Assembly (NCBI GenBank): GCA_944326225.1
Contig: CALVDI010000010.1
Span: 1-49,672, forward strand
Reading direction: 5' to 3'
Length of the DNA stretch: 49,672 nucleotides
Origin: an uncultured Bacteroidales bacterium
GTDB taxonomy: Bacteria > Bacteroidota > Bacteroidia > Bacteroidales > UBA932
Both the position numbers and the translations under genes were made by a program. This document shows positions 1 through 49,672 of the stretch, one piece after another; position 1 is the first letter of the stretch; each line of letters begins with the position of its first letter. Under the pieces are notes generated by a model. It made no database searches and was not told the origin of the DNA. It saw nothing but the letters and a program-made list of their open reading frames with translations.

Positions 1-887
1 ACGTTGCTCCAGGAGTGAGAGATAACGTACAGATAATCGCCGTAGACCGCCATATCGCTGCTGGGCAGCAGTTCCAGCTCCTCTACGACCTCGTCAGTGG
101 AAGGGTCGATGATGTATGTGGAGGACTGAAGGCCGTAATAGTCTCCCCGGGACGACACATAAAGCATACCGTCACCTCCCAGCTTTATCTGATGCAGGTT
201 GGGAGCCACCTCTATCTCATTGACCACCTCAAATGCGGCCAGGTCTATGACCGACACCGTACTGTCATAGTCCGGAGCCATATATCCGCCGGAGTTGGCC
301 ACATAGAGCCGGCCCGACACCACGGCCATCTCCTCCGGCTGGTAGCCTACGCCGCAGGTATCGACCACCTGCATCGTCACCGTATCTATCTTGGCGACAT
401 AGCCCCGCCGATACTCCGGGTCCAGCTCCACCGCCCCGGCGTATGAGCTGACATACGCATATCCACCGTCAAATGCTATATACCGGCAGTTTGGAATAGA
501 CACCTGAGCAACATGTACGGCTGTCTCCACATCCATGACTTCCACGAGGTTGGAGCAGTTGATGACTGCATAGAGCTTACCGCCGTAGATGCCCAGGTCA
601 TTGCCCACGTCCCCGAGCTCCAGGGCCACACCCGGATTGCGCTCGGGATAGATATTGCGGGTATAGTCCCCCGTCCCGTAGTCGTAATAGTCCAGCGTAG
701 CCTTGTTGCTGCCCATATTGCCCTCGTTGAGCAGGAAGAATCCCTTGATCTCTCCGCTATCATCTCCTCCGACATGGTCGCCCTCGCCCCGCAGGACAGG
801 ATCTTCCTTACGGCAGGAGGACAGACATCCGGCAAGACAGACGGACAGCAGTCCGATAAAAACGATATTCGCTGCGTTTATTCTCAT
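1..887 (-). CDS. btuG: BtuG-like surface cobalamin-binding beta-propeller lipoprotein (partial, C-terminus outside window)
   Basis: This gene runs off the left edge of the window; about 295 codons are visible. The N-terminus is a lipoprotein signal, with a candidate lipobox LAGC at Cys21 and a second possible acylated Cys25 followed by RKED. The mature part reads FFLLNEGNMGSN and then repeated blades with YAYVSSYAG, RLYVANSGG and LYVSSRGD. This is typical of the YncE/DUF5074 beta-propellers that include the Bacteroides B12-capture lipoprotein BtuG. Its ATG overlaps the btuB stop as ATGA, so the two are probably translationally coupled and both governed by the upstream cobalamin riboswitch. 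In characterised Bacteroides, BtuG sits on BtuB and hands it cobalamin at the cell surface. The B12 role here is inferred from family and context; the truncated end cannot be judged. Confidence 0.85.
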   Translation of the reverse strand, partial: MRINAANIVFIGLLSVCLAGCLSSCRKEDPVLRGEGDHVGGDDSGEIKGFFLLNEGNMGSNKATLDYYDYGTGDYTRNIYPERNPGVALELGDVGNDLGIYGGKLYAVINCSNLVEVMDVETAVHVAQVSIPNCRYIAFDGGYAYVSSYAGAVELDPEYRRGYVAKIDTVTMQVVDTCGVGYQPEEMAVVSGRLYVANSGGYMAPDYDSTVSVIDLAAFEVVNEIEVAPNLHQIKLGGDGMLYVSSRGDYYGLQSSTYIIDPSTDEVVEELELLPSSDMAVYGDYLYVISHSWSN

Positions 888-2986
888 ATTATAAAATTGA
901 CTTTAATCATGAAATTGGTGCCCGGCATCGGGTAACACTGGACCACCTCGTACTGCTGATTGAGGATATTGTTGACCAGGAGCGTGGCCCTCAGCTCCCA
1001 TCCGCTGAACTCAAACGACTTGGTCAGGGACACATCGTGGGTGTACCAGGGCTGGGAATAATTCTCCGGGATGTTGGCGACGGACTCGTACCGCTCTCCG
1101 GTATAGATGAAGCTGTAGTTGAGCGACCAGCTGCGCAGAGCCGCGCCCACAGTCACCGAACAGCTGTGCAATGGAATGTACGGCACCTGCCCGCCGTACC
1201 ATTCCGAGGACGGATCCGACAAGTCCCGGGCCCGCTGGAAAGTGTAGCTCACCCTCGGAGACACATCAACCGGTCCTAAGCGGAAATAGCCCTGGGCCGC
1301 GATGTCTGTCCCCAATATCTCCACATATCCCAGATTCATCATCGTCCACCTGAACTGGTTCGAGGTAGGCATAGCCACTATCTTGTTGTCCACCTGATTG
1401 AAATAGAAGTCGCCCTGCACGTCCACGCCTCTGAACCATCCGCTGCGGCGTATCAGCGACCAGGTAGTCCCGAAATCGTACTGAGTGGTCTCCTCCGGCT
1501 CCAGCCAGGACACTCCGGTAAAAGTGTAATAGAGGTCATTGAAAGTAGGCATACGGTAGGACTTCTTGTAGAAGGCCCTGAACTCCAAGTCCGTATTCCG
1601 GAACGGCTTCCATGAGGCTATCACCGACGGTGAGAGGTTGTGCCTGTCGTCCACCCTGCCGCTGCCGGAGCGCAGCACATCGTGGACGAATATGTACAGA
1701 AGTGATGCCGACAGCTTGAAGCCTCCGAACTCAAAGGCCGTCGCCGCAGCTCCATATGCCGACCAGCGCATGGGATAAACGAAGTCGCGCATATCTGCAT
1801 CCAGACTGTTCCACTGAAAGTCCGTAGCCAGAGACAATTCCCACCACTTGAACGGCTTGAACCTGTGCGCCGCCGAGAAATACGCCTCCTGCTGACGGTA
1901 ACGGTTGTCCACATACATAGTGGTCACATCCAGACGCGGGTCAGAAAGATAGCGGAGATAGTCGTAAGCGTACTTGCCGTTCAGAAGCAGCGAATACCAC
2001 TTGGTGAAATCCTTCTGCAATGAGCCCTGCACGAAAAAATTGTCATCCCGTTGCCGGTCCTGATGCACGAACTCCCCTCTGACCACAGCTCCTGGATAAC
2101 CCCGCTCCGAGTCGTAAAAGTAGGCCTTGGCCTTCCACCAGCCGTTCTCGATGTCCCCGAACAAGGCCACCTCGGCCCGGGTCATGCGGATATCCCCGTT
2201 CTGCCTGATACCTGTCGTGTCGTAACCGTTCTGCTTGGCATACGTGAACTTATAGCGGCCCGAAGTATACAGAAACTCCGTACTGGCCGAGAGCGATACC
2301 CGGTCCGATATCCTGTGTTCCCACAGCACCGACGGGTTGACCGTGGCGAACGAGCCGCCCTTGAGGCCGAAGTTCCAGTTGTTGCGTTTCCCGTCCTCAA
2401 AGCGGGGCTTCTTGGTCTGCAGATAGACCGCCGTCGCCGAGGCATAGTCCTTGGCCGACTGGAGAGTCGAGCTCTTCTGGCCGTTGTACAGGGATACTGA
2501 CTCCATATTGTCTAAGGAGAACCGCCCCAGGTCCACTATTCCGTTCTGCGCATTGCCCAGCTCCACACCGTCGTAGAACACTCCCACATGCTGGCTGCCG
2601 AGGCTACGGACATTTATCGTCTTGAGCCCGCCGATACCGCCGTAGTCCTTGATCTGCACTCCCGAGAAATACCGTATCGCATCAGCTATGGAATGTGTGC
2701 CCAGAGTGCGCAGCTTCTCGCCCGAGAGCATCTGCACCGGCACTATCTCCTGCGAGGTGCGGGTGGCCACCACCATCACTTCATCCAATGCATAGACCGT
2801 ATCCTCTTCCGGGATCGTATCTGCCGCACTTGCAGGCATATCGTATACAGCAGCTGCCCGGGCTCTTTCAGCCGGGCTCACCCGCGCTCCGTACGCTACA
2901 GGAGCGGCCGACAGCAGAAATGCCGTCAGGGCCGACACCGTCAGCACTACAGGAAACATCATTCTATCTATGAATCGCACTGCCAT
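884..2986 (-). CDS. btuB: TonB-dependent outer-membrane receptor, BtuB-type cobalamin transporter
   Basis: The 700-residue protein has a signal peptide (about residues 1-33), a plug domain beginning near VYALDEVMVVATRT, and a long beta-barrel ending in a hydrophobic strand (IKVNFII). The plug contains the usual NVRSLGSQHVGVFYDG and SVSLYNG elements. ATG 2986 is chosen because an AGGAAAAG ribosome site lies a few bases upstream. The gene follows a cobalamin riboswitch and overlaps the BtuG-like lipoprotein gene by four bases, which identifies the substrate as cobalamin or a related corrinoid. Regulation is expected to be repression by cobalamin. The receptor family is certain; the substrate is inferred from the riboswitch and partner gene. 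Confidence 0.93.
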   Translation of the reverse strand: MAVRFIDRMMFPVVLTVSALTAFLLSAAPVAYGARVSPAERARAAAVYDMPASAADTIPEEDTVYALDEVMVVATRTSQEIVPVQMLSGEKLRTLGTHSIADAIRYFSGVQIKDYGGIGGLKTINVRSLGSQHVGVFYDGVELGNAQNGIVDLGRFSLDNMESVSLYNGQKSSTLQSAKDYASATAVYLQTKKPRFEDGKRNNWNFGLKGGSFATVNPSVLWEHRISDRVSLSASTEFLYTSGRYKFTYAKQNGYDTTGIRQNGDIRMTRAEVALFGDIENGWWKAKAYFYDSERGYPGAVVRGEFVHQDRQRDDNFFVQGSLQKDFTKWYSLLLNGKYAYDYLRYLSDPRLDVTTMYVDNRYRQQEAYFSAAHRFKPFKWWELSLATDFQWNSLDADMRDFVYPMRWSAYGAAATAFEFGGFKLSASLLYIFVHDVLRSGSGRVDDRHNLSPSVIASWKPFRNTDLEFRAFYKKSYRMPTFNDLYYTFTGVSWLEPEETTQYDFGTTWSLIRRSGWFRGVDVQGDFYFNQVDNKIVAMPTSNQFRWTMMNLGYVEILGTDIAAQGYFRLGPVDVSPRVSYTFQRARDLSDPSSEWYGGQVPYIPLHSCSVTVGAALRSWSLNYSFIYTGERYESVANIPENYSQPWYTHDVSLTKSFEFSGWELRATLLVNNILNQQYEVVQCYPMPGTNFMIKVNFII

Positions 2987-3084
2987 ATTCTTTTCCTAAA
3001 ATGGACAGCAGCTTGAAGGGCAGAAACGCCGCGAAGACCTCTAGAGTCCGGAGCCTAAACACCCGTAGGCCGCTGATCCGTGTC

Positions 3085-3256
3085 GCAAGGCAGGTCTTCT
3101 GACTCGTTCCGCTCCGGACGCCTTCCCGAATCCCGGCAGACGGTCAATCTCCCAGGGCATCAGTGGCAAAAGTGCCGGAACATCATAGGAACTCACAGCA
3201 GCGGGAACTGTCCGGGACTCTCACCCGGTTCCCTTTTAATCCTCCGCAGAGGAACC
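3085..3256 (-). promoter_or_regulatory. Cobalamin riboswitch aptamer
   Basis: On the minus strand the RNA shows the hallmark elements of the cobalamin family in order: GGTTCC near 3256, GGTGAGAGTCCCGG, CCGCTGCTGTGAG, the B12 box GCCACTG near 3165, GATTCGGGAAGG, and the 3' closing AGTCAGAAGACCTGCC near 3100-3088. It lies 99 bases upstream of btuB, with the promoter immediately upstream. The intervening leader (2987-3084) would be the expression platform. Binding of adenosyl- or other cobalamins should reduce btuB-btuG expression. Confidence 0.95.
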
Positions 3257-3266
3257 GTTGCGCCCG

Positions 3267-3300
3267 CAAATATAGAGATTTTTTTCAATATCCATACAAT
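3267..3300 (-). promoter_or_regulatory. Promoter of the riboswitch-btuB-btuG operon
   Basis: TATATTTG at 3274-3267 (minus) matches the Bacteroides -7 consensus TAnnTTTG exactly. ATTG at 3300-3297 is a possible -33 element at 22-base spacing, slightly longer than the usual 19-21. Transcription would start around 3262, just before the first aptamer helix. Confidence 0.65.
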
Positions 3301-3582
3301 ATCCGTCTGCAACCACTCCGGCGGGATGGCACTATTGATTGTAACAGGGCAAGGTCACAAGTCAGTATATCGCTGGCTGCCTTTCAGTTAGTTTCTTAAA
3401 AAGGTGTCGCGTCGGCGTTTCAAACGGTGACAGGGCACCTTCTCAACGCAGGTTTTCGATGATTATCAAACACTTAACAGCTTGCGCCTTTCCCGCAAAC
3501 TGACTGCTGATAAATACAACAGCCGGGCAATCCTATGAGGGACGGCTCCGGCTGTGATGTATCGTGATGAAATATGTGCTGT
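3301..3582. other. Intergenic region without a recognised gene
   Basis: This stretch of about 280 bases lies between the btuB promoter and the end of gpmI. I find no credible ORF, tRNA or conserved RNA in it. A weak hairpin at its right end (3519-3555) may terminate gpmI transcription. Confidence 0.5.
3519..3555 (-). terminator. Possible weak terminator after gpmI
   Basis: An 8-base inverted repeat (ACAGCCGG/CCGGCTGT) with a loop of about 21 bases lies 28 bases past the gpmI stop, followed on the minus strand by TGTATTTA. The long loop and poor T-tract make this weak. Confidence 0.35.
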
Positions 3583-5127
3583 TTAGAAGAGGGGCTCGCC
3601 GGTCATGTCGGCAGGGGCGGGGATGCCCATGAGCTTGAGCATGGTGGGGGCGATGTCGGCCAGGCGGCCGTCGCGGAGGCTCTTGACGTCGTCGTCCACG
3701 GCGATGAAGGGCACTACGTTGAGGGAGTGGGCGGTGTTGGGGGTACCGTCCTCGTTGACTGCGTGGTCGGCGTTGCCGTGGTCGGCGGTGATAAGCACGC
3801 TGTAACCGTTGGCCCTGGCGGCCTCGACTACCTTGGCCACGCACTCGTCCACGGTCTTGACGGCCTTGCAGATGGCCTCGTAGACTCCGGTGTGGCCTAC
3901 CATATCACCGTTGGCAAAGTTGAGGATGACCATGTCGTGTACGCCTTTATTCAACTCGGCTATAAGAGCCTCAGTCACCTCGGGTGCGGACATCTCGGGC
4001 TTGAGGTCGTAGGTGGCCACCTTGGGGGAGTTGATGAGGATGCGGGACTCGCCCTCGAAAGGCTCCTCGCGTCCGCCGGAGAAGAAGAAGGTCACATGGG
4101 CGTATTTCTCGGTCTCGGCGATGCGGAGCTGCCTGCGTCCGGCCTTGGAGACTACCTCGCCGATGGTGTCGGGCACGTTCTCCTTGTCGAAGAGGATGTG
4201 CAGTCCGGTGAACTTGTCGTCGTAGGGGGTCAGGCAGCAGTAGTACAGGGGGATGGTCTTCATGCCCTGCTCCGGCATGTCCTGCTGGGTGAGCACTGCG
4301 GTGATCTCGCGGGCGCGGTCGTTGCGGAAGTTGTAGAAGATGACGGCATCGCCTTCTGAGATGAGTCCGAGGGGTTTGCCGGCGGCATCCACGCCGCAGT
4401 GAGGCTTTACGAACTCGTCGGTCACGCCCTCGTCGTAGGAGCTCTGCATGGCGGCTACGGGGTCGGTGAACTTCTCGCCCTGACCGCTTACGACCAGGTC
4501 GTAGGCCATCTTGACACGGTCCCACCTCTTGTCGCGGTCCATGGCGTAGTAGCGGCCGATGATGCTGGCGATGACGGGACCCTGCGAGGGATCGGGGTAT
4601 TTGGCACGGAGCTCAGCACACTTGGCCTGCAGCTCCTCGATGAAGCCCTTGCCGCTGCGGGGGTCGCAGTCGCGGCCGTCCATGAAGCAGTGGACATATA
4701 CCTTGGGCAGCCGATACTGTGCGGCCACCTCGAGGAACTCGTAGAGGTGTGCCAGGGAGCTGTGGACTCCGCCATGGGAGCACAGTCCGAAAAAGTGCAG
4801 GGCCTTACCGCTGCTCGCCACATAGTCGTATGCTGCTTTGATTTCCTTGTTTTCCAGAAGTTTGTGCTGGCTGCAGGCCATGTTGATCTTGACCAGGTCC
4901 TGATAGACGATGCGGCCCGCGCCGATGTTAAGGTGTCCCACCTCGGAATTGCCCATCTGTCCGGCGGGAAGACCCACGTCCTCGCCGCAGGCCTTAAGAA
5001 ACGACACGGGATACTGCGCCCTGAGCTTGTCGAGATTGGGTGTGCCCTGAGTATAGATGGCGTTGGAGCGGTCATGCCTGCCCTCACCCCAGCCGTCGAG
5101 GATCATAAGTAATACTTTCTTGTCCAT
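3583..5127 (-). CDS. gpmI: 2,3-bisphosphoglycerate-independent phosphoglycerate mutase
   Basis: The enzyme interconverts 3- and 2-phosphoglycerate in glycolysis using two manganese ions and a phosphoserine. The 514-residue length is normal for the family. The N-terminal metal motif LMILDGWG, the catalytic-serine segment [17 protein letters not shown], the HGGVHS loop, MDGRD, and the late metal motifs [11 protein letters not shown] and ITADHGNAD are all present. The start at 5127 (MDKK) is preferred over an ATG 24 codons upstream, because it gives the normal N-terminus and has AAGGAATCAGG just upstream. It is transcribed alone, divergently from the regulator at 5228. Confidence 0.97.
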
Positions 5128-5171
5128 AATCCTGATTCCTTTTCTTAATACTTTCTGTCTATTTTCGGGCG

Positions 5172-5179
5172 CAAAAGTA
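5172..5179 (-). promoter_or_regulatory. gpmI promoter, -7 element
   Basis: TACTTTTG (minus strand) matches TAnnTTTG and lies 44 bases upstream of the gpmI ATG. No clear TTTG is seen at the -33 position. Confidence 0.5.
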
Positions 5180-5216
5180 TGAAAAAATCGGAAATACACG
5201 GATAGCCATTATTGAT

Positions 5217-5224
5217 TATATTTG
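5217..5224 (+). promoter_or_regulatory. Promoter -7 element of the TPR/AraC regulator (near leaderless)
   Basis: TATATTTG matches TAnnTTTG exactly and ends only three bases before ATG 5228. Transcription would then begin at or inside the start codon, unless ATG 5237 is used. No ribosome-binding site and no convincing -33 box is visible. Confidence 0.45.
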
Positions 5225-5227
5225 TGC

Positions 5228-6923
5228 ATGAATATTATGTGTTTTTCAAAAGCAAATACCTGCTTGGCGAAATGTCTGTCGCTTTTGTTCGCAATGCTCG
5301 TCATAAACTGTGGCGGAAGAGATATGGAAAGACAGCATGGACATGAATATGATGCAGTGCAAAGAATTTCAAGCATGATGTCGGAAGGACGCTATATGCA
5401 GGTTCTTTCCATCACCGACACGCTCCTGGGTTTGCCGGATGTGTCAGGAGACGTAAAGGGGACGGCATTGGGGTATAAGGCATTGGCATATATTATGACC
5501 AACATGCTGGACTCTGCTGATATCTATATCACGGAGCTGGAAGAAATACTGGACAATGACACAGGCTTTCATCACAATGCTCTCATAGGATATACGGCCA
5601 GAGGAATTTATGCGATAAAGAAAGAACTGGATTATTCCAAAGCCATGAGCTGTTTCTACGAGGCTATGGAAATTGCCGAGATGAGAAGGGATACATTGAA
5701 CCAAGTGGTCAGTCTGTGTAATCTGGTGAACGTGTGCCAATTGCGCAAAGACACATCCGGTCTGCGGTACGCGCAGACTGCTTATAGCCTCAGCCGCAGC
5801 AAAAAGAATCCCTATTATAACGAGCAGCGCTTTGTGTCTTTCAGACATGTTTCTTCTGGCCGGGATGTATTCCGAAGCACTTCAGTATGCGGATACGGCC
5901 GGAGTCTATATGGACGTTTCCCAGCTGAAACACAGATGCTGGCAGGTGCTGAACAGTGCGCAGGCTCTGTCCGCTATGGACCGTATATCTGAAGCGGAAG
6001 TTCTTTTTGAGGAGGTCAAGACAATGATTCCGCAGAATGGAGTAGACATGGAAGTGAAGTACCGGATGACATACGGCAAGCATCTTTTGGCCCGAAACCG
6101 CTCTCTCCAGGCAATCATGGAATTTGAGTCAGCATTGAAAAGCATGGGGGACACGCATGAGGATAAAGCGTTGGTTTATCTGCTGTTGTCGGATGCCTAT
6201 TCCAAAGCTGGAGAGGACAAGCGGTCATTGGAGTACTATAAACATTACCATTCGTACTGCGATTCGCTTGCTGTCCATGAAAAAGAACTGCAGCTCAATA
6301 AAATGATCCGTGACATGGAAAGGATCAAATACGATAAGGAGATAGCGGAGAGAGAACTTGAGGTGGTCAAGGCAGATAGGAACACTCTGATATCCGTAGG
6401 AGCCGCTCTGGCATGTTGTGTTGTCGCAGCAGTCTTCTGGATTATGCTTCGCAAGACAAATCATCTGTACAGAACATTAGTGGAACAGCATCAGCAATAC
6501 ATGCAGAAACAGACCCGTCTGGTAGAGCGCAGTATGGATTTGGCGGAAACGGATCCGGAAAATGCGAAGGACAAGGCTTTGTTTGAGCGTCTGGAGCGGA
6601 TGATGAAGGAAGAGAAATCTTATCGGATGAAGGATATCTCCTTGAATAAGCTGGCGGAGATGCTTTCTTCCAACAGGGCCTATGTCTCAAAAGTGATAAA
6701 CAGATTTGCTGATCAGACATTCTCCTCATATATTAATTCCAAAAGAATCAACGAAGCGATTGCCGTACTTTCTGACCCTTATGACGACACCCCGCTGAAA
6801 ATGCTTTCTGACGAACTGGGATACAACACTCTGTCTACATTCTACAGGGCTTTTGTCAAGGAAACAGGAGTCCCGCCATCCAAGTACAGAAGCGGATTGC
6901 GGCATCTCAGGAAAGAAGAATAG
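5228..6923 (+). CDS. TPR-transmembrane-AraC-type HTH transcriptional regulator (frameshifted)
   Basis: Two overlapping frames together encode one protein of about 564 residues. The first (5228 to about 5833) has a lipoprotein-like leader ending LVINCGG and TPR-like helices. The second (about 5834-6923) has more TPR helices, a membrane segment near residues 385-407 (ISVGAALACCVVAAVFWIML) and a C-terminal AraC-type HTH near residues 457-560, with ISLNKLAEMLSSNRAYVSKV and LGYNTLSTFYRAF. The frames join if one T is removed from TTT at 5831-5833, giving QRLCLSDMFLLAG. This architecture is common in Bacteroidota, with an extracytoplasmic TPR sensor linked to a cytosolic DNA-binding domain. It lies next to, and points toward, the BACON lipoprotein genes, so it may control them. 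The start is uncertain: ATG 5228 or 5237. The shift may be a sequencing error or a true inactivation. Confidence 0.8.
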
Positions 6924-6964
6924 TTTTGCAAAACGTATCTTTTAAGATATGCAAAAAGTAAAAT

Positions 6965-6996
6965 TTTGAGCTATAGCAAAGTGCATTCTATTTTTG
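6965..6996 (+). promoter_or_regulatory. Promoter of the BACON lipoprotein gene at 7028
   Basis: TTTG at 6965-6968 and TATTTTTG at 6989-6996 are separated by 20 bases. Both match the Bacteroides -33/-7 consensus exactly with ideal spacing. The leader to ATG 7028 is short and AT-rich, so this gene has its own promoter despite lying just downstream of the regulator. Confidence 0.8.
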
Positions 6997-7027
6997 TTCC
7001 GTTAACCAATTAAAAATATTCAATCTT

Positions 7028-8995
7028 ATGAGAAAATGCACTTGTCGTTTTTTGCTGTCGGCACTTATGCTGCCGGCAGTCCTGTTCACCTCTTCGTGTA
7101 ATAAGGACAACATTACGCCGGAACCTGCTCCGGCTGACGGCTCCGAGATAGCTTTCAGCCAGGATATGCTTGAAATCCCTGCAGAAGGTGGCCCTGTGTC
7201 CGCATCGTTTAAGATAGTCAATCCTGTAGAAGGCATTGTTCCTTCCGCAACCTGTGAGGCTGACTGGATTCATATTTCAGAGGTAGATGAAGAGCTCCTG
7301 CAGGTGAATATCATCGCTGATGAAAATTCAGAGGCCGTTGGAAGGGAGTCGGAACTGGTGCTTACATACGGCGAGGATGCCACAGACACATTGAAGCTCA
7401 TCCAGGCCGCAATCAGTTTTACAATTAATGTCACCGACAGCACCACCACATCGTTTGCTTATGAAGTAGTTCCGAAAGATACCTCCATGACATATTGGTC
7501 GCAAGTTGTTGAAAAGGAATATTTTGATCAATTTGAATCTGCAAAAGAGTTTATAAATTCCGATGTTGAATTGATAAAGCATTATGCTGCGGAGCAAGGG
7601 GTAGGATATGAGGAATTCCTGAAAACTTCATTAAAAAAGGGTACATATAGCGGGAAACTGACATGGCAGTTGCCAGGAAAGGAGTTCGTCGTGTACGCCT
7701 TTGGCATGGATTATTCCGGAAATGTTCTTACTGGACTGGGCACCAGAGTCGCATCTACAGTGGCAATCGAACAGAGTGATGTAAAATTTGAGATAGAGGT
7801 GTCCCAGGAAGGTCGGAATACCGTAGTGGAAATAGTGCCGTCTGATAAAGAACAGTACTATGTTGCAGAAATTGTCGATACTAAGACTTTTGAGGATCCT
7901 ATTGCGAACATGACGGATGAAGATTATATATATGATTTTAAGCAAAGCTTGATATGGGAACAAATAGATTATTTTACGGCAATGGGATATCCGGATCCAT
8001 ACAAAGCCTATTTGCAGTTGATGGCAAAGAAAGGAGATCAGGTCATAACGTCCGAACTTACAGCCGATACTGATCATGTAGTATATGCTATATCTATATC
8101 AGATGAATGTTTATTCAATGGAAAACCAGAAATACAAGAATTCCACACAAATGATGTTATTTTTTCAGAGAATGTAATAACTCTAGATATTGTGAATGTC
8201 GAAACACGTATTATAGACGTAAAAGTTACAACGACAAACGATGATCCATATGTCCTTTTTGCGTTAGGTGCCGCTTCTTATAAGAACATGGATGACGACG
8301 AAATCGTAGAAAATATCTGTGCAATGTATCCAATTGCCATTAATCACTGGGGAGCATCAGGGGATACGACCGCTCGTTTCGGATTTCCCGTGGATGGTTT
8401 CGAACCTTGTACTGAATATATTGTTTTCGCCTTTGGATACGATATGGGAAATCCTACTACCGATATCGTATATGAGTTTGTCACCACGACTGAGGCAAAG
8501 CAGTCTGATATGACATTTGAACTGGCATACCATGGATATTATGCCGGAGCAGAGGTCCAGGAAGCATATCCCGAAAACTTCACGGCCGATATAAGCGGTC
8601 ATGCCGTATACCATGTGAAGGCACAGGCCATACCGGAGGACAGAATGTACTATAAGTATTATACTGTTCTGAGTGGAGATTACACGGATACTGAGGCGTT
8701 TACTGATGACGAGGCTGTTGATATGCTTTTGGAGTTGTGGGAAACGACTATTGGTGTTTCCTGGGATTATAATATGATTCTTTTGAAGTACGATATGGAT
8801 TTCACTTTCATTGGTTATGCGATAGACGTGGCCGGCAACCCTACAGCTGTCTGGAGGCAGCTCGTTCATCCTACAGAAGACGGGACTGTACCCATGGGCG
8901 GATTTAATCCTGGAGACCTGTGGAATTGGGATTATAATACAAGAACGGCCACAGCTGGAGGAAACGGTTGGATGATACCGCTTATAATGAAATAA
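7028..8995 (+). CDS. BACON-domain surface lipoprotein with tandem beta-sandwich modules
   Basis: The 655-residue protein starts with a lipoprotein signal (Cys24, followed by NKDN, an acidic tail consistent with surface export). Residues about 46-128 form a BACON-like domain with LEIPAEGGPVSASFKI, ADWIHIS and LKLIQAA. The rest is a chain of roughly 100-130-residue modules, each beginning with a strand such as FEYEV or VVEIVPSD and ending with a segment like VVYAFGMDYSG. There is no catalytic motif, SusC/D pair or glycosidase nearby. BACON domains are usually linked to carbohydrate or mucin binding, but the ligand here is unknown. Module order closely follows the lipoprotein at 17318-19549 on the other strand, so the two are paralogues. 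A strong terminator follows. Confidence 0.85.
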   Translation: MRKCTCRFLLSALMLPAVLFTSSCNKDNITPEPAPADGSEIAFSQDMLEIPAEGGPVSASFKIVNPVEGIVPSATCEADWIHISEVDEELLQVNIIADENSEAVGRESELVLTYGEDATDTLKLIQAAISFTINVTDSTTTSFAYEVVPKDTSMTYWSQVVEKEYFDQFESAKEFINSDVELIKHYAAEQGVGYEEFLKTSLKKGTYSGKLTWQLPGKEFVVYAFGMDYSGNVLTGLGTRVASTVAIEQSDVKFEIEVSQEGRNTVVEIVPSDKEQYYVAEIVDTKTFEDPIANMTDEDYIYDFKQSLIWEQIDYFTAMGYPDPYKAYLQLMAKKGDQVITSELTADTDHVVYAISISDECLFNGKPEIQEFHTNDVIFSENVITLDIVNVETRIIDVKVTTTNDDPYVLFALGAASYKNMDDDEIVENICAMYPIAINHWGASGDTTARFGFPVDGFEPCTEYIVFAFGYDMGNPTTDIVYEFVTTTEAKQSDMTFELAYHGYYAGAEVQEAYPENFTADISGHAVYHVKAQAIPEDRMYYKYYTVLSGDYTDTEAFTDDEAVDMLLELWETTIGVSWDYNMILLKYDMDFTFIGYAIDVAGNPTAVWRQLVHPTEDGTVPMGGFNPGDLWNWDYNTRTATAGGNGWMIPLIMK

Positions 8996-9021
8996 ATAGG
9001 ATTAGTGTTAATTTCCCTTGG

Positions 9022-9055
9022 AAAGGGAGGACTGTACGTGCGGTCCTCCCTTTTG
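9022..9055 (+). terminator. Rho-independent terminator after the 7028 lipoprotein gene
   Basis: AAAGGGAGGAC (9022-9032) pairs perfectly with GTCCTCCCTTT (9043-9053) across a 10-base loop and is followed by a T-rich tail. Confidence 0.88.
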
Positions 9056-9130
9056 TGTTAAGTGCGGGATTCCTGCGCAGTACGGATAATTTAATCGCGC
9101 CCATCTTTGATTAAATCTGTGGGAAAGTTC

Positions 9131-9161
9131 TTTGATTTTCCAATTCTTTTCATTAATTTTG
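9131..9161 (+). promoter_or_regulatory. Promoter of the DUF4988 lipoprotein gene
   Basis: TTTG (9131-9134), a 19-base spacer and TAATTTTG (9154-9161) form an exact Bacteroides-type promoter. The start codon follows 28 bases later. Confidence 0.8.
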
Positions 9162-9189
9162 AATCAAAACCTTATAAACCATTACAATT

Positions 9190-11275
9190 ATGATTAAAGC
9201 TAGTTTCTGGCGCATCACAAGCATTTTATGCGCACTTGCCACAATGGCGGCTGTGTACTCGTGTTATGACGACACAGATCTAAAAAACTCTCTCGAGGAC
9301 CTCACAGACCGTGTGGAAGAGCTGGAGGATTTCCGCGATCAGGTACAATCCGAGATAGCATCCCTTAACGACATCATCAACAAACTTCAGAAACAGGTCA
9401 CCGTCGACAATTTTGTATTCAACGGAGACGGTTACACCATCAACTTCTCAGACGGATCCAAGATTACCATAAGCAACGGAGAAGACGGCAAGGACGGTAT
9501 GACTCCTCCTTCCATCACTGTCATAGAAAGTAACGGAGTATACTATTGGGCCTACCTGAATGCAGACGGAACCACTACACCTATCCGTGACAAGGACGGC
9601 AACCGCATACCTGTAACCGACCAGGCTCCTCTGGTACGCATCAACCAGACGACCGGTAACTGGGAGATTTCCACAGACGGCGGCCTGAGTTGGCAGGATA
9701 CAGGCATGCCTTCGACAGGCGGCTCCGGGCAATCCGTATTCGCCGATGTGACCGAAGACGAGAACTATGTATATTTCCACCTTCTCGGAGACACAGTCAT
9801 TACTGTTCCCAAGACTGCCGAGCTCAGTTTCAGCTTCGGAACAGATGAGGACCCCCTCTTTTTCGAGGCAGGAGAAAGCAAGACTCTGGATTACAGGATG
9901 AGCGGAGCCGTAGAGGTAGCCATCAGCAAACCCGAGGGATGGAAAGCATCTATCGAAAGTGCAGGATTTGTGATCACAGCTCCCGCAGCTGATAACTCTT
10001 TCGCTGAGACAGAGGGTACAATAAGCGTATTCATGGTGGCCGCCAACGGACAGAGCCTCATATCCAGACTGGACGTCATGATCGGCAGCGCTCCCGTTGA
10101 ATATGACTATGAATTCGAGCTCAGTCATGTAGTTGCGCAATATTACGGCAATGACTATACCGACACTCACAACTGGGTATTCTACTTCTCCGACCAGCCC
10201 CTGAATGATGACTGGACATATCCTGCAGGGACAAACAGTTACACGCTCGACCTTTATTCCTATGCTCCGGACAATATCGACAATCCTCTTCCCGCAGCCG
10301 GAGAATATGTGCTGGACGATAACGGAGACGTATATATGACCGTTGCATGGGCCATGACCTATCCCAGTCTCGGCAACGGCTATGTGGCCATGCTCAACGA
10401 CGCATCCATCAACATCAGCTATGAGGGAGACAACATGGTGCTTGACGGAGTGATGACAGACGCTTATGGTAAGACGCATCACATCACTTTCTCCAACCCT
10501 GTATCCGTAACCAACTACTCTTCATACGATCCTGGCACCGGTGAGGATCCGCAGCCCGGAGACGGACTCAACATTGACGCCACCTACGCATATGGCAAAC
10601 TACAGCAGTGACATGAACGATGTCATGGAAGTGTTATTCACATTCTCCGACATGCCTATTGATGAATACGGCTGGCCCACGCCTCCCGGGAACGAGATGC
10701 AGGTCATGGCTTATATGCCCTTTGACATAGACGGCAACATTTCCACCGGCACATACGAAGTAACAGCTGATTATGGGGCCTCGATGACCATCGCAAAAGG
10801 ATATATGGAGATCGACGAATACTGGGGAGACGCATATTACTTTAACTCTTATTTCGGGGTCTATCTGACAACAGACAGCTATTGGCCTGAAGAGAACTAC
10901 CTCATCAGCGACGGCACCATGACGGTATCCGGATCTGCCGGCAACTATACATTTGAGTTCAATTTCACAACTGATGACGGCACAGCCATTACAGGATCCT
11001 ACAAAGGTGCGTTGGAGATAAGTGGCATACCTGCTCCTTACTCCTGTCTGACAGGAGACTACACCCTTAATCTGAACGGGGCTGTAGCCAACACCGCCGA
11101 CTATGGTGACGCGTACGATAACGGCTTCAATAATTTCTACATAGAACTGGCTCCTGCAGGGCCTAAGCACGCACCACTTGTCATAAGAACGACAGAGCCC
11201 GCTGAAAATGTAAATAAAGCTGCTCCTATGTTCAACAGTGTCAAGAAAGGGAACGACAGAGACTCATTCAGATAA
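9190..11275 (+). CDS. DUF4988-type surface lipoprotein with repeat modules (frameshifted)
   Basis: Two frames, 9190-10611 and 10541-11275, form one lipoprotein of about 694 residues. It has a signal with acylated Cys25 followed by YDDTD, and a coiled coil near residues 30-65 (LEDLTDRVEELEDFRDQVQS). A DUF4988-like region follows, with FSDGSKITISNGEDGKDG and GNWEISTDGG. Then come modules starting AQYYGNDY and ending GKTHHITFSNP. Removing one A from AAA at 10597-10599 turns the early stop into YAYGNYSSDMND, which aligns with the first module's YYGNDYTD and shows the two frames belong together. A third module seems to start near DYGDAYDNG and ends early. Function is unknown; a surface binding role is likely. 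If the shift is real, only the first 473 residues are made. Confidence 0.78.
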
Positions 11276-11290
11276 ACTGGTCTTGTTTAT

Positions 11291-11333
11291 AAAAGAAAAG
11301 CAGGCACGCCGAATGTATGCCTGCTTTTCTTTT
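11291..11333. terminator. Bidirectional terminator between convergent lipoprotein genes
   Basis: A perfect 16-base inverted repeat (AAAAGAAAAGCAGGCA against TGCCTGCTTTTCTTTT) encloses an 11-base loop. Both strands end in T-rich runs, so it can stop the plus-strand DUF4988 gene and the minus-strand operon ending at 11349. Confidence 0.9.
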
Positions 11334-11348
11334 ACAATATCTTCAGAA

Positions 11349-12695
11349 TTACAGTTTCCTCGGAAGAGACCTGCCTGAACCAGGACGTGCAGGTGACGAC
11401 ATGGAGGAAGTATTGTCATTGTACACAACCGTACCCGTCCATGTTCCGGTTATCTTATGTGGTTCATCCAGATTGTCATCCATACAGTCTATTTCCACGG
11501 TGGTCGTTCCATCAGTGTGATTGGTCACTGATATCACGCCAGAATACAAAGGCGAGACCTTTGTCTGAGCTGCCTGCTCATCATACTGATATAGCCAGGA
11601 TCCACTTTCGAATGGATAAGACGCATATCCCTGGATGGCAGTAAACTCATCTCCGCTGGAAGACACTGCATAGCGGCCGTCAGGTATACCGCCGCTAAAA
11701 TCATTGTATGGACTGCAAAGTTCTATAATAAACGAGTCACCAGTCCATCCGTCATTTAAGATATGCAGATACCAGATATATGTTCCATAACCATAATAGT
11801 CCCCGTCGAATGTTGCCTCAAGGCGAGCCCGGGTCAGATCAGCAGTAAAATCATCTGTCAATATTGACGACACATCCGGTGCAGGCTCATAATAGTCCTT
11901 GAACTGGATAGGGCCGGTATATATCATATGGTGTGTTTCCCCGTTGACATCCTTTAATACCGCATCCAATACATAATCCTCTCCCTGCAGTTCAACAGTG
12001 AGTTCCCCGTCTGTGAATCCGATCGAAACATTCTCAGTAGCACTTTGATTGTTCACCGAATACATCGAAAAATCCGGAGTGAATGTCATTGGCTCAGTCC
12101 GTCCCGGCTCACCAAGAGGATAAGTACCGGGAAGCAGAGCAAGCCTGTTGGCATTATCCGGCGCAGGGAGGAACATATCAAACTTATAAACTTTTGCATT
12201 GCCTACATCCCAGCCAAGATCCGACACCATCAAATAGTAGTTGTGAGGCGTTCCTGGCATACCCAGCATATCACCGTAGTACTCGCATACAGCATCGGAG
12301 GCTTCAAGGATATAATCATACAATGTTGCGTCCTGATTTACTTGAATACTTTTCTGGATAAAATTGTTTCCAAGCCTATACTCTACTATAACATCACCCG
12401 ATCTCGGTGTTTTCAGTTCGTTTCGGTCCACTGTGACAGTTATAATGGACTCACTGTCCCGGGCCTCGATCCAGTCCTCCGAACAAGACACAGCTACAAA
12501 AGCGCTGTCAAGTGTATGCGTAAGAGAGTAAGCGATTTGAAAGACTCCTCCTTCTTCACCAACATTGATGACGGTATCCTGCAAGGTCAACTCGGGGAAA
12601 ACCACATCAGGCACCTCGTTCTTTTCCGTACATGCATACAATCCCGACAAAGCTACTACCGGGAGCAAGATTATTATTGAGTTTAAAGTTCTCAT
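11349..12695 (-). CDS. BACON-domain lipoprotein with two shared repeat modules
   Basis: The 448-residue lipoprotein starts at MRTLNS, which gives a normal lipoprotein signal (Cys22, followed by TEKNE); an ATG six codons upstream is less likely. Residues about 33-130 are BACON-like, with INVGEEGGVFQIAYS and CSEDWIEAR. Two copies of a roughly 140-residue module follow. The first runs from CEYYGDMLG to GETHHMIYTGPI, the second from FDGDYYGYG to EPHKITGTWTG. The same module occurs in the neighbours at 9190 and 12770. It is the last gene of a probable three-gene operon, 75 bases after the preceding gene, and ends at the strong bidirectional terminator. I recognise no enzyme motif. Confidence 0.82.
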   Translation of the reverse strand: MRTLNSIIILLPVVALSGLYACTEKNEVPDVVFPELTLQDTVINVGEEGGVFQIAYSLTHTLDSAFVAVSCSEDWIEARDSESIITVTVDRNELKTPRSGDVIVEYRLGNNFIQKSIQVNQDATLYDYILEASDAVCEYYGDMLGMPGTPHNYYLMVSDLGWDVGNAKVYKFDMFLPAPDNANRLALLPGTYPLGEPGRTEPMTFTPDFSMYSVNNQSATENVSIGFTDGELTVELQGEDYVLDAVLKDVNGETHHMIYTGPIQFKDYYEPAPDVSSILTDDFTADLTRARLEATFDGDYYGYGTYIWYLHILNDGWTGDSFIIELCSPYNDFSGGIPDGRYAVSSSGDEFTAIQGYASYPFESGSWLYQYDEQAAQTKVSPLYSGVISVTNHTDGTTTVEIDCMDDNLDEPHKITGTWTGTVVYNDNTSSMSSPARPGSGRSLPRKL

Positions 12696-12769
12696 TTTAT
12701 CGATAATTATCAAGAATGGCCCCTACTATACAGTAAAGGCCATCTTTTTTAAAGTTAAATAATATACGT

Positions 12770-13615
12770 CTACATAATTCTGAGTGACATCGGTCCAGTA
12801 TACCTTGCATGTCTGGAGAGATTGTCCTCCTCTGTAACTACATCAAGGTCTATGATATAGTTATCACCATCTTTAGTCACTGTGAGTTTTCCCTCAGTAA
12901 ACAACTTTCTCTCTACAGCCATTGTTCCAGGGAAATAGCTGCTACCGAAGTGATATATACACCATTCGCTGTAACCTCCGTCTGTCTGCAGCTCATAAGT
13001 TCCCTCAGGGACCATATCTGTACCTTCGGGCTGTTCAGGGAAATAAACATTGATCTGGAAATAGTGTCCGGCAGGATCCTGTGTATAACCCGTATCGCCC
13101 CAGCCTGTATCGGAGATATAGAACTGAGCGGAATGGATACCTGTGTCAGGAGAATTCTTCTCTCCGTAATAATATCCCTGATAATACTGACATATCACTT
13201 CCTGATCCCAGATACGGCTTGCCTGAACTACGGGGATAGTATACTCTATCCCTGCATAACTGAGTGTTATCTCCGCAGATCTATCCTCAAACTCCATATT
13301 TTCAGACACATACACAGAGATCTCACCATACATCTGAGTAAAGAATGTCAACCATGACGCATTGGAAGATGCCTGAACATTCTCTTCCACAGGATTCTCG
13401 ATAGAATAACGGATTATCACAGTATCCGCTCTCCAATCTACCTCGATAGTCTCGGGTGTCGATTCATCCAGAATGAATTTCGTTTCATTCTCTATCACTG
13501 GTTCCTGGGGATCATCAGGTCCATCATCCGGCCCTTTCTGGGGATCTTCGGGATCGCAGGAGATGAAAAGCATAGCCGCAAAGGCCATACACACATAAGA
13601 TAAGGTTTTTCTCAT
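12770..13615 (-). CDS. BACON-domain lipoprotein with one shared repeat module
   Basis: The 281-residue lipoprotein has its signal at residues 1-19, Cys20, then a DPEDP-rich acidic linker. A BACON-like domain lies at about 45-140 (NASWLTFFTQMYGEIS, IPVVQAS), followed by a single copy of the local module (CQYYQGYYYGE to SRHARYTGPM). Its BACON core resembles that of the large paralogue at 17318-19549, where the matching segment is ADWITDVMAETYGEIS. It is the middle gene of the minus-strand operon, 35 bases after the Fn3 lipoprotein gene. It is probably a surface binding protein of unknown ligand. Confidence 0.83.
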   Translation of the reverse strand: MRKTLSYVCMAFAAMLFISCDPEDPQKGPDDGPDDPQEPVIENETKFILDESTPETIEVDWRADTVIIRYSIENPVEENVQASSNASWLTFFTQMYGEISVYVSENMEFEDRSAEITLSYAGIEYTIPVVQASRIWDQEVICQYYQGYYYGEKNSPDTGIHSAQFYISDTGWGDTGYTQDPAGHYFQINVYFPEQPEGTDMVPEGTYELQTDGGYSEWCIYHFGSSYFPGTMAVERKLFTEGKLTVTKDGDNYIIDLDVVTEEDNLSRHARYTGPMSLRIM

Positions 13616-13650
13616 AGCGTTACAATATTAAAATGATTGATAAACTGACA

Positions 13651-14961
13651 TTAATTCATAGGAGATACTGTAATAGCGGAAGTTTCATTCTGTCCGACAA
13701 AAGAAGTTCCTGTCGAATCTGTCCTGACCAAAGTAAATCCGCCGGCCGGGAAATATGCAGGTATATCATGGGGAATCTGTACAGTAGAACCCATAATGAA
13801 CAGATCAAGCGCGACCACATCATAGTCATACCCTCCAGATGTTCCTGAATACATGGATGCAGTGATTACTCCGTCCTCCTCGTAGAGTGTGAATATATCA
13901 TCTGCAAAATTAAGCAGCTGATACTGGTTGTCCGATCTATAGCATATCGGCATCCAGAAGAAAGTATATCCTCCATACTCGATATATCCCTGCACTATTT
14001 TCAGGCCCTTCCTGCCGTCATCAGACAACTGCGCCATAGCAGGTAATCTTGCCCCCATCTGCTCTTCAAGTATACTCCAACCGTAGATGTACAGGGTCTT
14101 GACATCGTTGGGACTGGGTTCTATCGTTATGTCAAATGTCATAGGCTCATCCAGCATCGTATATACAGGTACGGAACCATCAGCAGTAAGTTGAAGAGTC
14201 TGCGTGGATGTCACTGTGTACGAACCTATCCACTCCTCAAGTCCTTCCGGCATTTCAGGAACCGGATCTGTAGTTATAGGGTCACTTATCACCAGCTTTT
14301 CGACACCACTTTCGTGCGTTACATAACATACTACAACATATTCAGTATCCGGCTCAAGTCCAGACATACCTCCCTCAAGCCGTCCTATACTGTTGATAAC
14401 AGATATACCTTCATCAGTCATTCTTTGAGTCAAAATATTAGGCAAGGCATCCTCACCGAAATCCTCCACCACCTCTGTCGTCAGTACATCCATCATTACA
14501 GAAGCTACACCATGACCGGTGAAGACATACCATATGGAATTGTACTTATAATAATTGAACACATCATCATCTTTGAGATACACCTGTTCTATCTCAAACC
14601 AGTTATCCTCAAGTTTCAGGTCAACTGTCACACTGCCCCATTCAGAATCGGCATAGCCGCTCTCGGGAGCCGCCTTTGCCATCACTTTAACAACATACGA
14701 ACCTTCGGCAAGTCCGGACTCCGTAAGATAAGGCTGTGATGTGGACTTCGTTTCTCCATTCACTTCATACTCATAGTACATGGCATGCGTCACGCTTGGC
14801 CAGGTTATTGTAAAACTGTCCGAAGTCTGCTCCGATATTGTAAGAACAGGGGTCTCAAGAACCACAGGGGTGGTATCAGTAGACTCTTCCTTCTCTTTCT
14901 CACAGGAACTCAGGGCGAATACCGCGACAAGCGGTACAAAAAGAAAATAAATATTTTTCAT
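13651..14961 (-). CDS. Fibronectin type III lipoprotein, first gene of the lipoprotein operon
   Basis: The 436-residue lipoprotein has acylated Cys20 followed by EKEKEES. Residues about 35-120 form an Fn3-like domain (SDSFTITWPSVTHAMYYEYEV, then YVVKVMA). The second half contains a distinct domain starting EEWIGSYTVTSTQ. The same Fn3-plus-WIG arrangement is seen in the lipoprotein at 45781-46848, some 30 kb away, so the two are paralogues. It is probably co-transcribed with the two BACON lipoprotein genes downstream. No catalytic residues are recognisable. Confidence 0.82.
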   Translation of the reverse strand: MKNIYFLFVPLVAVFALSSCEKEKEESTDTTPVVLETPVLTISEQTSDSFTITWPSVTHAMYYEYEVNGETKSTSQPYLTESGLAEGSYVVKVMAKAAPESGYADSEWGSVTVDLKLEDNWFEIEQVYLKDDDVFNYYKYNSIWYVFTGHGVASVMMDVLTTEVVEDFGEDALPNILTQRMTDEGISVINSIGRLEGGMSGLEPDTEYVVVCYVTHESGVEKLVISDPITTDPVPEMPEGLEEWIGSYTVTSTQTLQLTADGSVPVYTMLDEPMTFDITIEPSPNDVKTLYIYGWSILEEQMGARLPAMAQLSDDGRKGLKIVQGYIEYGGYTFFWMPICYRSDNQYQLLNFADDIFTLYEEDGVITASMYSGTSGGYDYDVVALDLFIMGSTVQIPHDIPAYFPAGGFTLVRTDSTGTSFVGQNETSAITVSPMN

Positions 14962-14983
14962 GTTCAGTAAACAAAAGTTCTAA

Positions 14984-14991
14984 CAAAAGTA
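14984..14991 (-). promoter_or_regulatory. Promoter -7 element of the three-gene lipoprotein operon
   Basis: TACTTTTG on the minus strand matches TAnnTTTG and lies 22 bases before the ATG at 14961. No clear -33 element is seen. Confidence 0.5.
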
Positions 14992-15030
14992 CTGAATATT
15001 TTTATTAATCCGACCTAATTGGCAAAGTTT

Positions 15031-15828
15031 TCATCGATAAAAATGACGTAACGGGCCGTGACCATGACCGATACGCAGTCCTGAGGCCGATACGATAGCC
15101 TCATGCACATATGCGACTGCCGAATGTACCGCCTCGCGCAACGGCCTGCCGGCACCCAGAAATGCCGCCGTTGAGGAAGACAGGGTACAGCCTGTTCCGT
15201 GCAGATTGAGAGTCTTGATACGTTCCGAGGTAAAATGCACAAGACCGTCCGAGTCACACAGAACGTCCACCGAACAGGACCCGTCGTTCAGATCCCCTCC
15301 TTTGACAAGGAAGGCGCAGCCATAACGGTCCCGCAGCACAACAGCGGCCTTATCCATGTCCTCGACAGAGACTATGCGGAAACCCGCCAGCCGCGATGCC
15401 TCATCTATATTGGGAGTCACAAGATGTGATCTTGGGAAAATCCTGGAGCACAGCTCATTCACTGCCTCAGGCAAGGTCAGCGGGTCCTTGCTGGTCGAGA
15501 CCATAACCGGATCCGTAACCACATACAGCACGGGATGGACCGTAAGCTGCTCAGCTATAGCCCTGACTATCGGCACTGTTCCCGTCATGCCTATCTTGAC
15601 CGCATCAACAGCCAGATCAGACATCACCGCATCTATCTGTGCGGCCACCAGCTCAGGCCTCATATACTCGACTTCCGCAACTCCTAAGGTATTCTGTACA
15701 GTAACGGCTGTTACAGCTGCCGCCGCATACCCGCCGCAGGCCGACACAGCCTTGATGTCTGCCTGTATGCCGGCTCCTCCGGAAGGATCCGAGCCTGCGA
15801 TCGACAATACTATGGGATACTCCTTCAT
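15031..15828 (-). CDS. thiD: Hydroxymethylpyrimidine/phosphomethylpyrimidine kinase
   Basis: ThiD phosphorylates HMP and then HMP-phosphate to give the pyrimidine diphosphate precursor of thiamine. The 265-residue length is standard. The ribokinase-fold markers are the N-terminal SIAGSDPSGGAGIQADIK, the substrate region CGGYAAAAVTAVTVQNT, DPVMVSTSK, and the C-terminal anion-hole motif LHGTGCTLSS. The start at 15828 (MKEYP) gives the normal N-terminus; 13 upstream codons are discarded. It lies downstream of glyA past a terminator hairpin. No TPP riboswitch is visible. The pathway partner thiN lies about 19 kb away. Confidence 0.95.
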   Translation of the reverse strand: MKEYPIVLSIAGSDPSGGAGIQADIKAVSACGGYAAAAVTAVTVQNTLGVAEVEYMRPELVAAQIDAVMSDLAVDAVKIGMTGTVPIVRAIAEQLTVHPVLYVVTDPVMVSTSKDPLTLPEAVNELCSRIFPRSHLVTPNIDEASRLAGFRIVSVEDMDKAAVVLRDRYGCAFLVKGGDLNDGSCSVDVLCDSDGLVHFTSERIKTLNLHGTGCTLSSSTAAFLGAGRPLREAVHSAVAYVHEAIVSASGLRIGHGHGPLRHFYR

Positions 15829-15846
15829 AATATCTCTCAAAATAAA

Positions 15847-15873
15847 AAGGGGGCAGACGCAATCCACCCCCTT
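15847..15873 (-). terminator. Terminator between glyA and thiD
   Basis: AAGGGGG (15847-15853) pairs with CCCCCTT (15867-15873). On the minus strand the hairpin is followed by TTTTTATTTT, a good T-tract. It sits just upstream of the thiD start, so thiD may depend on read-through or on a weak promoter at the hairpin's tail. Confidence 0.75.
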
Positions 15874-15963
15874 AATTTGCTTTTGTCCATGAAATGTATC
15901 AGGATGAGTAAAGTGCAGGACGTTGAAAACAACACCGTAGTCTGCACATTCTCATTCATCTTA

Positions 15964-17244
15964 TTACCATACATTGAGAGGACGACCTGCCATCAGAGAA
16001 CGTGCCGCATTCTTGACTTTCTCGATAACTGCCTCGTTCTCGACATCGGAGAGCACCTCGTCGATAAGTTCTACGATCGTCTCCATATCTTTCTCCACAA
16101 GACCTCTTGAGGTGATTGCAGGGGTTCCTACGCGGATTCCGGAAGTAGTGAACGGAGTACGGCTGTCGAAAGGCACCATGTTCTTGTTGACAGTGATGTC
16201 GGCGCGTACGAGTGTCTTCTCCGCCACCTTACCGGTCAGATCGGGGAACTTGGTGCGGAGGTCGATCAGCATCAGGTGGTTGTCGGTACCGCCGGATACG
16301 ATCTTGTAACCTCTGTCGAGGAATGCCTGAGCCATGGCTGCGGCATTCTTCTTGACCTGCATCTGGTATTCCTTGAACTCAGGCTGCAGGGCCTCATAGA
16401 AAGCTACCGCCTTTGCTCCTATGCAGTGCTCGAGAGGACCGCCCTGAATACCAGGGAACACAGCGGAGTTGATCAGCTGGGACATCATCTTTATCTGACC
16501 CTTAGGAGTCTTCAGACCCCATGGATTCTCGAAGTCCTTGCCTATCAGGATAGCACCGCCACGGGGACCACGGAGGGTCTTGTGAGTGGTGGTGGTCGCA
16601 ATGTGGGCATATTTCACAGGATTGTCCAGCAGACCTGCAGCGATAAGTCCTGCAGGATGGGCCATGTCTACCATAAAGATGGCTCCTACCTTGTCAGCTA
16701 TCTCACGCATCCTCTTCCAGTCCCACTCACGGGAATAAGCTGAGGCTCCGCCGACGATAAGCTTGGGCCTGCACTCAAGGGCTGTCTTCTCCATCTGGTC
16801 ATAGTCCACGCGGCCGGTCTCCTCGTTGAGTTTATAGGCTACGGGATGATAGTTGATACCTGACATATTGACGGGTGAGCCGTGAGTGAGGTGTCCGCCA
16901 TGAGCCAGATCCAGTCCCATGAAAGTATCTCCGGGCTTGAGACATGCCATGAACACCGCCATGTTGGCCTGAGCGCCGGAGTGAGGCTGCACATTGGCGA
17001 ACTCGGCTCCGTAAAGTTCTTTAAGACGGTCGATAGCGAGCTGCTCTACCTGATCGACCACCTCGCATCCGCCATAATAGCGTGCGCCGGGATAACCCTC
17101 GGCATATTTGTTTGTCAGGCAAGAGCCGAGTGCGGCCAGAACGTTGTCGCTGACAAAGTTCTCAGAGGCAATCAGCTCTATCCCATGGAGCTGCCTGTTC
17201 TCTTCTTTCTTAATTAGTTCTGATATTTGAAGATCCTGTTTCAT
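15964..17244 (-). CDS. glyA: Serine hydroxymethyltransferase
   Basis: This PLP enzyme interconverts serine and glycine with tetrahydrofolate, supplying one-carbon units. The 426-residue protein contains [38 protein letters not shown], the catalytic lysine motif [14 protein letters not shown] and the C-terminal [19 protein letters not shown]. It has its own consensus promoter. Its one-carbon output serves 10-formyl-THF, the donor for the Fmt domain encoded elsewhere in this window; that link is general metabolism and not operon evidence. Confidence 0.98.
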
Positions 17245-17279
17245 AATATGAAGTTTGTATTATCTCTGTCTATATTCTG

Positions 17280-17311
17280 CAAAATTATACAGAATTTTCT
17301 CCACTGGCAAA
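17280..17311 (-). promoter_or_regulatory. glyA promoter
   Basis: On the minus strand TTTG (17311-17308), a 20-base spacer and TAATTTTG (17287-17280) match the Bacteroides consensus exactly. The promoter abuts the end of the lipoprotein gene at 17318. Confidence 0.82.
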
Positions 17312-17317
17312 TGTTTT

Positions 17318-19549
17318 TCAAAATTGATTAGCCTCGGACGGGGCATACACCATCGGAGCGGAAGCACCTGTTATCTCGTCTATAGGAGACACACCGTCCT
17401 TAGTAAGGACAAACCTCTGACGGAACACTTTTCCATAGTTGCCGTCCGCATCTTCCGCCACCGCATACGCTACATACTCCTTGTCCCAGGTGCATGTCCA
17501 GCCTGATGTCCCGGAATCCTTTACGCCATTGACTATATTATTGATGATCATCTCGTCACTGTATGTGTCATAGACGTCTGCCCATGCATATATCATATGG
17601 TACCAATGCACAGCCGGACCGGACACCTCAGTCTTTGCCACAAGATAGGCCTTGCCCGCGGTCTGTGAATAAGTATACGGGTCATATGCGTAAAGCTCGT
17701 CTCCATCATAGTAGCTCGACAGATCCAGTTCACACACCGCATCAGACACCACTGCCTCAGGTGAAGTGAACACCTCGCTGCTCTGCATATTTGCAATCTC
17801 TCCGGCCTCTATATCCACCGCCATTGCCACAAACCTATAAGAGGTATTGGGTGTAATCGAATATGTCCATGCATCGCGTCCTTTGAACGTAGCTGTCCAC
17901 CGCCAGTACTCAGAGGCATCAGCCACAGCTCCTGATGCTATCTGGCTCTCGCACTGACTTTCATAGTACTCCCTGACCTGTTCCACAGTGTAGTTGCCAG
18001 GGAACAGCTCGTAGTAATAATAGACACTGGGATCGGAAGGTATTACCTCTACATCCACACTCCTCGGCTTCAGATTAGTAATATTAAACACGAAGGTACA
18101 GAGTGACGGATCACCGCCTTCTACCGTCCTGAAATCCATCCTGCTGAGACCAGTCGTATATGAACCGCCGTCAAAACCGAAGGCCACGGCCACATAATCA
18201 GTATTCGCATCCAGGTTATTGAAAATCTTTGTCTGATTGCCGGTCACCACCTCAGACGCGATATCGTAGTAGTCTACCAGAGCCCACATAAGATAGTCAT
18301 CATCCCAACCGGCAACTGAAGCCGCCGTCTCGACTCCTATCCAATAAGGATCGTTATTGCTGGCAGTAGTAACGACTTCTGCCGAAGAACCAGTTATATT
18401 TATTACTTCCACAATCTGAATCTTATTATCTGATTCCAGACCTGGAGCCTGGAATGTCTGCCATGCAATTTCGGAAGTTATATTGCATTCCTGGTCCCAT
18501 GCAAAAGCCGCAAACCAATAGTTCCACTTAGGCTGCAGATTATACCTGAACGTATGCTCGCCGTTGACCGCCAAAAGATCGTACACATCTTTACGGCTAT
18601 AACCGGACCACAAATACATATTGATTATCGATTCCATATAATTCACGGCAGCCTCAGGCATGGATCTGCCGTATATGTCATAATCAGTCTGATTGAGCAT
18701 AATATAACAATAGTGCTCTTCCGGATCCGACGGCACGACTTTCACATCAGCCGTAGACACTCCGTCCCCGGTATATTTGGCATCAACGTCTATTTCAAAT
18801 GTCAGATCTATTTCCTGAATGGCCTCTGTCTTGGCATATGCCCTTGCTATAGGCGTAAGCCTCTCGCCCGATACCGTGACCCCGAAAGCAAACACACAAT
18901 ACTCAGTGTCACTCTCCAAATTACTGAATGTATCATCGTATTCTCCGACAAGGAGATACTCGGACAACACCTCCTCCAGCGAGACATCGTACTGATCGGA
19001 TATCGAAATATAATAATTCATGGCATCCTCGAACAACACGTCGTCATCCTCGAACCCAGCCATACTCTCCATATCTGAAGAGAGCACAAGATATGTCATA
19101 GTCTCATCTGAGGGTCTCACCGTCACATGCATGGAGGTGGTGGTAACATTGTCAATTTCTATCTGTATATCCTTGTTTCCCATCTCCGTTTTAGGACCCT
19201 GCACTACATTGAACTCTAAAAACAGGCTTCCGTAATCAAGGTGGACTACAGCCTTTCTTTCCTCCTCCAAAGGATTTTCTTCTACGGTAAAGCTTATCTC
19301 GCCGTAGGTTTCTGCCATAACATCAGTGATCCAGTCGGCCTTAACGACAGGTATCACTTTATCTGACGTTGGATTGACCACCTCATAGTAGAATACACAT
19401 TCGCCTCCTTTCCAGTCCACTGTAATATCGCCTTCAGTTACAGCCAGAAATTCGGTTTCATTTTGTTTTTCGTCCGGATTTTCGCAGGAAGACACTGCTA
19501 ACACCGACAGCATCATGAGCACTGTCGACAGTCGGATAATTCTGTTCAT
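17318..19549 (-). CDS. Large BACON-domain surface lipoprotein, paralogue of the 7028 gene
   Basis: The 743-residue lipoprotein has acylated Cys22 followed by ENPDEK. A BACON-like domain spans about 33-118 (VDWKGGECVFYYEV, KADWIT, FNVVQG). About five tandem modules follow, marked by TTTSMHVTVRPSDETMTY, ADVKVVPSDPEEHY, ASNNDPYWIG, SVDVEVIPSDPSVYYYYE and a final YYDGDELYAYD unit. Each module closes with a strand such as YCVFAFGVTVSG or YVAVAFGFDGG. The order matches the 7028 protein, with one extra module. Stand-alone transcription is likely, but I find no exact promoter in the 50 bases upstream (TAACTTTA at 19570-19563 is a one-mismatch candidate). Ligand unknown. Confidence 0.84.
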   Translation of the reverse strand: MNRIIRLSTVLMMLSVLAVSSCENPDEKQNETEFLAVTEGDITVDWKGGECVFYYEVVNPTSDKVIPVVKADWITDVMAETYGEISFTVEENPLEEERKAVVHLDYGSLFLEFNVVQGPKTEMGNKDIQIEIDNVTTTSMHVTVRPSDETMTYLVLSSDMESMAGFEDDDVLFEDAMNYYISISDQYDVSLEEVLSEYLLVGEYDDTFSNLESDTEYCVFAFGVTVSGERLTPIARAYAKTEAIQEIDLTFEIDVDAKYTGDGVSTADVKVVPSDPEEHYCYIMLNQTDYDIYGRSMPEAAVNYMESIINMYLWSGYSRKDVYDLLAVNGEHTFRYNLQPKWNYWFAAFAWDQECNITSEIAWQTFQAPGLESDNKIQIVEVINITGSSAEVVTTASNNDPYWIGVETAASVAGWDDDYLMWALVDYYDIASEVVTGNQTKIFNNLDANTDYVAVAFGFDGGSYTTGLSRMDFRTVEGGDPSLCTFVFNITNLKPRSVDVEVIPSDPSVYYYYELFPGNYTVEQVREYYESQCESQIASGAVADASEYWRWTATFKGRDAWTYSITPNTSYRFVAMAVDIEAGEIANMQSSEVFTSPEAVVSDAVCELDLSSYYDGDELYAYDPYTYSQTAGKAYLVAKTEVSGPAVHWYHMIYAWADVYDTYSDEMIINNIVNGVKDSGTSGWTCTWDKEYVAYAVAEDADGNYGKVFRQRFVLTKDGVSPIDEITGASAPMVYAPSEANQF

Positions 19550-19596
19550 ATTGCCTTATATCTAAAGTTAATTAGTTATTGAAAAGTTAAAATTAA

Positions 19597-19604
19597 TATT
19601 TTTG
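19597..19604 (+). promoter_or_regulatory. Promoter -7 element of the TrmH-family gene
   Basis: TATTTTTG matches TAnnTTTG and ends 18 bases before ATG 19623. A TTG lies 15 bases upstream, closer than the usual -33 spacing. Confidence 0.5.
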
Positions 19605-19622
19605 CATTACAATCTATCAAAT

Positions 19623-20168
19623 ATGTTTAGGAAATTGTTGAACAGCGAGTTGGGAAGACCGGATATCGAGGAATATAAAGCCCTGTCTAAAAGCCCTATA
19701 ACCGTAGTCCTGGACAATGTGAGGAGCCGGCACAATATCGGTTCGGCCTTCCGCACCTGCGACGCTTTCCGCGCTTCGGGGATAGTGCTGTGCGGCATAA
19801 GTTCCACATCTCCCGCCCCTGAGATTCACAAATCCGCCCTGGGGGCCGAGTTCTCGGTGGACTGGGTCTGGCGGCAGGACACAGTGGAGGCAGTCAGGGA
19901 ACTGAAGGCGCATGGATACACCGTCATAGGAGTGGAACAGACCGAAGACTCAATATCCACCGATGATTTCCTCTACGGAAGAAGGGAACTTGACCCTGCC
20001 GGGAGATACGCAGTAATCTTCGGTAACGAAGTCCACGGCATCTCTCAGGAGGCTGTGGACCTGTGCGACTTCACTCTGGAGATTCCCCAGTACGGTACCA
20101 AGCACTCGATCAACGTATCCGTGGCCATAGGCATAGTCCTCTATGTCCTCGGACGCGGGCTGCACTAA
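19623..20168 (+). CDS. TrmH/SpoU-family RNA 2'-O-ribose methyltransferase
   Basis: This is a SAM-dependent SPOUT methyltransferase acting on tRNA or rRNA. The 181-residue protein shows motif 1 (LDNVRSRHNIGSAFRTCDAF), motif 2 (YAVIFGNEVHGIS) and motif 3 (LEIPQYGTKHSINVSVAIG), which form the trefoil knot and SAM site. Start ATG 19623 is chosen; a TTG seven codons upstream falls inside the promoter -7 box. The 3' end overlaps the convergent TPR gene by four bases, with no terminator between. The exact target nucleotide cannot be told from sequence alone. Confidence 0.92.
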   Translation: MFRKLLNSELGRPDIEEYKALSKSPITVVLDNVRSRHNIGSAFRTCDAFRASGIVLCGISSTSPAPEIHKSALGAEFSVDWVWRQDTVEAVRELKAHGYTVIGVEQTEDSISTDDFLYGRRELDPAGRYAVIFGNEVHGISQEAVDLCDFTLEIPQYGTKHSINVSVAIGIVLYVLGRGLH

Positions 20169-20437
20169 GGATTCATCAGGTCAGTATTGACAAAGCGGAT
20201 AATGTCGTAGATGGACTCTATCGCAGCGGCTGCAGGTCCCTCCGGCTCTATCAGCTTGGCCTTGTTGTAGGCATTGATGGCGTCCCCCCACAGCTCATGT
20301 CGGCGGTAGATACCTCCCAGCAGGAACCACGCCTGGGGATTCTGAGGCTCTGCCTCCAGAAGCCGTTCTATCTCGTCCCTGGCATCGTCCAGACGGCCGG
20401 CGGCTATCAGTTTCTCTATCTCAGTTATAGTAGCCAT
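20165..20437 (-). CDS. Small TPR-repeat protein, last gene of the rnf operon
   Basis: The 90-residue protein is made of about two TPR units (IEKLIAAGRLDDARDEIERL, then PQAWFLLGGIYRRHELWGDA, AINAYNKAKLIEPEGPA). It has no signal or membrane segment. It starts three bases after rnfA ends, so it is surely co-transcribed with the Rnf genes. It may be a scaffold for assembly or interaction, but nothing in the sequence defines a partner. Confidence 0.8.
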   Translation of the reverse strand: MATITEIEKLIAAGRLDDARDEIERLLEAEPQNPQAWFLLGGIYRRHELWGDAINAYNKAKLIEPEGPAAAAIESIYDIIRFVNTDLMNP

Positions 20438-20440
20438 ACT

Positions 20441-21040
20441 CTATACCAGTCCGCTGAATCCCATGAACGCCATGGCCAGGATACCGGCCGTGACCAGTGC
20501 GATGGGAGTACCTTTGAATGCCTTGGGAACGGATACCAGGTCCAGCTGCTCGCGGATACCGGCGAAAAGCACCATCGCCACACCGAAGCCCAGTGCGCTG
20601 GATGCGGCGTAGACTACGGTCTCGCCCAGATTGAGCAGATGAGCCTCACCGCCGAAGGTGAATTCCTTGGTCACCACGCTGATAGCCACTCCGAGCACAG
20701 TACAGTTGGTGGTAATCAGGGGCAGGAAGATGCCAAGGGCCTGATACAGCGAGGGAGATATCTTCTTGAGAATGATCTCGACCATCTGCACGAGGGCCGC
20801 AATCACCAGGATGAAGACTATCGTCCTCATGAACGTGATGTCCAGACTGGCCAGTATATAATGGTCTATGAGATATGTGACCAAAGTAGACAGGGTGATG
20901 ACGAACACCACTGCGGCGGACATGCCCGTGGCCGTACTGACCTTATTGGAGACACCCAGGAACGGGCAGATGCCGAGGAACTGGGCCAGTACGATATTGT
21001 TGACAAATACCGCCGATATGATTATTATCAGATATTCCAT
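20441..21040 (-). CDS. rnfA: Rnf electron transport complex subunit A
   Basis: RnfA is one of two homologous six-helix membrane subunits of the ion-pumping ferredoxin:NAD+ oxidoreductase. The 199-residue protein begins MEYLIIIISAVFVNNIVLAQ and contains the conserved FLGICPFLGVS and LITTNCTVLGVA segments, each with a Cys expected to bind the buried 2Fe-2S cluster shared with RnfE. Gene order is B-C-D-G-E-A; the gap to rnfE is six bases. Confidence 0.97.
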   Translation of the reverse strand: MEYLIIIISAVFVNNIVLAQFLGICPFLGVSNKVSTATGMSAAVVFVITLSTLVTYLIDHYILASLDITFMRTIVFILVIAALVQMVEIILKKISPSLYQALGIFLPLITTNCTVLGVAISVVTKEFTFGGEAHLLNLGETVVYAASSALGFGVAMVLFAGIREQLDLVSVPKAFKGTPIALVTAGILAMAFMGFSGLV

Positions 21041-21046
21041 AATGTA

Positions 21047-21637
21047 TTAAGCCTTTTTTTGAGTAAGTTTTCTAAATACCACCATGAGGTAGCCCAGCAC
21101 GATGAATCCTCCGGGTGCCAGGACGAAAGCCAGCATACCGTCTCCGCCCTCGGCGAGCTTCATGCCGAAGAACGACAGATTGCCAAGCAGCTCGCGCACC
21201 ATACCGATGACTGTCAGGGCCAGCGTGAAACCGAGTCCGATACCGATACCGTCACAGGCCGAGTCCAGAGGAGTGTTCTTGTTGGCGAACGCCTCAGCCC
21301 TGCCGAGGATGATGCAGTTGACCACGATCAGCGGGATGAACAGGCCCAGGGCCGCATACAGGTCAGGCACATAGGCCTGCATCAGGAGCTCCAGAACCGT
21401 AACGAACGAGGCTATGATGACTATGTAGGCCGGGATACGGACCTTGTCGGGAATCATCTTGGCCAGAAGCGAGATGAATACGTTGGAGAGAATGAGGACG
21501 AAAGTAGTGGCGAGACCCATTCCCATACCGTTTATCGCGGAGGTAGTGGTACCGATGGTGGGACACATACCGAGCACGAGGATAAACGTAGGATTATCCT
21601 TGATGATGCCGTTGGCTATAATTCTCAGTTTACTCAT
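21047..21637 (-). CDS. rnfE: Rnf electron transport complex subunit E
   Basis: RnfE is the partner membrane subunit of RnfA. The 196-residue protein has the family signature NPTFILVLGMCPTIG and the mirror motif LIVVNCIILGRAEAFA; the two Cys positions match the shared iron-sulfur site. Six hydrophobic segments are visible. It lies between rnfG and rnfA in a tightly packed operon. Confidence 0.97.
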   Translation of the reverse strand: MSKLRIIANGIIKDNPTFILVLGMCPTIGTTTSAINGMGMGLATTFVLILSNVFISLLAKMIPDKVRIPAYIVIIASFVTVLELLMQAYVPDLYAALGLFIPLIVVNCIILGRAEAFANKNTPLDSACDGIGIGLGFTLALTVIGMVRELLGNLSFFGMKLAEGGDGMLAFVLAPGGFIVLGYLMVVFRKLTQKKA

Positions 21638-21643
21638 ATTCCG

Positions 21644-22222
21644 CTATTTTGAGTTGTTGTCCATAATCTTCTGAAATACCCTCCAGGCCCTGTCCACCGC
21701 ATCGCAGTAAGCCCTGGAGGTAATGGTGGAGGCCGTGATGGCGTCCACGTCCCCGCCGTCCTTGGCCACGCTGAGCCTGAAAGAAGCCGGATTCTTGCCT
21801 ACAAACTGGGAATAGAAGGCAGGTTCCGTCATCTTCGCGCCCAGACCGGGGGTCTCGGCATGGGATATGACGGAAGTACCCACGATGTTGCCATCCATGT
21901 CAAAGCCGACCATGATGTTGATCGTGCCGCTGAATCCCTTGGATGTAAAGGACTCTACCGCATAGCCCACAGCCTGGCCGTCCTTACGGGCCGGATATAC
22001 CGCGACTTCCTTTCCGTCTATCTCCACCGTCATCTTCTCGGATGACGGCGCGTTGTCAAACTCCGGTGTCACCAGAGCGATGGCGTTGTTGGTCTTCTTG
22101 ATCTGCTCCTGGTCTATCTTGCCTTTAGTCATCACGTACACTCCCCCGAGCAGGGCGGAGCACACCAGACATACCAGAGACAGGCAGAGGACCATGCTGC
22201 GAAGTGTGGATTCCTTAGGCAT
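21644..22222 (-). CDS. rnfG: Rnf electron transport complex subunit G (FMN-binding)
   Basis: RnfG is anchored by one N-terminal helix (VLCLSLVCLVCSALLGGVYV) and carries covalent FMN on its periplasmic domain. In this 192-residue protein the flavinylation motif reads DAITASTITSRA. The acceptor threonine is kept, while the usual SGAT core is TAST. HAETPGLGAKM is also conserved. The gene overlaps rnfD by eight bases. The flavin transferase ApbE is not in this window. Confidence 0.96.
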   Translation of the reverse strand: MPKESTLRSMVLCLSLVCLVCSALLGGVYVMTKGKIDQEQIKKTNNAIALVTPEFDNAPSSEKMTVEIDGKEVAVYPARKDGQAVGYAVESFTSKGFSGTINIMVGFDMDGNIVGTSVISHAETPGLGAKMTEPAFYSQFVGKNPASFRLSVAKDGGDVDAITASTITSRAYCDAVDRAWRVFQKIMDNNSK

Positions 22223-23219
22223 GACTCACCTCCTTCCCGAACCTTGCGGGCTTGATGTATTTGTTGAGTAAGGGTACTATCGAGTTCATAATGAGTATCG
22301 CAAACGAGACTCCCTCGGGATACGAGCCGAAGTAACGGATAAGCACAGTGAGCACTCCGATGCCGATACCGTAGATGACCATTCCCTTGACCGCCATTGG
22401 CGAGGTCACGTAGTCGGTGGCCATGAATACCGAACCGAGCAGAACGCCTCCTGTCAGGATATTGAACAGAGGGTCGGTGTACTGGGACGGATCGATCAGC
22501 CAGAAGATACCGGTCATCACGGCCACGGTCAGGATGATAGTAACTGGGATGTGCGGGCGGATGACCCTGCGTACCAGCAAATATATGAAACCGAGGATGA
22601 TGGCCAGCGCGGAGGCCTCTCCGGCCGAGCCGCCTGCCCGGGCAAAGAGCATCTGCCCGTAGGTCAGGTCAGGGTTGGCGGAGAGAATCTGGTCCACTGT
22701 CATGCCCTGTGCAAGTCCCTCCTTGACCAAAGCCAGCGGAGTCGCGCCGGTGACGGCATCCACTCCGGGGCGGAACCAGGAAGCGGGCACGGTCCAGTCC
22801 GTCATGATCACAGGGAAGGATATCAGCAGGAAGACACGGCCCACCAGCGCGGGGTTGAAGATATTGTGACCCAGTCCGCCGAATGTCATCTTGGCCACAC
22901 CTATAGCCACCACGGCTCCGATCACTATCACCCACCAGGGTGCTGTCGGAGGCAGGTTGAGAGCCAGCAGGACTCCGGTCACGGCTGCGGACAGGTCGGT
23001 GACGGTCACCTTGGTCCGCATCAGATATTTCTGAATGAGGAACTCCACACCCATACATGCTATCACACCCACCAGCAGCAGCTTTATGGCGGAGAGACCG
23101 TAGAAGTACACGGCCACCAGCATCGAGGGAGCAAGGGCGATAAGCACGTCCTTCATGATCTTCCTCGTGCTCTCATCTCCATGAACATGGGGTGCGGGAG
23201 ATACTATCAGTTTTCTCAT
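22215..23219 (-). CDS. rnfD: Rnf electron transport complex subunit D
   Basis: RnfD is a multi-spanning subunit with covalent FMN and is part of the ion-translocating core. The 334-residue protein starts LIVSPAPHVHGDES and contains GHNIFNPALVGRVF, the FMN-threonine motif AVTGATPLA and a C-terminal set of helices. It is 22 bases downstream of rnfC and overlaps rnfG. Confidence 0.97.
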   Translation of the reverse strand: MRKLIVSPAPHVHGDESTRKIMKDVLIALAPSMLVAVYFYGLSAIKLLLVGVIACMGVEFLIQKYLMRTKVTVTDLSAAVTGVLLALNLPPTAPWWVIVIGAVVAIGVAKMTFGGLGHNIFNPALVGRVFLLISFPVIMTDWTVPASWFRPGVDAVTGATPLALVKEGLAQGMTVDQILSANPDLTYGQMLFARAGGSAGEASALAIILGFIYLLVRRVIRPHIPVTIILTVAVMTGIFWLIDPSQYTDPLFNILTGGVLLGSVFMATDYVTSPMAVKGMVIYGIGIGVLTVLIRYFGSYPEGVSFAILIMNSIVPLLNKYIKPARFGKEVSHA

Positions 23220-23241
23220 ATTCTTATAATGGTTTAATCAG

Positions 23242-24579
23242 TTACTTCTTGGGACGGCTCCGCATGATGCGCATAACATCGGCCTTCGCGGTCCGGATGT
23301 AGTCCAGCAGGGGGATGTAGGCCGGACAGGTGAACATACAGCATCCGCACTCGATGCAGTCGTAGACTTTGTTGTGCTCCAGATCCTCCATACGGCCTGC
23401 ACGGGCGAGCTTGTTGAGCAGATAAGGCTCCAGTCCCATCGGACAGGCCTGCACGCACTTGCCGCAGCGGATACACTCACTCTCCTCCATGCGCTTGGTC
23501 TGCTTCTCTGTGAGCAGCAGCAGGGATGAGGTGCTCTTGACGGAAGCAGCGGAGAGATTGGCCACGGCCTTGCCCATCATAGGACCGCCGCTGATTATCT
23601 TGGCCGTCTTCTGAGGTACGCCTCCGACAGCCTCGAGAATCTTCTCAAAAGGAGTTCCCACCCTGAGCAGGAAATTGTGCTGGGAGTCCAGACACTCTCC
23701 GGTAACCGTCATCACGCCCTCGAAAAGCGGCTTGTTCTTCTGGACCGCCTCGTAAACAGCGAATGAGGTGCCCACGTTCTGAACCACCACGCCTGCGTCT
23801 ATAGGCAGCCCCATGGAGGGCACCCTGCGGCCGGTCACGGCATCAATGAGCTGCTTCTCGCCGCCCTGTGGATATTTCTTGCGCAGAGAGACCACTTTTA
23901 TCTCCGGATACGAGGAGGCTGTCAGCTCTCTCATCTTCTTTATGGCCTCGGGTTTGTTGTCCTCTATACCGATGTAGCCTTCAACAACACCCAGGGCCTT
24001 CATCATGATACGGGCTCCGAGCAGCACTTCCTCGGCATGTTCGATCATCAGGCGGTAGTCGGAGGTCAGATACGGCTCGCACTCGGCACCATTGATGATA
24101 AGGAACTCCGCTTTCTTACCCGGAGGAGGAGACAGCTTCACGTGAGTCGGGAAAGACGCACCTCCCAGACCTACGACTCCGCAGTCCGCTATCCTCTTTA
24201 TAATCTCGGCCGGAGACAGGGTTATATCCCTGACGATGTCCGGTGTACGGTCTATGGACTCATCCCACTCGTCACCTTCCACGTCTATGATCACGTGCAT
24301 CACCGGATTGCCCGCCAGGTCGGCGTATGGCTCGACGGCAGCGACGGTGCCCGACACGGAACTGTGAATATTGGCGGAAATAAATCCTGCGGAAGCCCCT
24401 ATCAGCTGTCCTGTCCTGACCTTGTCACCCTTCTGTACGAGAGGCTTGGCGGGAGCTCCCAGATGCTGGGACATGGATATGTACATCCTCTGAGGCAGAG
24501 GGAATGTCTCTATCGCTGAGTCTGCGGATATCTTGCAGTCATGCGGGTGAACGCCACCCATTGAAAATGTACGTCTCAT
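23242..24579 (-). CDS. rnfC: Rnf electron transport complex subunit C
   Basis: RnfC is the NADH-binding, FMN-dependent peripheral subunit. The 445-residue protein starts with GGVHPHDCKISAD, has the GLGGASFPTHVKL nucleotide/FMN segment, and ends with two 4Fe-4S motifs (CIRCGKCVQACPMG and CIECGCCMFTCPAYIP). It lacks the long Ala/Lys-rich tail of enterobacterial RnfC, as is common outside Proteobacteria. Its start overlaps the rnfB stop by four bases. Confidence 0.97.
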   Translation of the reverse strand: MRRTFSMGGVHPHDCKISADSAIETFPLPQRMYISMSQHLGAPAKPLVQKGDKVRTGQLIGASAGFISANIHSSVSGTVAAVEPYADLAGNPVMHVIIDVEGDEWDESIDRTPDIVRDITLSPAEIIKRIADCGVVGLGGASFPTHVKLSPPPGKKAEFLIINGAECEPYLTSDYRLMIEHAEEVLLGARIMMKALGVVEGYIGIEDNKPEAIKKMRELTASSYPEIKVVSLRKKYPQGGEKQLIDAVTGRRVPSMGLPIDAGVVVQNVGTSFAVYEAVQKNKPLFEGVMTVTGECLDSQHNFLLRVGTPFEKILEAVGGVPQKTAKIISGGPMMGKAVANLSAASVKSTSSLLLLTEKQTKRMEESECIRCGKCVQACPMGLEPYLLNKLARAGRMEDLEHNKVYDCIECGCCMFTCPAYIPLLDYIRTAKADVMRIMRSRPKK

Positions 24580-25442
24580 TGCTTGTCAGTTTTTGGTTCT
24601 TCCGCGGGAGCGGCAGCCGGTTTGGGAGGGAAATTGACGGCATGGATGGCTCCTGTAGGACACTCGGCCACACACTTGCGGCAGAGCTTGCATTTATTGA
24701 AATCTATATAAGCCAGATTGTTCTCGACGGTAATGGCTCCGAACGGGCAGACCTTCTCGCACTTGCGGCAGCCGATGCAGGCAGCGGAGCAGGCCTTGCG
24801 GGCCACGGCTCCCTTGTCCTGGCTCATGCAGGACACATATACGCGGCGGTTCTTAGGTCCCTTGTTGCGCAGTTCGATGATACCCTTGGGACAGGCTCTG
24901 ACACAGGCACCGCAGGCAGTACACTTTTCCTCGTCCACCTCAGGGATAAGGGTCTCGGGGTTGACCTTTATGGCTCCGAACGGACAGGCACGCTCACAGT
25001 CCCCTCCTCCCAGGCAGCCGAAACGGCATCCTGTGTCACCGGCATAAAGCGAGCTGATTATGCGGCATGAGACCGAGCCGTCATACTCATTGACACGCAC
25101 TCTGTTCTGACATGTACCGTTGCACCTTACCACGGCCACCATAGGAGCCTTCTCCTCGGCCTGCACACCCATCGCGGCCGCCACCTTCTGCATGACGGCA
25201 TTGCCGCCAACGGGACAGAACTTGCCGTCAAGCGATCGGGACTTCACACATGCCTCGGCAAAGGCCCTGCAGCCGGCAAAGCCACAGCCTCCGCAGTTGG
25301 CTCCGGGCATCGTGGCCTCGACAACATCGATGAGCGGGTCCTCCTCCACGTTGAATTTCTTGGCAACGAGAAAGAGCACCACCGCGAGCAACAGACCCAA
25401 TACGCTGAGAGTGATGACTGTAAAAATAAATGTTGTACCCAT
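24576..25442 (-). CDS. rnfB: Rnf electron transport complex subunit B (ferredoxin-type)
   Basis: RnfB accepts electrons from ferredoxin. The 288-residue protein has one N-terminal membrane helix, the 4Fe-4S motif CGGCGFAGCRAFAEAC, then several ferredoxin-like CxxCxxC..CP clusters (CTACGACVRACP, CIGCRKCEKVCP, CKLCRKCVAECP). It is the first of the six rnf genes and lies six bases after rseC. The tail is rich in Pro and Ala. Confidence 0.97.
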   Translation of the reverse strand: MGTTFIFTVITLSVLGLLLAVVLFLVAKKFNVEEDPLIDVVEATMPGANCGGCGFAGCRAFAEACVKSRSLDGKFCPVGGNAVMQKVAAAMGVQAEEKAPMVAVVRCNGTCQNRVRVNEYDGSVSCRIISSLYAGDTGCRFGCLGGGDCERACPFGAIKVNPETLIPEVDEEKCTACGACVRACPKGIIELRNKGPKNRRVYVSCMSQDKGAVARKACSAACIGCRKCEKVCPFGAITVENNLAYIDFNKCKLCRKCVAECPTGAIHAVNFPPKPAAAPAEEPKTDKQ

Positions 25443-25448
25443 CTGCTG

Positions 25449-25877
25449 TTATTTTATCTTTTCTACAGTAAATATGAATCCTGAGTTGAGCTTGTCCCTG
25501 AACTGAGCCAGCACCAGATAGTACAGAGCCACGAATCCCAGGGCTCCGAGTCCGGTCACCAGCTCATTTTCAAAAAACATAGGCAAAGTTAATAATAAAA
25601 CCAATAAAATGAACAGCGGAATCAGATAAGCTATCAAAACTGCCTTGAAGCCCTGACCCTGTCGTATTATCACATTGACCTCGTCGCCTACGGCAATGCT
25701 TCCGTCATCGGGACGGCGGACCGGGATGATGCGGGTCTTTCCGTCCGAAGCTCCGCATACAGACCTGGCCTGACATCCCGAGCAGGCCGTCTGTGTCAGG
25801 ATCTGAACCTTTATCTGTGAGCCGGACACGCCCACTACCCTGCCGGCATGTCTTATCTCTGCATCTGTCTGTTTCAT
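25449..25877 (-). CDS. rseC: RseC/MucC-family membrane protein
   Basis: The 142-residue protein has a small cytoplasmic domain with a cysteine cluster (QTACSGCQARSVCG), followed by two membrane helices (AVLIAYLIPLFILLVLLLTL and LGALGFVALYYLVLA). This is the SoxR-reducing/RseC family, which often lies next to rnf genes and is thought to assist redox functions of the complex. It sits immediately upstream of rnfB in the operon. A sigma-E role is unlikely in this phylum. Confidence 0.9.
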   Translation of the reverse strand: MKQTDAEIRHAGRVVGVSGSQIKVQILTQTACSGCQARSVCGASDGKTRIIPVRRPDDGSIAVGDEVNVIIRQGQGFKAVLIAYLIPLFILLVLLLTLPMFFENELVTGLGALGFVALYYLVLAQFRDKLNSGFIFTVEKIK

Positions 25878-25879
25878 TT

Positions 25880-26728
25880 CTATTTATTTTTAACCACTTT
25901 GCAATCTTCCAACGGATATCGAAGCCCTTCCCAGTCCGCCAGCCGTCCGAAGACCGAACCGACAATGATAGGAGACTCGAACAGCAGGGGCACCCGGTTC
26001 ATGTCGTCCGAGACCCAGATATACATCTCCTGCTCCCCGGTGAACACCTCCCCGGCCACCACTTTGGCCGCGAATTTCATCGTCTTGTAGACCCCGAGTC
26101 CCGGCACGCGCTTCTCCTCCCTGCCGATATAGCGGAAATATATGTCGAATATCTCCTCGTCTATGGCGAAGGAGACAGGATTGTTGACTCCCTGCTCCAA
26201 CGCCTCGAAATCCATGTTGCGGGCGTTGTAGAACAGAGTAAGGATGTCAAACGTACATTCGTTTCCAGGCAGCAGGGTATCCAGCGACCGCCTGGCCCAC
26301 TCTATCCTGGCGTCTATGGCATGGGTGCTGTCATCCCAGCTGTAGGTGTTCTTTATGGTATACTTACCTTCGTGTATGTCCCTGTGGAAATACACCGGAC
26401 GGACACTGTCCTCGTAGAAAACGGACTCGTAGGTATCCCTGACCTTGAAGAACACATCCCAGAAACGGTAGGTGCTGCCGGTAGCCACCGGATGCAGCAG
26501 ATGTCTGCCGTCTCTCTCTCCGCCGTCATGCAGGGTCACCTCGGCCGAGCCCACGTCAGTCCTGATGCCCAGCCACTTGTAATGAATGACATAAGAGAGC
26601 CTCTCTCCTTGAGCAAAAGCATGGTCTTCCTCCAGGTACGGATGTATGGGGAAGCACTGTCCGCGCAGCTGCCAGGAAAGCGCACACAGCAGAGACCAAA
26701 ATACAATATATCTAAATATCCTCCTCAA
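25880..26728 (-). CDS. DUF3108-domain secreted protein
   Basis: The 282-residue protein has an N-terminal signal peptide (VFWSLLCALSWQLRGQC) and a domain with GERLSYVIHYKWLGI, GKYTIKNTYSWDD and EMYIWVSDDMNRVPLLFES, which is typical of DUF3108. Family members are periplasmic or outer-membrane-associated beta proteins of unknown function. The gene overlaps the end of dnaB by 17 bases and is three bases from rseC, so all three should share one transcript. Confidence 0.88.
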   Translation of the reverse strand: MRRIFRYIVFWSLLCALSWQLRGQCFPIHPYLEEDHAFAQGERLSYVIHYKWLGIRTDVGSAEVTLHDGGERDGRHLLHPVATGSTYRFWDVFFKVRDTYESVFYEDSVRPVYFHRDIHEGKYTIKNTYSWDDSTHAIDARIEWARRSLDTLLPGNECTFDILTLFYNARNMDFEALEQGVNNPVSFAIDEEIFDIYFRYIGREEKRVPGLGVYKTMKFAAKVVAGEVFTGEQEMYIWVSDDMNRVPLLFESPIIVGSVFGRLADWEGLRYPLEDCKVVKNK

Positions 26729-28190
26729 ACTCAGAATGATTCATACTTGACTCCACTCTGTACTCATCCTCAGAAAGGTCTATATCTCCGAAACCGCCTT
26801 CATCAGCATCCACGAAACGGGCCTCGGAGGCACGGAAGCGCATGGGCACGTCAGCCGTGGAGCCGTTACGGTGCTTGGCTATGATGATCTGGGCCTCTCC
26901 CGGCACGGCAGACTCACTCTCGGTTCCGTAATACTCCGGACGGTGTATGAACATCACTATGTCGGCATCCTGCTCTATGGCTCCCGACTCGCGGAGGTCG
27001 CTGAGCTGGGGACGCTTGTTGCCGCCGCGGGTCTCGACGGCACGGCTGAGCTGGGAAAGGGCTATCACCGGTATGTCCAGTTCCTTGGCTATGGCCTTGA
27101 GCGAGCGCGAGATATTGGACACCTCCTGCTCCCTCATGCCGCGCAGCTCCGGAGGACCGGTCATGAGCTGAAGGTAGTCTATGATGATGAGCTTGACTCC
27201 GGCGTTGCGCACCAGACGGCGGGCCTTGGAGCGCAGCTCATATATCGAAAGCGACGGAGTATCGTCTATATACAGCGGAGCCGAAGCCAGATCCTTTATC
27301 CGCTCGTGAAGCTGGACCAGCTCATACTCCTGCAGTTTCTTTCCTCCGCGTATCTTCTCCGAAGAGAGTCCGGTCTCGGAGACCAGAAGTCTCTTGACCA
27401 GCTGCTTGGATGACATCTCAAGCGAGAAGAATGCGACCGGTATCCTATGGTCCACTGTCATGTTCCGGGCCATGGTCAGCACGAAGGCCGTCTTACCCAT
27501 GGCAGGACGGGCCGCTATAATCACCAGGTCCGAAGCCTGCCAGCCGAGGGTGATCCTATCTATCCCGGTATAGCCGGAAGCCACACCGCTCAGACCGTCA
27601 GTCCGCTCCTGGTTGGCCTCTATCTCCATCACTGCCTCCTTGATGACGTCCTGTACAGGCTGGGTCTCCCGCTTCATATTCTTCTCCGCCAGGTTGAACA
27701 GTTTCTGCTGGGCTCCGTCCAGTAGGTCGTCCACAGGGATGCCGTCATCAAACGAGTCCCTCTGCACCTGGGCCGATATGGTTATCAGTTCTCTCTGTAT
27801 ATATTTCTGGAGCAGTATCTTCACGTGGTAGTCCACATGAGCGGCTGCACCCACCTTTGACGACAGCAGACTCAGGTAATACGGTCCGCCTATCTCATCC
27901 AGCGAGCCGTCCTTCTTCAACTGCTCCGCCACTGTGTATATATCCACCGGATCATGCGCCAGCGAAAGGCTGGATATTGCAGAGAATATCTTCCGGTGCG
28001 CATCCTTATAAAAACAGTCAGCCGTCAGAGAATCAAGCACATCCGGCACCGCGTTGGGTTCGATGAGCATGGCTCCCAGCACAGCCTCCTCGACATCCAG
28101 GGCCTGAGGCGGTTTCTTACCTGCCTCCAGACCGACAGCATCCAGGGAGACTTCTTTCTTACTTTTAGGTTTGGTAGTTTTAACAGGCAT
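26712..28190 (-). CDS. dnaB: Replicative DNA helicase DnaB
   Basis: DnaB is the ring helicase that unwinds DNA at the replication fork. The 492-residue protein has the N-terminal collar domain (QALDVEEAVLGAML), Walker A ARPAMGKTAFVL, FFSLEMSS, IIIDYLQLM (Walker B) and the H4 motif SQLSRAVETRGGNKRPQLSD. The ATG at 28190 is chosen over a TTG three codons upstream. No intein is present. It is embedded in a long operon, unlike its usual stand-alone or ribosomal context. Confidence 0.97.
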   Translation of the reverse strand: MPVKTTKPKSKKEVSLDAVGLEAGKKPPQALDVEEAVLGAMLIEPNAVPDVLDSLTADCFYKDAHRKIFSAISSLSLAHDPVDIYTVAEQLKKDGSLDEIGGPYYLSLLSSKVGAAAHVDYHVKILLQKYIQRELITISAQVQRDSFDDGIPVDDLLDGAQQKLFNLAEKNMKRETQPVQDVIKEAVMEIEANQERTDGLSGVASGYTGIDRITLGWQASDLVIIAARPAMGKTAFVLTMARNMTVDHRIPVAFFSLEMSSKQLVKRLLVSETGLSSEKIRGGKKLQEYELVQLHERIKDLASAPLYIDDTPSLSIYELRSKARRLVRNAGVKLIIIDYLQLMTGPPELRGMREQEVSNISRSLKAIAKELDIPVIALSQLSRAVETRGGNKRPQLSDLRESGAIEQDADIVMFIHRPEYYGTESESAVPGEAQIIIAKHRNGSTADVPMRFRASEARFVDADEGGFGDIDLSEDEYRVESSMNHSEFEEDI

Positions 28191-28202
28191 GGTCTTCAAT
28201 GA

Positions 28203-29378
28203 TTAGAGTTTATCCAACGCCCTGATTACGGCGTTCACGGCCATATCCGCCTCCTCCATGCTTATGCACAGCGGGGGTGCGATACGGAAAGATGTGGGAT
28301 TGTAGAGGAAATAATCGCTCACCGCTCCCTCGTCCAGCAGCAGGCCCAGCATCCGCGAGGCATAGTCCTCCCGGCCCAGATCCACTGCCAGCAGCAGACC
28401 GGAGCGGCGTATCTCCCTTACAGCCGGATGAGAGCGGAGCGCATCCTCTATATACTGTCCCTTGGTCTCAGCCTGAGCCACCCAGTCCTCCCGCAGCAGC
28501 ACCTTGAGCGAGGCAAGCGCGGCGGCACAGCACACCGGATGTCCTCCGAATGTAGTGATATGCCCGAGAACCGGATTGCAGGTAAATGCGTCCAGCCTCC
28601 GCTTGGAAGAGACCACTCCTCCCAGAGGCATCCCTCCGCCGAGGGCCTTGGCCAGCACCAGAATGTCCGGCACGGTTCCGTATTTCTCAAATGCGAACAT
28701 CCGGCCGGTGCGGCCGAATCCGGTCTGCACCTCATCGAAGACCAGCAGCGCACCTGTCTCGTCGCAACGTAAGCGCAGGGCCTGCAGGAAACCGTCCTCT
28801 GGTACAATCACCCCCGCCTCACCCTGTACCGGTTCCACTATCACGCACGCCGTATGCTCCGTTATCCGGGCCAGATCCTCCACCATGTTGAAGCGCAGAT
28901 GATCCACATCCGGCAACAGCGGTCCGAACACGCTCTGACGCTCCGGATCCGTCATAAGACTCAGCGAAGTATGGGAAGACCCGTGATAACAGTTTACGAA
29001 CGAAGCCATGCGCCTGCGGCCCGTAAGCCGCTTGGCCAGTTTCAAGGCCGCATCCACGGCCTCCGAGCCGGAATTGACATAGTAGATGCAGTCCAGCGAC
29101 GGCGGCAGAATGGATGTGAGCAGAGATGCGTGCAGCACCTGCGGGGCCTGTATCATCTCCCCATAGACCATCAGGTGAAAATAATTCTCAGCCTGTGCGC
29201 GCACAGCGGCTGTCACATCGGGATGATGATGACCTATATTGCTGACACACACACCGGACACCATATCCAGATACCTGCGGTCTCCGGAATAGATAAAAAC
29301 ACCATCCGCCCTGTCTACCTCAATAGCCAAAGGGGATGGTGATGTCTGTCCTACGTGCTGGAAAAACGTGCGTATCAT
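28203..29378 (-). CDS. Class III PLP-dependent aminotransferase
   Basis: The 391-residue protein is in the acetylornithine/ornithine aminotransferase superfamily. It contains MVSGVCVSNIGHHHPDV, YYVNSGSEAVDAALKLA, CYHGSSHTSLS, the cofactor aspartate motif LLVFDEVQTGFGRTG and the PLP lysine motif LVLAKALGGGMPLGG. Its start overlaps the zinc-ribbon gene by ATGA. There are no arginine, GABA or lysine pathway genes nearby, so the substrate cannot be assigned. Confidence 0.9.
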   Translation of the reverse strand: MIRTFFQHVGQTSPSPLAIEVDRADGVFIYSGDRRYLDMVSGVCVSNIGHHHPDVTAAVRAQAENYFHLMVYGEMIQAPQVLHASLLTSILPPSLDCIYYVNSGSEAVDAALKLAKRLTGRRRMASFVNCYHGSSHTSLSLMTDPERQSVFGPLLPDVDHLRFNMVEDLARITEHTACVIVEPVQGEAGVIVPEDGFLQALRLRCDETGALLVFDEVQTGFGRTGRMFAFEKYGTVPDILVLAKALGGGMPLGGVVSSKRRLDAFTCNPVLGHITTFGGHPVCCAAALASLKVLLREDWVAQAETKGQYIEDALRSHPAVREIRRSGLLLAVDLGREDYASRMLGLLLDEGAVSDYFLYNPTSFRIAPPLCISMEEADMAVNAVIRALDKL

Positions 29379-30214
29379 TGCTTGTCTGCGGACGAGTTGT
29401 CCTCTTCAAAATCGGGACTCACCAGAATCCTGCCGCAGTACTCGCATACGATTATCTTCTTGTTCTGTGCTATATCCAGCTGCCTCTGAGGGGGTATCTT
29501 GTTGAAGCATCCGCCACAGGCATCCCTCTTGACAGTCACGACGGCCAGTCCATTGCGGGCATTGGCCCTCACTTTCTCATAAGCGGCCAGTGTCCTGGCA
29601 TCAATGGAGGCCTTAAGCTCGGCTATCTCCTTGGTAAGTTTCTCTTCCTCCTTGGCCGTCTCTTCTATGATGGACTCGCACTCTTTCTTCTTCTCCTCCA
29701 GGTCAGACTCTTTCTTGACAATGGCCTCCTGCGTAGCTGTCACAGCTGCTTTCAACTCTTCTATGCGGGCCTTTTTCTCATTGATACGCTTATTGGCCAA
29801 CTCCAGTTCCAGCTGCTGATACTCCAGTTCACGGGAGATGGAGACATACTCCCTGTTGTTCTTGACATTGGCCTGCTGTTCCTCGTATTTGGCAATGGCA
29901 GCACGGCTGTTATCCGCTTCTATCTTCTTCTGAGCCAGATATTTGTCTGCATCTGCCATCTCCTCGCGAATCTTTCCGACACGGGTCTTCAGACCTGCTG
30001 TCTCATCCTCCAGATCACGGATCTCGTCCGGAAGTTCACCGAGCAGCATATGGATCTCATCTATCCTGGAGTCCTTCTGCTGGATCATATACAAAGTGTG
30101 GAGCTTATGCTCCATCCCTGCATCGGTGTCACTGATGCTCTTGGAGAGAGATACGAACGTCTCACGCCTGTCGATGGGTGTATCCACCAAATTTTTCTGT
30201 CTTGTTGTAGCCAT
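29375..30214 (-). CDS. Coiled-coil protein with C-terminal C4 zinc ribbon
   Basis: The 279-residue protein is mostly a long helical hairpin (about residues 40-210, rich in E, K and A). It ends in a zinc ribbon with two CxxC pairs (CGGCFNKIPP and CEYCGRILV). This is the widespread CT398-like family, usually found beside Nif3 genes, as here: nif3 is six bases away. Some relatives are proposed chaperones or adaptors for sigma factors or secretion. The precise function is unknown. Confidence 0.88.
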   Translation of the reverse strand: MATTRQKNLVDTPIDRRETFVSLSKSISDTDAGMEHKLHTLYMIQQKDSRIDEIHMLLGELPDEIRDLEDETAGLKTRVGKIREEMADADKYLAQKKIEADNSRAAIAKYEEQQANVKNNREYVSISRELEYQQLELELANKRINEKKARIEELKAAVTATQEAIVKKESDLEEKKKECESIIEETAKEEEKLTKEIAELKASIDARTLAAYEKVRANARNGLAVVTVKRDACGGCFNKIPPQRQLDIAQNKKIIVCEYCGRILVSPDFEEDNSSADKQ

Positions 30215-30220
30215 ATCTGT

Positions 30221-30997
30221 CTATAAATAATATACCGGATTAACAATACTTTTCTCTGCAATCTGGAGCGCAAAGTTAGGAATTTTTTCCCTAACGGTAT
30301 CATATATTACACCCACAATCCCGGACTCGCTCTCAAAATGTCCTATATCAGCAATCATCATGCCGTCAGGAGCGTAAAAATCATGATAGGATATATCCGC
30401 GCTCACATATACATCCGCACCAGCCTCACAGGCCCGGGCTATCAGAGACCGTCCGCTGCCGCCGCAGAGCGCGACTTTAGACACAGGTGCATCCGGAACC
30501 CTGGAATGGCGGACTACGCTCAGGTCCAAAGCTGACTTCATCGCCTTGAGAAATTCCTCCGCACTCACCGGCGAAGGCAGATCGCCGATCACACCCAGTC
30601 CGTTGCCGTCCGCGTCACTGTCCAGCACACGCACATTGCACAGCCCCAACAACGAGGCCGTATGTCCGCTGACTCCGCACAGGACCTTGTCCATGTTGGT
30701 GTGACAGGCATATACCGTTATCCCGTGACGGATGGCTTCCATGACAGTCCTGCCGGTGTCAGTGGCCATGGAGATCTTACTGATGCCTCTGAAGATCAGA
30801 GGATGATGGGTTATCACCATGTCCGCACCCACTTCCACTGCCTCCGCTATGAGAGCCGGAGTACAGTCAAAGCCTATCAGAGCCTTGTGAACCTCACTTT
30901 CACCGTTGCCTATACAAAAACCGGAATTGTCCCAGGTCTCCTGAATACCCAGAGGAGCCATTGCCTCTATGACCGATGCTATTTCCGCTGCTTTCAT
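30221..30997 (-). CDS. Nif3-like dinuclear metal centre protein
   Basis: The 258-residue protein has the Nif3/YbgI metal ligands ITHHPLIF, CHTNMD and IGHFESE. It is the short form without the inserted PII-like domain. Members form hexameric rings with a two-metal site and are often labelled GTP cyclohydrolase I type 2, but the true role is unsettled. Pairing with a zinc-ribbon gene is conserved in many bacteria. Confidence 0.92.
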   Translation of the reverse strand: MKAAEIASVIEAMAPLGIQETWDNSGFCIGNGESEVHKALIGFDCTPALIAEAVEVGADMVITHHPLIFRGISKISMATDTGRTVMEAIRHGITVYACHTNMDKVLCGVSGHTASLLGLCNVRVLDSDADGNGLGVIGDLPSPVSAEEFLKAMKSALDLSVVRHSRVPDAPVSKVALCGGSGRSLIARACEAGADVYVSADISYHDFYAPDGMMIADIGHFESESGIVGVIYDTVREKIPNFALQIAEKSIVNPVYYL

Positions 30998-31000
30998 ATC

Positions 31001-31351
31001 CTAAAACCTACTGTTCAACAACTGTGATATTTCCATAAGGGACTCCTTGATGCCACGCAGACGCTCCACTGCCTCGGCACGATGGTCCAGGCCCTCCTTA
31101 TTGACCTTCATCCTGGCCGCCGCTCCCTCCAGAGTCATCCTCTGGTCCTTTACCAGATGATGAATGATCCTGAGATTCTCCACATCGGCGGGAGTGAACT
31201 TCCTGTTGCCCTTTTTATTTCTCTGCGGTCTTACGAACTCCGGGAACGAGTCCGACCAGAAACGCACCAGAGAAGTGCTCTCTCCCAATATCTCAGCCAC
31301 TTCTCCGATACTGTAGTACAGTTTTTCCGGTTTATATTCCTTATATGGCAT
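31001..31351 (-). CDS. MerR-family transcriptional regulator
   Basis: The 116-residue protein starts with a MerR winged helix (LYYSIGEVAEILGESTSLVR, FWSDSFPEF, GNRKFTPADVENLRIIHHLV). It has a short C-terminal helical part and no cysteine-based metal site. It lies between a peptidase gene and nif3 in the long operon. Its target is unknown; similar short MerR proteins are constant neighbours of M23 peptidases in Bacteroidota. Confidence 0.9.
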   Translation of the reverse strand: MPYKEYKPEKLYYSIGEVAEILGESTSLVRFWSDSFPEFVRPQRNKKGNRKFTPADVENLRIIHHLVKDQRMTLEGAAARMKVNKEGLDHRAEAVERLRGIKESLMEISQLLNSRF

Positions 31352-31361
31352 AAATCATGTT

Positions 31362-32291
31362 TTAATCCAGGGACTGCCCGGTATTGACAGCATACAGCAG
31401 CAGCTCTCCATATCTTTCAGTATCCAGTTCTCCGTTGAAAAAGCACAGCGGATCCATCTGAGTCCCGTCCCTCAGAACCTCATAGTGAAGATGCGGTGCA
31501 AAGGAAGTGCCGGAATTGCCGGTACGTCCTATCACGTCCCCCCTGCTTACCCTCTGCCCCCTGCGCACCAGGATGTCGGACAAGTGGGCATATACCGTCT
31601 CATAGCCGTTCCCGTGATCAACGACAATCCTTGTACCCTGAAGTTTCATGGCCCTCTCCACAGACTCCACCACACCGTCGGCAGTGGCCACTACCTCGAC
31701 TCCGGACGGAGCGACCAAGTCAAGCCCGCCGTGATACACGACCTTCTTGTAAAAGGGGTGCATCTTACGGCCTACGGAAGCGCCCACATTGCCTAGAGGG
31801 AAATCCACAATAGGCATAATAGCCGGTAAGCCCGCCAGCCTGCCTGGATCCATGACAGCCAGAGAATCCATGACAGTCTCTATCAACCTGCCGCAATAGT
31901 CAAGTCCGGCGGCAAGACGGTCCGTCATGGCCGATGTGTGGGATATATATCCTCCGGAAAGCGTATCTACAGCCAGGGAATAATCCGGGAAACTGGTATT
32001 GAACAGTTCCTTGTAGATATTCTCATCCTTTATTCCCAGATCTTCCACAACCTGCTCCAGCAGTTCTGTCCGGCCGAGAAGCTCATTATACTCATCTTCG
32101 ATGAGACGGCTCTCTGACATCATCCTTCTCTCTTCATCCGAGGAAAAGAATATAGTGAACAGCACATAATATATGAATACCAGCGCAAGAGTATAACCGG
32201 CAAATTTCAGCACCCTCAGCACATGATACACAGCAGGATGCCTGTCCTCTACGAAATCCAGTTGGTCCTTATCGTACTTCAGTCTACCCAT
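31362..32291 (-). CDS. Membrane-anchored M23-family peptidase (LytM domain)
   Basis: The 309-residue protein has a single N-terminal membrane helix (FAGYTLALVFIYYVLFTIFF), a coiled stalk and a C-terminal M23 domain. The zinc and catalytic residues are intact: HGGLD, VYAHLSD and HLHYEV. It should cleave peptidoglycan cross-links or activate other hydrolases during growth or division. It directly follows a paralogous M23 gene, with two bases between. Confidence 0.93.
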   Translation of the reverse strand: MGRLKYDKDQLDFVEDRHPAVYHVLRVLKFAGYTLALVFIYYVLFTIFFSSDEERRMMSESRLIEDEYNELLGRTELLEQVVEDLGIKDENIYKELFNTSFPDYSLAVDTLSGGYISHTSAMTDRLAAGLDYCGRLIETVMDSLAVMDPGRLAGLPAIMPIVDFPLGNVGASVGRKMHPFYKKVVYHGGLDLVAPSGVEVVATADGVVESVERAMKLQGTRIVVDHGNGYETVYAHLSDILVRRGQRVSRGDVIGRTGNSGTSFAPHLHYEVLRDGTQMDPLCFFNGELDTERYGELLLYAVNTGQSLD

Positions 32292-32293
32292 AC

Positions 32294-33289
32294 TCAGCTG
32301 AGAGGCTTCTCGTTGGGAGAATCTATGATGGCTGCATAATCCTCCGGCAGGATATCCTTGTTGTAATAGTTGACAGGATTGACATGCCGGCCCATGTAGA
32401 TTACCTCATAATGGAGGTGCGTTCCAGTAGAACGGCCGGTATTGCCCATCTCCGCTATCTGCTGCCCGCGCTGCACTTCCTGACCCTCATGCACAAGCGC
32501 CGCTTTCAGGTGCGCATATCGGGTCTGATAGCCGAAACCATGGTCTACAAGTATGTATCTGCCATAACCACCCACATCGTACCTCACCTCTTTGACTATA
32601 CCGTTTCCTGTCACATATACCGGTTCACCCTCCTTACCTGATTTAGGAGCCAGATCCACTCCCTGATGAACTCTGTGACGGTCCCTGTAAATAGGGTCCA
32701 CCCGCATTCCAAATCCCGATGCCTGACGCACGTTGGCATAATTGACCGGAGGAATAGTCGGTGCGCACACGGCCATCTCCGCAGCACGTTCTGACACTAA
32801 TGCCACTTGATCAAAGGATTTTGACTGTATATATGCTTTTTTCATCAACCTGTCCGAAAGCATCAATGTAGAGGTAAACAGACCTGTATAATCACGGTTC
32901 CTGACATCGGCATAACGGTCCACACCGCCATAGCCGGCATTGCGGATGTCATCTGACACAGTCTCCATACCGAAGACAGAGCGGTAAAGTGTATTATCAC
33001 GTCTCTCCATATCTGTAAGGGTCAGATCCGCAGCCTCCAGTCTCCGATGAAGCAGAGTCAGCTTTGAATGCCATTCTCTGTACTCCCTGTCAACTATCAT
33101 TGCTTTTGGCGTACGACAATGGAAAACATCAGAAATAAGATATAATGACAAGAGAAAAACAGATATACTGGACAGACCATACAGGAGCACATTCTTAAGA
33201 TAGCGTCTCACCGCTGACGGCTGTTCGACCACCTCATACTCAAGAGTCTCCCGATTAAGAATATATTGTTTATCTGCCTTCTTGCGCAT
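32294..33289 (-). CDS. Membrane-anchored M23-family peptidase, paralogue
   Basis: The 331-residue protein has an N-terminal helix (VLLYGLSSISVFLLSLYLIS), a periplasmic stalk and an M23 domain with intact HQGVD, YAHLKA and HLHYEV. ATG 33289 is preferred to a GTG two codons upstream. It resembles the next gene in layout and is probably a duplicate. It is preceded by a -7 element at 33316-33323, so it may begin a transcription sub-unit. Confidence 0.93.
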   Translation of the reverse strand: MRKKADKQYILNRETLEYEVVEQPSAVRRYLKNVLLYGLSSISVFLLSLYLISDVFHCRTPKAMIVDREYREWHSKLTLLHRRLEAADLTLTDMERRDNTLYRSVFGMETVSDDIRNAGYGGVDRYADVRNRDYTGLFTSTLMLSDRLMKKAYIQSKSFDQVALVSERAAEMAVCAPTIPPVNYANVRQASGFGMRVDPIYRDRHRVHQGVDLAPKSGKEGEPVYVTGNGIVKEVRYDVGGYGRYILVDHGFGYQTRYAHLKAALVHEGQEVQRGQQIAEMGNTGRSTGTHLHYEVIYMGRHVNPVNYYNKDILPEDYAAIIDSPNEKPLS

Positions 33290-33315
33290 ATTCACTACTC
33301 TACCTAATCAAGCAG

Positions 33316-33323
33316 CAAAAATA
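33316..33323 (-). promoter_or_regulatory. Internal promoter -7 element upstream of the M23 pair
   Basis: TATTTTTG on the minus strand matches TAnnTTTG, 26 bases before ATG 33289. There is no TTTG at the expected -33 spacing. Confidence 0.4.
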
Positions 33324-33343
33324 GCAAAATTCTCTTTGTATGT

Positions 33344-34312
33344 TCACTTTTTTTGAGTTAATCTCTGATCTGAGTTATGATTTCTACGCCAGAGCTGCCA
33401 GGAATTGAAAATATTCTGCCAGACGGCATAGGTTCCTGGAGCGAGGGATGATATGGGGTTAAGATACGTATATGCCATCCAGATGGCCAGAACACTGTTT
33501 TTCTGTCCAAGAGCCTGACCGGCGGTAATGGTATCTCCCAAAGCCTTGCCGGTACGCTTTCCGAACCAGAACTGAACTATGCAGGTCAGCAAAGCCGCGC
33601 CTGCTATCATCCACAGGACAGCTGCGGGAGCCGTGCTGTTGTGCATGGAGCGCACTGTCTGTCCGATAGCGAGCGCGAGAGCCACCGCCCAAAGATAGAA
33701 CGCGATGCCCGCACGGGCCTTGAAGAAATCATGAGCCTTGGGCCAGATGTACTTGAGCAGCACTGCCAGCAGGAACGGACATATCAGCAGCGGAAAAACC
33801 TTTGATAGAATCTTCAGAAATGCCGGGAAGAATCCCAATTCGGAATGAACTTCAATCAAGGGAAATACTACGGGCACGAACACCGCCGCCAGAAGATTGG
33901 ACATGAGATTATAAAGCGTAATACGCGCAGCACTGCCTCCCAGTTTGTCCGTGACGACTGCAGCGGCTGTGGCAGTCGGGCATATCAGACATACCATCGC
34001 CCCCTCGAATATCTCCCGATAGACCTCATTCATAGGCACCAATATCAGTACAGCCGCCATGACCAGCGCGGATACGGTCTGGAAAGCCAGTATGATCCAG
34101 TGCCACTTCGTCAGACGCAGGTCCTTCAGGTCTATCTTGCAGAAAGTCAGAAAAAGCTGTATGAAAATCAGCGACGGTGTCAGAATATCCACCGCCACCC
34201 ATACCGCAGGTTTAAGAGGTGTAAGACAACCGGCATAGTGAAACAGAAAATATCCGCCGGCACCTGCAGCCATGGCAATCGGAAGAGTCCAGTCCTTGAG
34301 AAAACGCATCAT
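33344..34312 (-). CDS. BASS-family (bile acid:sodium symporter-like) transporter
   Basis: The 322-residue integral membrane protein has about nine or ten hydrophobic segments and the BASS-like motifs LICPTATAAAVVTDKLGG and GQALGQKNSVLAIWMAYTYLNP. Bacterial BASS proteins move various organic anions with sodium; bile acid is not implied. Its ATG overlaps the thiN stop (ATGA), which suggests a substrate tied to thiamine, but this is inference only. Confidence 0.82.
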   Translation of the reverse strand: MMRFLKDWTLPIAMAAGAGGYFLFHYAGCLTPLKPAVWVAVDILTPSLIFIQLFLTFCKIDLKDLRLTKWHWIILAFQTVSALVMAAVLILVPMNEVYREIFEGAMVCLICPTATAAAVVTDKLGGSAARITLYNLMSNLLAAVFVPVVFPLIEVHSELGFFPAFLKILSKVFPLLICPFLLAVLLKYIWPKAHDFFKARAGIAFYLWAVALALAIGQTVRSMHNSTAPAAVLWMIAGAALLTCIVQFWFGKRTGKALGDTITAGQALGQKNSVLAIWMAYTYLNPISSLAPGTYAVWQNIFNSWQLWRRNHNSDQRLTQKK

Positions 34313-35016
34313 AGCAATGTCTCCGTCTCAAGTCTTCTGCCGTGCCATCCGGGCAGATACATCAGCGCCTTGGCCGGATGACTGAGCCTGAGCTCCACCC
34401 TGCCGCCTGAAGCCCTGTTCAACGTGGCCTTCCACCACATATCGAACCTGACATCCCCAGTAGGATACTCCAGTCCGGAACTGTCTATCCTGAGGTTCTG
34501 GTCAAAGGCGAATATGGAGACCGGCTGGCCGGCAGGGAGGCTGAACGCACATGAGTCCAGCACCGGCACGAACAGACCGTAATCAGTCATCATGGAAAGC
34601 CGCCCGGGAGTCCCGCAGGCAGACAGATACTGCGCGAAATCGGCCAGAAGCGATATATTGCCGAGCGTGTGGTCCTCGCGCTTGCCGGTAGCGCCGAATA
34701 CCGTTATGGAAAATTCCGGAATGTGCCGGCCCGTGCCTGTCCGGAGCAGAGCACAGACACACCGGAAAGCCTTGGAGAGATCATTGCTCTCCTGCTCCCC
34801 TATGTGAAACAGCTGGTCGGAAAGTTCATTCCTGACATCCTCTGGCAACGAGTCCATATCCCCCACCACAAACTCAGGCCTCCGGAATCTCATGAAAGAG
34901 GCCGCGGCACCGTCACAGCAGACCACCACGTCACAGGAGAGGAGGCAGTCCCTGACCTCGGCTTTCCCGGGGAAATCCCCGTCACACAATATCGCATAAG
35001 AAACAGACGGCCTCAT
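34309..35016 (-). CDS. thiN: Thiamine diphosphokinase
   Basis: ThiN transfers pyrophosphate from ATP to thiamine, giving the active cofactor. The 235-residue protein has the nucleotide-binding and metal motifs CCDGAAASF, VVGDMDSLP and EQESNDLSKAF. The C-terminal beta domain has LRIDSSGLEYP. It is three bases from the LptF/G-Fmt gene and overlaps the transporter gene. No TPP riboswitch precedes it. Confidence 0.92.
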   Translation of the reverse strand: MRPSVSYAILCDGDFPGKAEVRDCLLSCDVVVCCDGAAASFMRFRRPEFVVGDMDSLPEDVRNELSDQLFHIGEQESNDLSKAFRCVCALLRTGTGRHIPEFSITVFGATGKREDHTLGNISLLADFAQYLSACGTPGRLSMMTDYGLFVPVLDSCAFSLPAGQPVSIFAFDQNLRIDSSGLEYPTGDVRFDMWWKATLNRASGGRVELRLSHPAKALMYLPGWHGRRLETETLL

Positions 35017-35019
35017 CCT

Positions 35020-37449
35020 CTATCCCCTCCATCCTGCCAGGAAACTGGACGCAGGCATCATCTTTTTGCCGGGAGCCTGAAGTTCCTTCACAGACAATAT
35101 TCCCTCACCGCAACGGACCGCGAGCAGGGACCTGTGATCTGTATATACAACACCCGGAGCAGAGCTGACAAACTCCTCAGGAAGACCGTCTCCGCTTATA
35201 ATCTCAGTATCATAGATTTTAAGTTCCAGGTCCTGATCTCCCATACGCAGGAGGCCGTGAGCTCCCGGCTTCGGAGCCAGACCGCGCACCAGATTGTGTA
35301 TCCTCCCCGCACTGAGAGTCCAGTCAATCTCCCCTGTCTGACGGCTCAGCTTAGGTGCGGACATCCTCTCCGGCGTAAGCGACGAAGTATCCTGCGGCCT
35401 CGGCACGGCAGTACCGGATTCAATAGCATCCACAGTCCTGAGTACCAGAGCCGCCCCCTTGACCATCAGACGGTCATAAAGCCTGCCCACATTGTCATCA
35501 GGCAGTATTTCCTCCTCTTCCTGGAACAGAATAGAGCCCGTGTCCATATGCTCGTCCAGCAGGAAGGTGGTCACTCCGGTGAGCGTCTCCCCGTTGATCA
35601 CCGCCCAGTTGACAGGGGCCGCTCCGCGGTAAGCGGGAAGCAGGGAAGCATGGAGGTTGAATGTGCCCAGACGGGGCATGGACCATACAACCTTGGGCAG
35701 CATCCTGAATGCCACCACTACGAACATATCGGCCCCGAGAGCTTCCAGTTCTTTCAGGAAATCTGGATCCTTGAGAGACTCCGGCTGCAGCAGAGGCAGG
35801 GAATGTTCCTCGGCATACTGCTTCACCGGACTGCAGCCTATCTTCTGTCCCCTGCCAATCTTACGGTCAGGGACAGTCACCACGCCCAGGACATTGTATC
35901 CGCCGTCCACCAACGCCTTCAGAGACTCCACGGCAAATTCAGGCGTACCCATAAAGACTATTCCGGAGCGGACTTTACGGCTCAGGCTTCCGTCGGTTGT
36001 TCCTGTCTCTCGACGCTTTTTACTGGTGAATCTTGATAAGAACTTCTTGATCGGCAGCAGATATGTATCAAGATTGAACATGGACGAATCCTTTGTGGAT
36101 TTCCATGTCAGGAAAACACCTATCGGCAACAACACGACTGTCGAGATAAAAGCACCTGCTTCGGGAGAAATAACTCCATCTCTGGCCAACTTCTTGCCCG
36201 ATATGTCCACGACCCAGTACATCACGAAAAACAAGGCCGAGACTATCACCGGAGTACCCAGGCCGCCTTTCCTGATAATGGCTCCCAACGGGGCCCCTAT
36301 AAAGAAAAATATAAAGCAGGCAAATGAGAGCGTGAACTTCCTGAGCGACTCCAGATCTATCCTCCGGAGATAAAATGTGTACTGCTGTACCTCCCGGTCA
36401 TAACTCTGCATGGTCTGTATTGACTTCTGAACAGTACGTATAGCATCTTCGACAGCATCCAGTTCCCTTTGGGTATCCGCCCATTTCAATGTATCAAGAG
36501 GGAAATTCGTAACATACTCTCCTACATGTGCGGTATCCAGCTGCCTGGCAGAATTCATATAAAGGTCATATACAATAGCCGCTCTCTGCCTGTGTGCTGT
36601 CGTATCGTACAACGCGCCCAACGAATCCCTGTCATTATGAAGCTGCTGAAGATTGCGGGCCATGATATTATCGCCATATCTGGTCTCCTCTGATTTCTGA
36701 AAGGCATAGTTCTCCAGTTCAATAACTATCTCCTGCATATCAAAATCCACCTGCTGGAGCTTGTAGGTGGTATCTTTGGCTGTACGGGCATTGTCCTCCT
36801 CATATGACACTCCGTTGTACAGCGTGAACACCAGCGCCTTTTTGTCAGGAGTGGAGCGGATCATGCCCGAATCTGCCACGGCCAGGGAGATGTTGCCCTT
36901 ATTGTTGGTATGGTTGTACACCATGACTCCGTACATCATTCCTGTCTCCCTGTTGTTCGAGTTGACCCTAAGCGAATATCCGTCGATACCGTTGTAGAAT
37001 GTACCGGTGGGTATCTTGATCTCGTCCTTCGTCCTGGCGATATCGTACTGAAGAGTATATATCTTGTTATAAGCCAAAGGTATGAGATTGTTGGAAACAA
37101 AGAAAGCAGCGACACTGATGGCGAAAGCCACGAATATCAGCGGCAGAAATATCCTCTGCAGCGATATGCCTGCAGCCTTCATGGCCAGCAGCTCATTGTT
37201 CTCGCCCAGATTGCCGAATGTCATGATGGAGGCCAGCAGAGTGGCCAAAGGCATGGAGAGCGGCAGGATGGTCGCTGATCCCCATCCCAAAAACTCCATG
37301 ATGACCCAGAAACTCAGACCTTTTCCCACCAGTTCGTCGATATACAGCCACAGGAACTGCATCACCAGTATGAACACGGTGATGAAGAATGTCATCACGA
37401 ACGGTCCTAAAAAGGATTTCAATATGAAAAGGTCGAGTCTCTTCATCAT
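35020..37449 (-). CDS. fmt: In-frame fusion of an LptF/LptG-family permease and methionyl-tRNA formyltransferase
   Basis: The 809-residue frame contains two full-length proteins. Residues 1-455 are an LptF/G permease with three N-terminal helices, a periplasmic jellyroll-like domain and three C-terminal helices (FACFIFFFIGAPLGAIIRKG). Residues about 493-809 are methionyl-tRNA formyltransferase: GIVFMGTPEFAVESL, FNLHASLLPAYRGAAPVNWA (catalytic Asn and His), LLDEHMDTGSILF (catalytic Asp) and the C-terminal GEIDW. The linker has no stop and no plausible ATG, GTG or TTG start before the first Fmt strand. The permease C-terminus is cytosolic, so Fmt would sit on the membrane's inner face. Permeases of this type move lipopolysaccharide with LptBC. 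The join must be confirmed against assembly error. Confidence 0.9.
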   Translation of the reverse strand: MMKRLDLFILKSFLGPFVMTFFITVFILVMQFLWLYIDELVGKGLSFWVIMEFLGWGSATILPLSMPLATLLASIMTFGNLGENNELLAMKAAGISLQRIFLPLIFVAFAISVAAFFVSNNLIPLAYNKIYTLQYDIARTKDEIKIPTGTFYNGIDGYSLRVNSNNRETGMMYGVMVYNHTNNKGNISLAVADSGMIRSTPDKKALVFTLYNGVSYEEDNARTAKDTTYKLQQVDFDMQEIVIELENYAFQKSEETRYGDNIMARNLQQLHNDRDSLGALYDTTAHRQRAAIVYDLYMNSARQLDTAHVGEYVTNFPLDTLKWADTQRELDAVEDAIRTVQKSIQTMQSYDREVQQYTFYLRRIDLESLRKFTLSFACFIFFFIGAPLGAIIRKGGLGTPVIVSALFFVMYWVVDISGKKLARDGVISPEAGAFISTVVLLPIGVFLTWKSTKDSSMFNLDTYLLPIKKFLSRFTSKKRRETGTTDGSLSRKVRSGIVFMGTPEFAVESLKALVDGGYNVLGVVTVPDRKIGRGQKIGCSPVKQYAEEHSLPLLQPESLKDPDFLKELEALGADMFVVVAFRMLPKVVWSMPRLGTFNLHASLLPAYRGAAPVNWAVINGETLTGVTTFLLDEHMDTGSILFQEEEEILPDDNVGRLYDRLMVKGAALVLRTVDAIESGTAVPRPQDTSSLTPERMSAPKLSRQTGEIDWTLSAGRIHNLVRGLAPKPGAHGLLRMGDQDLELKIYDTEIISGDGLPEEFVSSAPGVVYTDHRSLLAVRCGEGILSVKELQAPGKKMMPASSFLAGWRG

Positions 37450-37465
37450 GCAATAGCGTATGTCG

Positions 37466-40093
37466 TCAGCCTATCTTATTGACGGATTCAATCATAGCTG
37501 TCAGAGCCGCCACAAGTCCGTCAGGATCCTTGCCTCCTGCGGTAGCCAGGAAGGGCTGACCGCCTCCACCGCCCTTGATGTGGGCGGCAGCGGCCTTCAC
37601 ATCCTTGCCGGCATGAGCTCCGGCAGCCACCAGGTCATCCGTGTACATCATAAGCAGCGAGGGCTTGCGGTCGGGGGTCATAATCGCGGCAACCATGGCT
37701 GCGCGTGTATTCTCCTTCCGCAGTTCAAAGGCCACTTCCTTAATGACATCGGGAGAATATACTCCGGTCAGGGAGAACAGACGCACTCCGGAAGGTGTCA
37801 TCTCGCTCTTTTCCGTCAGGTTCTTCTTGAGGGCCGCGGCTCTCTCACGTGCCACCTCCTCAAGGGAATGACGGAATGAATCATTCTCGGCCACTAGTTT
37901 CTTGATACCGGTGATGATATCCGGGGTATTCTCCAGGAAGGAGCGCACGGCGTTGATCTGGTCCTCGACTCCGTCGAAAAGATCCTCTACATAACTGCCG
38001 GTGACAGCCTGTATCCTGCGTACACCTGCCGCAACGGCCGACTCAGAGACTATTTTGAGCATACCGATACGGCCGGTCGAGGAAGTGTGGGTTCCTCCGC
38101 AGAGTTCCACCGAGTCTCCGAAGCGGATTACGCGCACCTTGTCCCCGTATTTTTCTCCGAAAAGAGCCATCGCCCCCATGTCCTTTGCCTCGGCTATGGG
38201 CACGTCCCGGAACTCCTGGCGAGGATAGTCCTCACGTATAAGACGGTTGACCATCCTCTCCACCTCGCGCAGCTTCTCAGGGGATATCTTCTCGTAGTGA
38301 GAGAAGTCAAAACGGAAATACGCGGGGCATACGTAGGAACCCTTCTGCTCTATGTGAGTACCCAGTACGGAGCGCAGGGCCTGGTGCAGCAGATGGGTGG
38401 CCGAATGGTTATTGGCCGTCTCCTGCCGTTTATGTGCGTCCACACAGGCGCGGAACACCGCCTCCGGCTCCGAAGGAATCCGATCCGCGATATGTATACT
38501 GAGATTGTTCTCCTTGACAGTATTGAGTATGGCCGTCTTCTCACCCGACAGCGAGATTATGGTTCCGCAGTCTCCGACCTGTCCACCGCTCTCGGCATAG
38601 AAGGGAGTACGGTCGAATACCAGCTGGTAGACCTCCTTGCCCTTGGTCTTGACGGTACGGTACTTGACTATACGCACATCTGCCTCCAGAGTGTCGTAAC
38701 CTACGAAAGAGTGCTCCTCTGTCTCGTCCAGCACCACCCAGTCACCGGCCTCCACTGCGGCGGCGTTGCGGGCCCTGGCCTTCTGCTTTCCCAGCTCGGC
38801 CTCAAACTCCTCCAGGTCGATGGCATATCCTTTCTCACGTGCTATCAGCTCACTCAGGTCAATGGGGAATCCGAAAGTATCGTAGAGCACAAATGCGTCC
38901 TTGCCGGATATGCGCCTGGTATCCGCATTGCGTTCCATTATGGTGTTAATCAAGCCTATTCCCTTGGCCAAAGTACGGAGGAACGCCTCTTCCTCCTCAC
39001 GGATTACATTCTCTATCAACGTCTGCTGGCGTCCCAGTTCAGGATAGGCGTCTCCCATGACATCCACCAGCACCGGTACCAGACGGCACAGGAAAGGCTC
39101 GGTGAATCCCAGGAAGGTATAACCGTAACGGACTGCCCTGCGCAGGATGCGCCGGATGACGTAACCGGCCTTGACATTGGAAGGCAGCTGGCCGTCAGCT
39201 ATAGAGAACGAGATGGCCCTGATGTGGTCCGCCACCACCCTCATGGCCACATCCACCTGCTCCGACTCCGCACCGTACTTGTGTCCGGACAGTTCAGCGA
39301 TACGGGAGATGATGTCCTGAAACATGTCTCCGTCGTAGTTGCTCTTGTTGCCGTTTACGGCCATAACCAGACGCTCGAAGCCCATGCCGGTATCCACATG
39401 CCTGTGCGGCAGGAGCTCCAGCGAGCCGTCCGCCTTGCGGTTATACTGGATAAACACCAGATTCCATATCTCGATGACCAGGGGATCGCTCTTGTTGACC
39501 AGCTCCCGGCCGGGCACGGCCTGTCTGTCCTTCTCGTCCCTGAGGTCGATATGTATCTCGCTGCACGGGCCGCACGGGCCTGTATCGCCCATCTCCCAGA
39601 AATTGTCCTTCTTGTTGCCGTAGAGGATACGGTCCTCGGGCAGATACTGTTTCCATATCTCCAGAGCCTCGGAGTCAGGGCCCAGGCCATCCTTGTCATA
39701 CCCCTCGAAAACAGTAGCATACAGCCTCTCCTTATCCAGTTTGTACACCTCGGTCAGAAGCTCCCATGCCCATGCAATCGCCTCTTTCTTGAAATAGTCC
39801 CCGAAACTCCAGTTGCCCAGCATCTCGAACATCGTATGATGGTAAGAGTCATGGCCCACTTCCTCCAGGTCATTGTGTTTGCCGCTCACTCTGAGACACT
39901 TCTGACTGTCCGCCACACGGGGATACAGTATGGGGGAATTGCCCAGGAACCAGTCCTTGAACTGATTCATCCCGGCATTGGTGAACATAAGCGTAGGATC
40001 TCCCTTCACGACCATAGGCGCGGAGGGAACTATCTTGTGACCCTTCGAGGCGAAGAAGTCCAGGAATTGCTGTCTAATCTCTTTTGAAGTCAT
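37466..40093 (-). CDS. alaS: Alanyl-tRNA synthetase
   Basis: The enzyme charges tRNA-Ala and edits Ser and Gly mistakes. The 875-residue protein has the class II core ([34 protein letters not shown]), the editing-site [24 protein letters not shown] and a C-terminal DHHA1-like domain ending [17 protein letters not shown] 40093 (MTSKE) is preferred over an upstream start ten codons earlier. It lies 16 bases before the LptF/G-Fmt gene, so two translation genes flank the permease part. Confidence 0.98.
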
Positions 40094-40120
40094 ATTAACA
40101 AACGGATCATTTGTAATTTG

Positions 40121-40128
40121 CAAATATA
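40121..40128 (-). promoter_or_regulatory. alaS promoter, -7 element
   Basis: TATATTTG on the minus strand matches TAnnTTTG, 27 bases before the alaS ATG, at the edge of the preceding permease gene. A -33 element is not evident. Confidence 0.45.
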
Positions 40129-40132
40129 TATA

Positions 40133-41233
40133 TTATTTCGGTGCCATACGGTAAAGTACCGCCGCAATCACCGCATACAGTATGTTAGGCAGCCACAGAG
40201 CCAGCCATGGCGGCAAAGTATCGGTAATCACGAACATCTGACTGAAACGCAGGAAAAGGATGTAGGAAAAGCTCAAGGCTATACCCACTCCAAGATTGAG
40301 GCCTATACCGCCGCGTCTCTTCTTGGAGGAAAGCGACACGCCTATGAGCGTCAGGATAAATGCCGAGAACGGCACTGCAAAACGGGTATGCTTCTCTATG
40401 AGAGAGTATTTGACCATACTGTCCCCTCTCATTCTCTGCATATCTATAAGCTCCTGCAGCTCATCATAATTGAGAGTCTCGACAGTATTCTCCCTCCTGT
40501 AGAAATCATCTATATTGAGATTGATAACCGTATCGAGCTGCTTGCCGAAAGTTATCCTCTGCTGCGACGTCGTATAGTCCCTCAGGGTATAGTTCTTAAG
40601 CCGCCATCCTCCGGTCGTGGAATCCCAGGCTGCGCTCTCGGCCGAGAGCTTTGATACCAGATGGCTCTCCCTTGTGCTTTCCAGAGTAAACTTATACGCA
40701 GTATTGTTCCACGTACTGAATGACTCCACGTAGACAAATTCACCGGGAGCTATCTGGTAATGGATATTGCGGTTGGTATTGTAGAATTTCTGTCCTTTTA
40801 TATACTGTTCCTCGAAGGCCAGTCTTTTCTTATTGGCATTGGGTATTACGAATAGATTGAGAGACAGACTCATCATCGCTATCAACAGAGCGGAAAGGAA
40901 ATACGGGTACATAAGCCTGCCGAAACTCACTCCTCCGGAAAGCATGGCTATGATCTCGCTGTTGCCGGCCAGTTTGGATGTGAAGAAGATAACGGTGATA
41001 AAGACGAACAGCGGACTGAACATATTGATGAAATACGGGATGAAGTTGAAGTAGTAGTCCACTACAATCGCCCTCAGAGGAGCCTCTTTATCCACGAAGT
41101 CATCGATCTTCTCGCTTATATCGAAGATTATCACTATCACGATGATAAGCAGCAGAGCCACAAAGAACGTTCCTATGAACTTCCTTATGATATACCTGTC
41201 GAGAAGCCTTATCCTGAATGTATTGAGATTCAT
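40133..41233 (-). CDS. LptF/LptG-family lipopolysaccharide export permease
   Basis: The 366-residue protein starts with LLDRYIIRKFIGTFF and has three N-terminal helices, a periplasmic beta domain, and three C-terminal helices with GVSLSSKKRRGGIGLNLG. It should pair with the permease part of the fused gene at 35020-37449 as LptF plus LptG, next to an LptB ATPase not found here. The tgt-permease adjacency is, as far as I know, common in Bacteroidota. Confidence 0.92.
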   Translation of the reverse strand: MNLNTFRIRLLDRYIIRKFIGTFFVALLLIIVIVIIFDISEKIDDFVDKEAPLRAIVVDYYFNFIPYFINMFSPLFVFITVIFFTSKLAGNSEIIAMLSGGVSFGRLMYPYFLSALLIAMMSLSLNLFVIPNANKKRLAFEEQYIKGQKFYNTNRNIHYQIAPGEFVYVESFSTWNNTAYKFTLESTRESHLVSKLSAESAAWDSTTGGWRLKNYTLRDYTTSQQRITFGKQLDTVINLNIDDFYRRENTVETLNYDELQELIDMQRMRGDSMVKYSLIEKHTRFAVPFSAFILTLIGVSLSSKKRRGGIGLNLGVGIALSFSYILFLRFSQMFVITDTLPPWLALWLPNILYAVIAAVLYRMAPK

Positions 41234-41242
41234 CTACAAATG

Positions 41243-42373
41243 TTATAAGCGGTTCTGCAATTTCTTTACTGCGGCTTCTTTCCACGGAAGAAAGTCTCCT
41301 GCCTCGATATGAAGGCGGGCCTGCGTCACCACATCGAGGTAGAAGGCCAGGTTGTGCTCGCTGGCAATCTGGGCCGCCAGCATCTCGCCGGCGATGAACA
41401 GATGCCGCAGATAAGCCTTGGTGTAGGCGGTGTCCACAAAGGACGTGCCATAAGGGTCAATCGGGGAGAAATCCCTCTCCCACTTCTTGTTGCGCATGTT
41501 CATCCGCCCTTCCCAGGTGAACAGCATCCCGTTGCGGCCGTTGCGGGTGGGCATCACGCAGTCGAACATGTCGATGCCCCGGGCTATGCCTTCCAGCAGA
41601 TTCTCGGGAGTACCGACTCCCATCAGGTAACGCGGCCTGTCCTTGGGCAGGACAGGGTGCACCGCCTCTATCATCTCATACATCACCTCGGTAGGCTCTC
41701 CCACAGACAGTCCGCCTATGGCGTAACCCTCGCAGTCATACGAGGCCACATTCTCGGCGGCCTCCACTCTCAGGTCGGGATAGACACAGCCCTGCACTAT
41801 GGGGAAAAATGCCTGTGAATAACCGTAAAGCGGCTCTGTCTCCCGGAAGCGGGCAATGCCTCTCCTAAGCCACTGCTTGGTCAGATCCAGGGACTTGCGG
41901 GCATAGTTGCGGTCGGCGTCACCGGGGGTGCACTCATCGAGGGCCATGATGATGTCGGCCCCGATGATGCGCTGGGTGTCCACGTTGTTCTCAGGGGTGA
42001 AGATGTGGGCCGAGCCGTCGATGTGCGAGCGGAACGTGCAGCCCTCGGGCGTAAGCTTGCGGCTGTCAGCCAGGGAAAATACCTGGAATCCGCCGCTGTC
42101 GGTCAGTATCGGGCGGTCCCATCCGGCGAACCTGTGCAGACCTCCGGCCATGCGCAGGGTCTCCAGGCCGGGACGCAGATACAGATGATAGGTATTGCCC
42201 AGAATGATCTGCGCTCCGATGTCGCCTTTCAGGTCCCGGTGATATACACCCTTGACAGAACCGACAGTCCCCACCGGCATGAAGATCGGTGTCTCTATCG
42301 TCCCGTGGTCTGTCTCAATCCTGCCTCTGCGGGCATTGGACTGCGGATCTGTCTTAAGCAACGTGAATCTCAT
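41243..42373 (-). CDS. tgt: tRNA-guanine transglycosylase (zinc cysteines absent)
   Basis: Tgt swaps guanine-34 for the queuosine precursor in GUN tRNAs. The 376-residue protein has the substrate motif LTDSGGFQVFSL, GLSVGEP, YLMGVGTPENLLEGI and the nucleophile segment DMFDCVMPTRNGRNG. ATG 42373 (MRFTL) is chosen over one ten codons upstream. The usual zinc site C-x-C-x2-C before YLRHL is here GTSFVD, so the three cysteines are missing, while the later His (HNLAFY) is kept. It ends nine bases before the permease gene. Confidence 0.95.
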   Translation of the reverse strand: MRFTLLKTDPQSNARRGRIETDHGTIETPIFMPVGTVGSVKGVYHRDLKGDIGAQIILGNTYHLYLRPGLETLRMAGGLHRFAGWDRPILTDSGGFQVFSLADSRKLTPEGCTFRSHIDGSAHIFTPENNVDTQRIIGADIIMALDECTPGDADRNYARKSLDLTKQWLRRGIARFRETEPLYGYSQAFFPIVQGCVYPDLRVEAAENVASYDCEGYAIGGLSVGEPTEVMYEMIEAVHPVLPKDRPRYLMGVGTPENLLEGIARGIDMFDCVMPTRNGRNGMLFTWEGRMNMRNKKWERDFSPIDPYGTSFVDTAYTKAYLRHLFIAGEMLAAQIASEHNLAFYLDVVTQARLHIEAGDFLPWKEAAVKKLQNRL

Positions 42374-42377
42374 CAGG

Positions 42378-43160
42378 TCATTCCCTCCAGAACTCTGTCT
42401 CACCCATATAGTTTACCGTAACCTCAGTACCGGACATAGCCGGAGACAGTCTTACTTCTATGTCCTCAGAGCGTTCCATCACCCCGAATATATCCATATG
42501 AAGATTGAATCCACCGTTGAAGAAATGGAATAAGGGTCCGCGGCTGAGCACCGCCATCGTCGGCTCCGCTGTCGAGAAAGCGACTTCCACCACGGTATTT
42601 CCTTCCCGGCTGGAAGTATGCTCCGTATAATCGCCATCAACGGTCACCCCATATACATAACCGTAATCGCACGAATCGGCAAGAGCCACATGCATCTCCA
42701 TGGCATTCAAGGAATAGGGTGCATCCAGCCTGGTCGTCTGAAGATCCACGCTCACATCCCACCCATCCGGGCCGGTACAGGAGACTGCTGCCACTACCCC
42801 ATTGAAAGTACATTCCCAGACAGCCCCTTCGTCGAGAATGGAATTACCGTCGAATACAAACTCGCCCCGTCCATCGGCAAGAACGCATTTATCGTCGTAA
42901 AGACGCACCTTATAGTCAGGGAAATACATATCCTCAAGCTCATATCTTCCATACTGGTCGGCTTTCACGTACATATCCACCTTCAAAGCCCGGTCCAGTA
43001 CGGAAAGAACGGGAGAGAGCACACGGTCTCCGGTAACGCAATAGACGTAGTAAGCCTCCTCGACAACATTGACATACTTCTCCTCCGAACTGTCCACCTT
43101 GCATCCAGTCACTGTCATTAGAACAGCTGCCGCCACCCATATATTTATAACATTCTTCAT
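42378..43160 (-). CDS. Hypothetical lipoprotein
   Basis: The 260-residue protein has a lipoprotein signal with lipobox VTGC (Cys20) followed by KVDSSEEK. The remainder looks beta-rich, with YYVYCVTGD, VDMYVKADQYGRYELED and RSEDIEVRLSP. I do not recognise the family. It is four bases from tgt and 11 bases after an outer-membrane beta-barrel gene, so it may work with that protein at the outer membrane. Confidence 0.7.
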   Translation of the reverse strand: MKNVINIWVAAAVLMTVTGCKVDSSEEKYVNVVEEAYYVYCVTGDRVLSPVLSVLDRALKVDMYVKADQYGRYELEDMYFPDYKVRLYDDKCVLADGRGEFVFDGNSILDEGAVWECTFNGVVAAVSCTGPDGWDVSVDLQTTRLDAPYSLNAMEMHVALADSCDYGYVYGVTVDGDYTEHTSSREGNTVVEVAFSTAEPTMAVLSRGPLFHFFNGGFNLHMDIFGVMERSEDIEVRLSPAMSGTEVTVNYMGETEFWRE

Positions 43161-43171
43161 GATTCCAGGTT

Positions 43172-43819
43172 TTAGAATTTATATCCGATTCCCAGCGAGA
43201 ATGTGCCGGTATTGCCCAATGAAACCTCCGCTATGCCGTAGACAAATGTTCCGACAGTGATGCCTATGGGCGTCAGCGCAAATGCCGGGAGCAAAGTCAT
43301 GGATGTACTGTGATTCCATGTCTCGGTCAGGAAAGAGACTCCAAGACCGATGCCGGAATACAGCCGTACAAGATCGGTATGTACCCACACAAACCTGACA
43401 TAAGGCATGACGGATACCTGATTGTCATTGCTCTTGAAAGCCAGATCGCCGGTATATTTATCAAAATAATCACGGTAGTATCCGGAATAAGTCACCACTC
43501 CGGAAAGCTCGAACCACTTACGGAAACGATACGTATATGTCAGTCCTACGGCCCCCGACAGATAACCGTCTCCACCGTAATACCTGCTGTCGGCTATCTC
43601 ACCGGCAATGGTTCCATAGCCATGGAAACCGTAGTCTCCGTCGATACCATGACTCAGTGTAACCTCGTCTAAAGGCATGGCTCCCCAGGTAAGCCGGAGC
43701 TCGCTGCCCTGCCAGAACCTGAATTCATTTCTATCTTTGGCAGAAATATCGGCGATACTTCCAGATGCAAGCATCAGAAATACCGCCGATATCAATATTC
43801 TGGACATATGTCTTCTCAT
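43172..43819 (-). CDS. Predicted outer-membrane beta-barrel protein
   Basis: The 215-residue protein has a signal peptide (ILISAVFLMLASGSIADISA) and alternating polar/hydrophobic strands rich in Tyr and Gly. It ends in Phe (TFSLGIGYKF), the usual C-terminal signature for outer-membrane insertion. It is a small barrel of perhaps eight to ten strands. The substrate or function is unknown. It is probably co-transcribed with the lipoprotein at 42378. Confidence 0.78.
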   Translation of the reverse strand: MRRHMSRILISAVFLMLASGSIADISAKDRNEFRFWQGSELRLTWGAMPLDEVTLSHGIDGDYGFHGYGTIAGEIADSRYYGGDGYLSGAVGLTYTYRFRKWFELSGVVTYSGYYRDYFDKYTGDLAFKSNDNQVSVMPYVRFVWVHTDLVRLYSGIGLGVSFLTETWNHSTSMTLLPAFALTPIGITVGTFVYGIAEVSLGNTGTFSLGIGYKF

Positions 43820-43831
43820 AGGCCGGCTATA

Positions 43832-44785
43832 TTATTTACCCAGCTTGGCAGCGATGGCCTTGAGCATATCGTCAACCATGGCATCGAGATGCCACTGAGG
43901 ATTCCAGCCCCACTCCTCGCGGGCACAACTGTCGTCCATCATGTTGGGCCATGAGTCGGCGATGGCTGCCTTCACAGGATCTACGTTGTAGTCGAAAGTA
44001 GCAGAAGGTATGCGCTCCTTGATCTTCGCGAACAGTTCCTTGGGGCAGAAACTCATGCAGGTAATGTTGAAGCTGTTGCGGTGTTTCAGCTTAGAAGGGT
44101 CGGCCTCCATGAGCTGGGTCACTGCATTCAGTGCGTCAGGCATGTAGAGCATGTCCATGTAGCTGTCCTCGGGGATAGGGCAGGTATAGTGGCCTGTCTT
44201 GAGTATCTCGTAGAAGACCTCTACTGCATAGTCGGTGGTACCGCCGCCGGGCAGACAGCCGTTGGAGATGATGCCGGGGAAGCGCACGCTTCTGGCATCC
44301 ACGCCGAAACGATGGAAATAATAATCCGAAAGCAGCTCGCCGGTTACCTTGCACACACCGTAGATGGTGTCAGGTCTCATGACGGTGTCCTGAGGAGTCT
44401 TGTCATGAGGAGTGCTTACGCCGAATGCTCCGATGGAGCTCGGGGTGAACACTGCGGTCTTGAACTCCTTGGCAAGGGTCAGGGAGTTGACCAGAGCTCC
44501 CATATTGATCTTCCAGGCCAGTTCGGGATTCTTTTCTCCGGTGGCGGAGAGAAGAGCCACCAGATTGAAGATAGCATCTATGTTGTTGTCTTTAACAGCT
44601 TGACCGAAGGCGTTGAAGTCGAGGGCATCAAGCTTTATGGCCCTGGCATAGGTGCCGATCTTGGCGACTGCCTCGTCCTTGAGGTCAGCGCCGATAACAT
44701 TGTCATGTCCGTAATGTTTCTGGAGATGAGGAACAAGCTCAGTGCCGATCTGTCCACCGGCGCCGATAACCAAAATACGTTTCAT
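43832..44785 (-). CDS. tdh: L-threonine 3-dehydrogenase, epimerase-like (SDR) type
   Basis: This is the extended-SDR threonine dehydrogenase, which makes 2-amino-3-ketobutyrate using NAD+. The 317-residue protein has the Rossmann motif VIGAGGQIGTEL, the SDR Tyr and Lys in YGVCKVTGE, and the family signature LPGGGTTDYAVEVF. ATG 44785 (MKRIL) is chosen over an alternative 11 codons upstream. No kbl (ketobutyrate ligase) is adjacent. Confidence 0.95.
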   Translation of the reverse strand: MKRILVIGAGGQIGTELVPHLQKHYGHDNVIGADLKDEAVAKIGTYARAIKLDALDFNAFGQAVKDNNIDAIFNLVALLSATGEKNPELAWKINMGALVNSLTLAKEFKTAVFTPSSIGAFGVSTPHDKTPQDTVMRPDTIYGVCKVTGELLSDYYFHRFGVDARSVRFPGIISNGCLPGGGTTDYAVEVFYEILKTGHYTCPIPEDSYMDMLYMPDALNAVTQLMEADPSKLKHRNSFNITCMSFCPKELFAKIKERIPSATFDYNVDPVKAAIADSWPNMMDDSCAREEWGWNPQWHLDAMVDDMLKAIAAKLGK

Positions 44786-44815
44786 ATTCTGTTGACTTTT
44801 ATTTATACCAAAATG

Positions 44816-44823
44816 CAAAAGTA
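44816..44823 (-). promoter_or_regulatory. tdh promoter, -7 element
   Basis: TACTTTTG on the minus strand matches TAnnTTTG, 30 bases before the tdh ATG. It would be the first promoter of the long minus-strand run. Confidence 0.5.
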
Positions 44824-44846
44824 CAAAAACTTTTCCATCAATTTAA

Positions 44847-44854
44847 TAAATTTG
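44847..44854 (+). promoter_or_regulatory. Promoter -7 element of the GSCFA gene (near leaderless)
   Basis: TAAATTTG matches TAnnTTTG and ends four bases before ATG 44859, so transcription would start at about the A of the ATG. No ribosome-binding site fits between. Confidence 0.5.
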
Positions 44855-44858
44855 CGCC

Positions 44859-45713
44859 ATGACATATCATAAAGACATAACAGCCGTCGCTTCCGACAGA
44901 TTTCCCATAAGTATACGCAAAGATGACCGTATCGTTTCCCTTGGATCATGCTTCTCCAGTGAGATAGGAGACAGACTGGCTGAAGATGGATACCATATCC
45001 TCAACAACCCGTTCGGAGTACTGTACAACCCGGCATCTATAGCCAACTCCATACACAGGCTTGCCAATGCCGTTCCGTTCACGTCTGCAGATGTGATTCT
45101 CCGGGACACCAATCCGGCATACGGAAAGCCCCCGGGCATAACAGACCCGGCACACAGGCCTATAGCACCTCAAGGCGGTGGATATGTCTCGTTCTACCAT
45201 CACGGAAGTTTCGCGAGGAAATCACCGGAGGAATTTTTGGCAATCGCCAACTCATCACTGGCTGCCGCCTCACAGACTTTTAAAGCTGCCGGGTGGATTC
45301 TCGTCACGTTCGGCACAGCATGGACTTACCGCCATCTCGAACAGGACATCATAGTCTCCAACTGCCACAAGCACCCGGCCCGTGAATTCCGACGGGAACT
45401 GCTCACCGTAGATGACATAAACCATATTTGGAACAGAATACCCGAAACATTCCCCGATAAGCGTTTCATACTGACTCTCTCTCCTATCCGCCATAAAAAA
45501 GACGGCATGCACGGCAATCAGATATCCAAGGCGACCCTCCTGCTTTCCATAGAGCATCTCGTACGCACCTTTCCAAACGTTATGTACTTTCCAGCCTACG
45601 AGATCATACTGGACGAGCTGCGCGATTATTCCTGGTATGCCTCCGACCTGGTCCATCCTTCTCCAGAAGCCGTCGACACAGTCTGGCAACGCTTCCGTAC
45701 AGCCGCGCTATGA
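44859..45713 (+). CDS. GSCFA-domain protein
   Basis: The 284-residue protein contains the defining motif SLGSCFSSEIGD and NPFGVLYNPASIA, and a catalytic-like late segment YSWYASDLVHPSPEA. The family is related to SGNH/GDSL hydrolases, with the Ser in GSCF and the DxxH pair (DLVH) as likely active residues, suggesting an esterase or acyl transferase on glycans or lipids. There is no signal peptide. It is transcribed alone, divergent from tdh. Confidence 0.9.
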   Translation: MTYHKDITAVASDRFPISIRKDDRIVSLGSCFSSEIGDRLAEDGYHILNNPFGVLYNPASIANSIHRLANAVPFTSADVILRDTNPAYGKPPGITDPAHRPIAPQGGGYVSFYHHGSFARKSPEEFLAIANSSLAAASQTFKAAGWILVTFGTAWTYRHLEQDIIVSNCHKHPAREFRRELLTVDDINHIWNRIPETFPDKRFILTLSPIRHKKDGMHGNQISKATLLLSIEHLVRTFPNVMYFPAYEIILDELRDYSWYASDLVHPSPEAVDTVWQRFRTAAL

Positions 45714-45729
45714 CTTGAGCCCAAACAAA

Positions 45730-45758
45730 AAGAGGACAGCTTTCTGAGCCGTCCTCTT
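45730..45758 (-). terminator. Terminator of the Fn3 lipoprotein gene
   Basis: AAGAGGAC (45730-45737) pairs with GTCCTCTT (45751-45758). On the minus strand it ends CCTCTTTTTGTTT, a good T-tract. It may also act weakly on the convergent GSCFA transcript. Confidence 0.75.
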
Positions 45759-45780
45759 GTCAAACAATATTACCTAAAAC

Positions 45781-46848
45781 TTATTTTGCGTTCACACTCC
45801 TGGCGACACCGAAAGCCTCTGCTGAGAAGGACTCGAGTTCGTCAAAACTGCATGCAAAACGTGCTGCCGACTGGTTGGCAGACTTTGTCATCGTTATAGT
45901 GCCGGCCATTGATACAGCTTCGGTAAAAACTCCAACATCACCACCACTGGCTGCGTACGAGAAGAAATCAAGAGCGTTGACTGTGAACGGTCTTTCATCA
46001 CTAAGTACTCCGGAATAAGGTGTTGCTGTCGCAGTCTCACCGCTGAGATTCATGGTGAATGCGGGATACTGGCCGCTCACAATTGTCAACTTGCCATCCA
46101 CTGTACAGATACCCAAGGGACCGAGATAAGAACCGTCTTCCAACTGAGCGACTGAGAATCCAGTGTAAAGACCGAGACCGCCGTTCTCGTCAAGCATACT
46201 GAAAATAGGAAGTTCTGATCCGACAGAAACTTCAAGATCAGACCAGCCTACCATAACAGCACATCCTACAGGATTACCGCTTTCATCCTGGAGGGCATCA
46301 GGAGAATAATAGAACTCCACTTCAGCTGTCTTCGGCTCGTCAACAATCTGAGGACTAACATACTGAGGATTTGCAGGATCCGGAGCCCATTTCACAGACT
46401 TGTCCGAACTTACAGTCCAGAAGCCTATCCAGGGCTGATACTCTGCAGGGATCTCACCGGAAGCAGCCCTGACGGAGAATTCGAGAGTAGCACTCCACTG
46501 GGACTCGGTGTATTCGCTGCCTTCAGCGGGCACAGACCTTACTCTCACCCTATAAGTACCTCCTTCAGGAGTCAGCACCTCATACTGAGTCTCACTTACA
46601 GAGATCATGTTTGCCTCATCATCGTTGAGCACGACATCGTAGGTAGCTGCGTTGGCGATCTCTGCCCACCCTACTACGATACCATTGTCAGTGGTGTCAA
46701 CTATACTCAACTGGGGAACTGCAAGACGGACAGTGGTTCCACCACCGGTGCCGCCGCCGTTGTCGTCGCCATTATTGTCTTTCTCACAGGCGACCATCAC
46801 AGATGACGCAACAAGCGCCATAACTGCATAATAAAGGACTTTTCTCAT
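45781..46848 (-). CDS. Fibronectin type III lipoprotein, paralogue of the 13651 gene
   Basis: The 355-residue lipoprotein has acylated Cys21 followed by EKDNNGDD and a glycine-rich linker. Residues about 40-130 form an Fn3 domain (NGIVVGWAEIANAATYDVVL, YRVRVRSVPAEG). The C-terminal half starts QPWIGFWTVSSDK, the same domain as EEWIGSYTVTSTQ in the island lipoprotein at 13651-14961. ATG 46848 is chosen; a TTG two codons upstream is ignored. It has its own strong promoter and terminator. A surface location is likely; the ligand is unknown. Confidence 0.82.
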   Translation of the reverse strand: MRKVLYYAVMALVASSVMVACEKDNNGDDNGGGTGGGTTVRLAVPQLSIVDTTDNGIVVGWAEIANAATYDVVLNDDEANMISVSETQYEVLTPEGGTYRVRVRSVPAEGSEYTESQWSATLEFSVRAASGEIPAEYQPWIGFWTVSSDKSVKWAPDPANPQYVSPQIVDEPKTAEVEFYYSPDALQDESGNPVGCAVMVGWSDLEVSVGSELPIFSMLDENGGLGLYTGFSVAQLEDGSYLGPLGICTVDGKLTIVSGQYPAFTMNLSGETATATPYSGVLSDERPFTVNALDFFSYAASGGDVGVFTEAVSMAGTITMTKSANQSAARFACSFDELESFSAEAFGVARSVNAK

Positions 46849-46882
46849 AAGCAAATAAATTTTTAAAGTGTTAAAATTTTTA

Positions 46883-46914
46883 CAAATATATAAATATATC
46901 TTTTCAATATCAAA
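46883..46914 (-). promoter_or_regulatory. Promoter of the Fn3 lipoprotein gene
   Basis: On the minus strand TTTG (46914-46911), a 20-base spacer and TATATTTG (46890-46883) form an exact Bacteroides-type promoter. The -33 box overlaps the T-tract of the rplQ terminator. Confidence 0.83.
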
Positions 46915-46944
46915 AGGAGGACCGGTTTTTATATCCTTCCTCCT
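46915..46944 (-). terminator. Terminator of the ribosomal protein/rpoA operon
   Basis: AGGAGGA (46915-46921) pairs with TCCTCCT (46938-46944), followed on the minus strand by TTTTGAT. It lies 36 bases after the rplQ stop. Confidence 0.65.
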
Positions 46945-46980
46945 CTTTCTCTTTATCCGTCAAACTGTGTAAGAACTGCC

Positions 46981-47445
46981 CTACTCAGCTTTGTCATTGC
47001 CTTCTGTCTTGGGTGCTGCGGCTTTCTTACGGCTTCTTCTTGTTGCCGTCTTCTTATTAGATGCATCTTTTACCGAATTCGTTGCATCGTTGAAGTCAAC
47101 AAGTTCGATAAATGCCATATCGGCTGCGTCACCCTGACGGAATCCGGTCTTGATGATACGGGTGTATCCGCCGGGACGGTCAGCGATCCTGGGAGCCACG
47201 TTGCGGAAGAGCTCGGTCACGGCCTCCTTCTGCTTCAGGTAAGCGAAGACAGTACGGCGGGAATGGGTGGAGTCGTCCTTTGACTTGGTGATCAGGGGCT
47301 CTACATACACTCTGAGAGCCTTGGCCTTGGCCACTGTGGTCTCAATCCTCTTGTGGAGGATCAGCGAGCAGGCCATGTTGGCCAGCATCGACTTGCGGTG
47401 GCCGCTCTTGCGTCCTAAATGATTGATTGTCCTATTGTGCCTCAT
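46981..47445 (-). CDS. rplQ: Large ribosomal subunit protein bL17
   Basis: The 154-residue protein begins [20 protein letters not shown], the standard L17 N-terminus, and contains [14 protein letters not shown] and [16 protein letters not shown] basic, alanine-rich tail of about 35 residues extends it. The start codon lies 14 bases inside the end of rpoA, so the genes overlap and are probably translationally coupled. Confidence 0.98.
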
Positions 47446-48463
47446 TGTTTTCTACGTCTGTTTTCTTCTTTTTAACTTCTATATTGTATTTGGTGACGTC
47501 CATGCCGAAATTGAGTTTCATCTTATCCATGAGAACGTCGATCTCGTTCAGGGACTTCTTGCCGAAATTCCTGAACCGTATCAGCTCAGACCTCTGATGC
47601 GACACCAGATCCGCGAATGTCTCGATATCGGCTGCCTTCAGGCAGTTGAGGGCCCTCACGGAGAGTTCCATATCCGAGAGTTTGGTCAGCAGCAGATGCC
47701 TCATGCGCAGAGCCTCCTCGTCCAGTGCCTCGGGTGCGCTCTTCTCGGGAGGTGTCTCCAGTGAGATCTTCTCGTCCGAGAAAAGCATGAAATGGTAGAT
47801 GAGTATCTTGGCTGCCTCAGTAAGAGCATCCTTGGGATGAATCGAACCGTCGGTGGTAATCTCAAGATTGAGTTTGTCATAATCAGTCTTCTGCTCCACA
47901 CGGTAGTCCTCTACAGAGTAGTTGACGTTCTTAATGGGTGTGAAGATCGAGTCGATGGGAATGGTACCCATAGGCGCTGAATCAACCTTGTTCTCATCCG
48001 AGGGCACATAGCCGCGTCCCTTGCCGATATGCAGCTCGATAACAAGCTTCACTGTCGGTTCCATGGAGCAGATGTGCAGTCCCGGATTGAGCACCGAAAA
48101 GTTACAGAGGTTCTTGGAGATGTCCTCTGCAGTCAGCTCCTGTTTGCCGGCGACTGTAAAACTTACTGTCTCCGACTCCTCTTCCATGACCTCTCTCTTG
48201 AAACGTACCTGTTTGAGATTCAATATGATGTCTACGACACTCTCTATAACTCCGGGGATAGTGTCAAATTCATGGCTTACCCCCTCTATCCTTATGGATG
48301 TAATGGCAAATCCCTCCAACGAGGACAACAGGACTCTGCGCAGGGCATTGCCTATTGTGATCCCGTATCCGGGTTCCAGCGGGCGGAACTCGAACTTACC
48401 GAATGTCTCGGTCGATTCGAGCATTATTACTTTGTCCGGTTTCTGAAATGCTAAAATTGCCAT
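47432..48463 (-). CDS. rpoA: DNA-directed RNA polymerase subunit alpha
   Basis: The 343-residue protein has the alpha N-terminal dimerisation domain ([34 protein letters not shown]) and a C-terminal domain with [22 protein letters not shown] and [15 protein letters not shown]. It is in the canonical rpsM-rpsK-rpsD-rpoA-rplQ order, 11 bases after rpsD. Confidence 0.98.
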
Positions 48464-48474
48464 GACGTCACTTA

Positions 48475-49077
48475 TTATTTAGAGTACAGTTCGACGATCA
48501 GCTGCTCGTTGATGGTCTCGGGGATTTCAGTCCTTTCGGGAAGGTTGAGGAATTTGCCGGAAAGGTCGGCGCGGTTCCACTCTATCCATGAGTATTTGCA
48601 TGTATCGGCAACGCTGTTCTGGATAACCTCAAGGCTCTTGGACCTCTCGCGGACACCCACGGTCTGGCCGGGCTTCACTATAGTGGAGGGTATGTTGCAG
48701 ACCTCACCTCCCAGCACTATGTGGCAGTGCGACACAAGCTGACGTGCAGCGGGACGCGAAGGAGCGATACCCATGCGGTATACGATGTTGTCCAGACGGG
48801 ACTCAAGGAGCATCAGCAGGTTCTCACCTGTACGTCCCTGCATCCTGCGTGCCTTCGCATATGTGTTACGGAACTGTCTCTCGAGAACTCCGTAGGTATA
48901 TTTCACCTTCTGTTTCTCCTTGAGCTGGTTGCCGTACTCAGAGATCTTCTTGCGCTTCTTGGCCAGTCCGTGCTGTCCGGGAGGATAGTTTTTCTTCTCG
49001 AAATACTTATCCGGACCGTAGACCGGCTCACCGAACTTACGGGCTATTTTTGTTTTTGGTCCTGTATATCTTGCCAT
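48475..49077 (-). CDS. rpsD: Small ribosomal subunit protein uS4
   Basis: The 200-residue protein has the S4 start [18 protein letters not shown], the central [18 protein letters not shown] and the S4 RNA-binding domain ([30 protein letters not shown]). S4 nucleates 30S assembly. It has no zinc cysteine cluster at its N-terminus. Confidence 0.98.
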
Positions 49078-49110
49078 AATATGATACTTTTAAAAACCTG
49101 TTAAACAAAA

Positions 49111-49503
49111 TTATACTTTACGGCGTCCTTTAGGACGGCATCCATTGTGAGGAAGCGGAGTCACGTCGATAATCTCGGTAACTTCAATGCCGGTTCCATG
49201 GATGGTGCGGATCGCGGACTCGCGACCTGCACCGGGACCTTTGACATAAGCCTTGATCTTGCGTAATCCCAGGTCGTATGCAACCTTCGCAGCATCTGCG
49301 GCAGCTACCTGCGCGGCATAGGGAGTGTTCTTCTTGGAACCTCTGAATCCCATCTTACCGGCGGAAGACCAACTGATAACCTGACCGAGAGAGTTGGTCA
49401 TGGTTACGATCACATTGTTGAAAGTCGATGAGATGTGGGCCTCGCCGTAAGCGTCGACCTTTACGACTCTCTTCTTATTTGTTGTTCCTGTTTTCTTTGC
49501 CAT
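49111..49503 (-). CDS. rpsK: Small ribosomal subunit protein uS11
   Basis: The 130-residue protein has [39 protein letters not shown] and the C-terminal [18 protein letters not shown] typical of S11. It forms part of the 30S platform at the E site. It is 33 bases from rpsD and 13 bases from rpsM. Confidence 0.98.
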
Positions 49504-49516
49504 ATTCAGTTAACTG

Positions 49517-49672
49517 TTACTTGGTTGCTTTTTTCTTGTTGGCCACCGTCTTCTTCTTACCCTTACGTGTACGGGCATTGTTCTTTGTGCTCTGACCGCG
49601 TACGGGGAGTCCGATACGGTGACGGATTCCTCTGTAGCATCCGATATCCATCAGACGCTTGATGTTCATCTG
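49517..49672 (-). CDS. rpsM: Small ribosomal subunit protein uS13 (partial, N-terminus outside window)
   Basis: The last 51 codons and stop of S13 are visible at the right edge. They include [37 protein letters not shown] and a lysine-rich tail. This is the segment that contacts the head of the 30S subunit and the P-site tRNA. It opens the visible part of the rpsM-rpsK-rpsD-rpoA-rplQ block. Confidence 0.97.

Follow-up and report, generated by a model that had tools for sequence, protein, structure and literature searches.

We found that an uncultured Bacteroidales bacterium of the GTDB family UBA932 carries a single gene in which a permease of the LptF/LptG family runs in frame into a complete methionyl-tRNA formyltransferase (Fmt). 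The gene lies on the minus strand of contig CALVDI010000010.1, of which a stretch of 49,672 nucleotides (hereafter, the window) was analyzed. It is a genuine lptF-fmt fusion, complete at both halves, and it probably yields one polypeptide, in which an LptF-type subunit of the LptB2FG exporter carries, on a C-terminal tail in the cytosol, the only Fmt that we found in this genome. A first-pass annotation, made from the letters of the DNA alone, had described one open frame encoding a permease and then an Fmt. Its coordinates, strand and length proved exact, no internal stop is present, and both halves are complete as judged by Pfam and by the NCBIfam fmt cut-off (Table 1). LptF_LptG (E-value 5.4e-75), Formyl_trans_N (1.4e-35) and Formyl_trans_C (1.5e-21) were the only Pfam domains detected on the fusion, with no dehydrogenase or decarboxylase domain of the ArnA type among them. 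Both halves are textbook proteins, but searches for the two together with fusion terms returned no paper describing an lptF-fmt fusion. A bacterium without Fmt has been reported (PMC4378268), gene fusions and overlapping genes have been treated in general (PMC12803068, PMC3711429; the term formyltransferase does not occur in the available parts of either), and a further paper concerns, in its available part, mitochondria (PMC8017971).

Table 1. Coordinates of the lptF::fmt fusion gene, its parts and its neighbors in the window.
Feature	Position	Strand	Basis and remarks
lptF::fmt fusion gene	35020..37449	-	809 codons, ATG start; same in-frame architecture in 108 family genomes
LptF/LptG-family permease domain, nearer LptF	36100..37425	-	residues 9-450; Pfam PF03739, NCBIfam
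Linker	35965..36084	-	residues 456-495; no in-frame stop; no ATG/GTG/TTG past M457
Fmt catalytic domain, Formyl_trans_N	35440..35961	-	residues 497-670; Pfam, NCBIfam
Fmt C-terminal domain, Formyl_trans_C	35032..35352	-	residues 700-806; Pfam PF02911
ATG of M500 in FMGTPEF	35950..35952	-	within first Fmt strand; start not usable
Thiamine pyrophosphokinase (TPK)	34309..35016	-	directly downstream of fusion; NCBIfam TIGR01378
alaS	37466..40123	-	directly upstream of fusion; NCBIfam alaS, 867 bits
Second LptF/LptG permease, nearer LptG, not fused	40133..41233	-	Pfam; NCBIfam LptG 176 vs LptF 139 bits
tgt, queuine tRNA-ribosyltransferase	41243..42403	-	Pfam TGT, E 9.3e-151

The permease half matched PF03739 over profile positions 3-353 of 353 with 253 bits, above the gathering score. 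Against the NCBIfam models it reached 148.3 of 230 bits for LptF and 102.9 of 240 bits for LptG; since both scores fall below the equivalog cut-offs, we call it a PF03739 permease nearer LptF and not a proven LptF. Its unfused LptG-like partner also missed both cut-offs, and these two genes gave the only PF03739 matches in the assembly. When compared with the LptF of LptB2FG (PF03739; 5X5Y), the fusion shares the whole permease domain, has an LptG-like partner two genes upstream, and belongs to a genome that encodes LpxC and LptC, but it differs in its C-terminal enzyme, in two long predicted helices (residues 267-310 and 326-391) and in its sub-cut-off NCBIfam scores. Membership in the exporter, like membrane topology, would follow from what is known of the family. 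We take this family to have six transmembrane helices and a cytosolic C-terminus, which agrees with the layout of the fusion, and the structure model is consistent with a cytosolic permease C-terminus after six transmembrane helices. The segment holding the two long helices (residues 267-391) is encoded at 36277-36651, and the second of them seems to enter a membrane helix. Permeases of genera g6, g7, g19 and g20, which are unfused, mostly lie in frames of 609-681 codons; those of loci L070, L078, L082 and L086 extend about 140-170 residues past their matched part, and the extension is not Fmt.

The Fmt half passed the equivalog cut-off of the NCBIfam fmt model TIGR00460 (235.8 vs 201.5 bits). 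As the first-pass annotation had stated, its catalytic residues are intact, with NLHASLLP, RGAAP and DTG all in the window protein; the Asn-His and Asp motifs align to 1fmt. RGAAP and DTG are kept in all 110 fused rows tested, and the pattern NLH[AS][AS]xLP in 109, the remaining row reading NLHTALLP. The PDRxxGRGxK loop of E. coli Fmt, which we take to contact the tRNA, also aligns with the window Fmt, and the strict pattern PDRxxGRG is found in 106/110 fused and 26/27 unfused rows; two looser Fmt patterns are found in 100/110 and 99/110 fused rows. A search of the window assembly for a second Fmt came up empty, although at 83% completeness one could be missing; apart from the fusion, Formyl_trans_N matched just one frame, which is 203 codons long and appears to be PurN-like. 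Fused genomes of the family sample described below gave a single Fmt match each at E<=1e-20, except G082, G179 and G184, in which two partial matches look like one gene split across contigs. Relative to Fmt as known from TIGR00460 and the E. coli structures 1FMT/2FMT, the window protein has both domains, the motifs, the loop and the fold in the only copy found, but here they are appended to the C-terminal end of an integral membrane protein and have no usable start codon of their own. Normal catalysis would be expected from family knowledge.

ArnA is a formyltransferase fused to a dehydrogenase that acts in lipid A modification. Like the window protein, it is a two-part, LPS-linked protein with an Fmt-type domain, and both ArnA and the sugar N-formyltransferases are fold relatives of Fmt. 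A repurposed Fmt half that formylates an LPS sugar, in the manner of ArnA or the O-antigen N-formyltransferases, would explain the location on an exporter. We regard this as very improbable, as the sequence is far more like Fmt than ArnA (1fmt, E 6.2e-58; ArnA, E 2.1e-27), passes the fmt cut-off, aligns over the conserved PDRxxGRGxK loop, and is the sole Fmt candidate found while a deformylase gene is present in the genome. In ArnA, the formyltransferase is N-terminal and uses a sugar nucleotide, whereas the partner in the fusion is a permease.

An AlphaFold2 model of the fusion (48 rows; mean pLDDT 79.7, pTM 0.46) contains a folded permease and a folded Fmt, the latter beginning with a strand at residues 496-501, and between them a low-confidence linker with pLDDT below 50 at residues 455-461 and 474-492 (as also at 303-305). 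Given the pTM of 0.46, no claim is made on the relative placement of the halves. The top Foldseek match was 2fmt_A (E 2.3e-24, target TM 0.86). Chain 5x5y_F, presumably LptF, ranked 45th as a loose match to the permease half (E 8.1e-12, target TM 0.57, rmsd 15.2).

The first-pass annotation had also raised the prospect that all close relatives keep two separate genes, and this did not hold. A strong Fmt match was obtained in 18 of the 19 genomes of the window's genus, each time within a fused frame (814-831 codons), and the 17 besides the window genome range from 94% down to 56% identity; the 19th genome (G003) gave only a weak Fmt match, in a 217-codon frame. Across the family, we sampled 249 genomes, 18 of which lacked an Fmt match at E<=1e-20. 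From the 231 left we dropped G226 and G232, which are split between contigs (in G226 the pieces may well stem from a fused gene), and 108 of the remaining 229 classifiable genomes are fused in frame and 121 unfused. All 108 fused loci were read on the DNA (18 + 14 + 76), although some end at contig edges. For 118 of the 121 unfused genomes, the permease was found apart from the frame of Fmt (25 + 77 + 16 genomes); the other three (G095, G169 and G071), counted as unfused, gave no permease match at E<=1e-40. Two genomes, G242 and G248, were classified from the permease frame alone. The fusion occurs in nine genera, in seven of which every classified genome has it (g1, g3, g5, g14, g15, g16 and g22, with g3 and g5 being one genome each), while g2 and g23 are mixed.

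Beyond the family, the fusion was not seen among the matches listed. In an order-wide sample (159 genomes, 152 with a match, the two lowest unlisted), the listed fused genomes G000, G014 and G039 all belong to UBA932, and in a phylum-wide sample (158 genomes, 157 with a match, the seven lowest unlisted) only the window genome is fused among those listed, with 523 as the largest other frame. A scan of named genomes gave 79 fused loci (78 plus L181) and one unfused locus (L182) among the best 80, a set chosen by likeness to fused proteins and from genomes that partly overlap the family sample. It includes contigs of Candidatus Cryptobacteroides and Candidatus Cacconaster; Cryptobacteroides is assigned to GTDB family UBA932 (PMC8035907, in its available part). 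The window comes from a metagenome assembly that is 83% complete, and a stop codon or a base could have been lost in sequencing or assembly. Since 108 of the 229 family genomes that could be classified, and 79 of the best 80 named loci, share the fusion, such an artefact has a vanishingly small probability, and we rejected it on the conservation of the fusion in genus and family.

We found that the linker offers no usable start for fmt, as had been claimed. From M457 (36081-36079), which sits in the permease tail, to M500, 42 codons pass without an in-frame ATG, GTG or TTG, and a CTG codon stands at L489. The first ATG on the Fmt side is indeed that of M500, within FMGTPEF; because the first Fmt strand spans residues 496-501 in the model, starting there would remove most of the strand. 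At the position of M500, L181 has F and L239 has L; both of these loci are fused but were excluded from the junction counts because they lack the exact search motif.

These observations bear on whether Fmt could in practice exist on its own, through internal initiation or through cleavage of the linker, and so hold no lasting membrane tether. Fused junctions differ in this respect: among 159 distinct junctions, which are related sequences and not independent trials, 105 contain at least one ATG, GTG or TTG between codons -3 and -20 ahead of MGTPEF and 54, the window included, have none (28 of them none back to -30), whereas all 27 unfused rows have a start candidate in -3 to -15. A recurrent ATG at -11, seen in 30 of 101 rows, may be the ancestral fmt start. 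A free Fmt alongside the fusion is therefore possible in the species with the 105 start-bearing junctions, and the predicted disorder of the linker would also suit a separate Fmt. Yet position x of a 'DGxLSR' motif within the genus is M, S, A, T, F, V or L, a variation that fits a residue and not a start codon, and no conserved cleavage motif was seen in the linkers by eye. Moreover, since the lptF stop codon is absent, ribosomes translating lptF must continue into fmt. Altogether, we consider an effectively separate Fmt rather unlikely.

Substitutions in the linker argue for the joined product. In 56 non-overlapping close fused pairs, in-frame pN/pS was 0.28 at codons -30 to -15 and 0.27 at -14 to -5, while reading the linker in its two alternative frames gave 1.32 and 1.35; the permease end gave 0.13 and Fmt 0.10, and a smaller set of 26 pairs gave 0.32 for the linker. 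With an in-frame ratio of about 0.28 and values above 1.3 elsewhere, selection acts on the linker as a protein sequence read in the fused frame, though the stretch includes some permease tail, and in loci with an internal start the constraint just ahead of Fmt could reflect an Fmt that begins there. Thus the fused polypeptide is very probably made. The linker is also basic, with a mean of 8.1 K/R and 1.1 D/E per 27 residues in fused rows.

To ask how the fusion arose, we compared fused and unfused loci. Among the unfused rows with both genes in view, lptF and fmt are adjacent in 21 of 23, and in different frames in 20 of these 21; the remaining two rows (g6 and g7) have the genes apart, and in genomes of g8, g19 and g24 the permease and Fmt matches fall on different contigs. 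In the mixed genus g23, the junctions of fused G075 and unfused G040 differ by one gap of 15 nt and another of 4 nt, the shorter one lying just ahead of the G040 lptF stop, and the G075 permease frame continues into Fmt. The unfused fmt of G040 (L063) has no ATG ahead of the first strand, and a TTG at the junction is its likely start. The fusion would then have originated within one Bacteroidales family, from a gene string alaS-lptF-fmt-TPK in which lptF and fmt were already neighbors and often overlapped in another frame; small indels at the junction can delete the lptF stop and align the two frames. 'Rosetta stone' fusions are joined adjacent operon genes, and the present case resembles them in that two neighbors merged across a short junction and descendants kept the merged gene, but the lptF and fmt partners are not known to be functionally linked. 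To our knowledge, no link between an LPS export permease and Fmt has been described.

We built a quick tree, without bootstrap, from LptF, Fmt and, where present (47 of 76 rows), AlaS, and named its groups only once a first tree had been seen. Fused rows fall in three places: on the Cryptobacteroides/Cacconaster side, in the genus of the window together with G019, and at G075. The fewest state changes on this tree are four, or three if G019 groups with the window's genus, an arrangement that fits at least equally well (AU p 0.64). A single clade of all fused rows was rejected (AU p 1.4e-35), as was a single clade without G075 (p 3e-7) or without both G075 and G019 (p 2.6e-6). At least two separate fusions is by far the simplest reading; a single old fusion that was later split in some lineages, with G075 as a further event, would cost about the same as three or four gains.

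The coding-strand order in the window is tgt, lptG-like, alaS, lptF::fmt, TPK, an SBF-like transporter and M23 peptidases. We used the two other tight junctions of the fusion gene as control pairs, in a set in which 111 of 134 rows are fused, a proportion that contains repeats and loci picked for likeness to fused proteins and is not a frequency. Neither pair was ever joined: none of 110 rows has alaS fused to lptF (the two are adjacent in 101, and 50 of these share a frame), and none of 99 has fmt fused to TPK (adjacent in 94, with a shared frame in 19), zeros that are not independent trials, as the rows share ancestry with the fused loci and include some repeats. Tight packing alone therefore does not yield fusions here, and the lptF-fmt pair is special, either because joining a cytosolic tail to a soluble enzyme is better tolerated or because it is favored.

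If the join is favored, the tether would connect translation initiation with growth of the envelope, for instance if fMet-tRNA were produced close to ribosomes engaged at the membrane, or if the supply of formyl-folate were sensed. When one pair of genes is fused in several lineages, this is classically read as a hint that the partners are linked in function or stoichiometry, and here the fused lineages do not form one clade, the fusion is retained over a wide divergence, the control pairs stay unfused, and tgt, alaS and fmt share a gene string with both Lpt permeases. However, 121 of the 229 classifiable family genomes manage without the fusion and the control pairs share ancestry with fused loci. 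A fused gene can split again only by gaining a stop as well as a start, so that its persistence is not in itself evidence of selection. Such a functional coupling is the adaptive form of the single-polypeptide explanation, with which its probability overlaps, and we hold it to be doubtful. A bolder account, resting on the recurrence of the fusion and the contrast with control pairs, is somewhat less probable again: all initiator-tRNA formylation would take place at the LPS exporter, on its cytosolic side, and a repeatedly favored tether would couple outer-membrane biogenesis to translation initiation.

For the single polypeptide that we prefer, the tether is most likely tolerated, fixing stoichiometry and co-translation, rather than a regulatory device, and the simplest account is a harmless join of neighboring, often overlapping genes whose products are made one to one. 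By analogy with the two families, a protein of about 90 kDa would span the inner membrane with six helices and end in the cytosol, where the flexible, basic linker would let Fmt work as a normal enzyme while anchored to the exporter. Initiator Met-tRNA would then be formylated at the membrane, unless the fusion is cleaved. If the tether is real, the cellular site of initiator-tRNA formylation becomes testable in widespread, mostly uncultured gut and rumen bacteria. Annotation may label the 800-residue product by one half only.

Further features of the region are of note. Three tRNA enzymes (tgt, alaS and fmt) are grouped with both LPS export permeases in the string at 35020-42403. The SBF-like gene, of the bile acid:sodium symporter family, occupies 33344-34312, between TPK and the M23 peptidases; in loci L017 and L019-L022 of the genus, the next match past TPK is M23. 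A frame at 43172-43819 gave a weak, sub-cut-off match to HEPN_AbiA_CTD (21.6 of 27 bits).
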